Below are positions 1 to 64,000 of a DNA stretch of 64,000 bases, in pieces. The stretch is taken from positions 186,001 to 250,000 of IMG/VR virus record IMGVR_UViG_3300036766_000194; one strand, 5' to 3'. Positions within the stretch are counted from its first letter, which is position 1. Every line of letters begins with the position of its first letter. A model generated the notes under the pieces. It did not search any database and had not been told where the DNA came from. It worked only from the letters and a program-made list of their open reading frames with translations. The translations under genes were made by a program, and so were the position numbers. This stretch comes from a virus.

Positions 1-728
1 GGAGTTGACCCAGGGAGCGCCGGAATCTGGGGTGTTTGTACAGAAGTCTTAACTCCTGCTGGATGCTCAGGGTCTAACCCACAAATGCAGACTTCTGTGG
101 CGCTGCGTTCGTTATTAGCAACACATTCATCGGAGTGCTTGTCTCCAGAAGCAACATTTGGAGTCTCCCGCTCATACGTCGGAGAACTCTTATCCATATA
201 AGTGTTAGGTTCCAAATAATTGATCCCTAGATTCGGCGCGGTGCGATTAAGATAATCTGTAGCCATACCTTTATTGAAGAGTTCTATCTCTCCGAGTTTC
301 TTGAGAGCAGCTACTTTAGCAGCAGCCGTTAGTCCCGATCCTAGGATCTTATCAATACGCCCGGTAACTTCGGCATCGGTGAGTTTCTTCTTCATCCCGT
401 CTGAATTATCCTTCATAGACTCTATGTCATGAAGTGCTTCTCCTAGGATGCTATCCTCATTCATAGCGTTTTTGCTACGTCCTGACCAATCGTCAGGTAC
501 AGAACTAACGAGCTTTTTCTTTCCACCTTTACCCCCAGCGGGGAGCATACTGTGATGAGAAGCCGACTCAGCTATTTCTTCCAGTATATCACCGTCAATA
601 TGGTCATGAGTGCGCTTCAGTTGCGTCTCTCCGGACTTAACCGCATCCTTGAGACCAAGATCTTTCCAATCCGGCTCCCGGTCCGAAAGAAACGCATCAA
701 TTATAGAACTGTACTCTTTTTTAGCCAT
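1..728 (-). CDS. Hypothetical protein, 3' end beyond window
   Basis: An open frame starts at an ATG at 728 (MAKKEYSSIIDAFL...) and runs off the left edge without a stop, so 242 codons are visible and the C-terminus is missing. The protein is hydrophilic and charged, with a lysine/glycine stretch (GGKGGKKK) near residue 70. A Cys pair (CICGLDPEHP) lies near residue 220 in a form repeated in other zinc-ribbon proteins of this window. It follows the 107-codon gene by only a few bases, so it is the distal gene of the same minus-strand operon. I do not recognise a family. Coding is supported by the long stop-free frame and compatible spacing. Confidence 0.7.
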   Translation of the reverse strand, partial: MAKKEYSSIIDAFLSDREPDWKDLGLKDAVKSGETQLKRTHDHIDGDILEEIAESASHHSMLPAGGKGGKKKLVSSVPDDWSGRSKNAMNEDSILGEALHDIESMKDNSDGMKKKLTDAEVTGRIDKILGSGLTAAAKVAALKKLGEIELFNKGMATDYLNRTAPNLGINYLEPNTYMDKSSPTYERETPNVASGDKHSDECVANNERSATEVCICGLDPEHPAGVKTSVQTPQIPALPGST

Positions 729-733
729 GTTGG

Positions 734-1045
734 TTACTCCAAACTTCCTAGAATTTCATCAAGAAAGCCCATAGGTGCCTGAGCCGGGGCAGCAGCAATA
801 CGCTCATGGTTATCAACTTCTTCAGCAGTCAGGCGAACGATGCTATTTCCTTTTACCTTCCAAAAATCCTTGGTAGAAGGACATTCGTATACATTACCTG
901 CTACTCGCTGTAATCCCATACTTGCTATCTTAACTTTGACCCCTGGTGCTATTGTAGTTGCCAAAGCAAAATGATTATTAGAAGGTATTTCTTCTCTTAC
1001 CTGAGTTCCGACTCCATGAGATTCAACGTGAATTAGTTTAGACAT
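734..1045 (-). CDS. Small hypothetical protein
   Basis: The product has 103 residues from the ATG (MSKLIHVESHG...). This start is preferred over a GTG four codons upstream because a GAGGGAA Shine-Dalgarno lies just before the ATG. The middle has an even beta-rich pattern (VKVKIASMGLQRVAG, then FWKVKGNSIVRLT) and the end is acidic (FLDEILGSLE). There are no Cys clusters, membrane segments or recognised catalytic motifs. It is the first gene of a minus-strand pair with the partial gene at the left edge, and it is divergent from the plus-strand gene at 1.13 kb. Function unknown; virion or virion-associated by location only. Confidence 0.6.
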   Translation of the reverse strand: MSKLIHVESHGVGTQVREEIPSNNHFALATTIAPGVKVKIASMGLQRVAGNVYECPSTKDFWKVKGNSIVRLTAEEVDNHERIAAAPAQAPMGFLDEILGSLE

Positions 1046-1127
1046 AGATTCCCTCACTTCATTTAGGGTCTTGAATTCAGTATCTTGAGGAGTAATCGTT
1101 TAACGACCCCTATTTAGAGAGGAATAG

Positions 1128-1745
1128 TTGACAATGATACCCAATATTCAAATAATTTTCGACAACACTGCCGCAACAGACGGGGCTTGGTTCTATGTAG
1201 GGAAGTATTCAAAATGGAGTCTTTACATAAAAAACGGAGTTGACGCAGCAGTTGTCACCTCGGTTGAGGCTTCTTCTGACCCCACAATTCAATCTAATAA
1301 CGTACAATCTCCTGCTTATCAACCCACTGCTCTAGCCTGGAAGCCTTTCACAGTATATGCTTTGAACGCTTTGGTTGTAGACTACCTTGGAAACGTACAA
1401 AAGGCCACTGTAGCGGGGACAAGTGGATCTAAACCTCCCACCTGGAACACAACCGGAACAACAGCAGATAACACCGTAACTTGGACTTATCAAGCTGCTC
1501 AGGGAAATTCAAACTATAACTCAGCACCAACATCTTCTGCAACCCCAGCAGGAGTTGTTATTTGCCCCACTGCAACTACAGCAGCAGTATTAACCACCAC
1601 AGGGTCGGGAACTGTTTTAGTTACAGGTGCCAACACCCTTTATGTACCTAGTGATGATCTTTATGTAGGATATATTCGCGTTCGTAAGGCTTCCAGCGGA
1701 TCACTAGAAACTATTGCTTATCTTTCTGGCGAAATAGATAGCTAG
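1128..1745 (+). CDS. Virion-type protein with W/GN-Q/GTSG module
   Basis: The product has 205 residues. The start is either TTG at 1128 (AGAGAGG five bases upstream) or ATG at 1134. The centre (about residues 65-125) carries a module with aromatic W...Y, a GNVQ turn, GTSG, PTW and a closing TVTW. The same pattern recurs in the sheath and baseplate proteins of this window. Gly/Thr/Ala-rich sequence follows and the C-terminus is beta-like (LYVGYIRVRKA...). This composition is typical of phage head-fibre, decoration or tail-adhesion proteins, so a surface structural role is likely but not proven. It is one of few plus-strand genes here, and a scrambled repeat lies directly downstream. Confidence 0.7.
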   Translation: MTMIPNIQIIFDNTAATDGAWFYVGKYSKWSLYIKNGVDAAVVTSVEASSDPTIQSNNVQSPAYQPTALAWKPFTVYALNALVVDYLGNVQKATVAGTSGSKPPTWNTTGTTADNTVTWTYQAAQGNSNYNSAPTSSATPAGVVICPTATTAAVLTTTGSGTVLVTGANTLYVPSDDLYVGYIRVRKASSGSLETIAYLSGEIDS

Positions 1746-1762
1746 TATAAGAGTTTGAGCAG

Positions 1763-1805
1763 GGCAGACAAAGCCTTGCTGCTGGAGGGAAGTCAGCTTT
1801 TCTAA
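1763..1805. repeat. Mosaic inverted copy of pieces of the 1364-codon gene
   Basis: Bases 1763-1789 are the exact reverse complement of 6087-6113. Bases 1788-1805 are the exact reverse complement of 6141-6158. In the source gene the two pieces are 27 bp apart and occur in the opposite order; here they are fused over a 2-bp GG overlap. The segment lies between two plus-strand genes. Confidence 0.8.
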
Positions 1806-1844
1806 GAAAACAACTTTAGATCTTTACTTATAGGGAGTTACACC

Positions 1845-2732
1845 ATGAAGATTAGCCGTGAAGAATTCAAAAAACAGATTCGTGCTCGCCGATTAGCCAA
1901 GGAAGCAATTAGCAAATATGCTCGTCTCCAAACTGTCGCCGAGAAGTACCCGCGTCATTTTAGTGCCGCAATTGTAGAGTTGGCGAACTCTTTCCACGAA
2001 ATTGGTGAAGGTCTCCATACAATGAATGAGAACTTGGGACTATCAGTTCCTTCCAAGACAGCTTCGTTGGAGATTCGCGTGGCGGCGGCTAAGATTTATG
2101 GTAATAATTTCCGCCTCATTGCCACCGAAAATCCAGAAGAATTAGCCGGAGCAATTAATGAGATATATTCTGAAATCAATTCTCTAGCAGAAGGCATTGA
2201 AAACCTAGCTGAGAACGCAGGGGTTGAACTTGTGGCTCCTATGGAAAGCGTAGAAGAATCTCACGAGGAAGAACTTGCTGAAGGACATACAACTTTAGAA
2301 GGTCCAGAGTTTATTCAAGAAGAATTACAAGAAGCGGAAGAAGCTGCTGAAGCAGGAGATATGGAAGAAGCTGCTGAAGAAGCTCATGACGCTGAAGAAG
2401 CTGCAGAAGTTGTAACCGCAGGATCTGAGGGTTGGGTCAACGACCGCGATGAAAATGGTCAACCGAAGGCTCCCAAGGAAGCTTCGAAGAATCATCCTTT
2501 GTTCATGAATCATGCCCACAATCAACTCACTCGAATGGGTTGGAAGCATTCAGGTACAGTTCCTCAAACTGGTGACACTCCTCTATTTCACTACTATAGT
2601 CACGATGATCATCCTGGTGACGTGATTCATGTAGCACGTCATGGGTTTGAGCATGAAAAGGATGATGGTAGTGTGAAGAAAGGTCCTGGGATTCCAAGAG
2701 AGCTGCAGACTTATTTGCTCCGAAATTTTTAA
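1845..2732 (+). CDS. Acidic hypothetical protein
   Basis: The product has 295 residues, with a GGGAG ribosome site ahead of the ATG. The N-terminal ~130 residues are helical and charged (KKQIRARRLAKEAISKYARL). Residues about 135-195 are a highly acidic Glu/Ala repeat tract rich in EEAAEAG-type units. The C-terminal ~70 residues form a distinct His-rich domain (HPLFMNHAHNQL...GWKHSGT...HYYSHDDHPGDVIHV). That domain loosely resembles small HicA/dsRBD-like folds in its GW...H...PG...I.V spacing, but I would not assign it. The acidic tract is like those in phage scaffold or DNA-mimic proteins. Function unknown. Confidence 0.7.
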   Translation: MKISREEFKKQIRARRLAKEAISKYARLQTVAEKYPRHFSAAIVELANSFHEIGEGLHTMNENLGLSVPSKTASLEIRVAAAKIYGNNFRLIATENPEELAGAINEIYSEINSLAEGIENLAENAGVELVAPMESVEESHEEELAEGHTTLEGPEFIQEELQEAEEAAEAGDMEEAAEEAHDAEEAAEVVTAGSEGWVNDRDENGQPKAPKEASKNHPLFMNHAHNQLTRMGWKHSGTVPQTGDTPLFHYYSHDDHPGDVIHVARHGFEHEKDDGSVKKGPGIPRELQTYLLRNF

Positions 2733-2779
2733 TCTTGTTGTGAGAACGCCAGGAAACCGGAACTCATAACCTGGTGCAG

Positions 2780-3128
2780 TCACGGTTCGCTGGCAACTGC
2801 ATCCACCTTATTTCTCGCAATCTTAGACCTTACATGATGTTGATGTTTCCTGGAATTGGTTTTTTGCTTCTTCTTGGGCATGGGCGCACCCTCTGTATCA
2901 AGATCATTAAATACAGCGGTATGCTTGGCGATGTTCAAACCTTTTTCTGGTTTAATATTATTGGCGATGTCTTCCATGTCTTGCCTGGACTTACCGTACT
3001 CAATATGGAAGCGAATTCCATTGTCAGTAAATTTGGTTGTAATCAGGCTATTCGCTCCCCCAGGGGGCAGCAATCGCCCTCTTGGCCGCCAACCAGAACA
3101 CTCCCGTGAGTACGAAGAATAACTTCAT
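2780..3128 (-). pseudogene. Small gene split by a frame change
   Basis: An ATG at 3128 overlaps the stop of the DUF932 gene (ATGA) and opens a hydrophobic signal-like N-terminus (MKLFFVLTGVFWLAA) that ends at TAG 3048-3050. The next frame continues the coding pattern for about 95 codons to 2780 (SLITTKFTDNGIRFHIEYG... ending in a Lys/His/Arg-rich tail). The switch falls at a C5TG5 run near 3060, where a single-base indel would join the halves into one exported or membrane-anchored basic protein. Alternatively the 97-codon part starts on its own at a TTG at 3073. An indel, a sequencing error and programmed frameshifting cannot be told apart here. Confidence 0.4.
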
Positions 3129-3853
3129 GCTGCCTGAACCACCAAACCGAATTCACGACCGATTTGCTGGGTAGAAATAAGACGAGTGGTGAGAGGCATA
3201 GACTTCATAGCTTCGGTGAAGGCGTTATGGAGAGACCAGGCATTGCGAGGCTGGAACTCCAGGTGACGCGGCTCAAAGTACTCGTGGCTAACGTCATTGA
3301 AAAGCCTTACGGGAAGAATCTTTTTGACGAAGATATCGTGAATCATCGCCTTGGCTTCCAGGTCACCCAATTCGCGAGCCTGAAGATTATTTACTTCGAT
3401 CTTGAGATTGGCATAGTGCTCTTCAAACTTCGCAACGGCCAGGTTGAGTTCCTGAACCAGATTCAGTCCGGAAGTGTGACGACGATCCATGGCAACGAAA
3501 TCACCATTAAGAGCCAGATTGTCGCAAACGAAGACGCGGAGACCAGCGACGATTTGTAGAGCCATAGAGCGGTCGTTCGCTTGACGGAAACCCATTGCGG
3601 CGCAGGTATCGGGAACACCGTTGAGGGAGAGATCGAAAGTTCCAAAGAGGCGGGAACCGTCAGCGCGAATGGCATACTGCTCGCGCTCGATGGTGATGTT
3701 GCGCTTGCTCAGTGCCAATTCCATCGTCTCGACAAGCTCGATATGCGGAACGGGCTTGAAAGTTTCGGTGGCAACAGGCATGGGAATGTTGCGAAGTTGA
3801 TCGCGGGAAACCAGGGTGGTATCTTTGTGGGCGGAAAGGACTGCTTGACTCAT
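3125..3853 (-). CDS. DUF932 family protein
   Basis: The product has 242 residues and resembles the DUF932 (phage/plasmid TIGR03299-like) family: an N-terminal PVPHIELVETMELAL segment, the central SLNGVPDTCAAMGFRQANDRSMAL block, VFVCDNLALNGDF, and a C-terminal helix ending WSLHNAFTEAMKSMP. The family is common on plasmids and large phages; its biochemical role is unknown. The AGGAGG ribosome site ahead of the ATG lies in an inverted repeat. The stop overlaps the ATG of the next small gene. The gene is intact and of typical family length. Confidence 0.8.
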   Translation of the reverse strand: MSQAVLSAHKDTTLVSRDQLRNIPMPVATETFKPVPHIELVETMELALSKRNITIEREQYAIRADGSRLFGTFDLSLNGVPDTCAAMGFRQANDRSMALQIVAGLRVFVCDNLALNGDFVAMDRRHTSGLNLVQELNLAVAKFEEHYANLKIEVNNLQARELGDLEAKAMIHDIFVKKILPVRLFNDVSHEYFEPRHLEFQPRNAWSLHNAFTEAMKSMPLTTRLISTQQIGREFGLVVQAA

Positions 3854-3861
3854 CGGTAAAT

Positions 3862-3891
3862 CCTCCTGGGTCTATTCTACCAGACAGGAGG
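3862..3891 (-). promoter_or_regulatory. Hairpin enclosing the ribosome site of the DUF932 gene
   Basis: CCTCCTG (3862-3868) and CAGGAGG (3885-3891) are perfect 7-base complements. In the transcript one arm is the Shine-Dalgarno of the DUF932 gene, so folding would hide it. The loop contains TAGAAT, a -10-like hexamer. It is the first of a series of ribosome-site hairpins in this window. Confidence 0.5.
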
Positions 3892-3932
3892 AGAAAAGCT
3901 TAACGATCAGGTCATGTTGCAATTTATGTGCT

Positions 3933-3953
3933 CTACTCATCATTGATGAGTAG
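3933..3953. other. Perfect 9-bp stem-loop after the 3.96-4.69 kb gene
   Basis: CTACTCATC and GATGAGTAG pair around a 3-base loop immediately downstream of the minus-strand gene that ends at 3958. No U-run follows, so it is at best a weak terminator or an mRNA 3'-end structure. Confidence 0.4.
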
Positions 3954-3957
3954 GTGA

Positions 3958-4689
3958 TTACCTATTAGCGCGGGAAGTGAAGAGATGATCAAAGTGAGGG
4001 TTGGTTATGTCCACGCGAAATTCTCCCAATATTTCCGGATCACGACGGTAAATGTGGCACTGCTTTGCCAACTTTCTCTTACTGAATCCTTGCCCACTGG
4101 CACTCGCCTTGTCAATCAGACCGTGAATGAAAGCTCCCAAAGCGGCTTCATCACCACTTTTAGAATCATTCAACTGTTTTGCTGCTCTACTCATAGCGCG
4201 GCGAATGTCGGGACGATGTAAATTGTATGCGTCGGACACCTTTTGAAAGGATCGCGTCTGTTCATACATCTTTATTACTTTAGAAAGTTCCACTCCACTT
4301 GTTTGGTCTCTCTTAACAGTGTTTTCAAGCCCCGCTTTGGTTAGAATCTCGTGCATGATTTCTATGGTAGGCTCTCCCAAGAGAAGGAACGTTCCCAGTT
4401 TCTTTATCGCCATGCGGATATAGAAAGAACAAGCCGTCTGGGTGGACTTATGTATCTCGGCTAAGATGTTCTGGGTCTTACTTAACATGTAATAGGAGAG
4501 GAGCAGTTCTTGATCTTCTTTGGAAAGGTAACGGATCATCTTGAGGAACTTGGCGAAGTTTTCTTGTATGTAGGTAAAAATATCATCTTCTGCCAAATCT
4601 CCTTGAGTTTCAAGTGAAATTGTAGTATTACCAGCTAACGCCTCTTCTTCGGTCAACAACATACTGCGTTGCGCCGTGATTGAGTCCAT
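3958..4689 (-). CDS. Helical DNA-binding-like protein (sigma/HTH resemblance)
   Basis: The product has 243 residues and is almost entirely helical. Residues ~55-100 (YLSKEDQELLLSYYMLSKTQ...) resemble the region-4 type helix-turn-helix of sigma factors and related regulators. A second HTH-like stretch follows at ~140-175 (VSDAYNLHRPDIRRAMSRAAKQL). No promoter-recognition residues can be confirmed, so a transcription factor or sigma-like role is a guess. It is transcribed with DUF932 as a non-structural neighbour, and a stem-loop follows its stop. Structure prediction against sigma region 4 would settle it. Confidence 0.6.
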   Translation of the reverse strand: MDSITAQRSMLLTEEEALAGNTTISLETQGDLAEDDIFTYIQENFAKFLKMIRYLSKEDQELLLSYYMLSKTQNILAEIHKSTQTACSFYIRMAIKKLGTFLLLGEPTIEIMHEILTKAGLENTVKRDQTSGVELSKVIKMYEQTRSFQKVSDAYNLHRPDIRRAMSRAAKQLNDSKSGDEAALGAFIHGLIDKASASGQGFSKRKLAKQCHIYRRDPEILGEFRVDITNPHFDHLFTSRANR

Positions 4690-4719
4690 GTATATGCTAT
4701 TCTCCGTATAATCAGTGAC

Positions 4720-5253
4720 TTACGTCACATCCCCTTTCAACAGATTGTTGGATTTTAGACCTTGAATCTTTGCTCTAGCAGATTGCGCGGCGCGGCGTTC
4801 TTGCGTCCAAGATTCTAGAGGATAGGTTTTCTTGAACTTGTAAGTCTTTCCCAAATTCCAGGGAATACTCCCCAGTTTAGGTCCTGTCTTTTTGCAGGAC
4901 TTGAGTCTGCGTGCCACCCACGCAGTCCGTTGCTTCGCTCGGGTTTCCTCACTCGCCTTGACGCCCTTACGATTATTCCGTCCACCCTCAGCCTGATTGT
5001 ACTCGGCCAACGTCCCCAACCAATTGATGAAACGAATTTCCAGGAAGTCCAATTCCTCAAGGGAGACCGCTCTCGCTATCTCTTTAATAGCAAAACTTTC
5101 CACTCCATACTTGCGGATCGCTTTATGCAGGACAGCTTGGCCTCCGCCATTGGCTGTGCAAACGTGATCCCGCCAGCGCGTAGCGAGGTCAAAGGTTGTC
5201 TGACCGACATAACGCTTTCCATTGGCAAGATTTTCTATGAGATAAATAACCAT
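4720..5253 (-). CDS. GIY-YIG homing endonuclease
   Basis: The product has 177 residues. The N-terminus has the GIY-YIG core: VIYLIENLANGKRYVGQTT with the catalytic Arg in WRDH about 10 residues later, and the conserved HKAIRKYGVESF helix. The C-terminal half is basic with NUMOD-like DNA-binding repeats (KASEETRAKQRTAW and a WNLGK motif). Such free-standing endonucleases cut unoccupied phage alleles and spread their own gene. It is one of three GIY-YIG genes in the window, and all share the AIRKYG signature. It sits alone between two hypothetical genes, consistent with insertion. Confidence 0.85.
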   Translation of the reverse strand: MVIYLIENLANGKRYVGQTTFDLATRWRDHVCTANGGGQAVLHKAIRKYGVESFAIKEIARAVSLEELDFLEIRFINWLGTLAEYNQAEGGRNNRKGVKASEETRAKQRTAWVARRLKSCKKTGPKLGSIPWNLGKTYKFKKTYPLESWTQERRAAQSARAKIQGLKSNNLLKGDVT

Positions 5254-5339
5254 TCCAATTTTTTCCCAGTAGACTTGTATTAAGGCAGGGTGTGCCCAAA
5301 ATTCTAATATCTATCTTATTCAATACTAGGGTTTTGGAA

Positions 5340-5573
5340 TTAATCACCGTATGTGTTTGTGAGAGAGTGTAGAGAAGTCATGTCCTTGCCTGCTCTTATA
5401 GGCTCTCCATCCATATAAGCAATCCACTTGCCACCCTGAGTATTAACACAAACTCTAAGTTCTCCATTGTCGTGTCCAATATTTTCACGATAGTACCAAG
5501 CTAAATTGTCGCCAGATTGTTTCTCATCTTTGCTAAAACTACGGTGAGACATAAGGTCGTCTACTGATATCAT
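5340..5573 (-). CDS. Small hypothetical protein
   Basis: The product has 77 residues from ATG 5573 (MISVDDLMSHRSF...), overlapping the end of the upstream gene by 35 bases. It is hydrophilic, with a beta-hairpin-like ELRVCVNTQGGKWIAYMDGEPI segment of the type seen in small phage proteins. No strong ribosome site is visible, and a later Met in MSHRSF is an alternative start. Function unknown. Confidence 0.5.
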   Translation of the reverse strand: MISVDDLMSHRSFSKDEKQSGDNLAWYYRENIGHDNGELRVCVNTQGGKWIAYMDGEPIRAGKDMTSLHSLTNTYGD

Positions 5574-5790
5574 CAACAGCAGAGGTCTTTTTGTTCTCCA
5601 AGTTTACTGTAGAAATCATCTTCAGTCCGCATTCGGGACAAGCCATGTCACTGTGCTTATGCCAATCGTGTTCTTTTTTGTGAACGGGACACTGAACAGA
5701 GCGATAGAGAGGGATTCCCATATCATAATTGCAACAGTAATCAGCCGCCTTGTGGGGTCGAGCTAGCAGCATTCTAGAAAAGAATCTCAT
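5539..5790 (-). CDS. Small zinc-ribbon-like protein
   Basis: The product has 83 residues starting at ATG 5790 behind AGGAGAAAAC, nine bases after the stop of the 1364-codon gene. Cys/His residues are spaced as CC...C...H...H...CPEC. The MACPECGLKM pair together with VQCPVHKKEHDWHKH suggests a small metal-binding fold. It is co-transcribed with the large BRCT protein. No family recognised. Confidence 0.6.
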   Translation of the reverse strand: MRFFSRMLLARPHKAADYCCNYDMGIPLYRSVQCPVHKKEHDWHKHSDMACPECGLKMISTVNLENKKTSAVDDISRRPYVSP

Positions 5791-5798
5791 GTTTTCTC

Positions 5799-8700
5799 CT
5801 ATGTGCTGTACATTTGTTCTGCGGCCCAACTCTCAAAACGCATAGCAGGATAACTATCAGGTCCAGGAGTTTCCCCGCGCATGGCCCAACTAAATCTTTT
5901 ACCACTATGATCGGGGTCTAAATCGGGGAATACTTTCTTTGCTTCGGTCAAGTTAGGGAACATTTGATACCCGTGTCCGTTAGGTGTAATTTCTCCATCC
6001 TTAACGCCGACCACTTGAACAGCCATAGTGTCCCGGCTATAGCCCCTTGTTTCAAGGTCATTTAACCAATTTGGAGCAGCCCTTTTCCCTCCAGCAGCAA
6101 GGCTTTGTCTGCCGCTGAAGTTACTTGGGGCGGCGGAGATTAGAAAAGCTGACTTCCAACAAGCCTTCTTGCCGAACGGAACGCCAGCCTTATCGAATAC
6201 GTCTTGAAGATACTCGATTCCAACCTCTTTAGTTCCAAGCCTTGCTGCTGCCTGGGTCTTATCACGCCCTGGCTTTTCTCCAACGATCAACACCTGTGTG
6301 GAGCGGGTGACGCTTCCATGGGCAACAGCACCTAGATTCACCAATTTCTTGGTGATCTCATCGCGCTTTTCCGGAAACACCCCGGTAATACAAAAGGTTA
6401 TACCGGATAGAATTTGTTTAGGAGCTTCACCACTCTGGTCCTCCGAAGCGGGAGCATGTGGACTGAGCTTGCTCTTACGGCCAGCAATGACATCAGACAT
6501 TTGCTTCAAGTCGCCCACCATCTGAGAGCGCGAATACTTTGCATCGTTTAGTTTCGTGACAATCAGAGCCAGATTGTCACCCGTGTATTCCTCGGCCTTA
6601 GCGAAATCGCTCTTTTGGAAATCGTAGAAAAGTTTCCCCTGTGTTTGTCCCACAACACCAATGGCGCGAATAACACTCTCATCATCAGCAATGTTGGGAT
6701 ATGCGATAGCACCCTTACCATACCACAACATGCGATCCCCAACGAGGCTAAGTAGATCGGAGCGTGAGAAGTTATAAATACGCTTAGTCCAAACATCCTT
6801 CATGCCCGGAGTGCCCACAGAAACGTTGGCATCCGCAAGAGGCTCCCAATGATTACGAGGAGGAGCGTTTTCCCACATACCGTCGGAGAGTTGTCCCATT
6901 ATCTCCCCATACCACAACCAAACCTGTGTTTTGTTTTCGAAATGAATTTGTCCATGTCCATAGTACTCGTACCTTTTCGTAGACGAAAATTTGTGGTAAC
7001 GCCGATACTGAGCTTCCCAGTCAGGAAGTTCCATAAGACTATTCATACCTTCAGTATCTGTGAAATAAGAAGGATCTTGTCCAGGATTCTGTAATAACTG
7101 TTCAAACGCAGAGATAAGATCTTCCTTAGAAATAAAAGAATAATATCCTTCTGCCGCAGCCGCAGCTACATATCTAGGTTCTGACTCAAACACGTCCGCA
7201 AATTCTTGTAATGTTTTAGGAGCGATTTTTAATGGGGCTACTCTAATTGTACCCGCGCCTCCATACCCCCCTTCCCAAAAAATGGCGATGAAGTTAGCAG
7301 GCATCTTTTCAAGAATATCCAAAGATTTACTTATAAGATTCGGAGTCCCATACCAAGTTAATTGTGTTAAGTTAGGATAGTCTTGATCACTATCACCCTC
7401 ATCAGCTGTGAGTTTATTTGAACTAGTTAAAGGCTTTCCATGACGATCCCAAGGACCAGGATTATCCGCGTGCTCTCCGGGTGAAGTATCTCTATCAACT
7501 ATTTCATCAAACCCCTTGTTGCAAGAGTGACAATAGTATTTGTTAGGCAGATTATGACTCGGGTCTTCCAAATAAATAGGACTATGACCGCAAAGAGGAC
7601 ATTGTGAGTTTACAAGTTGACCACCGCTAATATCTGCTTCAGACACGGCCATAAAGTTAGAAAAATTTCCCGTATTACCACACCCTTGACAGACGTCTAT
7701 GTAAGATCCGTCTTGAGGAAGAACCTGTATCTGATCACTACCGCAGTTAGTACAATGCTTACCGCGTTTGGCGGATTCTTTATCCTCAGAAGTTATCATC
7801 AATTCGTCTGCGTCTTCAAGAATACCACCGGAATCGTGTACTAATTCCTCAATCTTACCTTTGTAGCTACGAGGGATAGTCAAGGTGTCACCTTCCCATT
7901 CTACATAACGTCCATATCTACCCATAACTGCGTTATAAGCCTTTTCACGCTCAGGTTCTGGTTCTATACGTCCTTCGCCAGCGGAAGTAACTGGACGCCC
8001 GTGACGGCGATTATACTCATCTTTATTTCGTTTTAGAGCTTCTTGTAGCTCAGGATCTTTGGGTGTTTCAGAATCGTCAAGTTGTTTCCCTAGATCAGCG
8101 CGTAGTTTTTCTAACTCTTCTTCATTACCACTTGTCTTATTTCTACTTTCTTCTTGTTGCTGTCTAGAAACAATCCAAAGAACTATTTGAGAAAGTGTTA
8201 TATCAGGCATCGCCGAAAGCTCTTCTTCCGTCCAGATTCCGCCTCCTCCTTCCTTGATAAAACGAATAGCTTCTTCACGAGGAACGTTAAAACCTAATTC
8301 TTTTTGCCACCATCTCACTGCATAATAGGCGATGAAAGGTTGAGATAGATCACTTAGACATTTCTTGGGCAATTGGTCATATTCTCCACCGTGAACACCC
8401 CAATTAGAACCCTCTGCTCCGTGCTTAACAGGAAGAATTTCAGGAGCAACAGTGCGTTGGGGTTGCTGTTGTTGCATTTGCCCTGGCTGAACGGTACGGA
8501 GAGAAGGCATCTTAGATTTATCTTGTAACTCTTGTTTAGCAGGATCTAACACTTGAACGGGACTCCCGCTCGTGTTAGGCTGCTGATTAGCATAGGGGTC
8601 CGTTGCGGACTGCTTTTCTTCTACAGCAGCTAAAGTAAGAGATGATGCTTTAGGTTCAGAAACTACTTCATCCTTACGTTTCTTTCGTAGAACATTCATT

Positions 8701-9893
8701 AGAAGTTGTACGAATTCAAAACTCTTTTCAAGTTCTGGATTTTCGTCAACAAAAGTTTCTACGTTGTTGACTAATTCACGAACATATTGCTTAAAGGCAT
8801 CATGAGAAAGTCCGGTTCTTTTCATCCACTCATCAGCATACATTCTACGGCTACTATGAGAAGATTTGGTATCCTCGCGAGCATCACGCAACATCAAACT
8901 GAACAGTAATTTGTAATTCTTAGCCTGCTGAGGCTTGTACTTCTTATCTATCCAATCATTAAAGAGTTTAGAGAAACGGGATATGTCTTCCCACTGCATA
9001 GTTTCTTCTACTTCTGGTTGTGTTGCGTGCTCGGGAATGTCAAGAATATTTGTGGTGAGATCACCCTCAGGATTTCTCATTCCTCCCCTACTAGGACTCG
9101 ATGTACTAGCAGACTCGTCCGTCTCCTTAAACATAGGAACAGTACCACCATAGGGCTTAACATCTTTGGAATGACATTTAGGACAATTTAAACTTTCTTT
9201 TGAACTTCCAGAAAAGAAAGTTTTTCCACAGTCTTCGCACTTGTATCGACGACCCGAAGGAGTATCTACACTCTGACTCAAACGACGGAGATTATCCACA
9301 GCATCACTATAGCGCCAAGAAAACAGAGTTTTTAGATATTCAGTGACTCTTTTTTCAAGAGGCTTGTCTTTATATTGTTGAAGAGGTTTCCAACTATTCA
9401 TAGCCTCTTCAAACTTACTAAGAGCATTACGGTCCCAAAGTTCCTTGATAATAATTTCCTGAGCAGCTTCTCGTATCAGTTCTTTATCATGAACATTGGT
9501 GTTACTATACAATCGGGATAGGTATGTCGTATTAAACCAACCATCCCAGTTCATCTTGGGATCAATAGGCATGCCCGCTTGTTTTAGTGCTTCATGGACA
9601 ATCACAGAAAACTTTAGACTAGCACAGAAACGAAATCTGGCCGCTATTCTGGCGAATAGAGGTGACAGCGGAACCATCGCTGCAAATTTTTCTGCGGTTA
9701 GATTTATAGGTTGCCCAGCTAAGTTAGTGACGCACAGAACGGTCTTATTGGAACTCGTAACCTTAGCGGTTACGCGGAACACAGGACCAGCTAGGGTATG
9801 AACGATGTCCCCAGTTTCTAACTTGGCGAGCTTTCTAAGATCTACCGCTTGTAGTTCAGCGCCTACTATTTTGTTCAAAATGTTAAAGTTCAT
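5799..9893 (-). CDS. 1364-aa zinc-ribbon and BRCT protein
   Basis: A very large multidomain protein. Residues ~1-210 are helical. A four-Cys ribbon follows at ~215-245 (CEDCGKTFF...CPKC). A second helical block occupies ~300-400, then a proline/glutamine-rich linker (~420-480). Two more ribbons (CTNCGS...CQGCG and CPLCGH...CHSC) lie between ~700 and 800. Near residues 1158-1237 is a clear BRCT domain (LSGITFCITGVFPEKRDEI, VTRSTQVLIVGE, KTQAA), the type found at the end of NAD-dependent DNA ligases. BRCT domains bind proteins, phosphopeptides or DNA ends; no ligase catalytic core is present. It lies in the virion gene block, so it may be an internal or DNA-associated virion protein, but this is inference. 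An internal stretch also recurs, scrambled and inverted, at 1.76 kb. Confidence 0.75.
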   Translation of the reverse strand: MNFNILNKIVGAELQAVDLRKLAKLETGDIVHTLAGPVFRVTAKVTSSNKTVLCVTNLAGQPINLTAEKFAAMVPLSPLFARIAARFRFCASLKFSVIVHEALKQAGMPIDPKMNWDGWFNTTYLSRLYSNTNVHDKELIREAAQEIIIKELWDRNALSKFEEAMNSWKPLQQYKDKPLEKRVTEYLKTLFSWRYSDAVDNLRRLSQSVDTPSGRRYKCEDCGKTFFSGSSKESLNCPKCHSKDVKPYGGTVPMFKETDESASTSSPSRGGMRNPEGDLTTNILDIPEHATQPEVEETMQWEDISRFSKLFNDWIDKKYKPQQAKNYKLLFSLMLRDAREDTKSSHSSRRMYADEWMKRTGLSHDAFKQYVRELVNNVETFVDENPELEKSFEFVQLLMNVLRKKRKDEVVSEPKASSLTLAAVEEKQSATDPYANQQPNTSGSPVQVLDPAKQELQDKSKMPSLRTVQPGQMQQQQPQRTVAPEILPVKHGAEGSNWGVHGGEYDQLPKKCLSDLSQPFIAYYAVRWWQKELGFNVPREEAIRFIKEGGGGIWTEEELSAMPDITLSQIVLWIVSRQQQEESRNKTSGNEEELEKLRADLGKQLDDSETPKDPELQEALKRNKDEYNRRHGRPVTSAGEGRIEPEPEREKAYNAVMGRYGRYVEWEGDTLTIPRSYKGKIEELVHDSGGILEDADELMITSEDKESAKRGKHCTNCGSDQIQVLPQDGSYIDVCQGCGNTGNFSNFMAVSEADISGGQLVNSQCPLCGHSPIYLEDPSHNLPNKYYCHSCNKGFDEIVDRDTSPGEHADNPGPWDRHGKPLTSSNKLTADEGDSDQDYPNLTQLTWYGTPNLISKSLDILEKMPANFIAIFWEGGYGGAGTIRVAPLKIAPKTLQEFADVFESEPRYVAAAAAEGYYSFISKEDLISAFEQLLQNPGQDPSYFTDTEGMNSLMELPDWEAQYRRYHKFSSTKRYEYYGHGQIHFENKTQVWLWYGEIMGQLSDGMWENAPPRNHWEPLADANVSVGTPGMKDVWTKRIYNFSRSDLLSLVGDRMLWYGKGAIAYPNIADDESVIRAIGVVGQTQGKLFYDFQKSDFAKAEEYTGDNLALIVTKLNDAKYSRSQMVGDLKQMSDVIAGRKSKLSPHAPASEDQSGEAPKQILSGITFCITGVFPEKRDEITKKLVNLGAVAHGSVTRSTQVLIVGEKPGRDKTQAAARLGTKEVGIEYLQDVFDKAGVPFGKKACWKSAFLISAAPSNFSGRQSLAAGGKRAAPNWLNDLETRGYSRDTMAVQVVGVKDGEITPNGHGYQMFPNLTEAKKVFPDLDPDHSGKRFSWAMRGETPGPDSYPAMRFESWAAEQMYST

Positions 9894-10576
9894 GTTTGAG
9901 CCTTCTTATGAGGATTCGGCATTGGGTATTTATCTAGATTACGCAATCTCGATTCACGAAGTTTAGCGCGGGTTTCAAGAGTGTGCGTTTTCCCAAAGAA
10001 ATGATTCTTTTCACCTTTCACTGAATCACGTTGTTTATTACAAGATTCTTGACTACGGGTTAGTCCTATATGAGAATCGCGAAGTTTATGTAAAGTTTCC
10101 TCACTAGCTTTTTTACCAAGACGACCATTATGGATAGCTTTTAGTCCTTCAGGAGTATGGTTAGGATGACTTCCTGTCATCTTTTTTGTGAAATTTTCAC
10201 GGATTTCTGATAGTGTCCACATTTTTCTAGAAGCAGTCGCGATCTTCTCTTTTGTTTTTGAAGTGTGAGGTCCCGTGAAACCTTCTCCGCCACGACAAAT
10301 ATTATAACCGATGTCGGGATGCTGAGATTTCAAACTTTTTATGAGCAACTTCTCGTACTCGCAGATTTCTCGATTAGTTTGACCTTCAAAAAGAGGGAAA
10401 ATGTGAAAATGCTCAGGACCGTATTTGCGGATAGCCTTATAAAGATGGGAACGCAAAGACACGTAGTGTTTTGCGTCGTAAAATTTCTGCTTCAGGTATC
10501 GGGTTAAGCAGGACCCTGTAGTCTTACCGATGTAGATTTTCCAAGTTACATCACAAACAATTAGGTATACAAACAC
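9890..10576 (-). CDS. GIY-YIG homing endonuclease with NUMOD3 repeats
   Basis: The product has 228 residues. FVYLIVCDVTWKIYIGKTT is the GIY-YIG pair, followed by TRYL and LYKAIRKYGPEHF. Downstream are NUMOD3-type repeats (TGPHTSKTKEKIATASRK, KASEETLHKLRDSH, FFGKTHTLETRAKLRE) that bind the DNA target. The start is GTG behind GAGGAGGG, which sits in an inverted repeat. Its TGA stop overlaps the ATG of the 1364-codon gene, so it has been inserted exactly at a gene junction without breaking translation of its neighbour. Confidence 0.85.
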   Translation of the reverse strand: MFVYLIVCDVTWKIYIGKTTGSCLTRYLKQKFYDAKHYVSLRSHLYKAIRKYGPEHFHIFPLFEGQTNREICEYEKLLIKSLKSQHPDIGYNICRGGEGFTGPHTSKTKEKIATASRKMWTLSEIRENFTKKMTGSHPNHTPEGLKAIHNGRLGKKASEETLHKLRDSHIGLTRSQESCNKQRDSVKGEKNHFFGKTHTLETRAKLRESRLRNLDKYPMPNPHKKAQT

Positions 10577-10581
10577 GAAAT

Positions 10582-10599
10582 CCCTCCTCTAAGGGAGGG
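10582..10599 (-). promoter_or_regulatory. Ribosome-site hairpin of the GIY-YIG gene
   Basis: CCCTCC (10582-10587) pairs with GGAGGG (10594-10599). The transcript arm GGAGGG is the Shine-Dalgarno of the endonuclease, so this would lower its translation. That would be reasonable for a selfish gene, although the same layout precedes ordinary structural genes. Confidence 0.45.
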
Positions 10600-10624
10600 T
10601 CTCATAGTTAGAAAACGTAAGTCG

Positions 10625-10843
10625 TTAATCTAAATTTACGTCGTTAGGATCCCAGCTCGTCTTTTCTCCTTCTTTTAATACAGACGAAAGGATGTCAGTG
10701 TATTCACTGTGGTCTTCAATAGCCTGGGGAGCTTTAGGTGCCCCATTCTGATCAGCCACAGACACTGCTATTTTCATACGCTTATGCTCACCTGTAAGCA
10801 GAGAGTTCATAGCGGTTGCGTCAACTTTTGCTATTTTTGCCAT
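10625..10843 (-). CDS. Small hypothetical protein
   Basis: The product has 72 residues, starting MAKIAKVDATAMNSLLTG and ending in the acidic WDPNDVNLD. AGGAGC lies upstream of the ATG within a pseudo-palindromic stretch. It is acidic and has no Cys. It lies between the 109-residue protein and the GIY-YIG gene in the capsid-side operon. Function unknown. Confidence 0.55.
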   Translation of the reverse strand: MAKIAKVDATAMNSLLTGEHKRMKIAVSVADQNGAPKAPQAIEDHSEYTDILSSVLKEGEKTSWDPNDVNLD

Positions 10844-10917
10844 TCTAGTGCTCCTATGGGACTACGGGATGCCCCTCATTCTGGGGTCAAAAAGTCTAAA
10901 ATTTCGTAAGTTATGGA

Positions 10918-11247
10918 TTATGTTGGATAATAAATAGCTGTTAAGGCAAATCCTCCCAAAGTATTCGGGGGAGAACTAGAGTCTGTGAAGGGAGGATTCG
11001 GCATGTGGTGGATAACTTGGACTATGCCTTGTAAGTTGAAAGTCTTGTCGGCGAACAGCAAATAGCGATTGTTTACTGAGTCAAAAATGTAACTTGTTAT
11101 ATTTAACCCTTCTCCGTCTACATATACTTTTACATCTTTCGTAGGATCAAAAGAACCTGTAACGGCAGAAGAAAAGGGACCAGTTAAAGGAACACACTGA
11201 ATGACTATACGATTAGGATATGTCCCGGTTGTGGCTGCGTTAAGCAT
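10918..11247 (-). CDS. Beta-rich structural-type protein
   Basis: The product has 109 residues, with GAGGACAT ahead of the ATG and an 8-base overlap with the end of the SWIM-finger gene. The sequence is strand-rich and polar (NRIVIQCVPLTGPFSS, VKVYVDGEGLNITSYIFD, GIVQVIHHMPNPPF), like small virion or Ig-like phage proteins. The position between capsid-side genes suggests a minor virion protein. No family recognised. Confidence 0.6.
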   Translation of the reverse strand: MLNAATTGTYPNRIVIQCVPLTGPFSSAVTGSFDPTKDVKVYVDGEGLNITSYIFDSVNNRYLLFADKTFNLQGIVQVIHHMPNPPFTDSSSPPNTLGGFALTAIYYPT

Positions 11248-12607
11248 TAGATGTCCTCAAGAATGATGACTTCTTCTTAGGGGGTTTTTGAACAAGAGTT
11301 CTCTTGTAAGGAAGTCCTTTATGAAGGTGTGGTCCGGCAGGATGCTCTTCAATTTGTCCGGGCTTCTTCTTAGGAGCATTTTTCTCTTCCAGCAGCTTCT
11401 TATGCTTCTCTCGTATCAATTTACCTCGTTCTTCTTTTTCTTGCCATTTGAGAAATTCTTTATCTTCTTCCTCTGGTGTACTTGGTACAGTTACGATATC
11501 GGGCTTCTTCTCGGGCTTCTCTGGCTCTTCTACAGCCATTTCTTCCTCTTCACCAGGTTCTGTACGCTTTACAATACCCTGTTCTTTTAGAATACGTTCT
11601 CTTTCTCTCTTCTCCAATCCCTCTTGTAACTTTTGCTGTATCTGTTCATCCTTAGGAAGTAACTGGCGACGAATGGTAGGTGTGGGTTTACCCTCTTCTT
11701 CCCACTTTTCTTCCACTCTCTTTACCTCAAGTTTACGAATGATGTTATCCACGTTATGTTGAACAGACGGTAGAATGCGCTCAAACACTGATTTACAATG
11801 TTTGCAGATAACAAAATTACTACGAAGATCAAGACGTTTTGTAGGGGCTTGGAGCTTAGGGCGCGGTTCTCCTTCTAGCCCATCTCTCTGATGTAGATTC
11901 CACTGTGCTCCCCAGTAAAGGAAAGCAGGACAACTACAAGAAACACGTACATCAAGATTCTTAGCATCACCCGTTTCCTCCACCTTAGAAACATCAAAAT
12001 GAACACGAACTTCATGACCAGAAGGGTCTGATTCGGGGAGGTTACATTTTACATTGTAATCTAAGAATAGATCTTTGGGATCAGACTTACGGAGAATAGG
12101 AGTACAACCTGGACGATTCTTAACTGAAAAGGCATTCGTTTGTTGAACAAGATCGGGTAGAGACGCAGCAGACTTAGCAGCAAAAACACGACGATTTTCT
12201 AAAGAATCTAGAGCTTCTTCTATAGTCTTAAATTTTCGATGAAAAGGTGGATTGTAAGATTCAATCAAAACTTCTTTACTAGAGTTAGCTCCCTGTAAAA
12301 AGTCTATGATATGAGAACGGATCCGAGGGGTTAATTCTTTAAATTCTACAAAATAATCCCTAGAATACACAGCCACACGTATGCACCCAGCATCTAAAGC
12401 AGTCCTAGTGTTTGTATAACCCAATTCTTGAGCCAGGTTTGTATGTGGATCTACAAGTCTTGGTAGTAGAGGATGAATAGTTCCTTCTGTATCTATCCAA
12501 CCTCCATTCACATAGATAGAGGATTCTTCATCACGCGGGGTCAGACCGACCTTGTACGCGCCAGCAATAACACGTTTTAATGGGATGCGTATGTAGACTT
12601 TTTCCAT
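11240..12607 (-). CDS. SWIM zinc-finger protein
   Basis: The product has 455 residues. The middle contains a SWIM-type metal site: CSC at 224-226 and CKH at 268-270 (CxC...CxH), preceded by a strand pair (HEVRVHFDVSK, LDVRVSCSCP), as in SWIM domains that bind DNA or protein. The C-terminal ~150 residues are a highly charged Lys/Glu coiled region (EKRERERILKEQG, EEEDKEFLKWQEKEER) ending in a basic tail. The start ATG lies inside a long inverted repeat. The neighbours are virion genes, so a DNA-associated structural or packaging-accessory protein is possible. Function not established. Confidence 0.65.
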   Translation of the reverse strand: MEKVYIRIPLKRVIAGAYKVGLTPRDEESSIYVNGGWIDTEGTIHPLLPRLVDPHTNLAQELGYTNTRTALDAGCIRVAVYSRDYFVEFKELTPRIRSHIIDFLQGANSSKEVLIESYNPPFHRKFKTIEEALDSLENRRVFAAKSAASLPDLVQQTNAFSVKNRPGCTPILRKSDPKDLFLDYNVKCNLPESDPSGHEVRVHFDVSKVEETGDAKNLDVRVSCSCPAFLYWGAQWNLHQRDGLEGEPRPKLQAPTKRLDLRSNFVICKHCKSVFERILPSVQHNVDNIIRKLEVKRVEEKWEEEGKPTPTIRRQLLPKDEQIQQKLQEGLEKRERERILKEQGIVKRTEPGEEEEMAVEEPEKPEKKPDIVTVPSTPEEEDKEFLKWQEKEERGKLIREKHKKLLEEKNAPKKKPGQIEEHPAGPHLHKGLPYKRTLVQKPPKKKSSFLRTSNA

Positions 12608-12632
12608 TCCCTAGTCCTTCACTAAGGGAATG
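12605..12632 (-). promoter_or_regulatory. Inverted repeat covering the SWIM-gene start
   Basis: CATTCCCTAG (12605-12614) and CTAAGGGAATG (12622-12632) form an 8-bp core stem with two more pairs after a one-base bulge. The start codon and the AGGG ribosome site lie in one arm, so folding would block initiation. Confidence 0.45.
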
Positions 12633-12639
12633 AAAGTTC

Positions 12640-13062
12640 TTAAAGCAATTTGTCAAACACCCCGGCATTCATCAGTCTGTGTAATTCAGCCATAAATTTA
12701 CGTCCATGATCATCGAATTCAGGGTACGAACTTACATGACACATCTCATGAATTAGGGTAAGTTCCGTTTGATTAGGAGTGAGGTTATGTTTGGGATTAA
12801 TCTCAATGATAAATACCCCATTTTCATAAGAAGTAAATCCTGTATATTCGTCACTACCACCATAGCGAATTATCACTTTATTAGGCAATTTGGAAGAGAA
12901 GTATTTTTTGTTGTTATTCTTATACATTTCTTGTAATTCTATAATAGAAGGAGAATCAGAAGAACAAGCTGAAGGGGGTATCCTGCTGACAATATCAGTG
13001 TTTCCAATGCTAAGGACCATTAGAATTACTGTCGTAATTATAAATAATAAAATCTTTAACAT
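12640..13062 (-). CDS. SprT-like zinc metallopeptidase, membrane-anchored or exported
   Basis: The product has 140 residues. A hydrophobic N-terminal segment (residues 1-20, LKILLFIITTVILMVLSIG) is a signal or anchor. The zincin motif HEMCH lies at 105-109 (H105, E106, H109). The DDHGRKFMAEL block ~10 residues later fits SprT-like folds, in which another His completes the site. SprT-like proteases act on DNA-protein crosslinks, but with an export signal this one may act in the envelope. It follows the HNH gene closely. A second, unrelated zincin lies at 45.2 kb. Confidence 0.7.
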   Translation of the reverse strand: MLKILLFIITTVILMVLSIGNTDIVSRIPPSACSSDSPSIIELQEMYKNNNKKYFSSKLPNKVIIRYGGSDEYTGFTSYENGVFIIEINPKHNLTPNQTELTLIHEMCHVSSYPEFDDHGRKFMAELHRLMNAGVFDKLL

Positions 13063-13070
13063 TTGTACCC

Positions 13071-13397
13071 CTATGTGTACCCTAGCGGATGAGGATTTCC
13101 TTCACCATAAAATGTGACAATTGTCTTGGTTAAATCACGTCCTAAATTTATACCATTGATAAGCATTTTACGCATAACAAGAGCCTTAACATAACGACGA
13201 TATTCGCTTATTGTCATGTCGCCTTTGTCATTGTTACAACTCCAACAAGCGGGGAGTAGATTATAATCCAAATTCCTACCTCCACGCGAGCGAGGTTTGG
13301 CGTGATCAATTGTATCGGCATAGTGTCCGCAGTACCAACAACGACCACGGCACTTATACATAGTGCGCATCCACTTAATTTTAGGCACGCGAGACAC
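13071..13397 (-). CDS. HNH endonuclease
   Basis: The product has 108 residues. The HNH core is CRGRCWYCGHYADTIDHAKP with a following Gly/Arg loop (RSRGGRNLDYNLLPACWSCNNDKGD). Two CxxC pairs hold a structural zinc, and the DH pair with a later Asn gives the catalytic site. The length and fold match free-standing phage HNH homing endonucleases. It is close to both neighbours and in the same orientation as the capsid genes. Confidence 0.85.
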   Translation of the reverse strand: MSRVPKIKWMRTMYKCRGRCWYCGHYADTIDHAKPRSRGGRNLDYNLLPACWSCNNDKGDMTISEYRRYVKALVMRKMLINGINLGRDLTKTIVTFYGEGNPHPLGYT

Positions 13398-13408
13398 AAA
13401 AACCTTTC

Positions 13409-13834
13409 TTAGATGCTAACATCATCAACTTTTAGTTTTTTAACTTGAGGTTTAGCTTGAGGAGCCTTGGGCTTTTCCTTAACTTCAGGTTCTACCACTA
13501 CTACCCCAACGACTTCCGTAACAGGTTCAATGACTGGAAGTTCAATGACTGGAAGTTCAACAACAGCAAGTTCAGGGGCCGGGAGGGCTGATGGAGAGTC
13601 CTTTATATCATCAAAGAATCTGCCCTTAACTAGGGCTTCTATAGATATAGAAGACTGACCAGGCAACACCCTCGCTATCTGCTCATTCCTGTAAATGGTT
13701 AAATTGTTATTATTCTGGGCATCAAATACCAAAATATCCCCTGGACGCGTGAGGAATCCTTCGATGTTCCTGCCGTTTATATCATAACCACCCGACAAAT
13801 GAACAGCTTTTTTTACAACAAACGATTTTTGCAT
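13409..13834 (-). CDS. Capsid-adjacent protein with Pro/Val/Glu linker
   Basis: The product has 141 residues. The first ~75 residues are a compact beta-rich domain (FVVKKAVHLSGGYDINGRNIEG, GDILVFDAQNNNN, RNEQIARVLPGQ). The rest is a Pro/Val/Glu repeat linker (VVELPVIELPVIEP) and a basic end (KPQVKKLKVDD). This head-plus-flexible-tail layout, directly downstream of the major capsid gene, fits a head decoration or fibre protein. The ribosome site is CGGAGG within CTCTACGGAG. Confidence 0.6.
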   Translation of the reverse strand: MQKSFVVKKAVHLSGGYDINGRNIEGFLTRPGDILVFDAQNNNNLTIYRNEQIARVLPGQSSISIEALVKGRFFDDIKDSPSALPAPELAVVELPVIELPVIEPVTEVVGVVVVEPEVKEKPKAPQAKPQVKKLKVDDVSI

Positions 13835-13860
13835 GAAAATGATATTTGAGCCTCCGTAGA

Positions 13861-13869
13861 GTTAATACT
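13861..13869 (-). promoter_or_regulatory. AGTATTAAC promoter-like motif
   Basis: The minus-strand nonamer AGTATTAAC contains a TATTAA -10-like hexamer and lies 27 bases upstream of the 13.83 kb start. The same nonamer occurs at 41106-41114, 41160-41168 and 44294-44302, each upstream of a minus-strand gene. No consistent -35 box is seen. Confidence 0.3.
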
Positions 13870-13892
13870 CTAAAATAGGTTCTATAAAACAA

Positions 13893-13924
13893 AACGACCC
13901 TTGACTTTTCAGCCGAGGGTCGTT
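13893..13924 (-). terminator. Rho-independent terminator after the capsid gene
   Basis: AACGACCCT and AGGGTCGTT form a 9-bp stem just downstream of the capsid stop. In the minus transcript it is followed by TTGTTTT. It would set the capsid message apart from the next gene, which has its own promoter-like motif. Confidence 0.75.
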
Positions 13925-13946
13925 AGGAAGTTATTCCCGCTATTGT

Positions 13947-14924
13947 TTAGCGGTCAGAAGTACCTACTCCAGAACCCGTACCAGTTGTTGCGCCACGGGT
14001 GATGAGCACGCGTTGAACTCCGCTCGGGTTGAATACGAGGAAGCCCAGGTTCTCGAAGATCGAGAAACCGATCTGACGAAGGTCAGGACGATCTGCCGAC
14101 ATAACCGTTAGAGGGATACGCTCAGGGATAACGCCAAGGAACTCTGCGTCTGCCAGAACATAAAATGTGCCGTAGCCAATTTTACGAGACTGGAGAAGCG
14201 TTGCGCCCCAGAGATAACCCATAACACCCGTCTTGAGCAGCTTGCGCTGAGTTTCACGGTCGATGTTAGCATCTGTCCACTTGAGCAAGTCAGCATAGTC
14301 GCGGGGGTTGAAGAAGACATAAGCGATAGACAGGTCGTGACGAGTAACCTGAGCAAAGCTATCTGCCATCTGGCTCACCGAGACTGGTGCTGTGATTGTC
14401 TGGTCGATGTTGTAGACGTAGTCGTTTACGTTGGAGCCAGCTGCAGCGTTAGCTGCTACTGCCACACCATCAAACAACTGGAATACATAAGCATCTTCCT
14501 GTGCGCCAACTTCTGCCTTAGCAAGGTTGAGCGCACGGGCGACCAAGTCAAAACGGCGTTCTTTGATCTGCGTGATCGGAATCATCGGGTTAGAGACGAT
14601 TTCGAACGTAGGAACGGTTACGCGCTTTGGCTTTGTGACGGAAACGATGTCTCCACCCTCTTCACCAACTACGAATGCCTCAACGAACGAGCCACCCTGT
14701 AAATCGGTGTTGACGGATCCACTGACATCAAATTCCTTGTCGTAGATCGGGAGTGCGCCATCAGGAAGCGTCTCGACCATGAGTGCCTTACGTGCGATAC
14801 TCATATAGTCGCGACGACGGCGGAGTGAAGGACCCAACGATGCGGCCAACTTCTGACGTCCACCTGCGGTCTTGAGCAACTGCCCAAGCATTGCGGTTTG
14901 CTGCTGTGTTCTAGAAAGATTCAT
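13947..14924 (-). CDS. Major capsid protein (HK97-fold candidate)
   Basis: The product has 325 residues. An N-terminal basic helix (GRRQKL-type, SLRRRRDYMSIARKALM) is followed by an E-loop-like acidic/Gly region (YDKEFDVSGSVNTDLQGGS, VGEEGGDIVS). Then come the spine-helix-like IKERRFDLVARALNLAKAEV and P-domain/A-loop strands (YVFFNPRDYADLLKW, GYLWGATLLQSRKIG). The pattern VVxNPxDYxxL...GxLWGxxxxxS matches HK97-type phage capsid proteins. The context supports this: a decoration protein upstream, a terminator downstream, and protease and scaffold candidates nearby. The ribosome site AAGAGAC lies near CTCTAAGAGAG. Confidence 0.75.
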   Translation of the reverse strand: MNLSRTQQQTAMLGQLLKTAGGRQKLAASLGPSLRRRRDYMSIARKALMVETLPDGALPIYDKEFDVSGSVNTDLQGGSFVEAFVVGEEGGDIVSVTKPKRVTVPTFEIVSNPMIPITQIKERRFDLVARALNLAKAEVGAQEDAYVFQLFDGVAVAANAAAGSNVNDYVYNIDQTITAPVSVSQMADSFAQVTRHDLSIAYVFFNPRDYADLLKWTDANIDRETQRKLLKTGVMGYLWGATLLQSRKIGYGTFYVLADAEFLGVIPERIPLTVMSADRPDLRQIGFSIFENLGFLVFNPSGVQRVLITRGATTGTGSGVGTSDR

Positions 14925-14948
14925 AGTAGTCTCTTTTCATCCTCTCTC

Positions 14949-15458
14949 TTAGAGCAAGCTCGCAACGCCAAGCCAAGGCTCGGTTGCGGTTGGAATGTGT
15001 GTGCATACGCCGACAGCAGGGTTTCCTGAGAGAGTACCCTTACGAGCACTCGAGGTATACTTGCCGATATTAGTGCTAGTGGTTCCGCCGCAATAAACAT
15101 ATGCTCCTACAACGAAAGTTGCAGAGGCATCGTAGGCTTCGGAATCAACGATTCCTTGCCAAAATGCGCGAACAACAGGGGCTTTCTTCGAACCCGCAGG
15201 TCCGATTGCGCCAGCGAACTCACCCGGACCGTTGAGCAGTGTTGCATAGGGCACTTGTGCCGCTGCCGTATCTGCATCGCACGGAACCGCGACTACGCCG
15301 CGCCCTGCAGTTGCAGAAGTTTTAAGGGCAACGATAATTCCACCCTTGTAACCTGCAGCCGAAAGAACAGCCTGGTCAGTTCCTGGATCGCCAGTCAGTG
15401 TAACATCCGGAACAGTAGTTCCGTCGTTCTGACCATAATAGATCAGTTTAAGTGACAT
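14949..15458 (-). CDS. Capsid decoration/cement protein candidate
   Basis: The product has 169 residues from ATG 15458 (MSLKLIYYGQNDG...), chosen because GGAGAACC precedes it; an upstream frame extension is basic and unlike the protein. It is Gly/Ala/Thr-rich and strand-rich, with SATFVVGAYVYCGGTTSTNIGKYTSS and TGDPGTDQAVLSAAGYKGG resembling head decoration (cement) proteins. Its location immediately upstream of the major capsid gene in the same operon supports this. Identity is inferred from composition and context. Confidence 0.55.
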   Translation of the reverse strand: MSLKLIYYGQNDGTTVPDVTLTGDPGTDQAVLSAAGYKGGIIVALKTSATAGRGVVAVPCDADTAAAQVPYATLLNGPGEFAGAIGPAGSKKAPVVRAFWQGIVDSEAYDASATFVVGAYVYCGGTTSTNIGKYTSSARKGTLSGNPAVGVCTHIPTATEPWLGVASLL

Positions 15459-15610
15459 ATTTTTGGTTCTCCAATGTAGCTTTTGAATTTTGTATTTATC
15501 CCAGTCTAGCGGGTTGGAGACCCGGTAAGACTTTAGGATGAATACAATGACTACATTCATTATGAAAAAGTTAGTAAAGAAAGCATTAAACTAGCGAACT
15601 CCTAAACATT

Positions 15611-16216
15611 ATGTCCTTAGTGTATCTAATACATTGCACGCTTTCTAAAAAACCTTATATTGGGCAAACTATTCAATCTCTAAAAGATAGGTGGAAAGGG
15701 CACTGCTCCGATGCCCGAGCAGGGTCAAAAACTCATTTAGCTAATGCTATTCGCAAGTATGGAGCAAATGCATTTGAATTGTCCGTAGTATGTGAGGGTG
15801 AATTCACACAGCAAGAATTAGATAATCTAGAAAAACTCTGGATCATAGTGTTAAATGCACATGAAACGGTGGGAGGATATAATCAAACTTGGGGAGGAAC
15901 TAGTAATGCAGGATATTGGCATAGGGGCAAAAAGCGTTCTCCAAAAACCTGTGAAAAAATCAGAAAAGCTAAATTAGGAAACAAAAATCCGATGTTTGGG
16001 AAAAAGAATCCAAAAGGCTCTTTTTCAGCAACTAATAATCCTATGAAAGGAAAACGTAAATCTAAGGCATGGAAACAAAAAGTAAGCAAAATCATGTCAC
16101 ATCCAAGAACTCTTGAACATTACCAGGCTGTTCTATTAGGTAGAAGATCAAAAGGTCAGCACATCAAAAAAGAAGTTTGTAAAAAATATCAAATTTCTTA
16201 TCTAGACAAATACTAA
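15611..16216 (+). CDS. GIY-YIG homing endonuclease (plus strand)
   Basis: The product has 201 residues. SLVYLIHCTLSKKPYIGQTI gives the GIY-YIG core, then LKDRWKGH with the catalytic Arg, and LANAIRKYGANAFEL. Basic NUMOD repeats follow (KRSPKTCEKIRKAKLGNKNP, MFGKKNPKGSFSATNNPMKG). It lies on the plus strand inside a minus-strand virion block and is followed by the 257-bp duplication. That suggests the insertion event and the duplication may be linked. Confidence 0.85.
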   Translation: MSLVYLIHCTLSKKPYIGQTIQSLKDRWKGHCSDARAGSKTHLANAIRKYGANAFELSVVCEGEFTQQELDNLEKLWIIVLNAHETVGGYNQTWGGTSNAGYWHRGKKRSPKTCEKIRKAKLGNKNPMFGKKNPKGSFSATNNPMKGKRKSKAWKQKVSKIMSHPRTLEHYQAVLLGRRSKGQHIKKEVCKKYQISYLDKY

Positions 16217-16240
16217 CTTTTCTCCAATCCCTACAGTAGA

Positions 16241-16253
16241 GTATAATTGGAGG
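16241..16253 (+). promoter_or_regulatory. TATAAT plus GGAGG ahead of the duplicated ORF
   Basis: CAGTAGAG is followed by TATAAT (16242-16247) and GGAGGAACGTC directly before the ATG at 16260. If TATAAT is a -10 box the message would begin within a few bases of the start codon. The leading CAGTAGA matches the motif upstream of three minus-strand genes. Confidence 0.35.
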
Positions 16254-16259
16254 AACGTC

Positions 16260-16523
16260 ATGCCAACCGGATGCAAATGTGGTGAAAATAAAACTGCTGA
16301 TGTTGGAACTCTTTGGTATGTAGAAGGAAGAAACGCTTATTCAGCCGACGCTTCAGATCTTCAACACTCTGGAGAACGAGGAAAGAAATGCCCTGGATGT
16401 AACGGACCCATGCCACCAGTACGGCTGAACTTTCTTCCAAGATCTCAAGGGGGAGAAAACATAACCCACTGGATAGGTCGATGTCTTAACTGTAAAGCCA
16501 ATATAACTATTTGGAATGACTAA
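16260..16523 (+). CDS. Stand-alone copy of the C-terminal zinc domain of the 55-kb baseplate gene
   Basis: The product has 87 residues. Apart from the first three codons it is identical, at nucleotide level as far as I compared, to the end of the 321-codon gene at 55.1-56.1 kb. It keeps CKCGE, a CPGC pair and a CLNC pair, so it should bind zinc. The truncated copy has its own ATG with GGAGG and a TATAAT upstream, so it may be expressed. After the stop an overlapping 23-codon frame (16516-16587, MTKIVYDQMGKLEDAI...) uses a second piece of the same source gene. It is either a new gene made by rearrangement or an assembly chimera. Confidence 0.6.
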   Translation: MPTGCKCGENKTADVGTLWYVEGRNAYSADASDLQHSGERGKKCPGCNGPMPPVRLNFLPRSQGGENITHWIGRCLNCKANITIWND

Positions 16524-16549
16524 AATTGTGTATGACCAGATGGGTAAAC
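16269..16549. repeat. Inverted 257-bp duplication plus 26-bp piece of the 55-kb gene
   Basis: Bases 16269-16525 equal the reverse complement of 55088-55344. Bases 16524-16549 equal the reverse complement of 55467-55492. In the source the 26-bp piece lies upstream of the 257-bp piece; here it follows it, joined over a 2-bp AA overlap. Confidence 0.9.
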
Positions 16550-16651
16550 TCGAGGACGCAATTCTTAAAGCTGAGGAGAATAGGTGATTCATATCTTCAA
16601 GACTTTCGACCAACGTCGGGAACGCCGTATTAAAACAAAAAGGAGCCGCTA

Positions 16652-16870
16652 ATGGACACTAATCGGCAGGCAATTCTTTTTCATCTCAAAAAGGGAGCAT
16701 CTCTAAAGATCGCTCTAAATAATCCTCAGGTGGCTTTTGTTTTCTATCCTGATGAAAAGTACGTCCCAGTGAACGCTGACACGGCTGCTGCTTTAATTGA
16801 AGAAGGGAATCTCATTGAAGTAAATCCTGGAGTTTTTGATCTTCTCAAGATTGCTTCAAACATAGTATAA
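16652..16870 (+). CDS. Small hypothetical protein
   Basis: The product has 72 residues, with AAGGAGCC ahead of the ATG. It is a mixed helix/strand protein: a helical start (RQAILFHLKKGASLKIALNN), a strand (VAFVFYPDEKYVPV) and a C-terminal pair of short helices. Its last base is shared with the ATG of the next gene (TAATG), so the two are translationally coupled. No family recognised. Confidence 0.6.
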   Translation: MDTNRQAILFHLKKGASLKIALNNPQVAFVFYPDEKYVPVNADTAAALIEEGNLIEVNPGVFDLLKIASNIV

Positions 16871-17196
16871 TGTTTTGGATACTTCTATTAGTTCAAAATG
16901 TAATACTTCCTCTACTCCTCGCCTATGGTGTGTTGAAAATGGACCAATATTGGCATGGGAAGCAGGAATTCAACCGCGCCTATGCGCGTGCTGTCAGTTT
17001 AGGTGTGGATAGTCGTAAACACCCAGAAAAAGTCACCTTGGAAGCTCTATTCATGGCCAGTGAAGCAGAGTTAGAATACGCAACAGAGAATATTGGGAGA
17101 GATGTAAACCAAATCTTCAAAGAATTGGAAGAAGAAATTTCTGACGAGTTAATGGAACACGTATTTCGTGGAAGATCAAAATCCTCGGGTGCTTAA
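16870..17196 (+). CDS. Small single-pass membrane protein
   Basis: The product has 108 residues. Residues 1-22 are a membrane helix (FWILLLVQNVILPLLLAYGVL). The rest is a soluble, mostly acidic helical domain (LEALFMASEAELEYATENIG, IFKELEEEISDELMEHVF). A one-helix anchor with a cytoplasmic acidic domain fits small phage membrane proteins, such as superinfection or holin-associated proteins, but there is no specific evidence. It is coupled to the preceding gene by TAATG, and its stop overlaps an ATG that is followed at once by TGA. Confidence 0.6.
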   Translation: MFWILLLVQNVILPLLLAYGVLKMDQYWHGKQEFNRAYARAVSLGVDSRKHPEKVTLEALFMASEAELEYATENIGRDVNQIFKELEEEISDELMEHVFRGRSKSSGA

Positions 17197-17225
17197 TGTG
17201 ACCGTCAGACTATGACTGTTATTAC

Positions 17226-17366
17226 GTGGTGGGGATATTTTCTTCATTAGAAAAAGCACGGGAGTTTGCTGCTGAAAAGAATTCGGCCTACTCTGGTATA
17301 CACGAATATGTTTTAGATGAAGTTTTAGGTGAACCCGGTGAAGAAGTCTATCACTCCGTCGTATAA
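17226..17366 (+). CDS. Small phage protein with start-stop oddity
   Basis: The product has 46 residues if GTG at 17226 is used (VVGIFSSLEKAREFAAEKN..., acidic end). The coding pattern clearly extends upstream in frame (DYDCYY) to a TGA at 17199-17201. That TGA directly follows an ATG (17196-17198) overlapping the previous stop as TAATG. The natural start would therefore be ATG-TGA-CCG..., readable only by UGA readthrough; otherwise the second codon has mutated. A tRNA with anticodon UCA is present at 54 kb. The YVVGIFSSLEKA pattern is common in short phage proteins of unknown function. Confidence 0.45.
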   Translation: MVGIFSSLEKAREFAAEKNSAYSGIHEYVLDEVLGEPGEEVYHSVV

Positions 17367-17370
17367 AACG

Positions 17371-17399
17371 AAACACCCCGCCTTTTGAGCGGGGTGTTT
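17371..17399. terminator. Bidirectional terminator between convergent genes
   Basis: An 11-bp perfect stem (AAACACCCCGC / GCGG-GGTGTTT) with a 7-base loop separates the plus-strand cluster from the minus-strand scaffold-like gene. Both flanks are A/T-rich, and the minus direction continues into a T-rich stretch. Confidence 0.8.
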
Positions 17400-17438
17400 A
17401 AACTGAAGATGCCATCTTCAGGGTTGTATTAAACTCTG

Positions 17439-18839
17439 TTACTCGTCGCCAAAGAGCAAGTCAGCAAGAGATCCCTCAGTAGGTGCCCCGGCTGTAACCT
17501 TTAACTTCTTGATGGTTTCCTTCTTAGCAGCTGCCTTAGGAGTTTCCATGACAGGCTGTTGGTCTTCCTTAATGCGCTTCTGTCCGCTGTCTTCGGGCTT
17601 CTGATCTTCAATCAATTCTGCCCAAATGTCACCAGTGTGGTCGGATTCGCTATCGCGATCATCACCCTTGAGTTCAGATTCAAAGTGATTTGCTGCCTCA
17701 CCAGTAAAGGAGGGAACTACATCCACCCCGTCCACTGAAGTAGCTTCCTTGTAAGAGGCGAATAAGGTTGCCATCGAATCGTCACCTTCTACAGAAGCAA
17801 ACATCCCGGACATTTCATTGGAATTGTTGTCCATTGATGCTGCCATCTCACCTTCTTCAGAAGGCCCGAAGAAATCTTCTCCGCCTCCCATTTCATCCAT
17901 ACCCTCTTCCATCTCTTCGCCTTCATTTGCCAAGGAATCAACCTTGTCTTCAGGCTGAGAGAAAATAGAGTTGAGATCCAGTTCTTCCTGACCCTCTTCT
18001 AGAATAGTCTCTTCAATGTTTTGAATAGCCTGTTGTGCTTCTGCAATCTGCTCAGAAACCTGTTCTTTCTTTTCTTCTGTTAACATTGTTGCAGCTTCCT
18101 CTTCAGGAGCAGGTGCTGCCTCTTCTGTAGGTACCTCTTCAGCTGCTGGTGCTTCCTCAACTGGGGCTTCTTCAGCCTCCGGAGCGGCCTCAACAGGCGC
18201 AGCGTCTCCTTCATCAGCCTTCTTAGAAACTACATGTTCCTTGCAACCTACCTTACCGCATTCTGCACACTTGGAATCTGCCTTTTTTGCAGCGGCAGAA
18301 ACAGACTTCTGTTCTTTCTCACTGCCCTCACTCTTATCAACGGAGTCAGCGGGACGAGATTCCGACTTGCTTGCGTCCATTTCCTTTGGTTCAGAACCCT
18401 TGCGACCATCTTCGTACTTGTCAGGCTGAGGTCCTGCATCCTTACGATCGTCTGCAACCTTGCCAGCATTCTTGGCGTCACCCTTAACTTCTGTGGTTAC
18501 GGCACTCTTTTCCTTATTCAATTCGGATTCGGGAGACATAAGGTCATTAAGATCCTTCTTGTGTACCGACTCATACGTCTCAGCAAATTTGGACCAGTGA
18601 GCATTGATAGCGGTCTGACGTAGAGCCGCCTTCAATACTTTAGTGGACGCGCTCAATAGCGCAGACGCCAGGTGCTGTTGCACCTCAGCGGGAGCTTTAG
18701 GTAGCATGGTCTTGGCGATGGTCCAAGCACAGACTGTGCGTACACGAGCCTCTTTGCTTGCTGCCGTTACCACTTCTTGTGCCTGCTTTGCAGCGGCAAT
18801 ACGCTCTTTTATGGGGGACTTTTCGTTAAGATTCGCCAT
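17439..18839 (-). CDS. Acidic scaffold-like protein
   Basis: The product has 466 residues from ATG 18839, behind AAGGAAAG. The N-terminal ~100 residues are helical and basic-neutral (KERIAAAKQAQEVVTAASK). A long low-complexity acidic middle is built of Glu/Ala/Pro repeats (APVEAAPEAEEAPVEEAPA) with one CAECGKVGCKEH metal-binding-like motif near residue 195. The end is basic (KKETIKKLKV) and acidic again (LADLLFGDE). Highly charged, low-complexity proteins beside the prohead protease and capsid genes are usually prohead scaffold or core proteins. The assignment rests on composition and position. Confidence 0.55.
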   Translation of the reverse strand: MANLNEKSPIKERIAAAKQAQEVVTAASKEARVRTVCAWTIAKTMLPKAPAEVQQHLASALLSASTKVLKAALRQTAINAHWSKFAETYESVHKKDLNDLMSPESELNKEKSAVTTEVKGDAKNAGKVADDRKDAGPQPDKYEDGRKGSEPKEMDASKSESRPADSVDKSEGSEKEQKSVSAAAKKADSKCAECGKVGCKEHVVSKKADEGDAAPVEAAPEAEEAPVEEAPAAEEVPTEEAAPAPEEEAATMLTEEKKEQVSEQIAEAQQAIQNIEETILEEGQEELDLNSIFSQPEDKVDSLANEGEEMEEGMDEMGGGEDFFGPSEEGEMAASMDNNSNEMSGMFASVEGDDSMATLFASYKEATSVDGVDVVPSFTGEAANHFESELKGDDRDSESDHTGDIWAELIEDQKPEDSGQKRIKEDQQPVMETPKAAAKKETIKKLKVTAGAPTEGSLADLLFGDE

Positions 18840-18844
18840 GTTCA

Positions 18845-18860
18845 CTTTCCTTTAAGAAAG
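18845..18860 (-). promoter_or_regulatory. Ribosome-site hairpin of the scaffold-like gene
   Basis: CTTTC (18845-18849) pairs with GAAAG (18856-18860). The AAGGAAAG ribosome site lies in the loop and 3' arm on the message. Confidence 0.35.
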
Positions 18861-18947
18861 ATTGGGGATATACAAACCCCTTCTTCTTTGTGTTCTAAAG
18901 TTAATTTATTATCAAAAAGCGGTTATCCGCTTTTTGAATCCCTGCTA

Positions 18948-19817
18948 TTACTTCAATTTAGAAGCTATTTCACTCATTTCCAGCATTAAATCTTCATGTT
19001 CACTAACACTAGCTGCTTTTGCGAACTTGGATTCCTTATCAGATTCAGCAGAAGCCGTAGTATAAGGAGTCTTAGGACCAATCCACTCTTCCATGACTGT
19101 ATTACGTTTAACCGCCCCTGGAAAAGCGGGAGTAGCAACCCAAGAAGCCTCAACGAATTTGACTCCACCATTTTTCATTGTCTTATGGCCACAAAGTTCT
19201 GCCACACGACGGGGAACGCCATTTTCATCGTTTAAAAAAGAACCTTTTTGAAAAGCCAAGTGATTACAGTAATTTCCATTATCGGTAACTCTTGCCCCGC
19301 AAAAAGAACAAATTACCAAGTCTGTAACACAACCCATGCTCAGATACTTGACTTTGCCTGAACGGATGTCGTCAATCAACTGTGTGTGTGCAAGGTCAGT
19401 GGCTACCAAGATGTCAACTAAATAAACCCACACTCCAGAAGCAATATTTATCTTACGAAGAATCGCATCCAAAATATGCCCCTTAGCGAATTTTGAGTTT
19501 TGAAAGTGTTCAACGAAGTTAAATGCTCCTACAAATGACTTATGAGACAACTTTAAGACTTCATTAGTCCAGGCATCGTCATTGTTGTTGACAAGATGGC
19601 TGCATTCTGGCTTGATAAAATAGTCATTAGGATCATCCTCTACCATGACAGAACTCATGATTGTGCAGTGTGATAAAAGATAGATACTTTTATCTGCTTT
19701 GGCTGCTATTTTTAAAAACGATGAGGAATTTGAGAAATTAGAATACAATGTATTCCAGTCTCTAATGTTGATAACTGGGTCGGCTACTAAGGCACGTGCT
19801 GTTTTGATAAAAGGCAT
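18948..19817 (-). CDS. Prohead (head maturation) protease candidate
   Basis: The product has 289 residues. The core reads SHKSFVGAFNFVEHFQNSKF, then KGHILDAILRK, then VYLVDILVATDLAHTQLI and KVKYLSMGCVTD, followed by a zinc-like CSFCG...NYCNHL. This order matches head-maturation serine proteases of large phages: strand-helix units with a catalytic His and a Ser in the SMG segment. The exact catalytic pair cannot be proven from sequence alone. Its location between the scaffold-like and capsid genes and the tail genes is typical. The C-terminus is acidic and lysine-rich, possibly a self-cleaved tail. Confidence 0.6.
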   Translation of the reverse strand: MPFIKTARALVADPVINIRDWNTLYSNFSNSSSFLKIAAKADKSIYLLSHCTIMSSVMVEDDPNDYFIKPECSHLVNNNDDAWTNEVLKLSHKSFVGAFNFVEHFQNSKFAKGHILDAILRKINIASGVWVYLVDILVATDLAHTQLIDDIRSGKVKYLSMGCVTDLVICSFCGARVTDNGNYCNHLAFQKGSFLNDENGVPRRVAELCGHKTMKNGGVKFVEASWVATPAFPGAVKRNTVMEEWIGPKTPYTTASAESDKESKFAKAASVSEHEDLMLEMSEIASKLK

Positions 19818-19877
19818 AGCTATAATGTGTGTTGTAATTAAATAATTACAGTATCAAGTAGTATAGGAGCACTACTT

Positions 19878-20807
19878 ATGCGTAAAACTGATATAAGAGA
19901 TATAAGATTCGATTGTTGGGTGGCTCTACGAGAAACTAGGAATGGATATTGGCTATGTAGGTGCGATTGTGGATTTGAAAAAGAGGTTCTAAAGAACAAT
20001 CTAGTACAAGGTCGTAGTCGTAGCTGTGGCTGTAACGCCCCCTACAAAGATCTAACAGGAAAGGTTTTTACACGATTAACAGTGATAGAAAAAGCTCCTT
20101 CACAGGTAACAAATAAAGAACGACACACTATGTGGAAAGTGCGTTGTCAGTGTGGTACAGAAAAGATAGTTTCTGGAAAAAACCTACAGTCTCATCACAC
20201 CAAAAGTTGTGGATGTTTAGGAAAAAGTGCCGTTTGGTTGCACTTAGATATAAGTGGAAAACGTTTTGGTAGGTTGAAAGTATTGGAAAAAGTAGGGGTA
20301 GAAAATGATAGAACTATTTGGAGAACTTTATGTGATTGTGGTGCTGAAAAGACTATTGCTGGTTCAGATCTCACATATGGAAATACAAAAAGTTGTGGTT
20401 GCTTAAAATACACCAGTAGAATGTTGTCTTTCGGTAGAGCGGCAAGAAATAATATGTATGAACACTATCGTTTAAACTGTGCAAAAAAACGAAATCTACC
20501 TTGGGACCTAACTAACGAACAATTTGACAAGTTAACACAGGAGAATTGCTACTATTGTGGAATGTCTCCTTCTAATCGTTGTAGGGGTTCAAAACTGGGA
20601 GGAGATTTTGTCTACAACGGTTTGGATAGAAAAAACAATGATCTAGGGTACGTTATAGAAAATGTAGTAACTTGCTGTAAACACTGTAACCGAGCTAAAT
20701 CTAGTCTTTCTTTTTTAGAATTTATAGCCTATATAAAAAGACTATGCACTCATTTCCAGAATTTTAGGGCAAAGGATCATGAAATGTTTTTAAGTATTCA
20801 TCCTTAG
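19878..20807 (+). CDS. HNH endonuclease with repeated zinc modules
   Basis: The product has 309 residues. Three N-terminal repeats of ~55 residues each have a Cys-rich core: WLCRCDCGFEKEV...SCGCN, WKVRCQCGTEKIV...SCGCL, and WRTLCDCGAEKTI...SCGCL. These are linked by GKVFTRLTVIEKA / GKRFGRLKVLEKV strands, a DNA-binding module known from phage homing proteins. The C-terminus is the HNH nuclease (CYYCGMSP...YNGLDRKNNDLGY...CCKHCNRAKSSL). It is on the plus strand between two minus-strand genes. Its last 44 bases overlap the end of the convergent gene, suggesting insertion close to that gene's 3' end. Confidence 0.85.
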   Translation: MRKTDIRDIRFDCWVALRETRNGYWLCRCDCGFEKEVLKNNLVQGRSRSCGCNAPYKDLTGKVFTRLTVIEKAPSQVTNKERHTMWKVRCQCGTEKIVSGKNLQSHHTKSCGCLGKSAVWLHLDISGKRFGRLKVLEKVGVENDRTIWRTLCDCGAEKTIAGSDLTYGNTKSCGCLKYTSRMLSFGRAARNNMYEHYRLNCAKKRNLPWDLTNEQFDKLTQENCYYCGMSPSNRCRGSKLGGDFVYNGLDRKNNDLGYVIENVVTCCKHCNRAKSSLSFLEFIAYIKRLCTHFQNFRAKDHEMFLSIHP

Positions 20808-21918
20808 ACTCTGACCAAAGTGCTTCCATATCAACACCTTCCATTCGGGCCATTTCCTTCATACGAGGATCAGACATGAAACGTAATTTGACATCTTCTT
20901 CCTGCTCTGATATGAAATCCAACCAATTATCAGTAGCAACCTTTTCCATGGCTTGCTTAGATCTTAACCAGTGATTTATAAGATTTTGTTCACGACTGTC
21001 TAATTCTACCCAGGGACGGAAGAACAGCATTGAAGTTGGTTTGCCCGTTACTCCTAGCAATTTGCAACGACCTTTTGGAGTTAAAGCATTCCATGCCTGT
21101 TCTATGTTCTCACTAGAAATCTTTTTACTGGTTCCCCCACTGATTGTATCCTGTTTAATTTCTTCTTTAACATCTTCATCGAGATGACGACGCATATCGT
21201 TACGTGGCGGGAGTTTGGTAGGAGTCTCGTGGAATTCAACTTCTGAATCCCGAGGCTTAGAAGACGGAGTCGTGTTGAACTTATGTGCTACAGGAGGCTT
21301 ACCACGCTCACGACGTTTACGATTAAACAGCCAGGGTTCATCCTTAAAGCGACTGGGCATCTTATCAAAATGTCTCAATTGTCGAGTAACATTGGGAGCA
21401 AAGGTTTGAACATTTCGCGCAGCCGTCTTGCCCTTTAATCCTTGTAAGAATCCGTCTAATTCGAACAGTTCTCCCTGTTGAACGGGGATACGTTTCTCAA
21501 ATAATGTAAACCCCCAGTTGGTAACTTCTAACCTAAGACCAGGAAGATTTTTATTATTATAATGACTATACCCATCACATCGGTGGTATCTTCCACGGTG
21601 GTCTGAAGCGGTGGGAATCTTATACCAACCCATTTCTTCTATAGAATCTTGACTAGACCCATATCTTACATTTTCAGGTTCTGTACCTTTTTGAGCGTAA
21701 GGGAATCTGTCAGTAGATTCAGATGATGCGCGAGGATCCTGCGCTGCTTCAGGTCTGTTCAATTCTATACTGGTCTGATCTAGGGCTTGCTTTTTCTTCT
21801 TTTCATCTTCTTCACAAATACACTTAGCGGTAGGTTTTAGGCAAAAAGCGCAAGTATTATGCTTCCAAGATGTGCTTGTTTTATGTGTGGGAGCTACCGT
21901 TTGTTTTTTACTAACCAT
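20764..21918 (-). CDS. Hypothetical virion-locus protein with zinc motif
   Basis: The product has 384 residues. A CAFCLKPTAKCIC motif near residue 25 could bind metal. A Lys/Glu-rich linker follows. Residues ~95-160 form a strand-rich segment (GLRLEVTNWGFTLFEKRIPV). The C-terminal third is helical (IEQAWNALTPKGRCKLLGV, LDFISEQEEDVKLRFMSD). It lies in the tail/capsid operon between the tube candidate and the protease candidate, and its final codons overlap the inserted HNH gene on the other strand. The original C-terminus may therefore have been altered. No family recognised. Confidence 0.6.
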   Translation of the reverse strand: MVSKKQTVAPTHKTSTSWKHNTCAFCLKPTAKCICEEDEKKKKQALDQTSIELNRPEAAQDPRASSESTDRFPYAQKGTEPENVRYGSSQDSIEEMGWYKIPTASDHRGRYHRCDGYSHYNNKNLPGLRLEVTNWGFTLFEKRIPVQQGELFELDGFLQGLKGKTAARNVQTFAPNVTRQLRHFDKMPSRFKDEPWLFNRKRRERGKPPVAHKFNTTPSSKPRDSEVEFHETPTKLPPRNDMRRHLDEDVKEEIKQDTISGGTSKKISSENIEQAWNALTPKGRCKLLGVTGKPTSMLFFRPWVELDSREQNLINHWLRSKQAMEKVATDNWLDFISEQEEDVKLRFMSDPRMKEMARMEGVDMEALWSESKDEYLKTFHDPLP

Positions 21919-21938
21919 ATCACCCTCAAGAAATAAAG

Positions 21939-21963
21939 ACGCAGCATGAGGTAGCTCCGCTGC
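21939..21963 (-). terminator. Terminator after the tube-candidate gene
   Basis: CGCAGC and GCTGCG arms form a stem just after the stop of the minus-strand gene. The message continues with TCTTTATTT. Moderate strength. Confidence 0.5.
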
Positions 21964-21983
21964 GCCTTTTAACTAGCTAACTA

Positions 21984-22060
21984 CTGTAGCATCACCCTTG
22001 TTATTTCCGCTGTTGGAAAAGAAGCGAGCGACCTGTAGCATCACCCTTGTTATTTCCGCT
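21984..22060. repeat. 49-bp-offset tandem duplication at the 3' end of the tube-candidate gene
   Basis: A 28-base sequence occurs at 21984-22011 and again at 22033-22060, offset 49 bp. The upstream copy on the message is read as GNNKGDAT in frame. The second copy falls in another frame and supplies the TAA stop. Confidence 0.85.
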
Positions 22061-22687
22061 ATCAATAAAGTCTCCGTAAACGCTGCCAGAGATATCAAAA
22101 ATGTCTGTAACGGTAATGCTGCAATCTTCTGCTACAGCTGCGGTTTCTACCTGATAGCCAGAGTTGTAAGAGTTCATCCAGCATCCTTCGTATACCGTAA
22201 CCACCGCATACAGCCCAGAATTACCCAGGTTGTTCAGCCCGCCTTCATTCGGTACATCTGCCTTAGAAGCCTTACCATGATTGCGTGTTTCTGAAGCAAG
22301 TTCAGAAAAAACTATTTCTGTCTTGATGTCAAAGGGCCATTTGTGATGCTTCAAAGATCTTACCAATCCACTAACTCCTGCTTTATAACCAAACATCTGC
22401 TGTAGGTTAGCAAGATAAAGAGCGGTACGAGTAACGCTAATGGTTGTTGGCTGCGTTACACCAGGGACTAGTTCCGCGATCTGATCACCATAACCAAGTC
22501 CACGAATAGTTTCAATATTCTTAGTCTCTGACACGCTGAAGGACGAAGTCACTCCTAGCTTTACAAACTTACCTACATCCACTGCGGGAGTGAAAATCTT
22601 AAACCGGGTACTAATGACCGATTCGGTCTGACCCGTTGTTCCTTGGCGGTAAAGATATCCGCCGATTGCGTTTGATCCGCTTGCCAT
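22001..22687 (-). CDS. Tail tube candidate with rewritten C-terminus
   Basis: The product has 228 residues. It has the strand-rich, Gly-rich look of tube proteins: VGKFVKLGVTSSFSVSETKNI, a VTQPTTISVTRTALYL segment, a conserved-looking VYEGCWMNSYNSGYQVETAAVAEDCSITVTDI near the end. The gene sits a few kilobases downstream of the sheath in the same operon. A 49-bp duplication replaced the ancestral end (GNNKGDATVVS) with a new GRSLLFQQRK end, because 49 is not a multiple of three. A GTTGCT/AGCAAC hairpin precedes AAGGAG and the ATG. The tube assignment is by pattern and context only. Confidence 0.5.
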   Translation of the reverse strand: MASGSNAIGGYLYRQGTTGQTESVISTRFKIFTPAVDVGKFVKLGVTSSFSVSETKNIETIRGLGYGDQIAELVPGVTQPTTISVTRTALYLANLQQMFGYKAGVSGLVRSLKHHKWPFDIKTEIVFSELASETRNHGKASKADVPNEGGLNNLGNSGLYAVVTVYEGCWMNSYNSGYQVETAAVAEDCSITVTDIFDISGSVYGDFIDSGNNKGDATGRSLLFQQRK

Positions 22688-22700
22688 GTTGTTTCTCCTT

Positions 22701-22719
22701 GTTGCTACTAATTAGCAAC
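22701..22719 (-). promoter_or_regulatory. Stem-loop just upstream of the tube-candidate ribosome site
   Basis: GTTGCT (22701-22706) and AGCAAC (22714-22719) form a 6-bp stem directly 5' of AAGGAG on the message. It leaves the ribosome site free, so it may stabilise the 5' end rather than block it. Confidence 0.4.
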
Positions 22720-22741
22720 GAAGTTGTTTTCTACTATTCCG

Positions 22742-25387
22742 TTATTCAGCTTCTGCTATGTTCAAACCGAAGAACTTAACAGATGCTTCCTTAGATGATT
22801 CTTTCTTTGCTGCCTTGGTAGCTTCTTCCTCAGCTTCTTCAGCCATGAGCATCTTGTTAAATGCTTTTTTAGCATCTTCAAAAAGAAGCATTGCGCTGTA
22901 GACGGCTTCAACTGAGTTACGGATAGCTGCCACATCATTCACTTTAGTTAAGGGTTTAAGTGATAGATACATCTTCTTGAGATCTTCCTCAGCATCTTCA
23001 CAAGCCTTCAACGCTTTGGTAACGGTCATCTCAGCTGCTAATTTCTCGGGCAGGACTGTTGCTGGACGCTTAATCCCTGTATTATCGTCACGCATTTTGT
23101 GCGCTTCGGCAACTTCAGGAACACGCTTACCTCCGTCACAAATTTCGGAGGTCTCGTCATTAGAAGTCCAAGCTCCCCCTATCGCAGCGGAAGCGAATTT
23201 CTTTACGAATAAAGATGCGTTCTTTTCAAGAAGATAAGCCGCACGATGAGGAGTATAACCTTCACCCTTCATATGCCATGCTAACGCCCAGGGATTATCA
23301 ATCTCTGGGTGCTTTTTCATCTTCTTAACAGTACCTTCCCATCCTTCAGGAGCAACCGCATTCTTATTAACAGAAGCTGCTTTTTCTTCCTGTGAAGCTG
23401 CATATTCCTTCTCACAAGCTCCACACATATCAGAACCCGCCATAGCCTTGTTACCACATTCACATTTTACAGGCTGACCATGACTCTTTGCTGACTTTTG
23501 TTCAACTGGACGATTCTTTAGAACCGAAGAAAGCTGTTCAATCCAAAGTACCGCAGACTTATCATCCATAAATTCGGGAACGCCCGCTAGAGCCTTAATG
23601 GCTGCTCCTATAGCCTTAGTTCCTAGGGATTGAGGATCCAGTCCACCTGTTCCAGACATATCTTCTGTAGGTAAACCTGATTCGGACACATCTTCAACAG
23701 GGAGGTCGTCTTCTACTGGGATATCGTCTTCAAGGATATCCTCAGGTGGTTCAACCATGTCTATTTCTTTATCTGCACGCTTTCTCACAAAAGCACCTCT
23801 CTTATTTAATCTCTTCTGACCTTCTTCAGAACGAAAGAAATCTTGAAGCGTTTCGGGACCATGACCTTCACTTACTATATCATTCGCTCCGCCACCACCA
23901 TAGGCTTCCCAACTACCATCTTCTTTTACTACCACAGCTTCTAAACCAGGGGTTTCATCGCCGTGTACGGGTCCCCAATAAACAGTTCCCATTTCCCTAC
24001 CTATTGGAGCATTGGTGTCTGCTTCAAAATCCAACGAGTTAAGAATCTGTTCATAATTGAGTGACATAGCTCTCTTTTTCTTAGCTATAACTGGAACGGC
24101 GATAGGAACGGTAGATTTAGGAGCAGATGAATTCTTGATAGGTTCTGATGCTGGAGAAGGAGATTCTGTTTCTGCTTTCTTTTTACGTTTTGGCATACAC
24201 TTCTTACAATATTCTTCATTACCAGAATGAAGTTTACCGCATAGCTCACACTTTGTACGATCATCATCCGAGGAGGACCCTACAATAGATTCACCCATTG
24301 GTCCTAAGTATCCTGCAATAGAGTCGGCTAAGTCAATTTCTCCCTTAGTACGAGCAAGTCTTTCTATACTCTTTAGGGCATTAGGATTTTGTTCTGCGTA
24401 ACTTTCTCCGTGGAGAATATCCTTAAGTTGTTCTTCAATAGCCCAACCATATCTAGAACTACAAATATCAATAAAATCTTGCATGTCATATCTAGTGAGA
24501 GAACCAGTAAACATGTCTTCTGCTTCAATCTCAGGTTCTTCATCTGCTACGGATGAGGTAACAACCCCACCAACTTCTCCCGGATCCACAGCTTCAACTG
24601 GGGCACTGAATGCAGAACTTGGACGAGGAATAGACGTAGGAGGAGTCTTTCCCACTAAAGGACTAGATTCAACAGTAAAACGGGCTTCAAACCAAGAATC
24701 TTTAGGCCAAGCATTCCAATGATTGCTAGCAGCTACAACAAATGCCCTCAATCCTACGTTATTCAAAGCCTTTACAACTTTATCGGCAAACTTACGTTCG
24801 TCCATACCGTGAGTATAGAAATACCCATGTTTTGCTATTAAAACTCTCTGTTGTGGGCTGTAACTTACATCAGCAATACCAGACAAAGCATCTCTTGCCT
24901 GTAGCTTTATCTTGGTGTTCATATCGGTTGCGGTTTTAACAGAAGCTAAAGCAGACCCTGGGCCTGTAATGGGCTTGGGTGCTGAATCTAATTTGAATTG
25001 GTCTACCTCTCTTGGGTCAAATTCATCAGTTTCTTCGAATCCATGTTTCATAAACCAACTAAAATCTATAGGTTGGCGACGCAACATCCCGTTAGCAAAG
25101 TCTACGTCAACTTCTTTACTTCCTAGACTATTACGAACCAAAACACCCTGAATACCACTTATAGATATTCCAGATTTATCAACAATAACAGTAACCTCAT
25201 CTAAGATCTTTTTAGGTTCTTCAAAATCATTAATCTCAGGCCAATTAGTAACCTTCATGTCAGCTATCAGAGGCTTAGACCCGTCTTCAAAAGGTTCTAC
25301 TCCCGTCACCCCATACCAGTCTGTCTTATCAAAAGGACGAAGTGCTTTGGAAGAAACCTTATTCCGTTCGTTGAAAAGTTTACTCAT
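22742..25387 (-). CDS. Large hypothetical virion-locus protein with zinc ribbons
   Basis: The product has 881 residues. The N-terminal ~150 residues are mixed (DEVTVIVDKSGISISGIQG). A second domain at ~160-240 contains VLIAKHGYFYTHGMDERKFADKVVKALNN. Metal-type motifs follow: CELCGKLHSGNEEYCKKC (~375) and CECGNKAMAGSDMCGAC (~640). Acidic Pro/Glu/Asp linkers separate them. Near 690 is EGWEGTVKKMKKHPEIDNPWALAWHMKGEG, a segment I associate with phage structural proteins. The end is a long helical Lys/Glu region. It overlaps the upstream 150-codon gene by ATGA. A minor or internal virion protein is likely from position; function unknown. Confidence 0.65.
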   Translation of the reverse strand: MSKLFNERNKVSSKALRPFDKTDWYGVTGVEPFEDGSKPLIADMKVTNWPEINDFEEPKKILDEVTVIVDKSGISISGIQGVLVRNSLGSKEVDVDFANGMLRRQPIDFSWFMKHGFEETDEFDPREVDQFKLDSAPKPITGPGSALASVKTATDMNTKIKLQARDALSGIADVSYSPQQRVLIAKHGYFYTHGMDERKFADKVVKALNNVGLRAFVVAASNHWNAWPKDSWFEARFTVESSPLVGKTPPTSIPRPSSAFSAPVEAVDPGEVGGVVTSSVADEEPEIEAEDMFTGSLTRYDMQDFIDICSSRYGWAIEEQLKDILHGESYAEQNPNALKSIERLARTKGEIDLADSIAGYLGPMGESIVGSSSDDDRTKCELCGKLHSGNEEYCKKCMPKRKKKAETESPSPASEPIKNSSAPKSTVPIAVPVIAKKKRAMSLNYEQILNSLDFEADTNAPIGREMGTVYWGPVHGDETPGLEAVVVKEDGSWEAYGGGGANDIVSEGHGPETLQDFFRSEEGQKRLNKRGAFVRKRADKEIDMVEPPEDILEDDIPVEDDLPVEDVSESGLPTEDMSGTGGLDPQSLGTKAIGAAIKALAGVPEFMDDKSAVLWIEQLSSVLKNRPVEQKSAKSHGQPVKCECGNKAMAGSDMCGACEKEYAASQEEKAASVNKNAVAPEGWEGTVKKMKKHPEIDNPWALAWHMKGEGYTPHRAAYLLEKNASLFVKKFASAAIGGAWTSNDETSEICDGGKRVPEVAEAHKMRDDNTGIKRPATVLPEKLAAEMTVTKALKACEDAEEDLKKMYLSLKPLTKVNDVAAIRNSVEAVYSAMLLFEDAKKAFNKMLMAEEAEEEATKAAKKESSKEASVKFFGLNIAEAE

Positions 25388-25836
25388 AGTGTTGTATCCG
25401 TTAAGGACGGTACTACGCTTTGTGCTCTAAGACTCTGAATGGCCTGGCCTATACGAGAAGAAGGTCCTAAGGAAGCCATAACAGAATACCATATTTGAGC
25501 AGCCTTTGCAGGGTCAGTAGTTACAACTTGTAGCGGACCTTGAACAGGAACGGGTTGATTGGGTCCTGGTGAAGGAGGCAAAGCTGTCATGAATTGAGCA
25601 GTGTAATTTTGCAACTGAGTTGTGATACCAACTAAAAGTTGAGTCGTTGGAAATTGAAAAGAAAACGTACCAGGGGGATTAGGGTCTGTAAAAGTACCCG
25701 CAATATTAACTTGAGGATCACCAAAAGCTAATATCTTAGATTTATCCGTCGTATCATTCACGTCCCCAACGAACGAAGCCTGTAGAACGACGCTTATAAT
25801 ACCGTTTTGTTGAGTTATGACCGGATGAATTTTCAT
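25384..25836 (-). CDS. Tail-associated hypothetical protein
   Basis: The product has 150 residues. The N-terminal half is strand-rich (GIISVVLQASFVGDV) with a Pro/Gly loop (TFTDPNPPGTFSFQFPTTQ). The end is helical (AAQIWYSVMASLGPSSRIGQAIQSL). It lies immediately downstream of the sheath and ends in a TGA overlapping the ATG of the 881-codon gene, so it is coupled to it. A small tail-completion protein is possible. Its ribosome site lies in a structure with two alternative foldings. Confidence 0.6.
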   Translation of the reverse strand: MKIHPVITQQNGIISVVLQASFVGDVNDTTDKSKILAFGDPQVNIAGTFTDPNPPGTFSFQFPTTQLLVGITTQLQNYTAQFMTALPPSPGPNQPVPVQGPLQVVTTDPAKAAQIWYSVMASLGPSSRIGQAIQSLRAQSVVPSLTDTTL

Positions 25837-25845
25837 TCTGCTATT

Positions 25846-25878
25846 CCCTCAGTTAATGAGGGGCCATTATGACCCCTC
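25846..25878 (-). promoter_or_regulatory. Two mutually exclusive hairpins at a ribosome site
   Basis: On the message, GAGGGG (from 25878-25873) can pair with CCCCTC (25863-25858). The same CCCCTC/CCCTCA can instead pair with TGAGGG (25851-25846), which contains the ribosome site of the next gene. Forming the first stem would free the ribosome site, which is the layout of a switch. Confidence 0.5.
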
Positions 25879-25885
25879 GTATATC

Positions 25886-28800
25886 TTACAGGTTTGTAGT
25901 AACCGTGAACGTTACGCTGATGTAAAGCAGGCTGAAGATAGGCTTAAAGCTAACCGTGATATCCAACAACGTCGGATCGTTAGGATCCGGAACCACAGAT
26001 AGATTCTTATAGCCGGAAATAATCTCCTGATTTACCAATATGCGTAACAGAGAGTTACATACAGCTGTTACATCATTGACGAGTGTTCCTACGAACTTAC
26101 GTCCAATAAACTGATCCAGAGCGGTGCGGAACTGTTGACGAACATAATCCGTAACCGTTGTAGATGTTGGTTCAGAAGTAAGAACATTAGAATTATCCGT
26201 AGACATATAATGACGAACCTTTAGTGCGCCATTGTTTTCCACCAGCAGGGTTAACCCATCAGCTGCCATTAAGTCCAGAGTAGGTTCATCAAGGCGTGTT
26301 CCGAGCAAGCGGCTGAAGCCAACAACTTGTTGATTTGTCAAAGTTGTTGCTACGTCATTCGCGGGGTTCACATTCAAACCTGCTAAAGCAGCTGCTAGGA
26401 AAGGACCATCTACAGCATACTCAGTTGCTGCAGCAGTAGATTGTGTAGCCTGTAGAAGAATTCCAGCCACAGAAGGAGCTACTGCGATAATACGGCTATT
26501 CTTAAAGCTGCGTGCTGCTTGACGTGCTGCTGAAGGAGTGGTATACTGGTCAAACCCAACGAATCCAATACCTTCCGCCTGAATACGGGGAGCAGCCTGA
26601 GTTATCAAGAAGCGACTCAAGAACTGCTGTACCGTAGAACTGGTACTGAGAGGTACGATTACCGAAGCAAATGAAGAGCTACCCGGTAACGGGGATGCTA
26701 AAGACTGGATTGCGTTGATAAATGACTGATCCGAAGCAACTGGAGTTCCGGTCTGTTTTGGAACTTGAATGACTCCAAACTGCTGTGCACCGTTTTCTGT
26801 TAACAGAGAAATACCCAAGGACACACGGTTGGTTGTGTTAGGAGTTCCGTAGACTTTGTAAGCATCTGAAGCATTGGTGTAGAGTTGAAGAGCAAAATCG
26901 CTGGCTTGTTTTGCTGTCTCAAAGGTTAGGTAGTAAAACTGTCCATTGTTAGGGTTGCTACCAGACTTATTAAATGTGGCAACAGTTGCTGTATCTGTAG
27001 GATTCATTCCAAATGTCGTAGACACAGAAGTTCTCAAACCACCTAGCACAATGACAGGAGTTACTCCCGTTACAAATGGAGAGTCCTTACTATCTTCCAG
27101 AAGGAAGGTAATTTTGTCTCCTGGAGCAAAAGAGTACGCTGGGCTAGGAAGTGTCGTATATCCGTAAGGTAGAGCATTACGAGGGTCTACGATTGTGAAC
27201 TTCACCGCAGTGTTAGGATCCAGGTAGGTTTCTCCTAAGTAGCTAGAGAGACCAAAAACGGGTCCGACGAACTGCCATGTAATAGCTGTGTAAGGAGACA
27301 CACTACCATCCACGGTGTTTCCAGCACTACCCCAAGTAGGTGCTGCTGCTCCAGAAGTACCCGGAACGATAACTTTCTGTATATTTCCGTTGGTATCAAC
27401 TACGGTATCATTGGTTGAGAAAGCTGTTAGGGCTGCCCATAGCTTTGAAGCAGCATTTACATATGCTGGTGTTGTTGCGTTTCCAGTACGACCTAATCCA
27501 TCGGCTGCTGTCTGTGTTGAAGTACGGCTGGAGGACACAACATAACGATTTGCTATTGCTGCAGTAACTTGAGCCGTTCCGCTAGAGAAAGCCACTAATG
27601 CGTGAGCGATTGACAAGTCAGTTGTTATACCTGCTCCTAATGAAGCCAGTATCTGACCAGCAAGAGGAGTGGTTACAATGTTTCCACTGAAGCCCGTGAC
27701 ACCTGTGAAGAGATTGATAATTCCACTTAATGTTAGAGCACCTGTAGTTGCAGATATGTTGACAAAAACTTGCTCTACAGTAGTAGGAGCTAGACCGTTA
27801 GAAGTCCAAGTAACTCCACTATCTGAGGTTGTGACTCCCGCAGTCGCACTGAATCCCCCTGGAATAGTTCCACCAGAAGTTCCAGCCACCGTTACAACTT
27901 GGATGCTAGTTCCAGTTATGATGATTTGACCCGCGACATAAGCGTGATTTGATTGCCAAGAAGCAAATGCTGTTGCGACTCCTGTGCTACCCGAGAAAGT
28001 TCCTGCGCTCGTATAAACTGTGTAAGCGGGAAGAATAGGTTGAGTACCATTGCCAACCATTGTGATGCTTGTGGTAGCGTTGGGTCCTGTTCCTGTGGTT
28101 GTAGCCGTAAATAGTAGAGAATCGGAGCCTGTTTGAGCCACAGAGGCTGTTGCCTGAGTTGCAGGGGTGACGATACGAGTATGACCATCCTGTTGAAAGG
28201 TCAATGTAAGGGTTTCATCAGGTCCACCAATACCTCCCTCGATGTCGGGGAAACTAAAGGGCCAAACGATTCCTGTGGTAGCGAAACTTCCATCAGTAAC
28301 CGAAGTTCCGGTTGATCCTGCGGCGGTTCCTGTAACCTTGATAATAGAACTTCCTGTTTCACTTACTACCGAATAAGTTCCTTGTCCAGGAGTGTTGGCA
28401 TTAACAACAGACAACGTAAATGTGTGGTCATTAAGAATCGTACGATAGCCACTTACATAAACTTTGCTGCTTGCTGCAGGAGGATTGTAAAGTGTAATTA
28501 CTCCTGTAGCTCCAACAAGACGGGAAACCGTAACTGCTCCTGCTGCTTGTGCAGAAGCAGGGTCGATGCCGACATACACTAAAATCTTGCTAGGATCATC
28601 GGTTACTTTTGCCAGACCACTACCGTCTACGGGAGTGAATGCAGAAGTAAATACAGCATTGACGCCGTCAGCAACTCCAGTAGCCGGAACCATGTAGACG
28701 TTTTCGTCTACCAAGGTTGTAGTTATCTGGGTAGCACTTAAAGGAGTGAATCCTGCTGTCTGCTTACCAATTGAGGTAACGGCAGCGGCACCCCAATAGA

Positions 28801-29941
28801 TTTTATTGTTAGCTAAAACATAGTCCACACCATTGATGTAGTCAGCACGTCCAGGACCAAGTCCTACACGATCTATTTGAACTATGTTATTTGCTGGTAG
28901 AAGATCAAAAGTATTCTGCCAGTTATTTGTATAATAAGTGACAGTTAAGGTAGACCCGAAAGTTACCCCAGTTGCTAACGTAACCAGACCGTGAGCACCA
29001 TCTACAGTGGTAACAGTTGCGGCTACTCCATTAACCTTGACTTGAACATCGGCAGTGTTTGTAGTTACGACTCCGCCGTTGGTCCCGTCTACTATAGGTG
29101 TAAAATGAGTCTTAAACACAGTGTTGGTAGAAGGCCCAGCACCACCCGAAAGGAAGGCAGCGGTATTAGCAACACCTACTGTGGTATCAATAGAACTTCC
29201 TGTTAGATACCCTTGAGAAGTAGGAATACCAGCAGCAATTAAATTGCTAATGTCCGTTAGGGTTCTGACCGATACGTTATCAGCCTTCAGAAGTTCAATG
29301 CTGATATTAGCGGTTCCTGCTCCTGTTACGGCTGTTACGTCAGACTTACCGTTAACCGGGGAAGTGGACAAAGTAAAAGTCACATTGACCAAATTACCCA
29401 GTTTACCAGGAGTATTTATACCAATTACAATGGAATGTCCTACAGCCGGAGTATAGGTCAGGCTTGCAAAAGAAGGGATTTGAGCGGAAAGATCCTCATT
29501 TACCTTGTGAGTGTCCGAACGCTTGAAGAAATACGTTACTAAAAGAACTGCTCCTGCTGGGATAATTTGTTGAGTCTGAAAAGAACCCAAGGTACCGTTT
29601 AGAGACACGACCGTTACCGGGATACCGTTGCTTGTTACCTGTATCTTAGTGTAATCGTTAGTTACAGTTCCAGAACCATCCCCCGTTGTTATAGGGAAGT
29701 AGGTTACTTGGAAAGTACGGGTAAGTCCCGTTGCCTGAGCCGAAATATCTTCGTTAACAGACTGGTCATCAGCGGAAGCCGAAGAACCACGAAAGATCTC
29801 TTGATCAGAAAAAACGAAATTCTCAACACCTTCTCCGATGAGTACGGGAATTCGCGCAGTGCCAAATAACGGCGCGGATGTTGGAGCTAATACAACGCTA
29901 GTGTATACTCCCGGAGGTGCGTATGATTGAAATAGTGCCAT
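25886..29941 (-). CDS. Contractile tail sheath protein, very long
   Basis: The product has 1351 residues, about twice the usual sheath length. The C-terminal ~300 residues have the sheath signature: FVGFDQYTTPSAARQAARSFKNS, IIAVAPSVAGILL, GPFLAAALAGL, the handshake-region RLDEPTLDLMAADGLTLLVENNGALKVRHYM, and ...GRKFVGTLVNDVTAVCNSLLRI with a final ISGYKN...VVPDPNDPTLLDITVSFKP. The N-terminus keeps PGVYTSVV, typical of sheaths. Between are repeated Ig-like and W/GTSG modules, probably surface-exposed. CTCC/GGAG arms flank the ribosome site. The sheath contracts to drive the tube through the cell envelope. Confidence 0.9.
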   Translation of the reverse strand: MALFQSYAPPGVYTSVVLAPTSAPLFGTARIPVLIGEGVENFVFSDQEIFRGSSASADDQSVNEDISAQATGLTRTFQVTYFPITTGDGSGTVTNDYTKIQVTSNGIPVTVVSLNGTLGSFQTQQIIPAGAVLLVTYFFKRSDTHKVNEDLSAQIPSFASLTYTPAVGHSIVIGINTPGKLGNLVNVTFTLSTSPVNGKSDVTAVTGAGTANISIELLKADNVSVRTLTDISNLIAAGIPTSQGYLTGSSIDTTVGVANTAAFLSGGAGPSTNTVFKTHFTPIVDGTNGGVVTTNTADVQVKVNGVAATVTTVDGAHGLVTLATGVTFGSTLTVTYYTNNWQNTFDLLPANNIVQIDRVGLGPGRADYINGVDYVLANNKIYWGAAAVTSIGKQTAGFTPLSATQITTTLVDENVYMVPATGVADGVNAVFTSAFTPVDGSGLAKVTDDPSKILVYVGIDPASAQAAGAVTVSRLVGATGVITLYNPPAASSKVYVSGYRTILNDHTFTLSVVNANTPGQGTYSVVSETGSSIIKVTGTAAGSTGTSVTDGSFATTGIVWPFSFPDIEGGIGGPDETLTLTFQQDGHTRIVTPATQATASVAQTGSDSLLFTATTTGTGPNATTSITMVGNGTQPILPAYTVYTSAGTFSGSTGVATAFASWQSNHAYVAGQIIITGTSIQVVTVAGTSGGTIPGGFSATAGVTTSDSGVTWTSNGLAPTTVEQVFVNISATTGALTLSGIINLFTGVTGFSGNIVTTPLAGQILASLGAGITTDLSIAHALVAFSSGTAQVTAAIANRYVVSSSRTSTQTAADGLGRTGNATTPAYVNAASKLWAALTAFSTNDTVVDTNGNIQKVIVPGTSGAAAPTWGSAGNTVDGSVSPYTAITWQFVGPVFGLSSYLGETYLDPNTAVKFTIVDPRNALPYGYTTLPSPAYSFAPGDKITFLLEDSKDSPFVTGVTPVIVLGGLRTSVSTTFGMNPTDTATVATFNKSGSNPNNGQFYYLTFETAKQASDFALQLYTNASDAYKVYGTPNTTNRVSLGISLLTENGAQQFGVIQVPKQTGTPVASDQSFINAIQSLASPLPGSSSFASVIVPLSTSSTVQQFLSRFLITQAAPRIQAEGIGFVGFDQYTTPSAARQAARSFKNSRIIAVAPSVAGILLQATQSTAAATEYAVDGPFLAAALAGLNVNPANDVATTLTNQQVVGFSRLLGTRLDEPTLDLMAADGLTLLVENNGALKVRHYMSTDNSNVLTSEPTSTTVTDYVRQQFRTALDQFIGRKFVGTLVNDVTAVCNSLLRILVNQEIISGYKNLSVVPDPNDPTLLDITVSFKPIFSLLYISVTFTVTTNL

Positions 29942-29951
29942 GTGTCTTTTG

Positions 29952-29965
29952 CTCCCTTGAAGGAG
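29952..29965 (-). promoter_or_regulatory. Ribosome-site hairpin of the sheath gene
   Basis: CTCC (29952-29955) and GGAG (29962-29965), extended by an AAGG/CCTT-like inner part, pair around the ribosome site of the sheath gene. Confidence 0.35.
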
Positions 29966-30002
29966 ATTGCCTTCTTAGTTGGACCTAATAAACTAAATTC
30001 TA

Positions 30003-30198
30003 CTAACACAAACGGTAATGCTGTACACATTCAAGAGCTTGTTTCATCCATGAATCTGCTTTGTCACCGATTCACATTCATTTAATAGTTCTTCTAAACA
30101 TCCTAATCGTCTATTACACTCACGACAGACCGACTCTTACGATTATTTCTAACAGATTTAGTTTCAGGTTCATTAACGCTTATTAATAAGTTTAGCAT
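30003..30198 (-). pseudogene. Frame-broken small Cys-containing gene
   Basis: An ATG at 30198 opens a charged segment (MLNLLISVNEPETKSVRNNR). The coding sense then moves to another frame (CRECNRRLGCLEELLNECES) and then to a third (ADSWMKQALECVQHYRLC, stop at 30003-30005). Each junction can be repaired by a one-base change, the second in an AAA run. The joined product would be a ~65-residue zinc-type protein. It starts inside the end of the FmdB-like gene. Either a decayed gene or sequence errors. Confidence 0.35.
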
Positions 30199-30586
30199 CT
30201 CCATCATCATACTGAGGCTTAAAGCCATCCTTTTCTACTGTTTTCATAGCATCGGTACGACGAAACTTCTGTTTTGTATCAATGGGTTGGTATTCATTGG
30301 TACCCGTAGCAGTTAACCCAACAACTCCAGATTCCTGGCGAACTTTATTACGAACTTCTTGTCTCTCGTTAATTCGTGCCCATCTTGCATCTGCGTCACG
30401 ACCTACAACCACATCAATGGGAGCCGTATCCATGGTAGAAACCCCAAGAGATACTAAAGGAATGACAAAATCCATTCTTCCCTTACAACTAGGGCATTCT
30501 ATTGTTTTAGGAAGTTGTTTCTCAACGGATTGAATAACTTCCTTAACTATATCACACTTTTCACACTTGAAATCATATCTTGCCAT
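30173..30586 (-). CDS. FmdB-type zinc-ribbon protein
   Basis: The product has 137 residues, with AAGGAGAATC before the ATG. The start MARYDFKCEKCDIVKEVIQSV and the second pair IECPSCKGRM form the short zinc ribbon typical of the FmdB family and of many small phage proteins. The rest is a charged, partly disordered region (RWARINERQEVRNKVRQES) ending in a basic tail. A role in binding nucleic acid or another protein is likely; no exact function is known. It lies between sheath and neck/tail genes. Confidence 0.7.
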   Translation of the reverse strand: MARYDFKCEKCDIVKEVIQSVEKQLPKTIECPSCKGRMDFVIPLVSLGVSTMDTAPIDVVVGRDADARWARINERQEVRNKVRQESGVVGLTATGTNEYQPIDTKQKFRRTDAMKTVEKDGFKPQYDDGDAKLINKR

Positions 30587-30597
30587 TAAGATTCTCC

Positions 30598-30690
30598 TTA
30601 AAATAAATATTGTTTAGGTGCTGGACCCTCTAAGAGAAGACCCTGTTGCTTGGCCCTTCCCTTACGACCTATCCACACTCTGAAATCCAA
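30598..30690 (-). CDS. Very small ORF with coherent sequence
   Basis: A TTG start behind GGGAGAATCAA gives a 30-residue product (DFRVWIGRKGRAKQQGLLLEGPA...) that ends in a TAA merged with the ribosome site (TAAGGAG) of the FmdB-like gene. The coding sense is plausible but the length leaves doubt. Confidence 0.35.
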   Translation of the reverse strand: MDFRVWIGRKGRAKQQGLLLEGPAPKQYLF

Positions 30691-30876
30691 ATTGATTCTC
30701 CCATTCTAACTATCTCTTTCTCTAGAGATTTTTGCTTTTCTTCTGTAGGGTGTTACCCTTCATAGAAGAATTTTCTAACTGAACTTCACTTAAATGCTGT
30801 TTGGTCTCTTCTGAATGAGACATACTATGGTACCATTGACTCTATTTGTAATTTTGTAGATTTGCATTGTTTATTT
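30691..30876 (-). other. Degenerate intergenic stretch with short frames
   Basis: A 33-codon frame from ATG 30823 (MSHSEETKQHLSEVQLENS..., stop 30722-30724) has no ribosome site. A second frame over its end reads HPTEEKQKSLEKEIVRMG. It looks like a small helical gene broken by an indel near 30760. Confidence 0.3.
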
Positions 30877-32454
30877 TCAGGCATAAGACTGAATAAACCC
30901 AAAAGCACCCAAAGCCTGAGAGCGAGGAACAATTTGTAATTTCCCTCCAAAATCAGTACCGTAAATTGTATTTGTGATTTGATAACTAACTAGACGAGTT
31001 ACCAGAGGAACAAATACTTTCCAGTCTGCTGACGCTTCTACCCGAAGAGAGTACAGATAACGAGGAGCCGTACCGGAAGGATCTCGCTGTTCTCCTTGAT
31101 ATTCACGAGTAGCTTCAAAAATCGTCACTCCATCACTTTCCATATTATTTCTACGCCATACGAGAAGTTCTTGTTTTAACATTTCAGTGAATTCAGAAGC
31201 GGTTTGTAAATCGTTTGCTTTCACTTCTAGGGTGAAATTTAAGTTTTCTTTACTTCCATACACATGATAAGTTTCTGTAAGAGTTGGGGATATAATGATA
31301 GCAACTTGATCTCCCACCTCTACTCTATCCCCAATAGCTAGTTGTAATCCGGGTATCACTGCTCCATTTAGTTCCTGCTTCATCGCTTTAGCTGTGAGTT
31401 GTCCTGTGTCTATACGAACTTCATAAAAAACGTATCCTCCGGTCGGTAGAAGAGTAGGTAACTGGACATTTCCTCCCGTAGTGGGAGAAATGTTAAAGAC
31501 ATCTCCTTGACTAGTACGAATAAAAACTTGTCCTGAGGCGAGAGTTTCTCCTGGTAATAGAGTAATAGGTAAGGTATTTTCAGGATTCATAGAACCGTAA
31601 GGAGCAGACATGTCTATTTTATAATTTCCTGTTGCTGTTATTGTAGATCCTGTGGGTGTCCACTCAGACAATTGAATCCAATCAGGACCACTGTAATAGC
31701 TAAAATCCAAATTTTCACGAAGTTGATATCCCGTTTGATCGGTAAGAATAACAGAACCTATTGAATTGGTGGGAACACTGACAAGTTCTTGACCTCCGAC
31801 AGTGGATTGGACAAGAGTTTTGGACTGAGAACGAACCGCCCAATAGTCTGTATTGGGGGTTAAAACTCCGGTGACAGGAGGAGAACTTATTTTTGTCCCT
31901 GTGATAACAAGATTCTGTACAGGAGTGTAGAGGGCTAGATAATCCCCATATGTCGTGTAGGAAATAGCTAAACTAGAATTTGAAGAATCACTCAACACTA
32001 AAGAACTCACATCTATACTGGAAGAGAAGTATACATTAGAACCAAAAGCGTTTGTTGTTTTCCCTTCACGCCATTTATATCTATGTATGGTTAATCCCAC
32101 TTCTCTAGTTTGTTCATCCACAGAATCAACATTGAGATAATAAACACCGGGGTCAAGGAGCAACCCGGTAGCGTCAGTCTCCGACACCCACTCTATAAAT
32201 TGTCCATCTTTATCTTCTACTTTTGCTAAAATAGCTCTGCCATGACGAGTACACATAAAGTAATCAGGCGATAAACGAGTTCCGGAAGTGGTCACACTCT
32301 TAACAATTAATTGAACGTCGCCTGTGTTGATTTGGTTAGAAGATGCAAAGGTTACTGCACCCAAAGTACTACGAAAACGTGGATTGCGGTTCATAACATC
32401 GCGGGTTATGCGCAACAAATAATTTATAAGTCCGGCCCCGGTGAGATCAATCAC
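30877..32454 (-). CDS. Neck/tail structural protein
   Basis: The product has 525 residues and is strand-rich with many Ser/Thr/Gly turns. The N-terminus is a short helix (LINYLLRITRDVMNRNPRFR). Middle domains look like repeated beta sandwiches (SSPPVTGVLTPNTDYWAVRSQ, GYQLRENLDFSYYSGPDWIQL). The last ~110 residues (LNFTLEVKANDLQTASEFTEMLKQELLVWR... FEATREYQGE... YLYSLRVEASADWKVFVP) resemble tail-completion/terminator folds, which pair helices with a sheet. It is coupled with the downstream tail genes. GTCC and GGAC arms flank the ribosome site. Precise role unknown. Confidence 0.6.
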   Translation of the reverse strand: MIDLTGAGLINYLLRITRDVMNRNPRFRSTLGAVTFASSNQINTGDVQLIVKSVTTSGTRLSPDYFMCTRHGRAILAKVEDKDGQFIEWVSETDATGLLLDPGVYYLNVDSVDEQTREVGLTIHRYKWREGKTTNAFGSNVYFSSSIDVSSLVLSDSSNSSLAISYTTYGDYLALYTPVQNLVITGTKISSPPVTGVLTPNTDYWAVRSQSKTLVQSTVGGQELVSVPTNSIGSVILTDQTGYQLRENLDFSYYSGPDWIQLSEWTPTGSTITATGNYKIDMSAPYGSMNPENTLPITLLPGETLASGQVFIRTSQGDVFNISPTTGGNVQLPTLLPTGGYVFYEVRIDTGQLTAKAMKQELNGAVIPGLQLAIGDRVEVGDQVAIIISPTLTETYHVYGSKENLNFTLEVKANDLQTASEFTEMLKQELLVWRRNNMESDGVTIFEATREYQGEQRDPSGTAPRYLYSLRVEASADWKVFVPLVTRLVSYQITNTIYGTDFGGKLQIVPRSQALGAFGFIQSYA

Positions 32455-32484
32455 GATGAAGTCCTCTATAAGGGGACAGAAAGG

Positions 32485-32961
32485 TTACTTTACGATCTTT
32501 ACGCGCTGAACGTCGTAATCCTGGTTTCCTGGAGGTGGCGGAGGAACAATAATCTGTACGGGTTCAATCCAACTATGAATGCTACGACGGACGTCCCACA
32601 CGCTGACTACTGCGTGAATCTTAGGATACCAAACATTTTCAAGTTCTATGCTGTAATTCTGGAAGTTATAATCAATAATTTCCCACCAGCTACCATCGTG
32701 GGCTTGGAATCTAGCCCCGGCGATCAGATAGGAAAAGAATGTGTTGTCTCCTTGAATGGGGGAAAGAGGATTAGGCAACTGCATTGTTCCCGGATTAGGC
32801 TTGAACTGTGAGAACGGAGTAACTACTTGATCATCGGGATCTCCAACCATACGTTGAAGAGCAGGCGTGGTTCCTGTGTGTTCTACTTCTAGCATACGGG
32901 CAGTCTTGATATTTGCTACTTCAGAAAGTTCTGCCGCAAGGATATTTGGGTTAGTGCTCAT
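32485..32961 (-). CDS. Tail/neck hypothetical protein
   Basis: The product has 158 residues. A polar N-terminal helix is followed by a beta domain: LIAGARFQAHDGSWWEIIDYNF and IELENVWYPKIHAVVSVWDVRR, ending in a proline-rich VPPPPPG and a basic tail. The GARFxxxxGxxWEI pattern is usual in phage head-tail connector or stopper proteins. The tight operon with the 525- and 424-residue proteins supports a neck role. Confidence 0.55.
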   Translation of the reverse strand: MSTNPNILAAELSEVANIKTARMLEVEHTGTTPALQRMVGDPDDQVVTPFSQFKPNPGTMQLPNPLSPIQGDNTFFSYLIAGARFQAHDGSWWEIIDYNFQNYSIELENVWYPKIHAVVSVWDVRRSIHSWIEPVQIIVPPPPPGNQDYDVQRVKIVK

Positions 32962-32997
32962 AAAGCCTCTCTCTAATGTAGCTGAAAGTAGTTTTCC

Positions 32998-34272
32998 TTA
33001 GATAACTGGATTCTTATTGCCTTTTATACGATTAAATGTAACGGTTCTTCCATCCTGTTTATCTGGATTTTCCCAATTCTTTCCGGCATCAGGGTCATTA
33101 ACCATTTTAGAAATCGGTTCTCCTCCAGCATTCGGTTGAGATGTAATATCGTACACAGGATTATAAATAACAGGAGGAATCTGGGGATAAACCACAGGAA
33201 CTAGGTATCTAGTATCTCCTATCCTCAGCAAGGTAGTTGTAAAATCTTGCATGAGAAGAACGCCACGAGGAGACTTATAACGAACCTTATTAATGACCAG
33301 ACGTTCCCCATTACGACGAATGATAAGATCCCCGTCTTGAACTATAGGAGAAGGTCCAAGATAAGCAGTAGATTCACGTTCTACTTCTATACCGCCTTCT
33401 TGAAGAGTTCTCATAACTTGCGAATCTGGATCTATGTAAAGAAAGTCATAGGGACCAAAATATCCACCCACTATCCCTATTTCAAAACAACCGGAACATC
33501 CAGTGCGGGGTTGATTGAGTCCTCCTTGAAGACAACCGCAGGTAACTCCTTTGGTTTTTCTAAACATAAGGAAGGCAGGCTCACCGACTTGTTCGAAGAG
33601 CCAGTCATTTCTGCGCACCATTTCGCGCTGCATATAGTCCATGCGATCAATCTGTTGGGTGTCCACAATCTCAGTATTGGGTTCCCCTGGTGTATGAAGT
33701 TCTTGTCCATCGGCCCCTATTCCTACCACTGTATAGAAGGTGCGAGTTAGTCTCGTGTAGATGTCAACATAGTTAACTAATTTGCTGTATACAACCTGAA
33801 ATACTTGAACTTGGGTCAAATCTGGCATTGCGGGCAGATCACTCACCGCCCCACCCTGATGTAGAGTATTATCCCGTTGAATCCATATACTTTGATCTAA
33901 CCCCTGAACTTGAATAGGACGAAAAGACTTACCGTCCATAAGGATGGTTACATCCTGAGGACTATTTGTAACTTGAGCACGGCCCCTTACAATAGTAGAA
34001 TACGGTATGTCGGGAATATGAAGAACCCAATGCCCACCCTCACCCTTTTCTACAAAATCATTTGACGTTACAGTGTAAGTAACTTGTTGTAAGGTCGTCT
34101 CATCTCTGTAAAAATGAATAGTTAGAGGATAAGAATTGAGTTTAACCCAACTTGTTGGATAGTCAAATGCTCGATAGATATTATACCCTAAAACCGCTTT
34201 AGGATCATCTACCCAGTGAAGATCTCGGGCACCCACGTAGTTGGAGTTTAGAATTAGTAGATTTGAAATCAT
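32998..34272 (-). CDS. Structural protein with Fn3-like start and Cys knot
   Basis: The product has 424 residues. The first ~80 residues resemble a fibronectin type III-like domain (YNIYRAFDYPTSWVKLNSYPL). A helix with MDYMQREMVRRNDWLFEQVGEPAFLM leads into a Cys cluster (GVTCGCLQGG...TGCSGCFEIG) that could bind one metal ion. Strands follow with IIRRNGERLVINKVRYKSPRG. Phage proteins with RR.DWLF.QVGEPA.l..rkt.G..C.C followed by C..C are found in tails of large phages, where they bind metal. Its exact role (neck or baseplate hub attachment) is not known. Confidence 0.6.
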   Translation of the reverse strand: MISNLLILNSNYVGARDLHWVDDPKAVLGYNIYRAFDYPTSWVKLNSYPLTIHFYRDETTLQQVTYTVTSNDFVEKGEGGHWVLHIPDIPYSTIVRGRAQVTNSPQDVTILMDGKSFRPIQVQGLDQSIWIQRDNTLHQGGAVSDLPAMPDLTQVQVFQVVYSKLVNYVDIYTRLTRTFYTVVGIGADGQELHTPGEPNTEIVDTQQIDRMDYMQREMVRRNDWLFEQVGEPAFLMFRKTKGVTCGCLQGGLNQPRTGCSGCFEIGIVGGYFGPYDFLYIDPDSQVMRTLQEGGIEVERESTAYLGPSPIVQDGDLIIRRNGERLVINKVRYKSPRGVLLMQDFTTTLLRIGDTRYLVPVVYPQIPPVIYNPVYDITSQPNAGGEPISKMVNDPDAGKNWENPDKQDGRTVTFNRIKGNKNPVI

Positions 34273-34311
34273 GCAATGCGATCCTCTTGTAAGTTACTGA
34301 TAATAAAGGAC

Positions 34312-35172
34312 TTATCCTAGCAACCAACGCTGCTGTCTGAGGCCAGCACTAAATGGACGGTTAGCCGTAACCAATGGAGCCATAATAATAAACTTTTGGT
34401 CGTAAATCTGTCCAAGTGACTGATACAACTGTGACTTATTGATATCCAAACTGACACCATTAAGCGAATACGAAAATTCTTCTTCAGCCCATCGGCACCC
34501 TTCAGCCGTAAGACACATAGAAGCTGCTCCTAACGCAGCTACGTTACCCCAATCTACAGGAACAGAATCCAAAGTAAAGCTGTAAATATTCTTTGTGTTA
34601 TAATAATTCAACTGAGAAATGGTTAACTGTAAAAAGGTTATAATCATGTCATCGGGCCAGATAAATCCTACACGACTTGTAAAGTTTGCTACAACTTTTC
34701 CTGGAGTAGGAGGACGGAAGTGGTAATTACGATCTGGGTTGGTATCAAAAAGTAACTGACGAACTGCCACGATAGCCGGGGCATATTTAGGTAGGGTGGC
34801 GAGCTTCGGTGAGACTAATACAGACTGAGCTTCTAATGAACCAGAAGCAGGATTTATGAAAACAACTTGAAAGTCTTCATAGACTTGAACTTCTGGATCC
34901 CCTTGATTCTGAATTAGATACCATACCAATTTAAACTCTCCATGCCAAACGGAAGGAATGGTCAGGTTTATAAAGTAGGCTCCCAACCCTGCTCTAGAAG
35001 GAGAAGATTTGGGTTGAGTCATCATAGTCTGATTACCCTGCTCATCTAGTTGAAAAATCGTGTATGATATATTGAAAGGGTCAATGATATTATTTTGTGA
35101 ATCGCGTACAAGTAGACTCAGGTCACCCGTGCCTAATTGCTTCCCTTGGTTGAAGCACACACCGCCAGCCAC
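34312..35172 (-). CDS. Tail/neck structural protein
   Basis: The product has 286 residues from a GTG at 35172 (VAGGVCFNQGKQLG...), chosen because GGGAGGTGTGTA precedes it and it overlaps the stop of the small upstream gene by one base. The N-terminal ~125 residues form an Ig-like beta domain (DLSLLVRDSQNNIIDPFNISYTI, FKLVWYLIQNQG). The C-terminal half is helical and strand mixed (FIWPDDMIITFLQLTISQL, EGCRWAEEEFSYSLNGVSLDI). It belongs to the neck/tail operon. No named family. Confidence 0.55.
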   Translation of the reverse strand: MAGGVCFNQGKQLGTGDLSLLVRDSQNNIIDPFNISYTIFQLDEQGNQTMMTQPKSSPSRAGLGAYFINLTIPSVWHGEFKLVWYLIQNQGDPEVQVYEDFQVVFINPASGSLEAQSVLVSPKLATLPKYAPAIVAVRQLLFDTNPDRNYHFRPPTPGKVVANFTSRVGFIWPDDMIITFLQLTISQLNYYNTKNIYSFTLDSVPVDWGNVAALGAASMCLTAEGCRWAEEEFSYSLNGVSLDINKSQLYQSLGQIYDQKFIIMAPLVTANRPFSAGLRQQRWLLG

Positions 35173-35288
35173 TACACACCTCCCTGACAAAGAAGGCAAT
35201 CCGGATCAAGAAAGGAGAAATAAGACTTCAAATTAGCATCTGGAAACCGATCCTCCATCACTTTCCGCAAATTCACCTGTATCTCCAT
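35172..35288 (-). CDS. 38-residue small protein
   Basis: ATG 35288 lies behind AGAGGGAGACTC, a good ribosome site. The product is MEIQVNLRKVMEDRFPD... ending FLDPDCLLCQGGV, with one CxxC pair. Its TAG stop overlaps the GTG start of the next structural gene. This ties it to the operon and makes it a likely real small gene, perhaps for coupling. Confidence 0.5.
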   Translation of the reverse strand: MEIQVNLRKVMEDRFPDANLKSYFSFLDPDCLLCQGGV

Positions 35289-35317
35289 AGAGTCTCCCTC
35301 TATAGAGCGGCGGAAAG

Positions 35318-35605
35318 TTAATATAGGATAGGATGATCCTGAACTTTCGCATCTGCTGAGAAGAACAAGTATCCCGGCCAGTTGCGATCGTAGCGGAGGA
35401 GATACAGATGGAAGTGAAGAACCCATCCACGGCCCTTCCAGAACGCCGGGGCATTGATGCCAAAGCCTAGAGGGAAAACGAAATAGAGGGATACCGGATC
35501 CCATCCTGACTTAAAACTCAATTTTTGAGACAACCAGGGTCCCAGCCCCCAAAGAGTTGTCCATCTCTTATCTGTTCCTTCGTTTATGAACCCTTGTCCA
35601 CCCAT
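35318..35605 (-). CDS. Aromatic-rich hypothetical protein
   Basis: The product has 95 residues with GAGAGGTGAC before the ATG. It is rich in Trp/Phe/Leu/Gly (WTTLWGLGPWLSQKLSF, VSLYFVFPLGFGI, GWVLHFHLYLLRY), with a mildly hydrophobic middle but no clean membrane helix. The ribosome site lies in a CCTCT/AGAGG hairpin. Function unknown; it lies at the boundary between tail genes and the small-gene region. Confidence 0.5.
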   Translation of the reverse strand: MGGQGFINEGTDKRWTTLWGLGPWLSQKLSFKSGWDPVSLYFVFPLGFGINAPAFWKGRGWVLHFHLYLLRYDRNWPGYLFFSADAKVQDHPILY

Positions 35606-35611
35606 AAGTCA

Positions 35612-35626
35612 CCTCTCTAATAGAGG
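35612..35626 (-). promoter_or_regulatory. Ribosome-site hairpin
   Basis: CCTCT (35612-35616) pairs with AGAGG (35622-35626) and includes the GAGAGG ribosome site of the 95-residue gene. Confidence 0.4.
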
Positions 35627-35632
35627 AGACAG

Positions 35633-35812
35633 TTAGATAAATTCTTGTATTTCTGGTTGAATAACTAGACTAGGAAGGATTTTTTCATAAACACATTTTT
35701 CACAAATCTGTAATTTGAAGTGTTCAGAATCGTGTTCACTACCATAGCCCCAATCAGCACTTAATACTGCATACTCATATTGTCCTGGAATGCCAGAAGT
35801 TTCATAGATCAT
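35633..35812 (-). CDS. Small phage protein with CxxC
   Basis: The product has 59 residues from ATG 35812. The pattern GIPGQYEYAVLSADWGYGSEHDSE followed by FKLQICEKCVYEKILPSL is a recurring type of short phage protein of unknown function. The single CEKC pair may bind metal with a partner. No strong ribosome site is visible. Confidence 0.55.
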   Translation of the reverse strand: MIYETSGIPGQYEYAVLSADWGYGSEHDSEHFKLQICEKCVYEKILPSLVIQPEIQEFI

Positions 35813-35850
35813 CACACATGTTACATAAAATCTCTGCTACCTCTACAATC

Positions 35851-36063
35851 CTAACAGTCTTCTCGACTTCCTGGTGTCTCATTTTCTCTCTCCTTTTCGG
35901 CGGCTGGCCCGCAAGTGCAACCATAGTCTCGGAGGTGAGCTTCTTCCGCTGTTATATACCGCAGTTGACATTCTTGGCTGTGTTGCGGATTGATGTACGC
36001 TTCACTGGCGGACGTTCCCGCCTGGATGCGGGAGGATGGCGGAGAGTTCGTCGGCGCACCCAT
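35851..36063 (-). CDS. Small protein in GC-rich patch
   Basis: The product has 70 residues. After a Pro/Ser-rich start the sequence reads QHSQECQLRYITAEEAHLRDYGCTCGPAAEKERE. A YGCTCGP metal-type motif and a charged end follow. It overlaps the upstream frame by ~60 bases, and the true start could be further downstream. The base composition is far more GC-rich than the surroundings, so it may have come in from another replicon. Function unknown. Confidence 0.4.
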   Translation of the reverse strand: MGAPTNSPPSSRIQAGTSASEAYINPQHSQECQLRYITAEEAHLRDYGCTCGPAAEKERENETPGSREDC

Positions 36064-36217
36064 CCCAAACCTCTGCGCGTATTAAGCAGTTTGCTTCCGC
36101 CTCAGTTGCCACATAAACAGTACGGCGAATACGCCTCGATTCTTCGCGGGATATTACTGCCATGTCGCGCCACTTTCCTTCCAGCGCCGCAATCTCTTCC
36201 CGTTCGGCCAGCAGCAT
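36002..36217 (-). CDS. Helical small protein in GC-rich patch
   Basis: The product has 71 residues from the first in-frame ATG (MLLAEREEIAALEGKWRDM...). Coding sense extends about 30 codons upstream in the same frame without a start (EQYGWSVSYQDVLNLRRKYQ). It is a charged coiled-coil-like protein ending in a Cys/Trp segment (ANCLIRAEVWDGCADELS). The upstream extension overlaps the end of the 74-residue gene, so one ancestral gene may have been split by a frameshift. Confidence 0.4.
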   Translation of the reverse strand: MLLAEREEIAALEGKWRDMAVISREESRRIRRTVYVATEAEANCLIRAEVWDGCADELSAILPHPGGNVRQ

Positions 36218-36278
36218 CTGATACTTTCGGCGCAGGTTAAGAACGTCTTGGTACGAAACGCTCCATCCGTATTGTTCT

Positions 36279-36503
36279 TTAGTTGCAGCCTCGCCATCCT
36301 GGCCAACCGGCGGCGGCTACGCTAATTCCAGCCATCTGCACCTCGTGCCGTTCCTGCTCGGCCCGCAATTGATTCACTTGGCAGATAGCACAAAGTGGAT
36401 TCGCTTCCATATCGAAACGCTGATATTTTTTCGCATGCCCACAGGCCATCGCAGTCAGAAAGGCTTCCCTGGCGTCATTGATAAGTTTGACTTCAATTCT
36501 CAT
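36279..36503 (-). CDS. Small zinc-type protein
   Basis: The product has 74 residues from ATG 36503, behind AGGGGAAC. It has C..H followed by CAIC (MACGHAKKYQRF, NPLCAICQVN), a compact two-pair metal site, then a charged helix (LRAEQERHEV) and an Ala/Gly/Trp end that may be an out-of-frame tail. It overlaps the upstream gene by 4 bases (ATGA). Function unknown. Confidence 0.45.
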   Translation of the reverse strand: MRIEVKLINDAREAFLTAMACGHAKKYQRFDMEANPLCAICQVNQLRAEQERHEVQMAGISVAAAGWPGWRGCN

Positions 36504-36943
36504 GTTGTTCCCCTGCATTTTACACAACGATAGTGTTCATCATCTTCCACAAGAGTATTTTCGTATGGAAGATTCATGTCAGATTTAATCTTAGCAATAG
36601 CAGAAGGGTTACTAAGAATACACCTGTCTGCCGTTATGACATATTTTCTTGACTCTATTAAATAAGTCACTCTACCCCGAGGAATATCATCGTATTTTTG
36701 ATCTTTTGGTATTACATCGGCTCTTTGATATATTCCCCAAATAGTACCGTGGTCTCTAGGGTTTATTTTGAACCCACAAACTTCTGGTGCTTCAGTAACA
36801 GGTAATCCATCACCCAGAAGTCTACCATCATCCAAAAGCCAAAAAGGACCTACTTCGGGAATTCCCGCTTGTTTTGCAGATGAAATCTTTTGTCCTACTT
36901 CATACATATCCACTAATAATTTTTTATATTCTAGATTAGACAT
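36500..36943 (-). CDS. Hypothetical protein
   Basis: The product has 147 residues: a helical start (LEYKKLLVDMYEVGQKISSAK), Pro/Gly loops (WLLDDGRLLGDGLPVTEAPEV), a beta region (GRVTYLIESRKYVITADRCI) and a final CVKC pair. Its ATG overlaps the end of the methionine aminopeptidase gene (TAATG), and its TGA overlaps the ATG of the next gene. No family recognised. Confidence 0.55.
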   Translation of the reverse strand: MSNLEYKKLLVDMYEVGQKISSAKQAGIPEVGPFWLLDDGRLLGDGLPVTEAPEVCGFKINPRDHGTIWGIYQRADVIPKDQKYDDIPRGRVTYLIESRKYVITADRCILSNPSAIAKIKSDMNLPYENTLVEDDEHYRCVKCRGTT

Positions 36944-37647
36944 TATTTCACCGTCACCGTTCTTTCAAAATGAGCGGATACTCCCCCACCTTGGAGTTTA
37001 ACGGTCCACTTATTATTCTTGTCAATTACAGTGTATCCTTTATTGGAACTAAGCATTGGTTCAATAGCCAGACGCATACCAGCTTCCAACTTAACGGGCA
37101 CTCCTACGGGCTTATTAGGGACGTCAGGAGCCATATGAAGGGCTGTTCCTATCCCATGTCCACTATATCCCTCAATAACTGAGAAACCCTCCCGCTGAGC
37201 AACCGCGTAGATAGCTCTGGCTATGTCATGGGTCGTGTTGCCTGCCTTGGCTTGGGCTACTCCCGCTTCTAGAGCTTCTTTTGTGGTCTTTACTAGACGA
37301 CGGGCTACCGCAGAACCCGCCCGTTCTCCCACGATTACCGTAAGAGCACCGTCATCAAAATTTCCTTCTGCATCCTTCAAACCTAAATCTAGTTTGACTA
37401 TATCTCCGAATTGAAATTTTCTATCATCAGGAATTCCATGAATGACTTCCCCGTTGATACTGACACAGAGAACATTTGGAAATCCTTCTGTTGGAGCGTT
37501 TCCTCCTGGAGTATAGTGTAAAAACGCTGATTCTACCTTTTGTTGTCTAAGTAACCCCGATGCCAAAGAATCTAGGTTCTTTCCAGTAGATCCCTCCACC
37601 GTCAACGCTGCCAGAATTTCTAAAATAGACTGTAAGGGAGAATTCAC
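36943..37647 (-). CDS. map: Methionine aminopeptidase, type I
   Basis: The product has 234 residues, starting with GTG behind AGAGGAAAAA. It removes the initiator Met from proteins. All expected residues are visible: His70 in GEVIHGIP, metal ligands Asp87 (KLDLG), Asp98/99 (GNFDDGALTV), His164 (GYSGHGIGT), Glu196 (AIEPM) and Glu228 (SAHFERTV). The length is close to bacterial enzymes (~260) with a shortened N-terminus. It overlaps its neighbours by one to four bases in a small-gene operon. Phage-encoded copies are uncommon; it may speed processing of abundant virion proteins. Confidence 0.9.
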   Translation of the reverse strand: MNSPLQSILEILAALTVEGSTGKNLDSLASGLLRQQKVESAFLHYTPGGNAPTEGFPNVLCVSINGEVIHGIPDDRKFQFGDIVKLDLGLKDAEGNFDDGALTVIVGERAGSAVARRLVKTTKEALEAGVAQAKAGNTTHDIARAIYAVAQREGFSVIEGYSGHGIGTALHMAPDVPNKPVGVPVKLEAGMRLAIEPMLSSNKGYTVIDKNNKWTVKLQGGGVSAHFERTVTVK

Positions 37648-38015
37648 TTTTTCCTCTTTCCTTCTGTTTTAAGTTGTTTTTCAATAGCAGCAAATAACCA
37701 CCTTAGCACCTTAATGTCTTTAATCCTCTTTTTATTTGTGTTGCTTATGGAAAAATCGGGGTAAACACCAGAAGGAGTTGGAATCTTTGCCATAGCATCA
37801 AGAACAGAAGTGTAATAATTTAGTAGTTCAAATCCCCCACGGACACTCTTTATCAGAGGTTTTAATTTTCTATCTCTACGGAAGAGATTTTCTATGGCTT
37901 TTATGGAATCTTCACGAAGCCGCTTTGTGTTTTCACTTTCAGTAATACAGGTAGAACACCCACCGCCACCCCCATCGCAAGAACCTGCTTTATAAGACAT
38001 AGCCCAATCACTCAT
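37644..38015 (-). CDS. Hypothetical protein
   Basis: The product has 123 residues. A Gly-rich Cys-containing start (GSCDGGGGGCSTCITES) is followed by a helical basic body (TKRLREDSIKAIENLFRRDRKLKPLIKSV, IKDIKVLRWLFAAIEKQLK). It overlaps both neighbours by four bases or fewer. It could bind nucleic acid through its basic helices, but no family is recognised. Confidence 0.55.
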   Translation of the reverse strand: MSDWAMSYKAGSCDGGGGGCSTCITESENTKRLREDSIKAIENLFRRDRKLKPLIKSVRGGFELLNYYTSVLDAMAKIPTPSGVYPDFSISNTNKKRIKDIKVLRWLFAAIEKQLKTEGKRKK

Positions 38016-38410
38016 TAATTTACCCTCTCCTTCTCTTTTGCCATCTCTAAGAGATGTTGGAGAAGTATGCCGACACGAAAAAGCTCGTCCATAGATGTGT
38101 AGGTTAAGAGGAGATAGAAAATTGTGTATTCAACACTGTGAAGTTCATTAGAAATCTTAAACTCTTCTAAGAACTTAGGCTCACGACTATAAGGCAGGTC
38201 AAGCACCTTATTTTCTAATAATTCAGTCAGCTTTTCATGATAATGAATAGACTTTTCTACATCTTGAACCCCGTTTTTCTTCTTCCAACGGGTGATATAT
38301 TTTGTTATCTGGGCTTCAAAATAACCCATCTTATTATGAGCTACTAAATCCCAATGCTGTAATCCCGAGCGGTAGTGATCCCCCGCCACTTGACGTTCAT
38401 TCGCTGCCAT
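38015..38410 (-). CDS. DUF3310 protein
   Basis: The product has 131 residues. The N-terminal ~65 residues match DUF3310: QVAGDHYRSGLQHWDLVAHNKMGYFEAQITKYITRWKKKNGVQDVEKSIHYHEKL. This small helical domain is widespread in phages and sometimes fused to nucleotide-metabolism enzymes; its biochemical role is unknown. The C-terminal half is helical and of unclear origin. It lies in the small-gene operon with methionine aminopeptidase. Confidence 0.8.
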   Translation of the reverse strand: MAANERQVAGDHYRSGLQHWDLVAHNKMGYFEAQITKYITRWKKKNGVQDVEKSIHYHEKLTELLENKVLDLPYSREPKFLEEFKISNELHSVEYTIFYLLLTYTSMDELFRVGILLQHLLEMAKEKERVN

Positions 38411-38437
38411 TTAGACCCTCTTTTAGGATAATACTTC

Positions 38438-38779
38438 CTATTGAGAGTAATACTTTATAATTTCCTCAACGTCAACATATGGCCCCTTATGGCCTAGACT
38501 CTTTTCGGAATTCATCTTATCCTTAAAGAGTTTTACAACCCGTTCATTCGTAGGATTCCAAGAACACTTGATCACAGATTCCTGAAAGGTGACTGAAGAA
38601 ATAACGAATTTAGTAAGAGTGAAAGGGTGAAGCAGAGTCGTTTGTTTGGGTGACTGATCCAGAACAAAGTAGATAGACTCTCCATCCACTGGAGCCGAGA
38701 ACGACTTGGTTAGATACAAAGAACAGTATCCAAATTTGGGAATTTGGATATCTTCATCGGGCATAGGTAGCGTTTCCAT
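38438..38779 (-). CDS. Hypothetical protein, possibly leaderless
   Basis: The product has 113 residues: a beta-rich body (GYCSLYLTKSFSAPVDGESIYFVL, LTKFVISSVTFQESVIKCSW) and a C-terminal helix (ERVVKLFKDKMNSE). No clear ribosome site is present. Instead TAGAAT lies exactly six bases before the ATG, which would place transcription start at or next to the start codon. Function unknown. Confidence 0.6.
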   Translation of the reverse strand: METLPMPDEDIQIPKFGYCSLYLTKSFSAPVDGESIYFVLDQSPKQTTLLHPFTLTKFVISSVTFQESVIKCSWNPTNERVVKLFKDKMNSEKSLGHKGPYVDVEEIIKYYSQ

Positions 38780-38784
38780 ACCCT

Positions 38785-38794
38785 TATTCTACTG
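38785..38794 (-). promoter_or_regulatory. CAGTAGAATA promoter-like site, TAGAAT-N6-ATG
   Basis: The minus-strand decamer CAGTAGAATA places a -10-like TAGAAT six bases from the ATG. The same decamer and spacing occur at 46459-46468 and 53515-53524. Confidence 0.45.
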
Positions 38795-38824
38795 TCTCTA
38801 TTGTATTTAGGTTAATTTTGAAGA

Positions 38825-38917
38825 TCATCTTGGTATATGGATACACAAAATCTCTTTGATGGAACTACGAACTAGATACCTTGTGAGCTTTGTTTTAGAG
38901 GGAATAATTTCTATCAT
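38825..38917 (-). CDS. 30-residue ORF coupled to NAMPT
   Basis: ATG 38917 overlaps the TGA stop of the NAMPT gene as ATGA. The product is basic (MIEIIPSKTKLTRYLVRSSI...) and stops at TGA; five more codons follow in frame before TAA. The size makes it doubtful. Confidence 0.3.
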   Translation of the reverse strand: MIEIIPSKTKLTRYLVRSSIKEILCIHIPR

Positions 38918-40308
38918 ATTTTAGCCAACTCCCTAATTTCGTCTAGGGTCTGAATACGCTTCATCTCCCCGTTGCGGAAGACCAGTTCAAGTTGGTCAAA
39001 AGGAACACCATTACCATAAGTATCCGGAATTGTAACCCAATGACCTCCTAGTTGCTTGAGAAGAGCCAGACGACCACCCTTGCTGGCCTTGCCTTTATCG
39101 GTGACTGGATCCTTGCTAACCGGGGTATCTACTCCGTCAATAACCGCATTACAAAGTTTAATGGCAACCTTCTGAGTATCACGATTGACCTTTTGAAGCA
39201 GACCGCCTCCCATGCCATTGACTATGTTTTCAGTGCTCCAGTGAAAGTTCCTAATAGCACAAAGAAGTCCCTGAATAGAATATAGGTCCATACCATCTCC
39301 CCAGAGTGTACCAATACAAGGGGCGAGAACTTTATAGGACTTGGAATTTTCACGAAATCCAAAACACTCCCCAAAGATGTCGAACAACTGGGGAACTTGG
39401 GTAATAGGATCACCTGAGTCGGGACGGGCTACAACTTTTCCCTCTCGATTACGGATAATATCCCGATATTGATGACCAAGGATTTCCTTACAGAAATTGA
39501 AGATGTTGTAGGAATCCCCCACGAGACTAATGATTCCCTTGGGATACTTTCTTAATGCCGCGCCAACTTGTTCCGCTTCTCCATTACGGCCCTTGATAGT
39601 AAACATGGAGTGCTCTGTGGCAGGAACGCTATACCCAGAAACTCGGGGGGCACCATAGTACTGATGGAGATAATCCATGGCAATTTTAGTATCGGTGCCT
39701 AGAAAATTAATCAAATGGGCCGCACCGCCGCGAGCCGCCGCCTGAGTTCCCGTAGCCCCTCTAAATCCAAAGTCATGAAGTTGAAAGGGGAGCGCCGACA
39801 GGTCATCTGCGGTTTCTAGCAAAAACCGATGATAAATTTCCTTTGCCATGCGGCTCTTTGTAGCAACTGCGGTTGTATACCAGACATGTTGAAGAACGGT
39901 TTCCGCCCATTGACCAATCCAAGGTACCCGCTTATCTGTGGATTTAATGGTGTAAAGAACATTGCCGACAGGAACGACGCTGCCTTCCTTAACGGCTCGA
40001 ATTTCCATTGGTAGACGTCCGTTGTAGGTATCTAGGATATACTTCCAGTCGTCGTAATGGTAGGGAAAACCTGCGCCAAAATGCTGCTGGGAGTTCTCAT
40101 ACTCTTCATTCAGATCGTCCAGAGTAAAGAATTCACCCTCGAATTCCTCCATTAAAATTCCCTGTAACCCGAAGAATTCCGTGTACGGATACTCTCCTCC
40201 GCGAGCTTCAAAATACGATAGAAGTTCCGTAATCTCTGGTCCGTAGAAATGTGTATCTTTGTAGCTATCCGCTTTACGAAGAGGATTGGGTTTAAACGGA
40301 GTGGGCAT
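38914..40308 (-). CDS. nampt: Nicotinamide phosphoribosyltransferase
   Basis: The product has 464 residues, the length of known NAMPT. The enzyme makes nicotinamide mononucleotide from nicotinamide and PRPP, the first step of NAD salvage. Key parts are intact: the N-terminal DSYK.TH, the substrate-binding LHDFGFRG (Asp179), the catalytic His233 in SVPATEHSM, and the PRPP-binding ARPDSGDP at 294-301, then GTLWGDGMD and NGMGGGLLQ. GGAGAAAAC precedes the ATG. Known phage NAMPTs restore NAD during infection, including after host NAD-depleting defences. No adenylyltransferase partner is seen within the window. Confidence 0.95.
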   Translation of the reverse strand: MPTPFKPNPLRKADSYKDTHFYGPEITELLSYFEARGGEYPYTEFFGLQGILMEEFEGEFFTLDDLNEEYENSQQHFGAGFPYHYDDWKYILDTYNGRLPMEIRAVKEGSVVPVGNVLYTIKSTDKRVPWIGQWAETVLQHVWYTTAVATKSRMAKEIYHRFLLETADDLSALPFQLHDFGFRGATGTQAAARGGAAHLINFLGTDTKIAMDYLHQYYGAPRVSGYSVPATEHSMFTIKGRNGEAEQVGAALRKYPKGIISLVGDSYNIFNFCKEILGHQYRDIIRNREGKVVARPDSGDPITQVPQLFDIFGECFGFRENSKSYKVLAPCIGTLWGDGMDLYSIQGLLCAIRNFHWSTENIVNGMGGGLLQKVNRDTQKVAIKLCNAVIDGVDTPVSKDPVTDKGKASKGGRLALLKQLGGHWVTIPDTYGNGVPFDQLELVFRNGEMKRIQTLDEIRELAKI

Positions 40309-40495
40309 ATGTTTTCTCCATATAACTTTTCAAACGAAGATGAACCGTCTGCTTTTCGTCCCATAAGGACGCTAATATCACATACAGGACCACGAGGACT
40401 CCTATGAATGATGGCAATGTCCACGCCCAATACTTGCCCTTTTCAATGCGCTCTGTTAGGTTCTGGATTCCTATCTCCTTAATCCACCGTTCCAA
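40292..40495 (-). CDS. Small membrane protein
   Basis: The product has 67 residues from a TTG (MERWIKEIGIQNL...). A membrane helix spans about residues 22-44 (WAWTLPSFIGVLVVLYVILASLW) and a charged C-terminus follows, overlapping the NAMPT start. The coding pattern extends upstream in the same frame (KIKNIQVEIDRLSSRTTKK) as far as the TGA stop of the 88-residue gene, with no ATG. The true start is thus unclear, and readthrough of that TGA would give a fused membrane protein. It could be a holin or spanin-like protein by size only. Confidence 0.45.
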   Translation of the reverse strand: MERWIKEIGIQNLTERIEKGKYWAWTLPSFIGVLVVLYVILASLWDEKQTVHLRLKSYMEKTYAHSV

Positions 40496-40573
40496 AATGG
40501 CTTTCTTCTTGGTCGTGCGGGAAGAAAGACGGTCAATTTCAACTTGTATATTCTTAATCTTTTTGTGCAGAAA

Positions 40574-40840
40574 TCATGATAAGGGTTTCTCCCCGTGTTC
40601 ACCATATGCTTTCATAGCTTTATTTCTCAATTTTTTATCCTGCTTACTCTGCCAATCCTTAACATGAGGAACAAGTTCTTCGGGTTTTGTGTCTGGATAA
40701 TCAGCGAAATTAATTAAATCCACAGCAACGGCGTGGGGGTTACCGACAAGAACCCAGTCATAACCTCCTTCTAAAGAGTTATTAAGGTCACGACCTACCG
40801 TACCAGCAAGGTCCGCTGGACGTTCAGGCTCCTGCTTCAT
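40574..40840 (-). CDS. Small hypothetical protein
   Basis: The product has 88 residues: a charged start (MKQEPERPADLAGTVGRDL), then YDWVLVGNPHAVAVDLINFADYP and a basic helix. It overlaps the upstream gene by 17 bases. Its TGA stop is followed in frame by the membrane-protein frame. Function unknown. Confidence 0.55.
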   Translation of the reverse strand: MKQEPERPADLAGTVGRDLNNSLEGGYDWVLVGNPHAVAVDLINFADYPDTKPEELVPHVKDWQSKQDKKLRNKAMKAYGEHGEKPLS

Positions 40841-41090
40841 CTCGTTCCTTTTCTCTCCAGAATTCCAAATTAATTTCAGGGTGAACTTCCTTCGAGCCGA
40901 CAGGCCTCATATTTTTAGCATACTGCGGGAGCATAGATACTCTAGCCCCTGTATCATCTACAAAAACCACATGACCCATAGACGAGTCAAACTCGTGTAA
41001 GACTCGAAAGTACGCAGTGTAGACGGTCCCGTCCTTACGAGTTACCAAGGCTGCAAAGTAATCGCCTTCCTGTAATGGTAGTCTACTCAT
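40824..41090 (-). CDS. Small hypothetical protein
   Basis: The product has 88 residues. It is a beta-rich protein (GDYFAALVTRKDGTVYTAYFRV, GHVVFVDDTGARVSML) with an acidic/basic C-terminal helix. The compact five-strand pattern suggests an OB/SH3-like fold. Two AGTATTAAC motifs lie upstream in the gap before the helicase gene. Function unknown. Confidence 0.55.
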   Translation of the reverse strand: MSRLPLQEGDYFAALVTRKDGTVYTAYFRVLHEFDSSMGHVVFVDDTGARVSMLPQYAKNMRPVGSKEVHPEINLEFWREKERDEAGA

Positions 41091-41105
41091 GAATTTCAGA
41101 AAGAG

Positions 41106-41168
41106 TTAATACTTCATCTTTCTCTGGAGATACTTGTGGCATCTATCAGATACTCAATGTTAATACTG
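41106..41168 (-). promoter_or_regulatory. Two AGTATTAAC promoter-like motifs
   Basis: AGTATTAAC occurs on the minus strand at 41106-41114 and 41160-41168, in the gap ahead of the 88-residue gene that begins at 41090. A perfect 14-bp palindrome (41199-41212) lies just upstream, at the helicase stop codon. Confidence 0.3.
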
Positions 41169-41207
41169 CCAAATCCTACATCGGCAGCTCTGAGGATATA
41201 GTATATA

Positions 41208-43115
41208 CTATCTTATCCCAATCTCCCAAAGGAATCTAGAGGGGGCTACGATAGTGGTATTAGGTCCCACCTGTATTAGCCCTGGTATACAAAGAATTAA
41301 CTGATCTTTAGCTCTTGTAATTGCAACGTAAAAAAGTCTGCGCTCCTCTTCCAATTCTTCCGCGTTTCCCATTGAAAATCTATGTGGTAGACTTCCCTCA
41401 TACAGACCCACAATATAACACCGTTTCCATTCTAGCCCCTTAGCTGAATGAATCGTAGAAACTGTTACTTTTCCCTCTTCACTCTTATCTTCAGTACGGT
41501 CCAGGGTGAGTTGGAATACAAGATCTTCAGTTGTCAGCCCAGTATTTTCGGTTAAGGTGGAAACCATCTCCTTTAACCGTTCAAGATTCTCTAATTTGGT
41601 AATAACTTTTTGATGATCCTTCTTATATTTCTCAGCAATGTATTCCCTATATCTGGTCATCTGGATAATCAAATCAATTGCTTTTACAGGGTCGTCTTTA
41701 GCTTCAATCACGAGCGTAAGAACTTGTATAAACATGTTCAGCTTAGGAAGTTTAGCCGCTGCTGCTTCAAGAAGATTGTCGTTGTAGTCCTTAGCTAAGA
41801 ATCTAAGTTTCTCCAATGCTCCCGGTCCTATTCCTCGCTTAGGAGCGGAGACGGCTCGTGATAGGGCCATGAAATCATTGGGATTAGTAGCTAGACGGAG
41901 ATAAGATAGGATGTCACGGACTTCTTCTGTAGCAAGCAACCCACGTCCACCACGTATAACGTAAGGTACTCGCCAACGAACAAGCTCCGTTTCAATATCC
42001 CTAACTTGCATAGCGGAGCGGACCAGGATACAGTTGTCCCGGTATAGAATTAGGTTCTTGCGTCGGTTGTCACTGTAGATCTCTTCTACAATTTTCTTAG
42101 CCAGATCACAAGGCATACTGGCTTTATAGGTTTTTACAGATCCCGTATGACCTAGAGTTTCTCTAAAACACTCCATCTTTAGCGGGAGGGTGTGGGTCAT
42201 TTTTGCTTGAACAGCGTTAGCCATTTTGACTACTTCAGGAACGCTACGATGATTCCTAGCAATGTGATATAATCTAGGTTTTATTCCGCGCCAGTCCTCA
42301 CTGTATTCTTTCAATAGACGCGGGCAAGCGCCATTGAAGGCGTAAATGCTTTGGCTCATATCCCCAACCGCATAGAGATTACGATTCTCTGGCCCTAGGA
42401 AAAGATTGACCACCTTCCATTGTATGGGTGAGAGATCTTGCGCTTCGTCTACGAGAACGTGCTCGAAGGCATGTTGTAGGGCAATGAGCCAGGGTAGATC
42501 AACTTCGCCACGTCTAACCACGATATGCAACATGTCATCAAAATCTACAACAGAATTAGCAGTTTTCTCTCGTTCATAAGCTGCCCAAAGTTCCTGAGCT
42601 TCTCTTTCCATAGCGTGATAGCCCGCATGAGAGGTTAAAGCTGCTGCGTGTACTTCTGCTGTATAGTCTTTACTGAATCCAACCCCACGAGCGCGATGAT
42701 AAGAGATTTGTTCAAGAACGAAATAGGGATTGATTTCTACCTGTGCCCGTTCTACAAGTTTCTTCATCATCTGGGACTGATCGTAATCGTCTAAAGGAGA
42801 AACTTTTTCTTGTAAACCAAACCCTTTAGGATTACGACGGATAGCAGACAAGGCTAAGGAATGAATAGTGGAAACGCGGGGGCAGAGATCATGAGGAGTC
42901 TCGTCATTTAAGCCGAGACGCTCTACCATTTCATCTGCGGCCTTGTTCGTAAAAGTTACCGCCAAAACACGCTTGGGAGGAACGCGCTGGCCCATCAGAT
43001 AGCGGACACGCTCAGTTAAGACACGAGTTTTACCGCTTCCCGCGCCTGCTATTAGACACGCGGGTTCGTTTAACGGATGTTCTACGGCTAGTTTTTGTTC
43101 TTCGTTTAGGTCCAC
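41208..43115 (-). CDS. UvrD/Rep-type SF1 DNA helicase
   Basis: The product has 635 residues from GTG 43115 (VDLNEEQKLAVEH), favoured over an upstream GTG because it begins exactly at the family's Q-motif. Motif I AGAGSGKT (~22-29), motif Ia LAVTFTNKAADEM, motif II VLVDEAQDLSP, motif III GDMSQSIYAFNGA, motif IV-like CILVRSAMQ, motif V VSTIHSAKGLEW and motif VI FYVAITRAKD are all present. UvrD-type helicases unwind DNA in repair and replication restart. The usual C-terminal Tudor-like region is absent here, but a separate protein with that feature is encoded at 47.3-48.0 kb. Confidence 0.95.
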   Translation of the reverse strand: MDLNEEQKLAVEHPLNEPACLIAGAGSGKTRVLTERVRYLMGQRVPPKRVLAVTFTNKAADEMVERLGLNDETPHDLCPRVSTIHSLALSAIRRNPKGFGLQEKVSPLDDYDQSQMMKKLVERAQVEINPYFVLEQISYHRARGVGFSKDYTAEVHAAALTSHAGYHAMEREAQELWAAYEREKTANSVVDFDDMLHIVVRRGEVDLPWLIALQHAFEHVLVDEAQDLSPIQWKVVNLFLGPENRNLYAVGDMSQSIYAFNGACPRLLKEYSEDWRGIKPRLYHIARNHRSVPEVVKMANAVQAKMTHTLPLKMECFRETLGHTGSVKTYKASMPCDLAKKIVEEIYSDNRRKNLILYRDNCILVRSAMQVRDIETELVRWRVPYVIRGGRGLLATEEVRDILSYLRLATNPNDFMALSRAVSAPKRGIGPGALEKLRFLAKDYNDNLLEAAAAKLPKLNMFIQVLTLVIEAKDDPVKAIDLIIQMTRYREYIAEKYKKDHQKVITKLENLERLKEMVSTLTENTGLTTEDLVFQLTLDRTEDKSEEGKVTVSTIHSAKGLEWKRCYIVGLYEGSLPHRFSMGNAEELEEERRLFYVAITRAKDQLILCIPGLIQVGPNTTIVAPSRFLWEIGIR

Positions 43116-43364
43116 GCTTGAGTGCCTTTTCTTTATGTAATTTCTTCCAATCGGTATGATCCCAAACACACCCGTTAGTACAATACTGTTTTATTTTGGG
43201 CTTATAATTTGTACAACCAGGATAGGCGCAAATAATTTTCTTACAACCATCTACATCAAGATGTTCGGCATCCTAGTGACTGTTTTACCCCACTTATTAC
43301 AACGATACACAGTCCACTCGTCCGAAGCACCTCTATTGCCAAGAAATACCCAATGATGTAACAT
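43030..43364 (-). pseudogene. Small zinc protein broken by a frameshift
   Basis: ATG 43364 opens MLHHWVFLGNRGASDEWTVYRCNKWGK and stops 37 codons in. The neighbouring frame continues the sense from about 43272: DAEHLDVDGCKKIICAYPGC, then YCTNGCVWDHTDW, then a basic tail to a stop at 43030-43032. One missing base in the GG after ACTA restores a single ~111-residue protein with four or more Cys. Its 3' end overlaps the helicase start. An error or a true mutation are both possible. Confidence 0.45.
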
Positions 43365-43463
43365 TTAGAACGCAGCCTTTTTGATATTCTCAGGACGAAA
43401 ATAATCATGGACGTAGAATACCGTGCCACCCCCATTCACGCCATCAAAAAAACTTCTGCTCAA
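43365..43463 (-). CDS. 32-residue ORF ending KKAAF
   Basis: A TTG start gives SRSFFDGVNGGGTVFYVHDYF with the ending IKKAAF, closely matching the end (QQKAAF) of the 2OG oxygenase gene upstream. It could be a tiny gene or a remnant of a duplicated gene end. Confidence 0.35.
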   Translation of the reverse strand: MSRSFFDGVNGGGTVFYVHDYFRPENIKKAAF

Positions 43464-43508
43464 AACTCACTTGACACTGAGGCAATATTTGATATATTTT
43501 TTCTTCCA

Positions 43509-44279
43509 TTAAAACGCAGCCTTCTGTTGAGAATTTTGAATCCTTTCCCATTGCTTCGGCCACCCAGTCTTATACCATACCCCGATAATGGCCTCAGCAT
43601 CTTCAGTGTTCAAAAAAGCATTACCAAATTCGCTGTTGTAGGAAGTTTTCTCATTCAGACTCCGCCATCCGATTATGAGACGTAGCAACCCATCTTCTCG
43701 TTTTACGGTTCCAACCAGAGGGTCAACTCCATGTTTGCAACTAGCGTTATCAAAGATCAGCAGATCTCCCGCTTGAGCGGCTACAACTTCTTCCGTTCCA
43801 TCAGGTAGATAAATACGAGTTCCACCACCATCGGTGTCGTTGACAAGAGTGAGTACCGCGACTTTATCGGGACGGATGCTACGCTTAATATCTAGGTTCC
43901 CGTTATCAATAGAAAAATCTAGCAATTCTCCATCATGATGTTTAGGAACAACTTCAGAAGAAGAGAAGTACTCCTGAACATTGAAAAGTATTCTTGCTTT
44001 AAGAGACAATCCGAGTTCTCCCAAGGCGCGTCGGTGAAGGTCTACTAGATTTTCCAATCTTACATTGAAGAGGTCAATGAAAGGAAGTTCCCCATTATAG
44101 TAGAGAGAAGTCGCATAGGCATGGGAAGTTCTATTGGGATGGGTATCGCTTAGATAAGCCGCATGACAGGCTAAGTTTTCTTGAGTATAGAAAGTCTTCT
44201 TAAAAGAGAACGTCTCCTTAATAATGTTCTCAATCTGATTTTGTGGTACGAAGTTCTTGATAAGATGGTAGTAGTTCAC
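43509..44279 (-). CDS. 2OG-Fe(II) oxygenase
   Basis: The product has 256 residues with a GTG start. The double-stranded beta-helix signature is present: iron ligands H114-x-D116 (KHHDGE), distal His183 (SCKHGVDP) and the oxoglutarate-binding Arg200 in LLRLIIGWRSL. Segments ILFNVQEY and DLLIFDNA fit prolyl-4-hydroxylase-like members. These enzymes hydroxylate proteins, nucleic acids or small molecules. The substrate is unknown; a thymine-modification module lies at 50.6-52.8 kb, so a DNA-base substrate is one possibility, without direct evidence. An AGTATTAAC motif lies upstream. Confidence 0.8.
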   Translation of the reverse strand: MNYYHLIKNFVPQNQIENIIKETFSFKKTFYTQENLACHAAYLSDTHPNRTSHAYATSLYYNGELPFIDLFNVRLENLVDLHRRALGELGLSLKARILFNVQEYFSSSEVVPKHHDGELLDFSIDNGNLDIKRSIRPDKVAVLTLVNDTDGGGTRIYLPDGTEEVVAAQAGDLLIFDNASCKHGVDPLVGTVKREDGLLRLIIGWRSLNEKTSYNSEFGNAFLNTEDAEAIIGVWYKTGWPKQWERIQNSQQKAAF

Positions 44280-44333
44280 TGTGCCCCCAAGGGGTTAATA
44301 CTGTAGAAGCAGGGATTGAGCAAGCTGTTAAAA

Positions 44334-44365
44334 CTCCTCTTCTCGCAATATTAAATATCGAGGAG
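44334..44365 (-). terminator. Terminator candidate after the 44.4-kb gene
   Basis: CTCCTC and GAGGAG arms pair around an A/T-rich loop and the message continues TTTTAA. It lies between the stop of the 99-residue gene and the oxygenase start. Confidence 0.45.
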
Positions 44366-44408
44366 AGATGTCTCAATGAATAAGCTATTGAGTTATTTCA
44401 AAGTTATT

Positions 44409-44708
44409 CTACTTTAACTTCACCCTATCCGTATTACACAGCACCTGAAGCTCACACCCATAATGTCGCTTCTCAGCGCCACGAATAACAGGATGGTCGT
44501 AATAACAAATACCACACTTTTCACAAATGCGGTCTCCTCCCGCTCGATAATAGCGGAAGGCTTTATTCCAAGTGTTCTCATCTCCAGCTAGGTTATCACG
44601 CTCAACATCTAAGAGGTGGGAATTATTACAGAAAAAATTCAACTCCGCTCGTCTAACGTTGTGGTTATGATGGTGGTAGAAATTCTGACCTGGGTAATAT
44701 TCAGGCAC
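44409..44708 (-). CDS. Hypothetical His/Cys-rich protein
   Basis: The product has 99 residues: HHHNHN near residue 12, then CNNSH, CEKCGICYYDH and a later CELQVLC. The spacing suggests one or two zinc sites. The start overlaps the end of the 104-residue gene by eight bases. Function unknown. Confidence 0.55.
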   Translation of the reverse strand: MPEYYPGQNFYHHHNHNVRRAELNFFCNNSHLLDVERDNLAGDENTWNKAFRYYRAGGDRICEKCGICYYDHPVIRGAEKRHYGCELQVLCNTDRVKLK

Positions 44709-45015
44709 AGGGATTCCCTTCTAACTCCATTTTAAACTTTTCATAATTGGTGCGAATTTCGTTGAAAGATTTTTCCACTCTCTTGAAATGACAACAACGA
44801 CAAATCTTCTCCGTCATACCATGAACATAAGCTAACGTAGATTCAGAAAAATTTACTGTCGCTTTATGAATTTCGCAGTCAACACAAAGGTCAGCCGCGA
44901 AGACTGCGCTACACTTAGGACAGCTAGGAACACGCCAAGCGTCGGTAGGCAAGTCAGCCTCAAACTCCCCATGCTTAAAACAAAACCATTTTTCACCTTG
45001 TCCGTATACGCTCAT
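44701..45015 (-). CDS. Zinc-ribbon hypothetical protein
   Basis: The product has 104 residues, with TAAGGAG before the ATG. It has three metal-type pairs: WFCFKHGEFEADLP, CPKC with CVDCEIH, and CRCCHFKR. The first resembles the short FCxxHGxFE motif of many phage zinc proteins. It has a helical basic end. Function unknown. Confidence 0.6.
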   Translation of the reverse strand: MSVYGQGEKWFCFKHGEFEADLPTDAWRVPSCPKCSAVFAADLCVDCEIHKATVNFSESTLAYVHGMTEKICRCCHFKRVEKSFNEIRTNYEKFKMELEGNPCA

Positions 45016-45024
45016 ACAATCTCC

Positions 45025-45204
45025 TTACGGTAATTCTTCATCATCAGGAATGTTAAGTATTTTCCTAAGCAAAATTTCTTCTGGTGAAAGATGACCCTTA
45101 CCCTTATTGGGTTTAACTGATTTTCTTCCTTCATGCTTATCACACAATACGTCGTGCTGGTCGTTACAATGGGTAACTTTTCGTTCACAAAAGGAACAAT
45201 TCAA
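45025..45204 (-). CDS. Small Cys-rich protein with unclear start
   Basis: The product has 59 residues from a TTG at 45204 (MNCSFCERKVTHCNDQHDVLC...). Coding sense begins earlier in the same frame (EYTICRGCEIEIKEG), overlapping the zincin gene, with only CTG or ATT as possible starts. The CRGC, CSFC and HC...C pairs would make a two-zinc protein. The end (PEEILLRKILNIPDDEELP) is helical, and its stop merges with the next ribosome site. Confidence 0.5.
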   Translation of the reverse strand: MNCSFCERKVTHCNDQHDVLCDKHEGRKSVKPNKGKGHLSPEEILLRKILNIPDDEELP

Positions 45205-45223
45205 ACCTTCTTTAATTTCAATC

Positions 45224-45952
45224 TCACAACCCCGGCAGATCGTATATTCCCGCCGCAGACGCAGCCTTTATCCACCACTTTCCCTCAGGACTCTCCCAAC
45301 TAGGAAGAGAACAATCGTGAGGATAAAACTCCATTTCTCTCCCAGTAAACAAAACCCTAAAATCATTAGCTATGATCTCTCCCGGAGAAGAATGCCATTT
45401 ACCTCCGGTGTATTTCTTGGAATAATCTTCTATCCCTCGGAGCTTCATGTATTCTTCTTTTAATTTTTCTTGATGAGTATCCGGGTACCCCATTTTACGA
45501 GCAACATAATCAAATACCGCATGACCGTACTCGTGGGGAACCAGGTAGCGCGTCATAGCAGGCATGATAGGAATACGCTTCGCGGCCAAAATTATGGAAA
45601 GGGCTTGACCGTAGGACCTTATTACCTTCCCATCATAGCGATTGATTTCTTCGTCCCACTCAGATCCGTCTTCCTTGTTATAGACAGAGTCTTCAAAAGT
45701 ACACCCATTTATTCTATCAACAAAGTCATGAGACAAAATCCATATGCCAACTCTAGCATCTTTTAAGGGGAATACTTTTTCGCATTGTGTGGCTAGACTG
45801 TTGACGAGTCCTATGTCGTGGGCATAAGCAGGATAAGGATCGACCTTATTATTACGAGGATATGTACCCGCTCCGCATTGATATACGGGCGTGGTTTCTT
45901 GACTTCCTAGCGGCCAATGAAGATCTTCAGGGGTTAGTAGAGTAACTTGCAT
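45224..45952 (-). CDS. Zincin metallopeptidase-like protein
   Basis: The product has 242 residues. HEYGH at 140-144 gives two zinc ligands and the catalytic Glu141, in the usual helix (TRYLVPHEYGHAVFDYVAR). A later SSPGEIIANDF could supply a Glu/Asp third ligand, as in gluzincins. It has no signal peptide. It might act on host or phage proteins; a role in cell-wall or capsid processing is not supported by anything visible. Confidence 0.65.
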   Translation of the reverse strand: MQVTLLTPEDLHWPLGSQETTPVYQCGAGTYPRNNKVDPYPAYAHDIGLVNSLATQCEKVFPLKDARVGIWILSHDFVDRINGCTFEDSVYNKEDGSEWDEEINRYDGKVIRSYGQALSIILAAKRIPIMPAMTRYLVPHEYGHAVFDYVARKMGYPDTHQEKLKEEYMKLRGIEDYSKKYTGGKWHSSPGEIIANDFRVLFTGREMEFYPHDCSLPSWESPEGKWWIKAASAAGIYDLPGL

Positions 45953-45972
45953 GAGTTACTAATACTGGAAAT

Positions 45973-46046
45973 TGGAGCACGGTGAGGGAATCGAACCCTC
46001 CTAGACGGTTTTGCAGACCGCCGCCTTCCCAATCGGCATACCGTGC
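45973..46046 (-). tRNA. tRNA-Cys (GCA)
   Basis: A complete cloverleaf with acceptor GCACGGT/ACCGTGC, anticodon loop CTGCAAA, T-arm GAGGG-TTCGATT-CCCTC and an encoded CCA. Position 8 is A rather than U. Confidence 0.9.
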
Positions 46047-46286
46047 TTAAAAATCGTTAACCGTTATCGGTTTTTGTATCCGAGTCTTACCGTTAATTCG
46101 GTCTGCCCAGAACTGTAAATTCTTTTCAAAATCTTTCCCTTTTTGAGGAAATATGTCCCAAAAAGCCATGTACGGATTATGGATGTCTTTTTCAAATCGG
46201 TCTTTCCCACAGAGCACGACCGCCGTGATCTTGTTAATGACCACGCCGCGCTCCCTTGCTTTCCGTATTCCGCCATCAAAGCTCAT
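46047..46286 (-). CDS. Small hypothetical protein
   Basis: The product has 79 residues from ATG 46286, which overlaps the TGA of the IscU-like ORF (ATGA). It is basic (GGIRKARERGVVINKITAVV) with one Cys, followed by FWDIFPQKGKDFEKNLQFWADRI. It lies directly upstream of tRNA-Cys with no spacing. Function unknown. Confidence 0.5.
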   Translation of the reverse strand: MSFDGGIRKARERGVVINKITAVVLCGKDRFEKDIHNPYMAFWDIFPQKGKDFEKNLQFWADRINGKTRIQKPITVNDF

Positions 46287-46453
46287 TTTATGCAAATCCC
46301 TCTGTTTTCTTCTAAAACGTAGAAATCAATATCGTCCGTCTTAGCCCAACGCCCTGCGTATCCGGTCATCTGCAACTTCATGACGTCGCCGCATTCCGGC
46401 GCACCCACCAGTCCCGTACCCACGTTGGGATCACTCTTGTCGAGTGAACCCAT
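46283..46453 (-). CDS. Mini-ORF with an IscU-like N-terminal segment
   Basis: The product has 56 residues. NVGTGLVGAPECGDVMKLQ is nearly the conserved N-terminal block of IscU/NifU-type Fe-S scaffolds, including its first cluster ligand Cys (in APxCGD). After it the sequence departs from IscU (TGYAGRWAKTDDIDFYVLEE), and the other two ligand Cys regions are missing. It has TAGAAT six bases before the ATG and no ribosome site. It may be a regulator, a decoy or an Fe-S partner, or a remnant of a longer gene. The match is from memory of the family consensus. Confidence 0.6.
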   Translation of the reverse strand: MGSLDKSDPNVGTGLVGAPECGDVMKLQMTGYAGRWAKTDDIDFYVLEENRGICIK

Positions 46454-46458
46454 ATCTC

Positions 46459-46468
46459 TATTCTACTG
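46459..46468 (-). promoter_or_regulatory. CAGTAGAATA promoter-like site, TAGAAT-N6-ATG
   Basis: The same decamer and six-base spacing as at 38785 and 53515, here ahead of the IscU-like ORF and just past a tRNA. Confidence 0.45.
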
Positions 46469-46481
46469 GAAGACAAGTATC

Positions 46482-46555
46482 TGGAGCTATCGGATGGAAT
46501 CGAACCATCACTTCGACTTTACCAAAGTCGAGAACTGCCACTATTCTACGATAGC
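46482..46555 (-). tRNA. tRNA-Thr (GGU)
   Basis: Acceptor GCTATCG/CGATAGC, anticodon loop TTGGTAA, T-loop TTCGATT, encoded CCA. Confidence 0.88.
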
Positions 46556-46601
46556 ATTTTCAGGTATTTCTCCACTTTTTCTGCATTTGGATCCATAAAA
46601 C

Positions 46602-46675
46602 TGGAGCCTAGTGTCAGAATCGAACTGACATCCCCTGATTACGAAACAGGGATTCTGCCATTGAACCAACTAGGC
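46602..46675 (-). tRNA. tRNA-Thr (CGU)
   Basis: Acceptor GCCTAGT/ACTAGGC, loop TTCGTAA with a T-T mismatch closing the anticodon stem, T-loop TTCGATT, encoded CCA. Confidence 0.8.
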
Positions 46676-46744
46676 AAATACCCCGAACGGTAATGTTTCT
46701 GAGAAATATCCTTTGAATCTCAAAAATATTACCGCCCGGTAACT

Positions 46745-46822
46745 TGGAGCTAACGGTGAGATTCGAACTCACGGGTTGCCTGTTTACAAGACAGGTGCGA
46801 TGGGCCACTCCGCCACGTTAGC
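46745..46822 (-). tRNA. tRNA-Thr (UGU)
   Basis: Acceptor GCTAACG/CGTTAGC, anticodon arm CCTGT-CTTGTAA-ACAGG, T-loop TTCGAAT, encoded CCA. It is the third Thr isoacceptor in the cluster. Confidence 0.88.
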
Positions 46823-46825
46823 AAA

Positions 46826-46900
46826 TGGTTCCCAGAACACGACTCGAACGTGTACAGCAAGTTCCAAAGACTTGCGTCCTACCGATTAGACGATCTGGGA
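46826..46900 (-). tRNA. tRNA-Gln (UUG)
   Basis: Acceptor TCCCAGA/TCTGGGA, anticodon arm CAAGT-CTTTGGA-ACTTG, T-loop TTCGAGT, encoded CCA. Confidence 0.88.
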
Positions 46901-47018
46901 GTAGAAAAACAAGCAGCGACTTCAAGATATTACGATTCAGTTGTGAGAGAAAAAGCCGCCGCGAACCGCTTACAGAGTGTAAGTTCGTTGGTACGTTCGT
47001 GTTCGGCGACAAGTGTTC

Positions 47019-47043
47019 ATGGTGTTCTGTATATATTATACCG
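47019..47043 (-). promoter_or_regulatory. TATAAT box upstream of the tRNA cluster
   Basis: The minus strand reads TATAATATATACAG upstream of the Gln/Thr/Cys tRNAs. No clear -35 box. The 46.9-47.0 kb spacer shows no gene. Confidence 0.3.
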
Positions 47044-47332
47044 TAGTTCTCTGAAAAAAGTTAATTAGCGATTTTCTTCTCTTTGCGCACTCCAGAGACC
47101 AACGCGGCGTCATAAAGAGGCCGCGAATCCAATCTTCCATCTCCTCATCCATAAAACTTCTCAATGGTACGATTTCTGAATGACCAATACCAAAGGTCAT
47201 GGCATGGGATTCAATTTCTTCTAAATAGCAACATTGGGCGGGGTTACGAGGGGCAATTGGTTTTTTATATTTCTCAGGAACAGGATGAGAAGACTTTGGC
47301 GGTCTATTTTTGATAAGAACCTCGCTACTCAT
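47036..47332 (-). CDS. Hypothetical protein
   Basis: The product has 98 residues with a basic Pro-rich start (IKNRPPKSSHPVPEKYKKPIAPRN), then CCYLEEIESHAMTFGIGHSEI and a basic helical end. No ribosome site is obvious. It precedes the tRNA cluster on the same strand. Function unknown. Confidence 0.5.
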   Translation of the reverse strand: MSSEVLIKNRPPKSSHPVPEKYKKPIAPRNPAQCCYLEEIESHAMTFGIGHSEIVPLRSFMDEEMEDWIRGLFMTPRWSLECAKRRKSLINFFQRTTV

Positions 47333-47347
47333 TTAAGGTTCTGGTAG

Positions 47348-48010
47348 CTACTCTTCTAAATCTAAGGTAGAATACTCCAGAGAGGCTGCGTGCGCAGCAG
47401 GCTCCCCAGCTAAAGCATTTGCTGCAGACTGTAAATCATTACGTCCTAGGACAAAACCGTGACGAAATAGCTCCCAAATGAACCCATTATTAGCGATAAA
47501 AAGTTCGTTGGGATGTTGGGGAGAAGAATAAGTTTCATACGGGATGTGAAAATTGTCAGTGGGCTTAGGAAACCGGACAATCATTGTCAATGCCCAACGT
47601 TTTGTATCGTCCCTTAGTATACTGACCCCGGAAGTTTCTTTAGTAATTTTATACCCGGTGGCGACTTCATAATCGGATTGAAATTTAGGATACTGCTTAG
47701 GAGGCATACTGGCGGATATAGAACATCCGTTATGGAGTAGGTAGTTTTCAAACTCACCACTAGGAAGAATGGTGACTTTCTTGTGACCTGGCCCCTTTTT
47801 CTTTTCTGGTAGAGGTTTTACCGCATGGTTGGAAGGTTGTAAAAATTGTTCCTTGAGTTTTTTGTCACCAAATTCAGACTTATCAAAACGAACGGTTACG
47901 ATGTCGCCATCTTGGGATACAACGGTTCCGGTACCAAATGCTGTACTAATAACGCCTTGTCCTGGTAGGTAGTCCATGTTAAGGGATGGAAAAGTAGATA
48001 TATATGGCAA
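47348..48010 (-). CDS. Protein with UvrD-type Tudor-like domain
   Basis: The product has 220 residues if TTG 48010 is used, or 209 from ATG 47977 (MDYLPGQGV). Near the start is PGQGVISTAFGTGTVVSQDGDIVTVRFDKS, the beta-barrel pattern seen at the C-terminus of PcrA/UvrD helicases and in other RNA-polymerase- or DNA-interacting proteins. The rest is unfamiliar, with a helical end. Since the helicase at 41-43 kb lacks this part, the protein may act as its partner, but that is speculation. Its first bases overlap a divergent plus-strand ORF. Confidence 0.6.
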   Translation of the reverse strand: MPYISTFPSLNMDYLPGQGVISTAFGTGTVVSQDGDIVTVRFDKSEFGDKKLKEQFLQPSNHAVKPLPEKKKGPGHKKVTILPSGEFENYLLHNGCSISASMPPKQYPKFQSDYEVATGYKITKETSGVSILRDDTKRWALTMIVRFPKPTDNFHIPYETYSSPQHPNELFIANNGFIWELFRHGFVLGRNDLQSAANALAGEPAAHAASLEYSTLDLEE

Positions 48011-48156
48011 AGATTATTGAATTTCCCACACCCAAGTGTCAAAAATGCGATAGACCCATACATTATGGACTGGAGGGAGATCCTTGTTCATTGTGTGAGG
48101 AATGCTGCGTGTTAGATATGTTGGAAATTGTGAAAAAATCTAAACAAATTTTGTAA
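48004..48156 (+). CDS. Small zinc-ribbon protein (plus strand)
   Basis: The product has 50 residues. MAKIIEFPTPKCQKCDRPIHYGLEGDP is followed by CSLCEECCVLD, giving a two-pair zinc site, and a helical basic end. It overlaps the HNH remnant on the opposite strand and is divergent from the 220-codon gene. Not dependent on any start codon other than ATG; coding sense is good. Confidence 0.6.
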   Translation: MAKIIEFPTPKCQKCDRPIHYGLEGDPCSLCEECCVLDMLEIVKKSKQIL

Positions 48157-48257
48157 CGAATAGAATTTCGTAATTTTAGAGTTTTGCGAACGTGACAATT
48201 AGCACAATGCACATCACATAGAGCTATCTCTTCCAATAAGCTTTTTCGGCTTCCCAA
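48063..48257 (-). pseudogene. HNH endonuclease remnant
   Basis: The segment KSLLEEIALCDVHCANCHVRKT is the C-terminal core of common phage HNH nucleases (E..KCDV.CANCH). The sense extends a little upstream (IKQHVTSLTLG) to a stop, and no start or first zinc pair is present. Downstream it degenerates and overlaps the plus-strand zinc gene. This is a leftover of a deleted homing gene. Confidence 0.65.
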
Positions 48258-48292
48258 GGTTAAAGAAGTTACATGTTGTTTTATCTAAAACA

Positions 48293-48322
48293 AAAAGGTC
48301 CTAGATTTCTCTAGGACCTTTT
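48293..48322. terminator. Strong terminator after the tmRNA
   Basis: AAAAGGTCCTAG and CTAGGACCTTTT form a 12-bp stem with a short loop. On the minus strand a T-run follows. It ends the tmRNA transcript and could also stop plus-strand transcription. Confidence 0.85.
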
Positions 48323-48329
48323 CGTAGCC

Positions 48330-48705
48330 GTTATTTTATAGAGTGGACAAACTCCAGGCTGATGTTAAGCCGCCGCTGCCATCGCAAAGGTGGCTGTTGG
48401 CTGCATAGCAGCGAACGGCAGAACCTTGGATGTCATACGGGCAACAGTGTTTTTGACACTTATTGTCTGCGACCCGAATATCGTTCGGATTGCACCTACG
48501 GCGCGTAAGCAATTTCGATTCAGTCGGATCGGCGACTCCAGATCAGGCCCATAGAAAAACTTGGTGGACCTGCGGGGATTCGAACCCCGGTACGAAACGA
48601 CAACCAAAACGCCTTCTTCCCTTACGGGTATTTACGAGCGTCAATGTCTCAGCAACCAGACCGGGTAACGAACTTCTGTCCGGCACCAGTCGCTGTCTAT
48701 ATATT
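48330..48705 (-). ncRNA. ssrA: Circularly permuted tmRNA
   Basis: The minus strand reads T-arm (CGGGG-TTCGAAT-CCCCG, 48573-48589), 3' acceptor strand CAGGTCC (48566-48572) and ACCA (48562-48565). After an 11-base spacer comes GGGCCTG (48544-48550), which pairs with CAGGTCC over seven positions including one G-U. The sequence after it (GATCTGGAGTCGCCGA) resembles the start of ordinary tmRNA. The tag frame follows and ends ...TATFAMAAAA, stop 48365-48367, as in SsrA tags with an Ala-rich end. A strong terminator lies downstream. The acceptor piece thus precedes the coding piece, as in permuted ssrA genes. tmRNA rescues stalled ribosomes and tags products for degradation. The ends and the resume codon are approximate. 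Confidence 0.75.
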
Positions 48706-48749
48706 ACTTGAAAAGTTAAGAAAAGCTAGTGTCTTTCGCTTTTCTATTT

Positions 48750-48974
48750 CTATCGCCCAATCTTTTCTATTTTTGTTAGAAAAATAGAATTTAGAGCTTC
48801 ATTAACTGCCTTCATCTGTTCAATTCCCTGTTGGCAAGCATCTAGGCTCTCTTTACTTATGTTGAAGATGCCGAGGCTGCCATTGTCAAGTTCCATTTCT
48901 TGAATGATGGCTTTGGCAATTTCACGGGGATTAGGTGAAACGTTTAATTCCGTTGTCCGCAACAAACTGGGCAT
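48750..48974 (-). CDS. Small helical protein
   Basis: The product has 74 residues: PREIAKAIIQEMELDNGSL, then ESLDACQQGIEQMKAVNEALNSIFLTK. It is amphipathic and helical throughout. It overlaps the end of the 326-codon gene by 44 bases. It lies just upstream of the tmRNA. Function unknown. Confidence 0.5.
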   Translation of the reverse strand: MPSLLRTTELNVSPNPREIAKAIIQEMELDNGSLGIFNISKESLDACQQGIEQMKAVNEALNSIFLTKIEKIGR

Positions 48975-49911
48975 GATCAGCGGGAGGGAGTTCCCACGGG
49001 AGCGTCTTTACTCCCGGATAATAATAATTATCTGTTGGTCCATACATATCCAGAGTATAAGCGCCCCGTTGATTAAGAAGTTCCTTACCGATTTCGGTCA
49101 ACAGCCAGGGAGAGTTCACTCCGTCTTTCTTTTCAATGACACCCTCACGACGCATGTGGGTAAGAAGAGAAGAATCGTGTAAGGAGGGAAAATACGCCTT
49201 GAGTTCTTTGCTTATACAACCATCCGGGCGCGTGGCAATGGCTTGGAGAATTCCGTGACCTTGACTGCCAGCACGATACAACTTGGAAACGGTCCTGTTA
49301 CGGGGTGTAGAAAATTCCTGAGTCGTGTGGTCCAGCTTTTTGAAGAAATTCATATTTTGGACATCGTCCATGTCATTATAACTTGTAAACTGGTGGCGGA
49401 TATTCTCAAGCTCGGAGTGAGTATCGGAGAAGTTGGCATAACCATTAGCGAAGCTACCCCCGATCATGTTGAGTTTATTGGAAATGGAATTCTTGTCCTT
49501 AACCCTGTTCAACTGAAGAACTTCTTTTCCCAGTTGTGTCAGCTGCATACCCAAGTCATATCTGCGCTTTTGTTCCAGAGTTTGGATATTCGGCATTGCG
49601 CGTTTCCTCCGTTTGTATTCTACTGGATTAGACGCTAAACGGCTATTTCCCATATGCTCTATAGGTTTAGCCTGACCACTTACATAGATTTTAAGTGATT
49701 CTGAATCGGATCCTTCGGCTAAAATTCTACGCAAGTTACTAAGGAATTGCCAACTTCCGTCAGGATACACAAACATCTTACCTGTATCTCCCTGCTTACG
49801 CCACATAGAAAATTCATCAGGGCTTGCTATTCTATCCCATCCGTGTTCCATCAACAGGATATCAGCATCCCTGTCCATAGCTCCTTTGTGTAAAAACCAA
49901 GCCTTAGCCAT
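48931..49911 (-). CDS. Fused reading frame: small-protein unit plus 221-residue gene
   Basis: The frame is 326 codons. Residues 1-~60 (MAKAWFLHKGAMDRDAD..., then GKMFVYPDGSWQFL) are a small-protein type repeated at 50.3 and 53.6 kb. From an internal ATG at 49596 (MPNIQTLEQKRRYDLGM) a 221-residue helical protein begins with its own AGGAGG ribosome site and an upstream CAGTAGAATA. That protein has HTH-like patterning (HGILQAIATRPDGCISKELK, SSLLTHMRREGVIEKK), reading like a winged-helix. The two parts may be separate genes joined in frame by a recombination that brought in the 97-bp repeat. Function unknown. Confidence 0.55.
   Translation of the reverse strand: MAKAWFLHKGAMDRDADILLMEHGWDRIASPDEFSMWRKQGDTGKMFVYPDGSWQFLSNLRRILAEGSDSESLKIYVSGQAKPIEHMGNSRLASNPVEYKRRKRAMPNIQTLEQKRRYDLGMQLTQLGKEVLQLNRVKDKNSISNKLNMIGGSFANGYANFSDTHSELENIRHQFTSYNDMDDVQNMNFFKKLDHTTQEFSTPRNRTVSKLYRAGSQGHGILQAIATRPDGCISKELKAYFPSLHDSSLLTHMRREGVIEKKDGVNSPWLLTEIGKELLNQRGAYTLDMYGPTDNYYYPGVKTLPWELPPADHAQFVADNGIKRFT
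49616..49625 (-). promoter_or_regulatory. CAGTAGAATA upstream of the internal start
   Basis: The decamer lies 20 bases ahead of ATG 49596, with AGGAGG between, so this gene would have a short leader. Confidence 0.35.
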
Positions 49912-49958
49912 TATTGACCTCTATAGTGGAGTGGAAATTAACTCAACTGAGGAAGAAT
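49862..49958. repeat. 97-bp direct repeat, copy 1
   Basis: Identical to 50491-50587. It covers the first ~17 codons (MAKAWFLHKGAMDRDAD), the ribosome site and the upstream region of two minus-strand genes. Confidence 0.9.
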
Positions 49959-49973
49959 GATTTGTAGTCCAAC

Positions 49974-50237
49974 TTACGAAATCCCGTTTCTAGAATTTCG
50001 TAATCCCAAGTAACTAATAATATCACCATTCACCAAGCTCCGTGTATAAGGAGCAAGTTGAACTTCGTTCTGACCGTATTCCCAAACCAAATGGAGAATT
50101 CGAGAGTCAAACTCATCATGATCACGACTCTGAATCCCACGAAGAAGTTCGACATCCTTATCTGGAATTTCGACTATGCGAAAGTAGTTCAAACTATCCC
50201 CTTGATACATTCCTCGAAGTTCAACTGGAATTCTCAT
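49974..50237 (-). CDS. Hypothetical protein
   Basis: The product has 87 residues: RIPVELRGMYQGDSLNYFRIVEIPDKDVELLRG and a strand-rich end. AAGGAGAC precedes the ATG, and the ribosome site is in a perfect 6-bp hairpin. It lies between the two copies of a 97-bp repeat. Function unknown. Confidence 0.55.
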   Translation of the reverse strand: MRIPVELRGMYQGDSLNYFRIVEIPDKDVELLRGIQSRDHDEFDSRILHLVWEYGQNEVQLAPYTRSLVNGDIISYLGLRNSRNGIS

Positions 50238-50244
50238 TCAAAGT

Positions 50245-50259
50245 CTCCTTGATAAGGAG
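50245..50259 (-). promoter_or_regulatory. Ribosome-site hairpin
   Basis: CTCCTT (50245-50250) and AAGGAG (50254-50259) form a perfect 6-bp stem with a 3-base loop; AAGGAG is the ribosome site of the 87-residue gene. Confidence 0.55.
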
Positions 50260-50378
50260 TCGCAGCACGTTCATCAAGAATTCGTCGGTACGCCAAATTC
50301 CAATCAGTATGCTTGATAAGGCCTCGCAGCATTTTCATCAAGAATTCGTCGGTACGCCAAATTCCAATCAGTATACTG
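50251..50378. repeat. Two tandem copies of 64 bp
   Basis: Copies at 50251-50314 and 50315-50378 differ at a few bases. The 64-bp period is not a multiple of three, so it shifts the frame of the overlapping minus-strand gene. Confidence 0.85.
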
Positions 50379-50540
50379 ACCAAGTTCCTCGAAAGTAGTG
50401 ACGGAACCGTCATCACCGACCCAACGAGTCGGCATACGACCAACAGAAGCAGCAACATATCCGTCGTTGCGACGCCAGACATAATAAACGTCAGCATCCC
50501 TGTCCATAGCTCCTTTGTGTAAAAACCAAGCCTTAGCCAT
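50304..50540 (-). CDS. Small protein with MAKAWFLHKGAMDRDAD start
   Basis: The product has 78 residues. It shares its first 17 residues with the 326-codon gene. It then has VYYVWRRNDGYVAASVGRMP and ends YRRILDENAARPYQAY. The 64-bp duplication displaced an older ending, still visible in another frame (ILDERAATPYQGDFE, stop 50234). It belongs to a family of short phage proteins with W.R.G and PDGSW-type elements. Function unknown. Confidence 0.6.
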   Translation of the reverse strand: MAKAWFLHKGAMDRDADVYYVWRRNDGYVAASVGRMPTRWVGDDGSVTTFEELGQYTDWNLAYRRILDENAARPYQAY

Positions 50541-50587
50541 TATTGACCTCTATAGTGGAGTGGAAATTAACTCAACTGAGGAAGAAT
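50491..50587. repeat. 97-bp direct repeat, copy 2
   Basis: Identical to 49862-49958. The plus-strand cassette starts directly after it. Confidence 0.9.
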
Positions 50588-50604
50588 TAAGTACTTATAC
50601 AATT

Positions 50605-51618
50605 ATGCAGATTCCTATTCCTCCTTCTGGAGTTATACCTAACCACATTTTTGAAACCTATTGGAATTTTGCCAGTGAGCGTCAACGTGTGTTTTGGAAA
50701 CGCAAGAATGGTGAACCAGGTCCTTGGAGTGAAGATCCTATTCTGCAAACCTATAAATTTACCAATACTTACCGGGTACTGGATAGAGTCAGCCAGTACC
50801 TATTGAGGAATATCATCGTCTATCCGGAGTGTAGCGATTTGGATTGTACAGTCCACTCTTCTCCTGAGAACACAATCTTCCGTATTATGTTCTTTAAGCT
50901 ATTCAATCGTCCAGAAACTTGGGAAATGCTCAGCAGTGAATTAGGCGAAGAACCCCATATAGATAATTTTAACTTTACCATCTACGATGAAACTCTTACA
51001 TCTGCTCAAGATCGTGGAGAGAAAATTTATTCCAACGCATACATGATGACAGCTGCGGGTAGTAACGGGGATCGTCGTCACCGGATGTATTTGCGATTGT
51101 ATGAAAAGATGTTTCATGAGGATAAAATCCAGGACAAGATTTTAGAAGCCACTTCACTAGAGGCTCTCTACAATCTTATCCGTACATATCGGACCATGGG
51201 ACCATTCCTCGCGATGCAGTACGCAATTGACCTCAATTATTCTCCGTTCGTAAATTTCTTAGAGACAGACTTCATCATAGCCGGACCGGGAGCTAGAAGA
51301 GGAATCCTAAAATGTTTTGATAGCATAGGAAACCACAATGAAGCTGATGTTATAAGATGGGTTCAAGAAACTCAAGATGAACAATTTATGTCGCGAGGGT
51401 TAGAATTTAAAAAGATAGGAAATCGTCCTCTACAGTTAATTGATTGCCAGTCGTTATTTTGTGAGGTGGATAAATTTACAAGAGCAAGTAACCCTGAAAT
51501 CCAGGTTGAGACAGGATCCGGGGATGCTCAAAAACGAGCAAGGATTAAACAGAACTTCAAGGAAAACAGTAATAAGATTGAGTATGTGTTTCCCTCCAAA
51601 TGGGGAGTTAAGATATGA
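50605..51618 (+). CDS. Alpha-glutamyl/putrescinyl thymine pyrophosphorylase-like protein
   Basis: The product has 337 residues from ATG 50605. It resembles the thymine-hypermodification family of DNA-glycosylase-fold proteins described by Iyer, Aravind and colleagues (RefSeq: nucleotide kinase domain-containing protein). Matching parts are FASERQRVFWKRKNGEPGPWSEDPI, YKFTNTYRVLDRV, FRIMFFKLFNRPETWEML, the HhH-like FIIAGPGARRGILKCF and PLQLIDCQSLFCEVDKF. In such phages 5-hydroxymethyluracil in DNA is activated and replaced by an amine-type group. The P-loop kinase two genes on supports the assignment. The frame runs 30 codons upstream to a TTG inside the repeat, so the start is not certain. Confidence 0.7.
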   Translation: MQIPIPPSGVIPNHIFETYWNFASERQRVFWKRKNGEPGPWSEDPILQTYKFTNTYRVLDRVSQYLLRNIIVYPECSDLDCTVHSSPENTIFRIMFFKLFNRPETWEMLSSELGEEPHIDNFNFTIYDETLTSAQDRGEKIYSNAYMMTAAGSNGDRRHRMYLRLYEKMFHEDKIQDKILEATSLEALYNLIRTYRTMGPFLAMQYAIDLNYSPFVNFLETDFIIAGPGARRGILKCFDSIGNHNEADVIRWVQETQDEQFMSRGLEFKKIGNRPLQLIDCQSLFCEVDKFTRASNPEIQVETGSGDAQKRARIKQNFKENSNKIEYVFPSKWGVKI

Positions 51619-51672
51619 TGACTTTTCTAGCCAGAGTATCTAGAGGACTTGTAGTTATCTTGAACCTTTATA

Positions 51673-51810
51673 GTGACTTTTATAGTGTTATTAGGGTTGA
51701 CGGTTTGGACTCTTCTAACAAAGCATCCCTACGGATTCTGGATTATTCTAGGAAGTACGGGAGGGTGTTATCTAATGGGTTGGGCTGACGAACGCCTAGA
51801 ATGGTTATGA
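51673..51810 (+). CDS. Tiny two-helix membrane protein (alternative frame nearby)
   Basis: A GTG gives a 45-residue product with two hydrophobic stretches (TFIVLLGLTVWTLL and GFWIILGSTGGCYLMGW), ending one base before the next ATG. A competing 57-codon frame (51615-51788) starts at an ATGA overlap with the previous stop but has no membrane pattern. I favour the membrane protein, with low certainty, because neither has a good ribosome site. Confidence 0.35.
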   Translation: MTFIVLLGLTVWTLLTKHPYGFWIILGSTGGCYLMGWADERLEWL

Positions 51811-51811
51811 A

Positions 51812-52183
51812 ATGATAGACCACAAAAAAGACTGGATTGGCGTGGACTTTGACGGTACACTAGCTTTCTATGACAAATGGCACGGTCCCACCCATCTGGG
51901 AGAGCCTCTACCCGAAATGGTGAGTCGGGTGAAGCAGTGGATAGCGGAAGATAAGAATGTTCGTATATTTACTGCTCGTTGTTATTCTCCTATTGATGAT
52001 GCCATTGCTCAACGAGAAGCAGCAATGGCCTTACTTGCTATGCAAGAATGGTGTCTAAAGCATCTTGGTGCTGTACTTCCTATCACTTGTGTTAAGGATT
52101 ATGGTATGACCGAATTTTGGGATGATCGTGCCGTACAGATGGAAAAGAATACCGGAAAACCTATAAAATCGCGAGGTGAGTGA
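51812..52183 (+). CDS. HAD-superfamily hydrolase
   Basis: The product has 123 residues. WIGVDFDGTLAFYD carries the nucleophile Asp12 and Asp14; VRIFTARCYSP is motif II; FWDDRAVQM is the acidic motif. It is the compact cap-less type widespread in phages, often acting on nucleotides or phosphosugars. Its TGA overlaps the next gene region and it lies between the pyrophosphorylase-like and P-loop kinase-like genes, so a nucleotide substrate is plausible. Confidence 0.85.
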   Translation: MIDHKKDWIGVDFDGTLAFYDKWHGPTHLGEPLPEMVSRVKQWIAEDKNVRIFTARCYSPIDDAIAQREAAMALLAMQEWCLKHLGAVLPITCVKDYGMTEFWDDRAVQMEKNTGKPIKSRGE

Positions 52184-52185
52184 GA

Positions 52186-52815
52186 ATGTATCCCCAACGT
52201 ATTATAATAAATTTGAGGTCTACAAATGGAGGCGGCAAAACTTTTGCCGTCAAAAGTCTAATAAAGTATATGCAGGGAATTCCTATGTTCAGGGATGGGA
52301 AGATCTGGGCATATAACCTACAAAATCGTGTCTTCGTTTTGGGTCGTTATGAAACTCCAACCGGAGGATGTGATGGTATACGGACTCAAGAAGAAATCTA
52401 CGCAGGTATTCGTGAATTAGCAAAGCTAGGTAGCGTAGTATTTGAAGGTGTTCTTATATCCTGTATGTATGGGAAATATCGGGAGCTAGAAGATGAACTC
52501 AAGCCCACCCATAACTGGATCTGGGCTTGTCTTGACACGCCGTTAGAAAAGTGTATTGAACAGACTCTAAAACGTCGGGCGGAGAAAGGTAATACAAAAC
52601 CATTTGACCCAGAAAAGAGTCTTACAGGTAAATTCAGAGGAGTCATCACAACGCGAGCAACCTTAGAGAAGGAAGGTAGAGATGTCCGTACCCTTAACCA
52701 CCAGTTCACTCTGGCGAGTCTCTTAGACTGGCTAGGAGAACGTCCTCTAATTTACAGGTCTGTAGAACGCAGAGAAGCTGTTAGTCCCATTGATATTATG
52801 GGAGAGGTAAAATGA
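52186..52815 (+). CDS. P-loop kinase, 5-hmdU DNA kinase-like
   Basis: The product has 209 residues from ATG 52186 behind GAGGTGAG; a GTG two codons earlier is less likely. The P-loop is RSTNGGGKTFAV (GGGKT at 15-19). GRYETPTGGCDGIRTQEEIY and SVVFEGVLISCMYGKYRELEDEL follow, then LDTPLEKCIEQTLKRR, a Lid-type Arg segment. This pattern fits the P-loop kinases paired with thymine-hypermodification genes, which phosphorylate 5-hydroxymethyluracil in DNA. Identification is by motif and context. Confidence 0.65.
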   Translation: MYPQRIIINLRSTNGGGKTFAVKSLIKYMQGIPMFRDGKIWAYNLQNRVFVLGRYETPTGGCDGIRTQEEIYAGIRELAKLGSVVFEGVLISCMYGKYRELEDELKPTHNWIWACLDTPLEKCIEQTLKRRAEKGNTKPFDPEKSLTGKFRGVITTRATLEKEGRDVRTLNHQFTLASLLDWLGERPLIYRSVERREAVSPIDIMGEVK

Positions 52816-52930
52816 GAGTGATTAAGGAAACATTCGACACTAAATAGCTGCTTATGGCGTTAGACGACATATTGCTCTTCTTCCAACGTTTTCAAAGTCT
52901 TTACAGAAATCTTCCTATAAAGTCCCGACA

Positions 52931-53512
52931 TTACTGCACCAACTCGGGATGACGATACCCCGCCACCGTGAGAACCTTGGTAGCATAATCATCCCCGCTA
53001 ATAGTTCCGTCGTCAGTTCCCATTCCCAGATAGTGATGAAGTCCACCGCGCAATCCGTGAAGTCTTTTGTAAGAAGATAGAATCTTCGTTCCTTCTTCAA
53101 TTCCGCGTTCAGGGTCCATAAGATCTTCACAAGGGATGTTCCAAACTCTACTGTTAACCTGCATGTATCCGCAAGAATAACGCTTAGAAGACGCCTGAGA
53201 ATGACAACTTGACTCCACAAAAATGAGAGCAGACAATACTCTTGCCGGGATGTTGTGATCAACGGCCTTACGAGCCGTAATATAGATCAGATCCTCGTCT
53301 TCACAGCCATTAGCCGCATAAATATGACGAGAAACATCTTCAGCCATATGATATTTCTTCTGAAGTTTTTCCTGAGAAATTTGATTGATTATATCCTCAG
53401 GGGAGAAAGCCTTAACACGGAGGGGTTGGGGAACTTGAAACTCAGCGGTGATAAAGGACCCTGCTGTAGCTGAGAAAACTATAATTGAAGTTACAATAAC
53501 CAATATTCTCAT
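52931..53512 (-). CDS. Exported lytic transglycosylase (SLT domain)
   Basis: The product has 193 residues. A signal peptide spans about residues 1-20 (RILVIVTSIIVFSATAG). The SLT domain is clear: IPARVLSALIFVESSCHSQA with catalytic Glu100, CGYMQVNSRVW, then LMDPERGIEEGTKILSSYKRLHG and a YHYLG-type GLHHYLGMGTD. It cleaves peptidoglycan glycan strands. Export makes a role in lysis, or in wall penetration, likely. No ribosome site is seen, but TAGAAT lies six bases before the ATG. Confidence 0.9.
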   Translation of the reverse strand: MRILVIVTSIIVFSATAGSFITAEFQVPQPLRVKAFSPEDIINQISQEKLQKKYHMAEDVSRHIYAANGCEDEDLIYITARKAVDHNIPARVLSALIFVESSCHSQASSKRYSCGYMQVNSRVWNIPCEDLMDPERGIEEGTKILSSYKRLHGLRGGLHHYLGMGTDDGTISGDDYATKVLTVAGYRHPELVQ

Positions 53513-53514
53513 AC

Positions 53515-53524
53515 AGGTATTCTA
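53515..53524 (-). promoter_or_regulatory. CAGTAGAATA-type promoter site, TAGAAT-N6-ATG
   Basis: The third case of TAGAAT placed six bases ahead of a start codon, here for the lytic transglycosylase. The decamer partly overlaps the gap bases. Confidence 0.45.
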
Positions 53525-53574
53525 CTGTAGAAAGCAGACTTCGGTTAGTTTGTAAACCTATGTAGATACTGTAG

Positions 53575-53814
53575 TTACTTGCTTAATTCAGCCTTCAAAG
53601 CATCGTGACTCTGGCCCTTATTAACTTTTCCATCAATAATGTGTTTCCAATTATCTCCCGGTCCAGTCCATACTTCTTCATTTCCTCTAGTGTAGTGATC
53701 CCATCCAGAAGGTTCAGCATGTTGGAATTCAAAACCTAAAGGAGTGAGCAACGCCATATCTTCATCACGATCGCGAGCATCAGCCCAACGGAATAAACGG
53801 GAAGTAAGTCTCAT
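53575..53814 (-). CDS. Small protein of the DRDxD/W family
   Basis: The product has 79 residues from ATG 53814 behind AGAGGCACC. RWADARDRDEDMALLTPLGFEFQH and W...TRGNEEVWTGPGDNWKHIIDG parallel the small proteins at 49.9 and 50.5 kb (MDRDAD...W.R...PDGSW). Probably a paralogue. Function unknown. Confidence 0.55.
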   Translation of the reverse strand: MRLTSRLFRWADARDRDEDMALLTPLGFEFQHAEPSGWDHYTRGNEEVWTGPGDNWKHIIDGKVNKGQSHDALKAELSK

Positions 53815-53972
53815 GGGTGCCTCTATAATGAAAGCGAAAAATTGGTGCCTGCAATAACGAATTTTCGAACGAATAGAGTATTCATAGATAGACGGACGCT
53901 CTGTTCGGCGCAACCCGTCAAATCACAAAAACCAAAAATATTCTTTTTGTTTTTCAGTCATAGTCTCACCTT

Positions 53973-54046
53973 TGGAACGCCCGACGAGACTTGTACCCGC
54001 AACCTTCCCTTTTGAAGAGGGCTGCTCTACATTGAGCTACGGGCGT
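53973..54046 (-). tRNA. tRNA-Trp-like with anticodon UCA (UGA reading)
   Basis: Acceptor ACGCCCG/CGGGCGT, D-stem GCTC/GAGC, anticodon arm GCCCT-CTTCAAA-AGGGA (outermost pair G-A), encoded CCA. Loop positions 34-36 are UCA, which would read UGA. The body resembles bacterial tRNA-Trp (start A, GTAGxTCAAT...TAGAGCA). The T-loop is the unusual TACAAGT and the T-stem has wobbles. Function as an opal suppressor is inferred. Confidence 0.75.
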
Positions 54047-54052
54047 GTAGTT

Positions 54053-54202
54053 TTACCAAGATTCATATTCCGTTACGTCTAAACTATCGTTACACTTGTT
54101 ACAGCGGACTACAGTGTTTGGTCCAATTCCACTTGCCCCGCTCTGCGCTACAGTAATATTCTCTCCCTCACAATCAAACTGGTGGGTAAGAGGGATAAAT
54201 GG
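54053..54202 (-). pseudogene. Small Cys protein frame without a start, behind a TGA
   Basis: Forty-nine codons read PFIPLTHQFDCEGENITVAQ, then VRCNKCNDSLDVTEYESW and TAA. No ATG, GTG or TTG occurs in the frame. Upstream an in-frame TGA (54203-54205) interrupts sense that reads SHEVVT before it. One base change, or UGA readthrough, would give an intact gene. Confidence 0.4.
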
Positions 54203-54264
54203 TCACGTTACCACTTCATGAGATCTGAACTTATAAAGATAGCAGGTTGGTTACAGGAACACCA

Positions 54265-54408
54265 TTACGAGAGAAATAGGATCAATTCGTATGAGCATTC
54301 CAGCAAAAGTAAATTGATAGATGCTTGTTTAAGAATTTCGTTAACAGCAAGTTGTAAATCAAGAGGTAACGGCGTTAATTGCCGTAACTCATCATCCAGA
54401 GATGACAT
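54265..54408 (-). CDS. 47-residue small protein
   Basis: ATG 54408 has a strong AAGGAGAG. The product starts MSSLDDELRQLTPLPLDLQL and continues as a helical Leu-rich chain ending LILFLS. It is a real small gene by ribosome site and composition. Function unknown. Confidence 0.5.
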   Translation of the reverse strand: MSSLDDELRQLTPLPLDLQLAVNEILKQASINLLLLECSYELILFLS

Positions 54409-54426
54409 TGTAACTCTCCTTAAAGA

Positions 54427-55065
54427 CTAGAACGACAAAATCCAACTAAAAATTAAATTGACTCCAGGCGGTAGTAAAAGAGGGGGTAGGGTCTTATAAT
54501 TTATTAGAGTAACTGAATTAGGACTCGGTCCTCCCCCATATGAAATGTCAGCGGGGTTCCAATAAGGAGCCGTAAGCATGTTGGTGGGAGTCTGCTTAGA
54601 TCCTCCTCCAATTAAGCCCATTTCTCTTATTCCCACACCTGTGATGTTATCTGTGGTTGCGTTAACAAGTGTTTGAAAATCCACAAGATTGGTAAACTTT
54701 GTAACCGGAGTAAAATTTATATTGTCTGTGGTCGTAACGAAATTTACAGTACTAAGCTGCTTACGCAATACCTGAGCGATGAGAGCCGTCTGACCAGGGG
54801 TTTCTGTAGGCTGGGTATCAGGACTCCAGGTGGGATCTCCAGTTCCTAGAGCCAGTCCCCAAACCGCATAGAGACAATCGCTTGATAGAACATTCGGTCC
54901 CGAAATGAGAGCCGTATTGGGGAGGTTATTCGCCATGAGTCTAGCAAACAAACTCTTAACTGTGTTGACTATAACATTGGGACTCTGCCACAGAATTTCT
55001 CCCGTATCTTGACGAATGATACGCGGTAGCCCCTTTACAACTGTGTTTTCGACATGCTCTAGCAT
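54427..55065 (-). CDS. Baseplate/tail structural protein
   Basis: The product has 212 residues with GAGGAGC before the ATG. It is strand-rich with Asn/Thr/Pro loops: GEILWQSPNVIVNTVKSLFARL, then YAVWGLALGTGDPTWSPD, IREMGLIGGG and a strand-rich C-terminus. Phage proteins with N...ltnVGIREMGL... are fibre-joining or baseplate proteins; assignment is by context. It follows the Cys-rich protein closely. Confidence 0.55.
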   Translation of the reverse strand: MLEHVENTVVKGLPRIIRQDTGEILWQSPNVIVNTVKSLFARLMANNLPNTALISGPNVLSSDCLYAVWGLALGTGDPTWSPDTQPTETPGQTALIAQVLRKQLSTVNFVTTTDNINFTPVTKFTNLVDFQTLVNATTDNITGVGIREMGLIGGGSKQTPTNMLTAPYWNPADISYGGGPSPNSVTLINYKTLPPLLLPPGVNLIFSWILSF

Positions 55066-55087
55066 AGTGCTCCTCTAAAATAATACC

Positions 55088-55344
55088 TTTTAGTCATTCC
55101 AAATAGTTATATTGGCTTTACAGTTAAGACATCGACCTATCCAGTGGGTTATGTTTTCTCCCCCTTGAGATCTTGGAAGAAAGTTCAGCCGTACTGGTGG
55201 CATGGGTCCGTTACATCCAGGGCATTTCTTTCCTCGTTCTCCAGAGTGTTGAAGATCTGAAGCGTCGGCTGAATAAGCGTTTCTTCCTTCTACATACCAA
55301 AGAGTTCCAACATCAGCAGTTTTATTTTCACCACATTTGCATCC
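55088..55344. repeat. Source of the 257-bp inverted duplication
   Basis: Matches 16269-16525 in inverse orientation. The nearby 55467-55492 provides the additional 26-bp piece. Confidence 0.9.
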
Positions 55345-56055
55345 TGGAGGACATTTGCAATTTGCGCCGCATTTGCAGTTGGGACCGCAATGACAGCTTG
55401 AACTGGCCTGAATCTTCTGTAGCAATCTACTTTTCCACTGTTGTTCCACGGGAAGTACTCCTGTCGGTTTACCCATCTGGTCATACACAATTACATATAA
55501 CGGTTTGGGTTGGGTTTTCAATTGTCTATTTCTATACATCTGGATGACCCGCTGAGCATCATTTATAGTCGGCTTGATCGGTATTGCTTTAGCAAACTCT
55601 ATTTTACGGACCTGTGGAGCACGTTGTATATATGTTGCCGAGGTTATCACCCGTTCTTGTGTCTCTTGAACAAACGTCTGGGGAAGTTTAAACAACCCCC
55701 TATAAGTTTGTAGAGTGGGATCGTGTCCTACGTCAGGTGTACTTGCCTGGGTTGAATTTTCCATAGACAAACCAGCAAAACAATTTAAAGCACGCGCATA
55801 AATGTCTGTGATAACATCTTTGTCATAGCGCAAACTAAGCATAAAAGTAGCGACTTCGTCAAGAAGAACTCCTAGAGCTTCTTGCGTAACCGTAACCATA
55901 TTCTTTGGTTCGTCCACAACAAGTGGGAATTTTAAGGAGAATCTTGTGAAGTTGGGTATTCCTAAATCTAATTCTATAACGACACAAGGGGTAGCATCAC
56001 GGATAATCGTGATTTCTAATTCTCCAGCAACAGGCGAAATGTAGGAAATCTTCAT
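55090..56055 (-). CDS. Baseplate-locus protein with Cys-rich repeats
   Basis: The product has 321 residues. The N-terminal ~200 residues are a mixed domain (SPVAGELEITIIRDATPCVVIELDLG, KPLYVIVYDQMGKPTGVL). Residues ~220-250 form short repeats CHCGPN-CKCGAN-CKCPPG-CKCGE, similar to metallothionein-like or small metal-binding coils. A zinc domain follows (CPGC...CLNC) and is duplicated at 16.3 kb. It is in the baseplate operon. The Cys repeats may bind several metal ions, for example in a tail tip, but this is inference. Confidence 0.65.
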   Translation of the reverse strand: MKISYISPVAGELEITIIRDATPCVVIELDLGIPNFTRFSLKFPLVVDEPKNMVTVTQEALGVLLDEVATFMLSLRYDKDVITDIYARALNCFAGLSMENSTQASTPDVGHDPTLQTYRGLFKLPQTFVQETQERVITSATYIQRAPQVRKIEFAKAIPIKPTINDAQRVIQMYRNRQLKTQPKPLYVIVYDQMGKPTGVLPVEQQWKSRLLQKIQASSSCHCGPNCKCGANCKCPPGCKCGENKTADVGTLWYVEGRNAYSADASDLQHSGERGKKCPGCNGPMPPVRLNFLPRSQGGENITHWIGRCLNCKANITIWND

Positions 56056-56058
56056 ATA

Positions 56059-57294
56059 CTATACCATCAAAAATCCGTTAAATATATCACCGCCGGAAAT
56101 CTCCCATGCTTGATTGATACGTGGCGCAAGAACACCTGGTGGAACACCTCTATTAGTCCACACCACCGTACCATCGGTTGTTGTTCCGTCTACACTAGAA
56201 GAGAAAGCAAAGGCAGAAGTGTTAGTCCAGGTGATGTGGTTATCTACAACAGTTCCCGATAAGATACGACTGAAAGTTGGGACTCCTGTTCCCGATTTCT
56301 GGTCCCCTGTAACCGCTGTAACTGTCTGAATATTGTTATTCAAATCTCTTATCTTATCTCCAATATTGTAGACGTGAGAAGAGACCCAATAGGGGTAGGT
56401 GGTTCCTGCTGTCGTAACTTGCTGCACAAAACCATTTAAATCTAAGATTGAATCTCCTATGGCGGGACTTCCGGTAAATCCGTAAGCCTGACCACGGTTG
56501 TAGTAGGAGTTAATGGGCCAACCTGACACCATAGCTAATCCAGTATGAGGGGTGGTTGGTAGAAGGTCGGGAACCAAGAATAATTGAGGAGGAAAAGTAT
56601 CTCCTTCAATTTGACGAACAAAAATGCGTAAAGTATCCTGTATGCTTAGGATGAAAGCATCAATGTCTTCACCCGAACCGAACACAGTGGCTAGATTTAG
56701 TCCCACATGGGCTGGTTTAGCTAAGTTTATAGCCCCTGATAAAGTCTGTGTTATAGCTTGAAGTTGATTTAAATCTGAAATACTATTTAAAGATCCTCCA
56801 ACACTTATGCTTACGTTAAGACTGTTACGATCTGACTGATCATAAAACTGACCAATTAGCTTATACAGTTCTACTATCTTGATATTGAGTCCTGTGTATG
56901 CTGAGATCACCCTTTCTATCCCGTCTACCTTGGACCCTTCCAAATAAGCCTGTATTAACTGAACTAACATAGTACGATAAGCTATGTCAGACTGAGTGTC
57001 TTGAGGATAGATACGACTGATAGATAAGGGTTCTGACCAACGACGACGAATATCCGGAGGAGTAAGGTAACTTGGGTTTTTGTTTACCTGATCGTAGGCA
57101 TAATTGTATTCCAATTGAGCCAATTCTATAGCCACAGCACGGAGAATCTCTCCCCATATACTTTGGTCATTTCTAGGTGTGTAGTAATTAGCAGTGGCTT
57201 GTAACAACGAGTTCATTAGAGCATCTTCATATTGAAGAAGATCTTCTCGTGTTCTTATGTAAAGATTATCTGCTTGTTGGGTAGGTACGCTCAT
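56059..57294 (-). CDS. Baseplate wedge protein (P2 gpI-like)
   Basis: The product has 411 residues. The first ~190 residues match the gpI-type pattern: LLQYEDALMNSLLQATANYYTP, IWGEILRAVAIELAQLEYNYAYDQVN, YLTPPDIRRRW..., then AYRTMLVQLIQAYLEGSKVDGIERVISAYTG and AKPAHVGLNL. The C-terminal half holds two W/GN.Q/T.P.F modules (NSYYNRGQAYGF, SHVYNIGDKIRD). Located between J-like and Cys-rich proteins, as expected for a baseplate cluster. Confidence 0.7.
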   Translation of the reverse strand: MSVPTQQADNLYIRTREDLLQYEDALMNSLLQATANYYTPRNDQSIWGEILRAVAIELAQLEYNYAYDQVNKNPSYLTPPDIRRRWSEPLSISRIYPQDTQSDIAYRTMLVQLIQAYLEGSKVDGIERVISAYTGLNIKIVELYKLIGQFYDQSDRNSLNVSISVGGSLNSISDLNQLQAITQTLSGAINLAKPAHVGLNLATVFGSGEDIDAFILSIQDTLRIFVRQIEGDTFPPQLFLVPDLLPTTPHTGLAMVSGWPINSYYNRGQAYGFTGSPAIGDSILDLNGFVQQVTTAGTTYPYWVSSHVYNIGDKIRDLNNNIQTVTAVTGDQKSGTGVPTFSRILSGTVVDNHITWTNTSAFAFSSSVDGTTTDGTVVWTNRGVPPGVLAPRINQAWEISGGDIFNGFLMV

Positions 57295-57297
57295 GAA

Positions 57298-60200
57298 TTA
57301 ACTCGTTTTGTAATCCAGCTGTATTCTTCCCGGTACGAAATATTCAGTGCTTGATATCTGTATATCCTTGGCTCCGCCTTCTCCAAAAACTTGATAAGTT
57401 ACAAAATAGGACTGTAATCCTGGATTTGCTATAGTAGAAGGAATAGTGATTAGAATTTTCTGAGCATAAGAAGAGCTTAGGGATTGAGTACTGCTTATTT
57501 GATCATTTGTTCCAATTATGTAGAAACTAGGAACAGTACTATTTACTAGGAAATCTTGAACACTTGTAGCTCTACGATACGCTTGTCCTTGATACAACAA
57601 TCCTACATAAGCAGTTGAGGATCCTCCTCCGGGGATAGTCGCATCGGGGAGAACAGCAGAATTGGTTATAAATGACTGTATGGGTAATTGTAAGTTTGTA
57701 AAAGAAGGATCCGAACTTAAAGGATTCCAGGTTGTCTGTGAAGGGACCACAATTCCTATGTCATAAGCTCCATCACTCTTAGCAAACTTTATCAAAGGAA
57801 GCTGTACATTGGTAACTCCTGTTACAGACTTAACCTGACGAACAACTTCGGACATGACCAACTTATTACCGGGTACATTGTCTAAAACAATGCTAATCAT
57901 GCTACGGATCTTGGCATCTATAACATCCGGAGATACCTGGGAAGAGATCTCCACCACCATTGTTATATCAACGGGGTTAGCAATCATTGACTTAACCAGG
58001 ACATCTGCTGCTGCGTGCTTTGTTACCGCAATTTGAGTTGCTAACTGATTAACAAAAGCAGGATATTGGGTACTTATTGAAAATGTCTCATTGATGAAGT
58101 AGCTAACTTTCACCGTAGACCCCGTAGGGATCTGTCCTGTAAGAATTCTTGCTAGGCTTGCTATTCCACTGGTGGAATTATATACTAGAGAAAAGTCAAT
58201 CCCTTCACGCATAACAACATCAATACCTGCTACGGTAAGTGTTACTTTTATGTATCGGTTATCGTGAGCAATTCCTGCTCCGGTTAACCCCGTTGCTAAG
58301 AGAGGATCGGTGTTAAAACCGTCCAAAGACAGTTGAGTGAAGTCATAAGACTCAGGCATCCACACGTTATGAATAAACCCCGAGTTTGCCAATTGGCTAG
58401 AAACAGTTCCATTAAGAGTTGTGTTTTCTTGATTTACAAATGTAACCTGTTCATATAGAGAATACTTGTAATATGAAACCACCAAAACAGGGGGATTGAC
58501 ACTGGCTGGGGCAGGAATGCTCCCTGTAGAAACCCTATTCAAACTCCAGTTGTTATAACGTCCAGTCCTAACCAAGGTGTAATCCACCCCATAAGTATAC
58601 AAGGTAGAAAGGTCCCCACTACGAACAACTAAGGAAGGTAACACCTGACCGTTGATGGTTTTTTGTAGAACTACGTTTGCTCCCGAATCAACGTCAACGG
58701 ACATTGCGTTATCAATAGAAACTATGGAAGAAGTTAACGAGACATTTTTAGTTGTCTGTAATAGGCTAGAAGACGGAATCAAAATCGTATCTCCTGCTAA
58801 CTGAGAACCCCCATTCAATAGAAAATCTTGGGTGCGTACTAGTTGTATTGAAGTAGGAGAAACCACCCCGGTATTCTGATTTCCAGTTACGCTATTCACA
58901 GAAATAATGGGTTGTAGGGTAGGAACATTGTTCAAAGGAGTATGAATTCTAGCAAACATTCCTATGCTATAGGTTCCAGCAGAAGCGGATTGTAAGGCAT
59001 TGACAGCCACTGAATTTGTAGCCGAAACACCTGCTATGACAAGAGGTTGCTGAGATACAAATACAGAATTTCCTACCAGTTGATAGGCTAATTCGTTGGG
59101 ATTCAAGAAAAGAAACCCATCTGTATTGTCAATGAAAGAATTCAAAGTACCTAAATAAAACGATTGACCACCTCGTTGTACAATAACTTCTACTGCCTGT
59201 TCTAAAGGAGAAGTTAGCTGAGAAAACCCACTTATAGAAAATTTCAAAATACTGCGATCCACAAGAGTCAAGGGAGTGTAAGCACTAAATGTCCCCTGAG
59301 GAGCAGTGTTTTGATATTGATAAATCGCGGTTTCTGTCTGCTGAGAATTGGACGAACCACGAACATATAAATCAACTGTACCAAAGACGTGTTTCTGTCG
59401 AATAGGATCCCAATCACGCAGCATCTCTAGATCCCCAGCGGCCACAACATTAGCAGCAACAATAGAAGGAATAGCACGAGCCTGAATTAAGTATCCATTC
59501 CGTGTTCCTGTATCAACTCCAGTAACAATACGGTCCTGAATCTGGGCTGCATAAACAGAATTGTTTTGGCTGTCAGTTCCAAAATTAGCCGGAACTAAGT
59601 TTGTTACACTCCAACCTTGAGGTCCCCCACTAACCACTGTAGTAATTGTTCCTACTCCTACATTTCCAATACTTCCAGTGGTTGTACACTGAGCGGGAAC
59701 TATCACCTGGTATCTTCCATATTGGGAATCGAAAAAACTGGACGCGGAGGCAGGAGAAATAGACGCACTTCCTGTAGTTACAAAATTTAACGCAGGAGTC
59801 TGAGAGTTTGGGCTAGTTGCTACAATAGCTCCTTGAGGGATAACTATAGATTGTAGAGGTTTAGTGTATGTGTAGAAAGTAAGATTAACAACCGCTGTTG
59901 TAGATCCCCCTCTCACAACACCTGCCTGCTCACCCAACATATCAAACTGCTTATTGATGAATGCCTGTGTATCAGAAGCCTTCATTCCATAAGCTCTAGA
60001 AATCTGCTGTTTTATAGGAGAATCAGAGTAAGAGTCACTAATTCCATCATTATTAGCATCATCAATCTGAGTAATAGCACTGATACTAGAAGCCATATGA
60101 CTGAACCACTCTCGAACAGACATGTTAGATAGTTCTACTGCGATAGGATCAATAACTAAGTCACGCAATTCGGAACGAGGAGTTAAGTCTAGTTGAGGAT

Positions 60201-61215
60201 AGGCGCGAGTAATTTGAGAGATCATTCTCCCTGCTATATCCTCCTTACGCTGTAATCCTAAAAAGTCTGTAGGATTTACCTTCTTTAGATTGACAAAACC
60301 ACAAGTAAGAGGACCATTCTGCTGAGACTCAAACACCACGTTGGTAGTGGGGTCTTGAATAACTGTAGAAAATAAGGCATAAAACTTGTCCGAATTGATA
60401 GCTGAGGTAGGGACAAAAATAGAACTATAATTGGTTGTTTGGGTTGAAGTAACAGTGGTTGCTGTGGTAGTGTTTCCACTAACGACCGTGGTGGTATTAG
60501 AAGTAACCGGGTCGTTTGATGTCCTGCTGATGGTTGTTACCAAGTCTCCAAATTGAGTATAGGGTATCGTAACCCCGGAAGAATCTGTTGATAATACAGC
60601 TCTTACACCTAAAAATCCGGTGAAAGGGGGAGTTGCCCATTCTAATTGACAAGATTGGGAACCCTTATAAGCTCTTAAAGCTGATGGAGGACTAATCTTT
60701 AAAGCTAGTCCTGAATTGAAGAATAGAAGAGTAAACTTAGAAGTCGGTGTTATAGCGATGGGCCCTAAACACTTCCAAATAACTGTTCCATCTGTGGTAA
60801 TAGAACTTGGTACAGTTCCCCAAGTAGGTGCTGTGAACCCCGTAATCCCTGCGATCAAAACTACCTGAACATTTCCATTGCTATCGGTAACTCTATAACC
60901 CACAGCAAGAGAAGTAGAAGTGGCCCATACTACGTTTGGGACATAATTTCTTCCCGTAATCTGTACAGTTGTTGAAGCTACACTAGTGTCTAGAGGTATG
61001 GTCCCAGAAAATGTGTTAAAAAATCCTGTAACAGGATTTGAAAATACCAGAGTCTGACTGTAGATAGAAATTTCTAAACGTATGGTATTAGCATCGGTTT
61101 GAACCTTAAAAGGTAAGATAGAAGTGTCAACAGACAGAGTGCTTACCCCTTCTGTAGAAGGTATGTAAGGCGACAAAATAGATATAGGTGTTAAGCTAGA
61201 AATCGGTGCTGACAT
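57298..61215 (-). CDS. Baseplate J-like protein, large
   Basis: The product has 1305 residues. Its N-terminal ~330 residues are Ig-like with one W/GNVQ/TAPTW module. A J-like core follows: LGLQRKEDIAGRMISQITRAYPQLDLTPRSELRDLVIDPIAVEL..., GGSTTAVVNLTFYTYTKPLQSIVIPQGAIV and RNGYLIQARAIPSIVAANVVAAGD, the strand-helix order typical of gpJ/T4 gp6. The C-terminal ~150 residues include VKSVTGVTNVQLPLIKFAKSDGAYDIGI. The wedge protein forms the ring around the hub. It is longer than common J proteins due to inserted domains. Confidence 0.8.
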   Translation of the reverse strand: MSAPISSLTPISILSPYIPSTEGVSTLSVDTSILPFKVQTDANTIRLEISIYSQTLVFSNPVTGFFNTFSGTIPLDTSVASTTVQITGRNYVPNVVWATSTSLAVGYRVTDSNGNVQVVLIAGITGFTAPTWGTVPSSITTDGTVIWKCLGPIAITPTSKFTLLFFNSGLALKISPPSALRAYKGSQSCQLEWATPPFTGFLGVRAVLSTDSSGVTIPYTQFGDLVTTISRTSNDPVTSNTTTVVSGNTTTATTVTSTQTTNYSSIFVPTSAINSDKFYALFSTVIQDPTTNVVFESQQNGPLTCGFVNLKKVNPTDFLGLQRKEDIAGRMISQITRAYPQLDLTPRSELRDLVIDPIAVELSNMSVREWFSHMASSISAITQIDDANNDGISDSYSDSPIKQQISRAYGMKASDTQAFINKQFDMLGEQAGVVRGGSTTAVVNLTFYTYTKPLQSIVIPQGAIVATSPNSQTPALNFVTTGSASISPASASSFFDSQYGRYQVIVPAQCTTTGSIGNVGVGTITTVVSGGPQGWSVTNLVPANFGTDSQNNSVYAAQIQDRIVTGVDTGTRNGYLIQARAIPSIVAANVVAAGDLEMLRDWDPIRQKHVFGTVDLYVRGSSNSQQTETAIYQYQNTAPQGTFSAYTPLTLVDRSILKFSISGFSQLTSPLEQAVEVIVQRGGQSFYLGTLNSFIDNTDGFLFLNPNELAYQLVGNSVFVSQQPLVIAGVSATNSVAVNALQSASAGTYSIGMFARIHTPLNNVPTLQPIISVNSVTGNQNTGVVSPTSIQLVRTQDFLLNGGSQLAGDTILIPSSSLLQTTKNVSLTSSIVSIDNAMSVDVDSGANVVLQKTINGQVLPSLVVRSGDLSTLYTYGVDYTLVRTGRYNNWSLNRVSTGSIPAPASVNPPVLVVSYYKYSLYEQVTFVNQENTTLNGTVSSQLANSGFIHNVWMPESYDFTQLSLDGFNTDPLLATGLTGAGIAHDNRYIKVTLTVAGIDVVMREGIDFSLVYNSTSGIASLARILTGQIPTGSTVKVSYFINETFSISTQYPAFVNQLATQIAVTKHAAADVLVKSMIANPVDITMVVEISSQVSPDVIDAKIRSMISIVLDNVPGNKLVMSEVVRQVKSVTGVTNVQLPLIKFAKSDGAYDIGIVVPSQTTWNPLSSDPSFTNLQLPIQSFITNSAVLPDATIPGGGSSTAYVGLLYQGQAYRRATSVQDFLVNSTVPSFYIIGTNDQISSTQSLSSSYAQKILITIPSTIANPGLQSYFVTYQVFGEGGAKDIQISSTEYFVPGRIQLDYKTS

Positions 61216-61234
61216 TATGAGGTCGCCTTTTTCA

Positions 61235-61996
61235 TTATGACGTAGCCTTTAAAGAAAAATTTAACGGCATTGTTTGTCCTGAATACGATGACACGGTAGC
61301 TGAGATATTTACCAAAGTGGGATCGTTAGGATCCAAGTCGGCTGACACGCTGACAATGTCTTTTAAAATCTCAGGAAGATCTAGAGTTTGTATAGTACGT
61401 TGTGCTAATTGTATTTGTTTCATACTATCCAAGACCCTGGTTACTTCCGAAGCTATGTCCGAATCGGTTATCGTAAAACCGTATTTCTGACCAATAAAAT
61501 CCTTAATTCTACAAGTGAAAGAAGGATAAAACGCGCAACGAGATGTTAAGATAAATTTCAATGCTCTCTGATATAGTTTCAAATTTCCACCTATCTTAGC
61601 CAGAACCCCCCCACTGTTCTGTTCGAAGTTGTTCAATCTACCTATTCCATTACACTTTAAGCAAAATAGTTTTTGTGTTAGATAGCTAACCTCGATGAGG
61701 GGGTTAAAAAGTCTAACTTCTCTATTGAAAACAATCTTGTAGAAAATTACTCCTGCTTCCAGGATACGATTTGTATCCTTGATCACTTGATACCCATAAA
61801 TAGAATCATTTATGTTAACTAGATTTCCTTGTATATAAACTTTCACTTGGTCTGTTCCATTAATTGGCGCACGTTGATTTATAGCCGTGTTTCCCACATA
61901 ATTGAGGGTTCTCAAATCACTAGGACTTATGATATAGCGTTCATTGCTCTGAGAATGATCACAAACCATCAATGATGTGTTAAAATCGTATGACAT
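61235..61996 (-). CDS. Baseplate protein, gp25/W-like C-terminus
   Basis: The product has 253 residues. The C-terminal ~100 residues (ITDSDIASEVTRVLDSMKQIQ, LDLPEILKDIVSVSADLDPNDPTLVNISATVSS) resemble the gp25-type lysozyme-like baseplate fold. The final DPNDPTLVNI also echoes the sheath end DPNDPTLLDI. A CLKCNGIG pair lies near residue 117. Its place just before the J-like gene fits gp25/W of contractile tails. The TAA stop is at 61235. Confidence 0.6.
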   Translation of the reverse strand: MSYDFNTSLMVCDHSQSNERYIISPSDLRTLNYVGNTAINQRAPINGTDQVKVYIQGNLVNINDSIYGYQVIKDTNRILEAGVIFYKIVFNREVRLFNPLIEVSYLTQKLFCLKCNGIGRLNNFEQNSGGVLAKIGGNLKLYQRALKFILTSRCAFYPSFTCRIKDFIGQKYGFTITDSDIASEVTRVLDSMKQIQLAQRTIQTLDLPEILKDIVSVSADLDPNDPTLVNISATVSSYSGQTMPLNFSLKATS

Positions 61997-62656
61997 TTAA
62001 AATGTCCTATCCACGAATTTAAGGTCAATTGGAGCACCAGGTGTAGACCTGTTATGTTGCTCCAATTCCCAAGTAGTTGGAGTATCCAAAGGATGAACAC
62101 GGAAGTAAGGTTCTTTACTATTCTGTGGGTAATTCTCCGTCTTATCCTTCACTAAGACTGCTTGGTATTGTTTTTGAGCAAATAGACTTTCAATTTCCTG
62201 CAACAGAATAGGAATTTGAGTAACAGCATCTTTAGCATATTGGGCTTTATCTTCGTTCTTTTCAATAAGATTACGAAGATGATTCATGTGAAAAACTGCC
62301 TCATCTTGACGATTCAACTGTTCCTTGTAATATTTCTTGATTTCTGATGTAACTACCATAGGCATATGATCATTACGAGGAGCGGGGACGAAGTGCCCAT
62401 GGGGACCCGGTTGCCAAGATGCTTTGTCAAAAGTAGGAGACAAAATTTCATCGTTAGAACTACGATACCATTCTTCTAAAACTCCTGCTGTTTTTCTTAG
62501 TTGAGTAGCTCGTATTTGATAAGCCTGTTGTATTGCTGGAAATTTTTTTAAACGAACATTTAACCAACTCTTAAATACTTCTTTTTGAGTTTCAGAAAAT
62601 GTCCCAAGGAAATTGAAGGGTGGACCTGGGTAAGAATATTTGAATGAATTAGCCAC
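61997..62656 (-). CDS. Hypothetical virion protein
   Basis: The product has 219 residues and is mainly helical: FSETQKEVFKSWLNVRLKKFPAIQQAY, then QEIESLFAQKQYQAVLVKD, with a basic, polar C-terminus (WELEQHNRSTPGAP). It overlaps neighbours by two bases or fewer in the baseplate operon. No family recognised. Confidence 0.55.
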   Translation of the reverse strand: MANSFKYSYPGPPFNFLGTFSETQKEVFKSWLNVRLKKFPAIQQAYQIRATQLRKTAGVLEEWYRSSNDEILSPTFDKASWQPGPHGHFVPAPRNDHMPMVVTSEIKKYYKEQLNRQDEAVFHMNHLRNLIEKNEDKAQYAKDAVTQIPILLQEIESLFAQKQYQAVLVKDKTENYPQNSKEPYFRVHPLDTPTTWELEQHNRSTPGAPIDLKFVDRTF

Positions 62657-62669
62657 ACGTCCTCCTTCC

Positions 62670-64000
62670 TTACTTTACTGTCAGCAGCAGGTTATGAGAG
62701 AATACACGCTTCTTAGCATCACGACCTGCTGCGTAGTTTCTTCCTCCCACATACAGACGAGCAACTTGTTTCTTACCGATACAGGTAAATTTGGCAAAAG
62801 ACCATTCCAGTTTACCTTCTATATCAGTTAAGACCGAAGCTGAACCCATTTTATCAAACACCTCTTCTACAGTTAGAGGAGTGACCCGATTATCTTCTAA
62901 TGCTTTTAGAGATTCTAGTGTAGGAATAGGAGTTGACCCAGACAATTCAACCTCAGCCCCATTTTCTGCTACGATAAGATAGCAAACCTCTTCACTAGTT
63001 CCTGTCCATTCCACAGGGAACTTATCTACAGAAGAATTAATTGAAATAGTCTCTCCTGTCAAACAATCTAATAGACTCCCCACAGCTACACTAGACACTA
63101 CAACACCTTCTTGAACAAACATGTCTAGAGTTGGGCAACCCCCTCCTCCACCACCTGAAGAAGGAGCAGCAGGAACCGTTAGAGAAACCGTAGCAACGTT
63201 CACATTGTTCATATAAGTGACATCGCTTGTCACGAAACTATCTCCACTAAGATAGGTAATTACTCCATGTAAAGTAAGATTTAGAGTAGACGAAGAAGCA
63301 GTACTTATTACAGGCGGAGTTGCTTGAACGGTGTAACCAGAAATTCCAGAATAATTAGGAACTGTAGCAGTAACGGGGTTCAACTTAAATGCAGCGGTAA
63401 TACCTGAACCATTGAAGCTAGACCCTGTCCAAGTCGGGTTGTAAGTACCTGTTGAAGATACTTTCAAATAGGCAGCTTGAACAGTAGAAGCAGGGATAAC
63501 CCCAGCAGGTATGTTTACCGTTCCTAGATTAGTATAACCAGAAGGAGCGGCCCCTCCCATATCAATGACTGAAACAACTACATCATTTGCGTTGGAGGTA
63601 GTTACTGATCCTGTTCCGAATGTACTAGTTGTGGACCCGGTAAAATGTCCTTGAACATCTACCGATACTGGAACAAGCAGCCCACTTACTTCATTTGCTA
63701 TCACTCCAATAAGAGAATTAAATTGAGTTCCGGTTACTGACAAAGTGATTGTTGTAGTTCCTGCAGAAGTAATAGGCGCTGTCCAAATAAAGTTACACCA
63801 CTCAGAGGAAGGATCCACATACCCCACTTGACGAGTCCACACGTTACCACGTGTATCACTTATTGTAGGACTAATCAAGGTTCCCGGTCCCGCGTAGTCA
63901 AAGAAGGTTCCTGTAACCATCAACTGGTTACCAGAAGTAGTAGCGGAATTTAGAGTTACAGATAGGGTTCCTGGAGATCCGTTTTCAACATACCCTGTCT
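62670..64000 (-). CDS. Fibre-like protein with Hint domain, N-terminus beyond window
   Basis: The frame is open to the right edge (443 codons visible), so the start is missing. The visible N-terminal part is a strand-rich adhesin-type domain (TISDTRGNVWTRQVGYVDPSSEWCNF, IANEVSGLLVPVSVDVQG). A GGGGGGC linker then begins a Hint-like domain: CPTLDMFVQEG as start, VGSLLDCLTG, ENGAEVELSGSTPIPT, YVGGRNYAAGRDA and a final SHN. Hint domains are self-processing folds of inteins and hedgehog proteins. No partner extein follows beyond the SHN, only a short LLLTVK tail. Confidence 0.65.
   Translation of the reverse strand, partial: TGYVENGSPGTLSVTLNSATTSGNQLMVTGTFFDYAGPGTLISPTISDTRGNVWTRQVGYVDPSSEWCNFIWTAPITSAGTTTITLSVTGTQFNSLIGVIANEVSGLLVPVSVDVQGHFTGSTTSTFGTGSVTTSNANDVVVSVIDMGGAAPSGYTNLGTVNIPAGVIPASTVQAAYLKVSSTGTYNPTWTGSSFNGSGITAAFKLNPVTATVPNYSGISGYTVQATPPVISTASSSTLNLTLHGVITYLSGDSFVTSDVTYMNNVNVATVSLTVPAAPSSGGGGGGCPTLDMFVQEGVVVSSVAVGSLLDCLTGETISINSSVDKFPVEWTGTSEEVCYLIVAENGAEVELSGSTPIPTLESLKALEDNRVTPLTVEEVFDKMGSASVLTDIEGKLEWSFAKFTCIGKKQVARLYVGGRNYAAGRDAKKRVFSHNLLLTVK

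Follow-up and report, generated by a model that had tools for sequence, protein, structure and literature searches.

Organization of the locus

Read 5′ to 3′ on the minus strand, the locus begins with a leader hairpin, followed by CGUAAG, a T-arm with a TTCGAAT loop, the sequence CAGGTCC-A-CCA, a short spacer and then GGGCCTG, beyond which lie a D-arm-like stretch, CTTACG, a reading frame ending in FAMAAAA-TAA, and a hairpin with a U-run (Table 1). The acceptor piece of the tRNA-like domain, made up of the 5′ strand of helix 2, the T-arm, the acceptor 3′ strand, A73 and CCA, is encoded upstream of the coding piece. The locus was studied within a window of 64 kb (positions 186001-250000) of a 299,875-bp IMG/VR record, which holds baseplate genes and roughly 46 tRNA genes. 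The phage origin of the window is certain, as it belongs to a virus record of this size with a baseplate of jumbo-myophage type, and some 112 of the ORFs have matches in Tunturiibacter phage Tunturi_5.

Every element listed in the first-pass annotation, which had been made from the sequence alone, was found at this site, namely the upstream T-arm, acceptor 3′ strand and ACCA, the 11-base spacer (presumably excised from the precursor), the tag frame and the terminator-like hairpin. This last hairpin was not flagged by a simple terminator scan, and no sigma-70-like promoter was found upstream of the gene. In the minimum-energy fold, the hairpin preceding the acceptor piece could be either a 5′ leader or the 5′ part of that piece.

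Table 1 Features of the permuted tmRNA locus and its syntenic anchor (window coordinates)
Feature	Position	Strand	Basis or remark
Permuted tmRNA core	48365..48626	-	Full-length RF04321 match, model positions 1-213
ARAGORN tmRNA* call	48274-48654		Permuted; gives tag VKNTVARMTSKVLPFAAMQPTATFAMAAAA
3′ (acceptor) piece of tRNA-like domain	48562..48626	-	Sequence, alignment
Helix-2 5′ strand CGUAA, connecting both pieces	48622..48626	-	Perfect pairing with UUACG at 48508-48504
T-arm CGGGG-TTCGAAT-CCCCG (5-bp stem, TTCGAAT loop)	48573..48589	-	Sequence
Acceptor 3′ strand CAGGTCC	48572-48566	-	Sequence
A-CCA (A73 + CCA)	48565-48562	-	Sequence
11-nt intervening spacer AGTTTTTCTAT, between CCA and the 5′ end of GGGCCTG	48551..48561	-	Sequence
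Acceptor-stem 5′ strand GGGCCTG, 5′ end of coding piece	48544..48550	-	7/7 pairing
D-loop TGGAGTCGCC, unlike the usual TTCGAC	48531..48540	-	Sequence comparison
Tag reading frame, GTC resume codon to TAA, 30 residues (VKNTVARMTSKVLPFAAMQPTATFAMAAAA)	48365..48457	-	ARAGORN, sequence
Inner tag motif K-V-L-P-F	48413..48427	-	Recurs as KV[IL]xF in nine phages
Intrinsic terminator-like long perfect hairpin + U-run, 3′ of tag stop	48286..48325 (about)	-	Sequence, fold
Hairpin 5′ of acceptor piece	48650..48699	-	Minimum-energy fold
Syntenic anchor gene, virion/baseplate-associated protein	54427..55065	-	Homologues in four related phages

Covariance models and base pairing identify a two-piece tmRNA

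The covariance model RF04321 (tmRNA_permuted; Rfam 15), which merges the alpha (RF01849), beta (RF01850) and cyano (RF01851) families, scored 51.6 bits at this locus in a search of the whole 64-kb window (E=3.4e-7; gathering cut-off 47 bits), and ARAGORN independently called a permuted tmRNA at the same place. The separate subtype models gave partial matches below their respective cut-offs (alpha_tmRNA 19.6 of 50 bits, cyano_tmRNA 35.1 of 70, beta_tmRNA 38.0 of 84), with beta_tmRNA the best of the three. The RNA folding z-score at the locus is -4.85. GGGCCTG pairs with CAGGTCC across the spacer at all seven positions, as the first reading had proposed, and G3:U70 is one of these pairs. When an ordinary 5′ acceptor half was sought, no 7/7 partner was found within 250 nt upstream; with RF04321 above its threshold, the locus thus does not reduce to a plain tRNA. 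Taken together, these data confirm that positions 48365-48626 on the minus strand constitute a phage-encoded circularly permuted (two-piece) tmRNA gene carrying its own tag.

Covariation across 15 phage sequences bears this out. Pairing in the acceptor and T-stems amounts to 99.4%, compared with 47-68% in slid controls. Two-sided compensatory changes fill 36 cells, a value that none of 500 shuffles reached; the shuffles averaged 10.3. The T-stem is itself 100% paired, with compensatory changes. Position 3:70 is a U.G pair in all 15 sequences, and the window carries the alanine identity elements G3:U70 and A73-CCA. For helix 2, a perfect 5-bp Watson-Crick partner lies at nearly equal distance in 10 of the 15 phages, with differing sequences, in a comparison whose 5′ boundary was taken from the model fit and is therefore mildly circular. 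The helix covaries at corresponding places, being CGUAA/UUACG in the window and GCUAG/CUAGC in Tunturi_5.

Such a gene could be mimicked by the 3′ end of an ordinary tRNA if a one-piece tmRNA, or a GGG sequence with no relation to it, happened to come next, and this arrangement did generate RF04321 matches in Acidobacteriota genomes (see below). Here, however, no tRNA overlaps the T-arm, there is neither an upstream acceptor partner nor a second tRNA-like 3′ half downstream, and four related phages carry permuted copies in synteny, so that the chance of an artefact is negligible. Searches for DNA similarity to the tmRNA returned only tRNA T-arm matches in annotated phages, and only T-arm similarity in plasmids.

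The gene is an old resident of the Tunturi_5-like jumbo-phage lineage

The closest isolate is Tunturi_5 (PP885688; 308,711 bp), which infects a member of the Acidobacteriota. It is the one strong isolate relative found with the 1305-aa baseplate wedge protein (47% identity over 88%), and its major head protein is 69% identical to that of the window phage. The matching ORFs have a median identity of only 41%, and the head and baseplate modules are collinear. The window phage is thus a member of a Tunturi_5-like jumbo-phage lineage.

Tunturi_5 itself encodes a permuted tmRNA (PP885688.1:157899-158195, minus strand; 86.4 bits with RF04321; L196). This gene is unannotated in PP885688, a tmRNA is not mentioned in the paper describing the phage (PMC11924767), and ARAGORN misses the copy. 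The two genes are homologous, share their syntenic position and encode long tags; that of Tunturi_5 differs in having a canonical D-loop, a 36-nt spacer, a 34-residue tag and a higher score. Permuted tmRNAs were also identified in three IMG/VR relatives (G020, G022 and G034). In all five lineage phages the tmRNA lies downstream of the homologue of the anchor gene, within a few kilobases where this distance was measured, and from this five-way synteny we conclude that the permuted tmRNA has long resided in the lineage.

Of the copies compared, that of the window diverges most, and it scores lowest of the five syntenic genes (51.6 vs 59-86 bits). Its D-loop sequence GTCGCC was seen in this one copy among 122 viral permuted tmRNA-type sequences, 93 of which have TTCGAC. 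The low score and the unique D-loop suggest that the copy may be drifting, and among the 15 pairs of helix-2 type, three depart from standard pairing in the window. Taken further, the same two observations could mean that a gene functional in the relatives is decaying in the window phage and that its tag frame has fallen out of use; a GCA at 48470, which looks like a usual resume codon but stands in a different frame, would fit such decay. We regard this as unlikely, because the acceptor stem, T-stem, G3:U70 pair and first segment of helix 2 have all been preserved, and because the tag frame remains open and shows homology to that of Tunturi_5. The D-loop retains the UCG core (GUCGCC vs the usual UUCGAC, which is typical but not demanded by the model). 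The GCA, indicated by the model alignment, was rejected as resume codon in favour of GTC at 48457, since its frame has no Ala-rich end and an alignment with Tunturi_5 (A/V-K-N-S/T) supports GTC. We take the window copy to be probably functional, with the signs of drift noted above.

Acidobacteriota carry one-piece ssrA genes

The host genus of Tunturi_5 has a tmRNA of the other form. The tmRNA of Tunturiibacter lichenicola is one-piece with the tag AEPQFALAA (listed under its older name, Edaphobacter lichenicola M8UP30), and Granulicella, Terriglobus and others likewise have one-piece genes with similar short tags. A strong one-piece match was present in 115 of 150 Acidobacteriaceae genomes, many of the remainder being draft MAGs, and in the host loci examined the tags measured 8-10 residues, two spurious calls excepted.

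Across 396 Acidobacteriota genomes no truly permuted ssrA was found. RF04321 matched in 11 of these (L346-L356), and all 11 matches were rejected as artefacts: in nine, a tRNA-Asp directly adjoins a one-piece tmRNA, while of the other two, one has the one-piece gene but no called tRNA, and one has the tRNA-Asp but no tmRNA called by ARAGORN. ARAGORN reported no permuted gene at any of the 11 loci. In the Acidobacteriaceae, one more locus called ‘permuted’ by ARAGORN was discarded as spurious, since the call overlaps with a gene of the one-piece form. RF04321 is therefore a trap for automatic annotation, being systematically false-positive, and above its cut-off, when a one-piece tmRNA follows a tRNA.

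These data bear on the earlier suggestion that the host might be a permuted-ssrA bacterium, which finds no support given the one-piece gene of Tunturiibacter and the lack of permuted genes in its phylum. It could nevertheless be argued that the phage gene mirrors that of an alpha- or betaproteobacterial or cyanobacterial host from which it was recently acquired. Permuted genes are typical of these groups, beta_tmRNA is the best partial subtype match, and the host of the window phage is inferred from Tunturi_5, a relative 41% identical at the median. We nonetheless consider a recent acquisition of this kind improbable, as the host of the nearest isolate belongs to the Acidobacteriota and its ssrA is one-piece, the major head proteins of the two phages are 69% identical, and the synteny across five phages implies that the gene has long been resident in phages. 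In addition, a distant relative (G009; L061) encodes, at another locus, a one-piece tmRNA with the tag AEPQLALAA that is 75% identical to the Tunturiibacter gene; both gene forms are present within this one phage lineage. The known host group, with its one-piece ssrA, is not the source of the phage gene. The form of a phage tmRNA gene can thus be decoupled from that of its host, the two-piece form persisting in a divergent jumbo-phage lineage.

ARAGORN also identified unannotated permuted tmRNAs in three isolates, Acinetobacter phage BUCT628 (L395), Xanthomonas phage Rb1 (L396) and Stenotrophomonas phage DLP_6 (L397). The ssrA genes of Acinetobacter, Xanthomonas and Stenotrophomonas are one-piece, raising the possibility that a mismatch in gene form between phage and host may be general.

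An extended tag with a conserved inner motif

The tag frame of the window gene has a resume-codon context and an Ala-rich end ahead of its stop. At 30 residues, the peptide is three times the usual length of about 10. The Tunturi_5 tag, read by hand, has 34 residues (AKNSPVVRGTAKVLSFARKFVPAVSSTRAFAMAA) and is homologous to it (AKNSPVVRGTAKVLSFARK...AFAMAA, with KVLSF as the inner motif). Most of the viral permuted tags that we collected have 9-16 residues, and nine of roughly ninety distinct tags have at least 23. Among the long tags are those of G026 (L016), a phage of the Tunturi_5-like lineage (ANTVVSFARKAKVLAFPAMRPVNAGTVGLAMAA), and of the unrelated phage G027 (ASANKTAKVIAFPASASMAFAAAA), and a motif-directed search added ASKQVARKAKVIAFPAKTVAMQIAA, ATSSVSAKTAKVLAFPARPAALQMAA, ATTRDSKKSAKVLAFPARTVALQMAA, VNTMLAKVIGFLKSLVPTFESFDTFAPAALAA and ATNRDSNKVIPFPMHMRPASEMALAA.

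The inner motif KV[LI]xF occurs in nine phages representing, by gene sharing, at least five unrelated backgrounds; since five of these nine tags came from the motif-directed search, its frequency is biased. As regards bacterial permuted tmRNAs, the motif screen was confined to Acidobacteriota. Within the five phages that share AKV[LI]AFPA, codon identity at positions 1, 2 and 3 is 0.90, 1.00 and 0.35, and in the tag comparison 103 of 187 codon pairs specifying the same residue use different codons. The flanking residues A, A, P and A are identical in all five of these tags while their third codon positions vary, and these flanks lay outside the search pattern, except that one scan fixed the second base of the P codon. 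The motif is thus conserved at the amino-acid level, a pattern characteristic of selection on the peptide. A requirement of RNA structure was rejected as its cause, the folding z-scores being inconsistent across the nine tag regions.

A tblastn search of isolate phages yielded no long tag. A search of the phage collection for clues to the hosts of G027 and G441, two unrelated phages with long tags, gave no match, and for G440 the only match was to a widespread recombination exonuclease family. We also observed a second group of long tags, starting A(E)K[TA][SN][TK]F, in the permuted phage tmRNAs L005, L175 and L411; the first two exceed the cut-off of the beta_tmRNA model, and L005 is adjoined by a tRNA with a CUA anticodon.

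Cyanobacterial tmRNA tags are exemplified by ANNIVPFARKAAPVAA. The [IV][VL]xFxRK pattern of such tags resembles KVLSFARK of Tunturi_5 and TVVSFARK of G026, although the score of the window gene with the cyano model, half its cut-off, lends the likeness no subtype support.

The conservation of the long tag suggests a function beyond that of the usual C-terminal LAA degron. The extended KV[LI]xF segment, which adds 15-25 residues, probably gives the tag a second recognition site, to be read by a protease, an adaptor or a chaperone. More tentatively, phages of bacteria with one-piece ssrA might keep two-piece tmRNAs, an A-K-V-[LI]-A-F-P-A tag class might have been passed among unrelated phages, and the inner motif might divert the fate of tagged proteins. 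Were this the case, a different protease, adaptor or chaperone would read the motif, and the phage would reprogram protein quality control. The Tunturi_5 protein gp106 (L378:32313-32888) is annotated as an HslV-family peptidase and has a weak homologue in G009 (L042); it was dismissed as a candidate tag protease, the window phage having no homologue.

Proposed mechanism

The most likely role of the RNA is ribosome rescue that depends on host SmpB and appends a phage-specific tag. A single precursor would be transcribed leftward and end at the hairpin. Host RNase P and 3′-processing nucleases would then cut out the spacer to give an acceptor RNA, bearing the T-arm and CCA, and a coding RNA; the two would stay joined through helix 2 and the 7-bp acceptor stem. 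The alanyl-tRNA synthetase of the host could charge the RNA via G3:U70, and host SmpB would be expected to deliver it to stalled ribosomes; no PF01668 (SmpB) match is present in the phage record. Translation is predicted to resume at GTC and add the tag, ending in AMAAAA, whereby the ribosome would be freed and the chain marked for proteolysis through its Ala-rich end. These steps, from processing and charging to resumption, tagging and proteolysis, are proposed by analogy with known two-piece tmRNAs. As a whole, an account in which a two-piece phage tmRNA, old in its lineage, rescues ribosomes with host SmpB and attaches a 30-residue tag seems to us likely to be correct.

Since the host has its own ssrA, a phage copy would be unneeded for basic rescue, and the RNA might instead act mainly as an inhibitor of host trans-translation that competes for SmpB rather than tagging. 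The CDS-less tmRNA of phage DS6A, for which such inhibition is reported, provides a precedent (PMC11915505). It would be hard, however, to reconcile such a role with a frame that keeps its resume context, stop and Ala-rich end in all relatives and a tag motif conserved at the protein level, and we judge it improbable. Because the phage gene is two-piece and the host gene one-piece, experiments can readily distinguish the phage RNA and its tag from those of the host. With an isolate at hand (Tunturi_5 on Tunturiibacter psychrotolerans X4BP1), the function of phage tmRNAs, a long-standing question, is directly testable.

Comparison with known systems

Phage-borne permuted tmRNAs are a known class, as the published gene of the methylophage Melnitz demonstrates. 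Of 18,146 phage genomes surveyed, 402 have a tmRNA, and 53 of the 133 unique structures are two-piece, nearly all of them aquatic (PMC9004378), which means that the first-pass statement that phage tmRNAs are usually unpermuted needs updating. The gene described here resembles the RF04321 type of two-piece tmRNA in gene order, acceptor/T-arm/D-arm fold, G3:U70, helix 2, tag frame and spacer position. It departs from the alpha, beta and cyano tmRNAs in its 30-residue KV[LI]xF tag (compared with about 10 residues), in its GTCGCC D-loop and in reaching no subtype cut-off. Like the two-piece ssrA genes of Melnitz and the pelagimyophages, it is phage-borne, permuted and of an origin that does not fit the host (PMC9004378). 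Whereas Melnitz is marine and has an alphaproteobacterial-type gene controlled by a glutamine riboswitch (PMC9004378), the present lineage consists of soil jumbo phages of Acidobacteriota with an extended tag and a host phylum with 0 of 396 genomes permuted.

As in those huge phages that carry tmRNA and SmpB, a component of trans-translation is encoded by a jumbo phage, but their SmpB has no counterpart in the record studied here; in its accessible portion, the report on huge phages contains no discussion of tmRNA gene form or tags (PMC7162821). The accessible part of the tmRNA database paper deals with very short tags and includes no long conserved class (PMC11915505). What is new here is the mismatch in gene form between phage and host together with the conserved extended tag, in soil jumbo phages.

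Other features of the phage genome

Elsewhere in the window, positions 50515-51618 encode a 5-hmdU DNA kinase (HMUDK_hel), which suggests that the DNA of the phage carries hypermodified thymine, and a nicotinamide phosphoribosyltransferase is encoded at 38914-40308 on the minus strand. A tRNA with a UCA anticodon at 53973-54046 is called as SeC yet has only 74 nt, and a tRNA with a UUA anticodon is present elsewhere in the phage record; both are possible stop-codon suppressor tRNAs.
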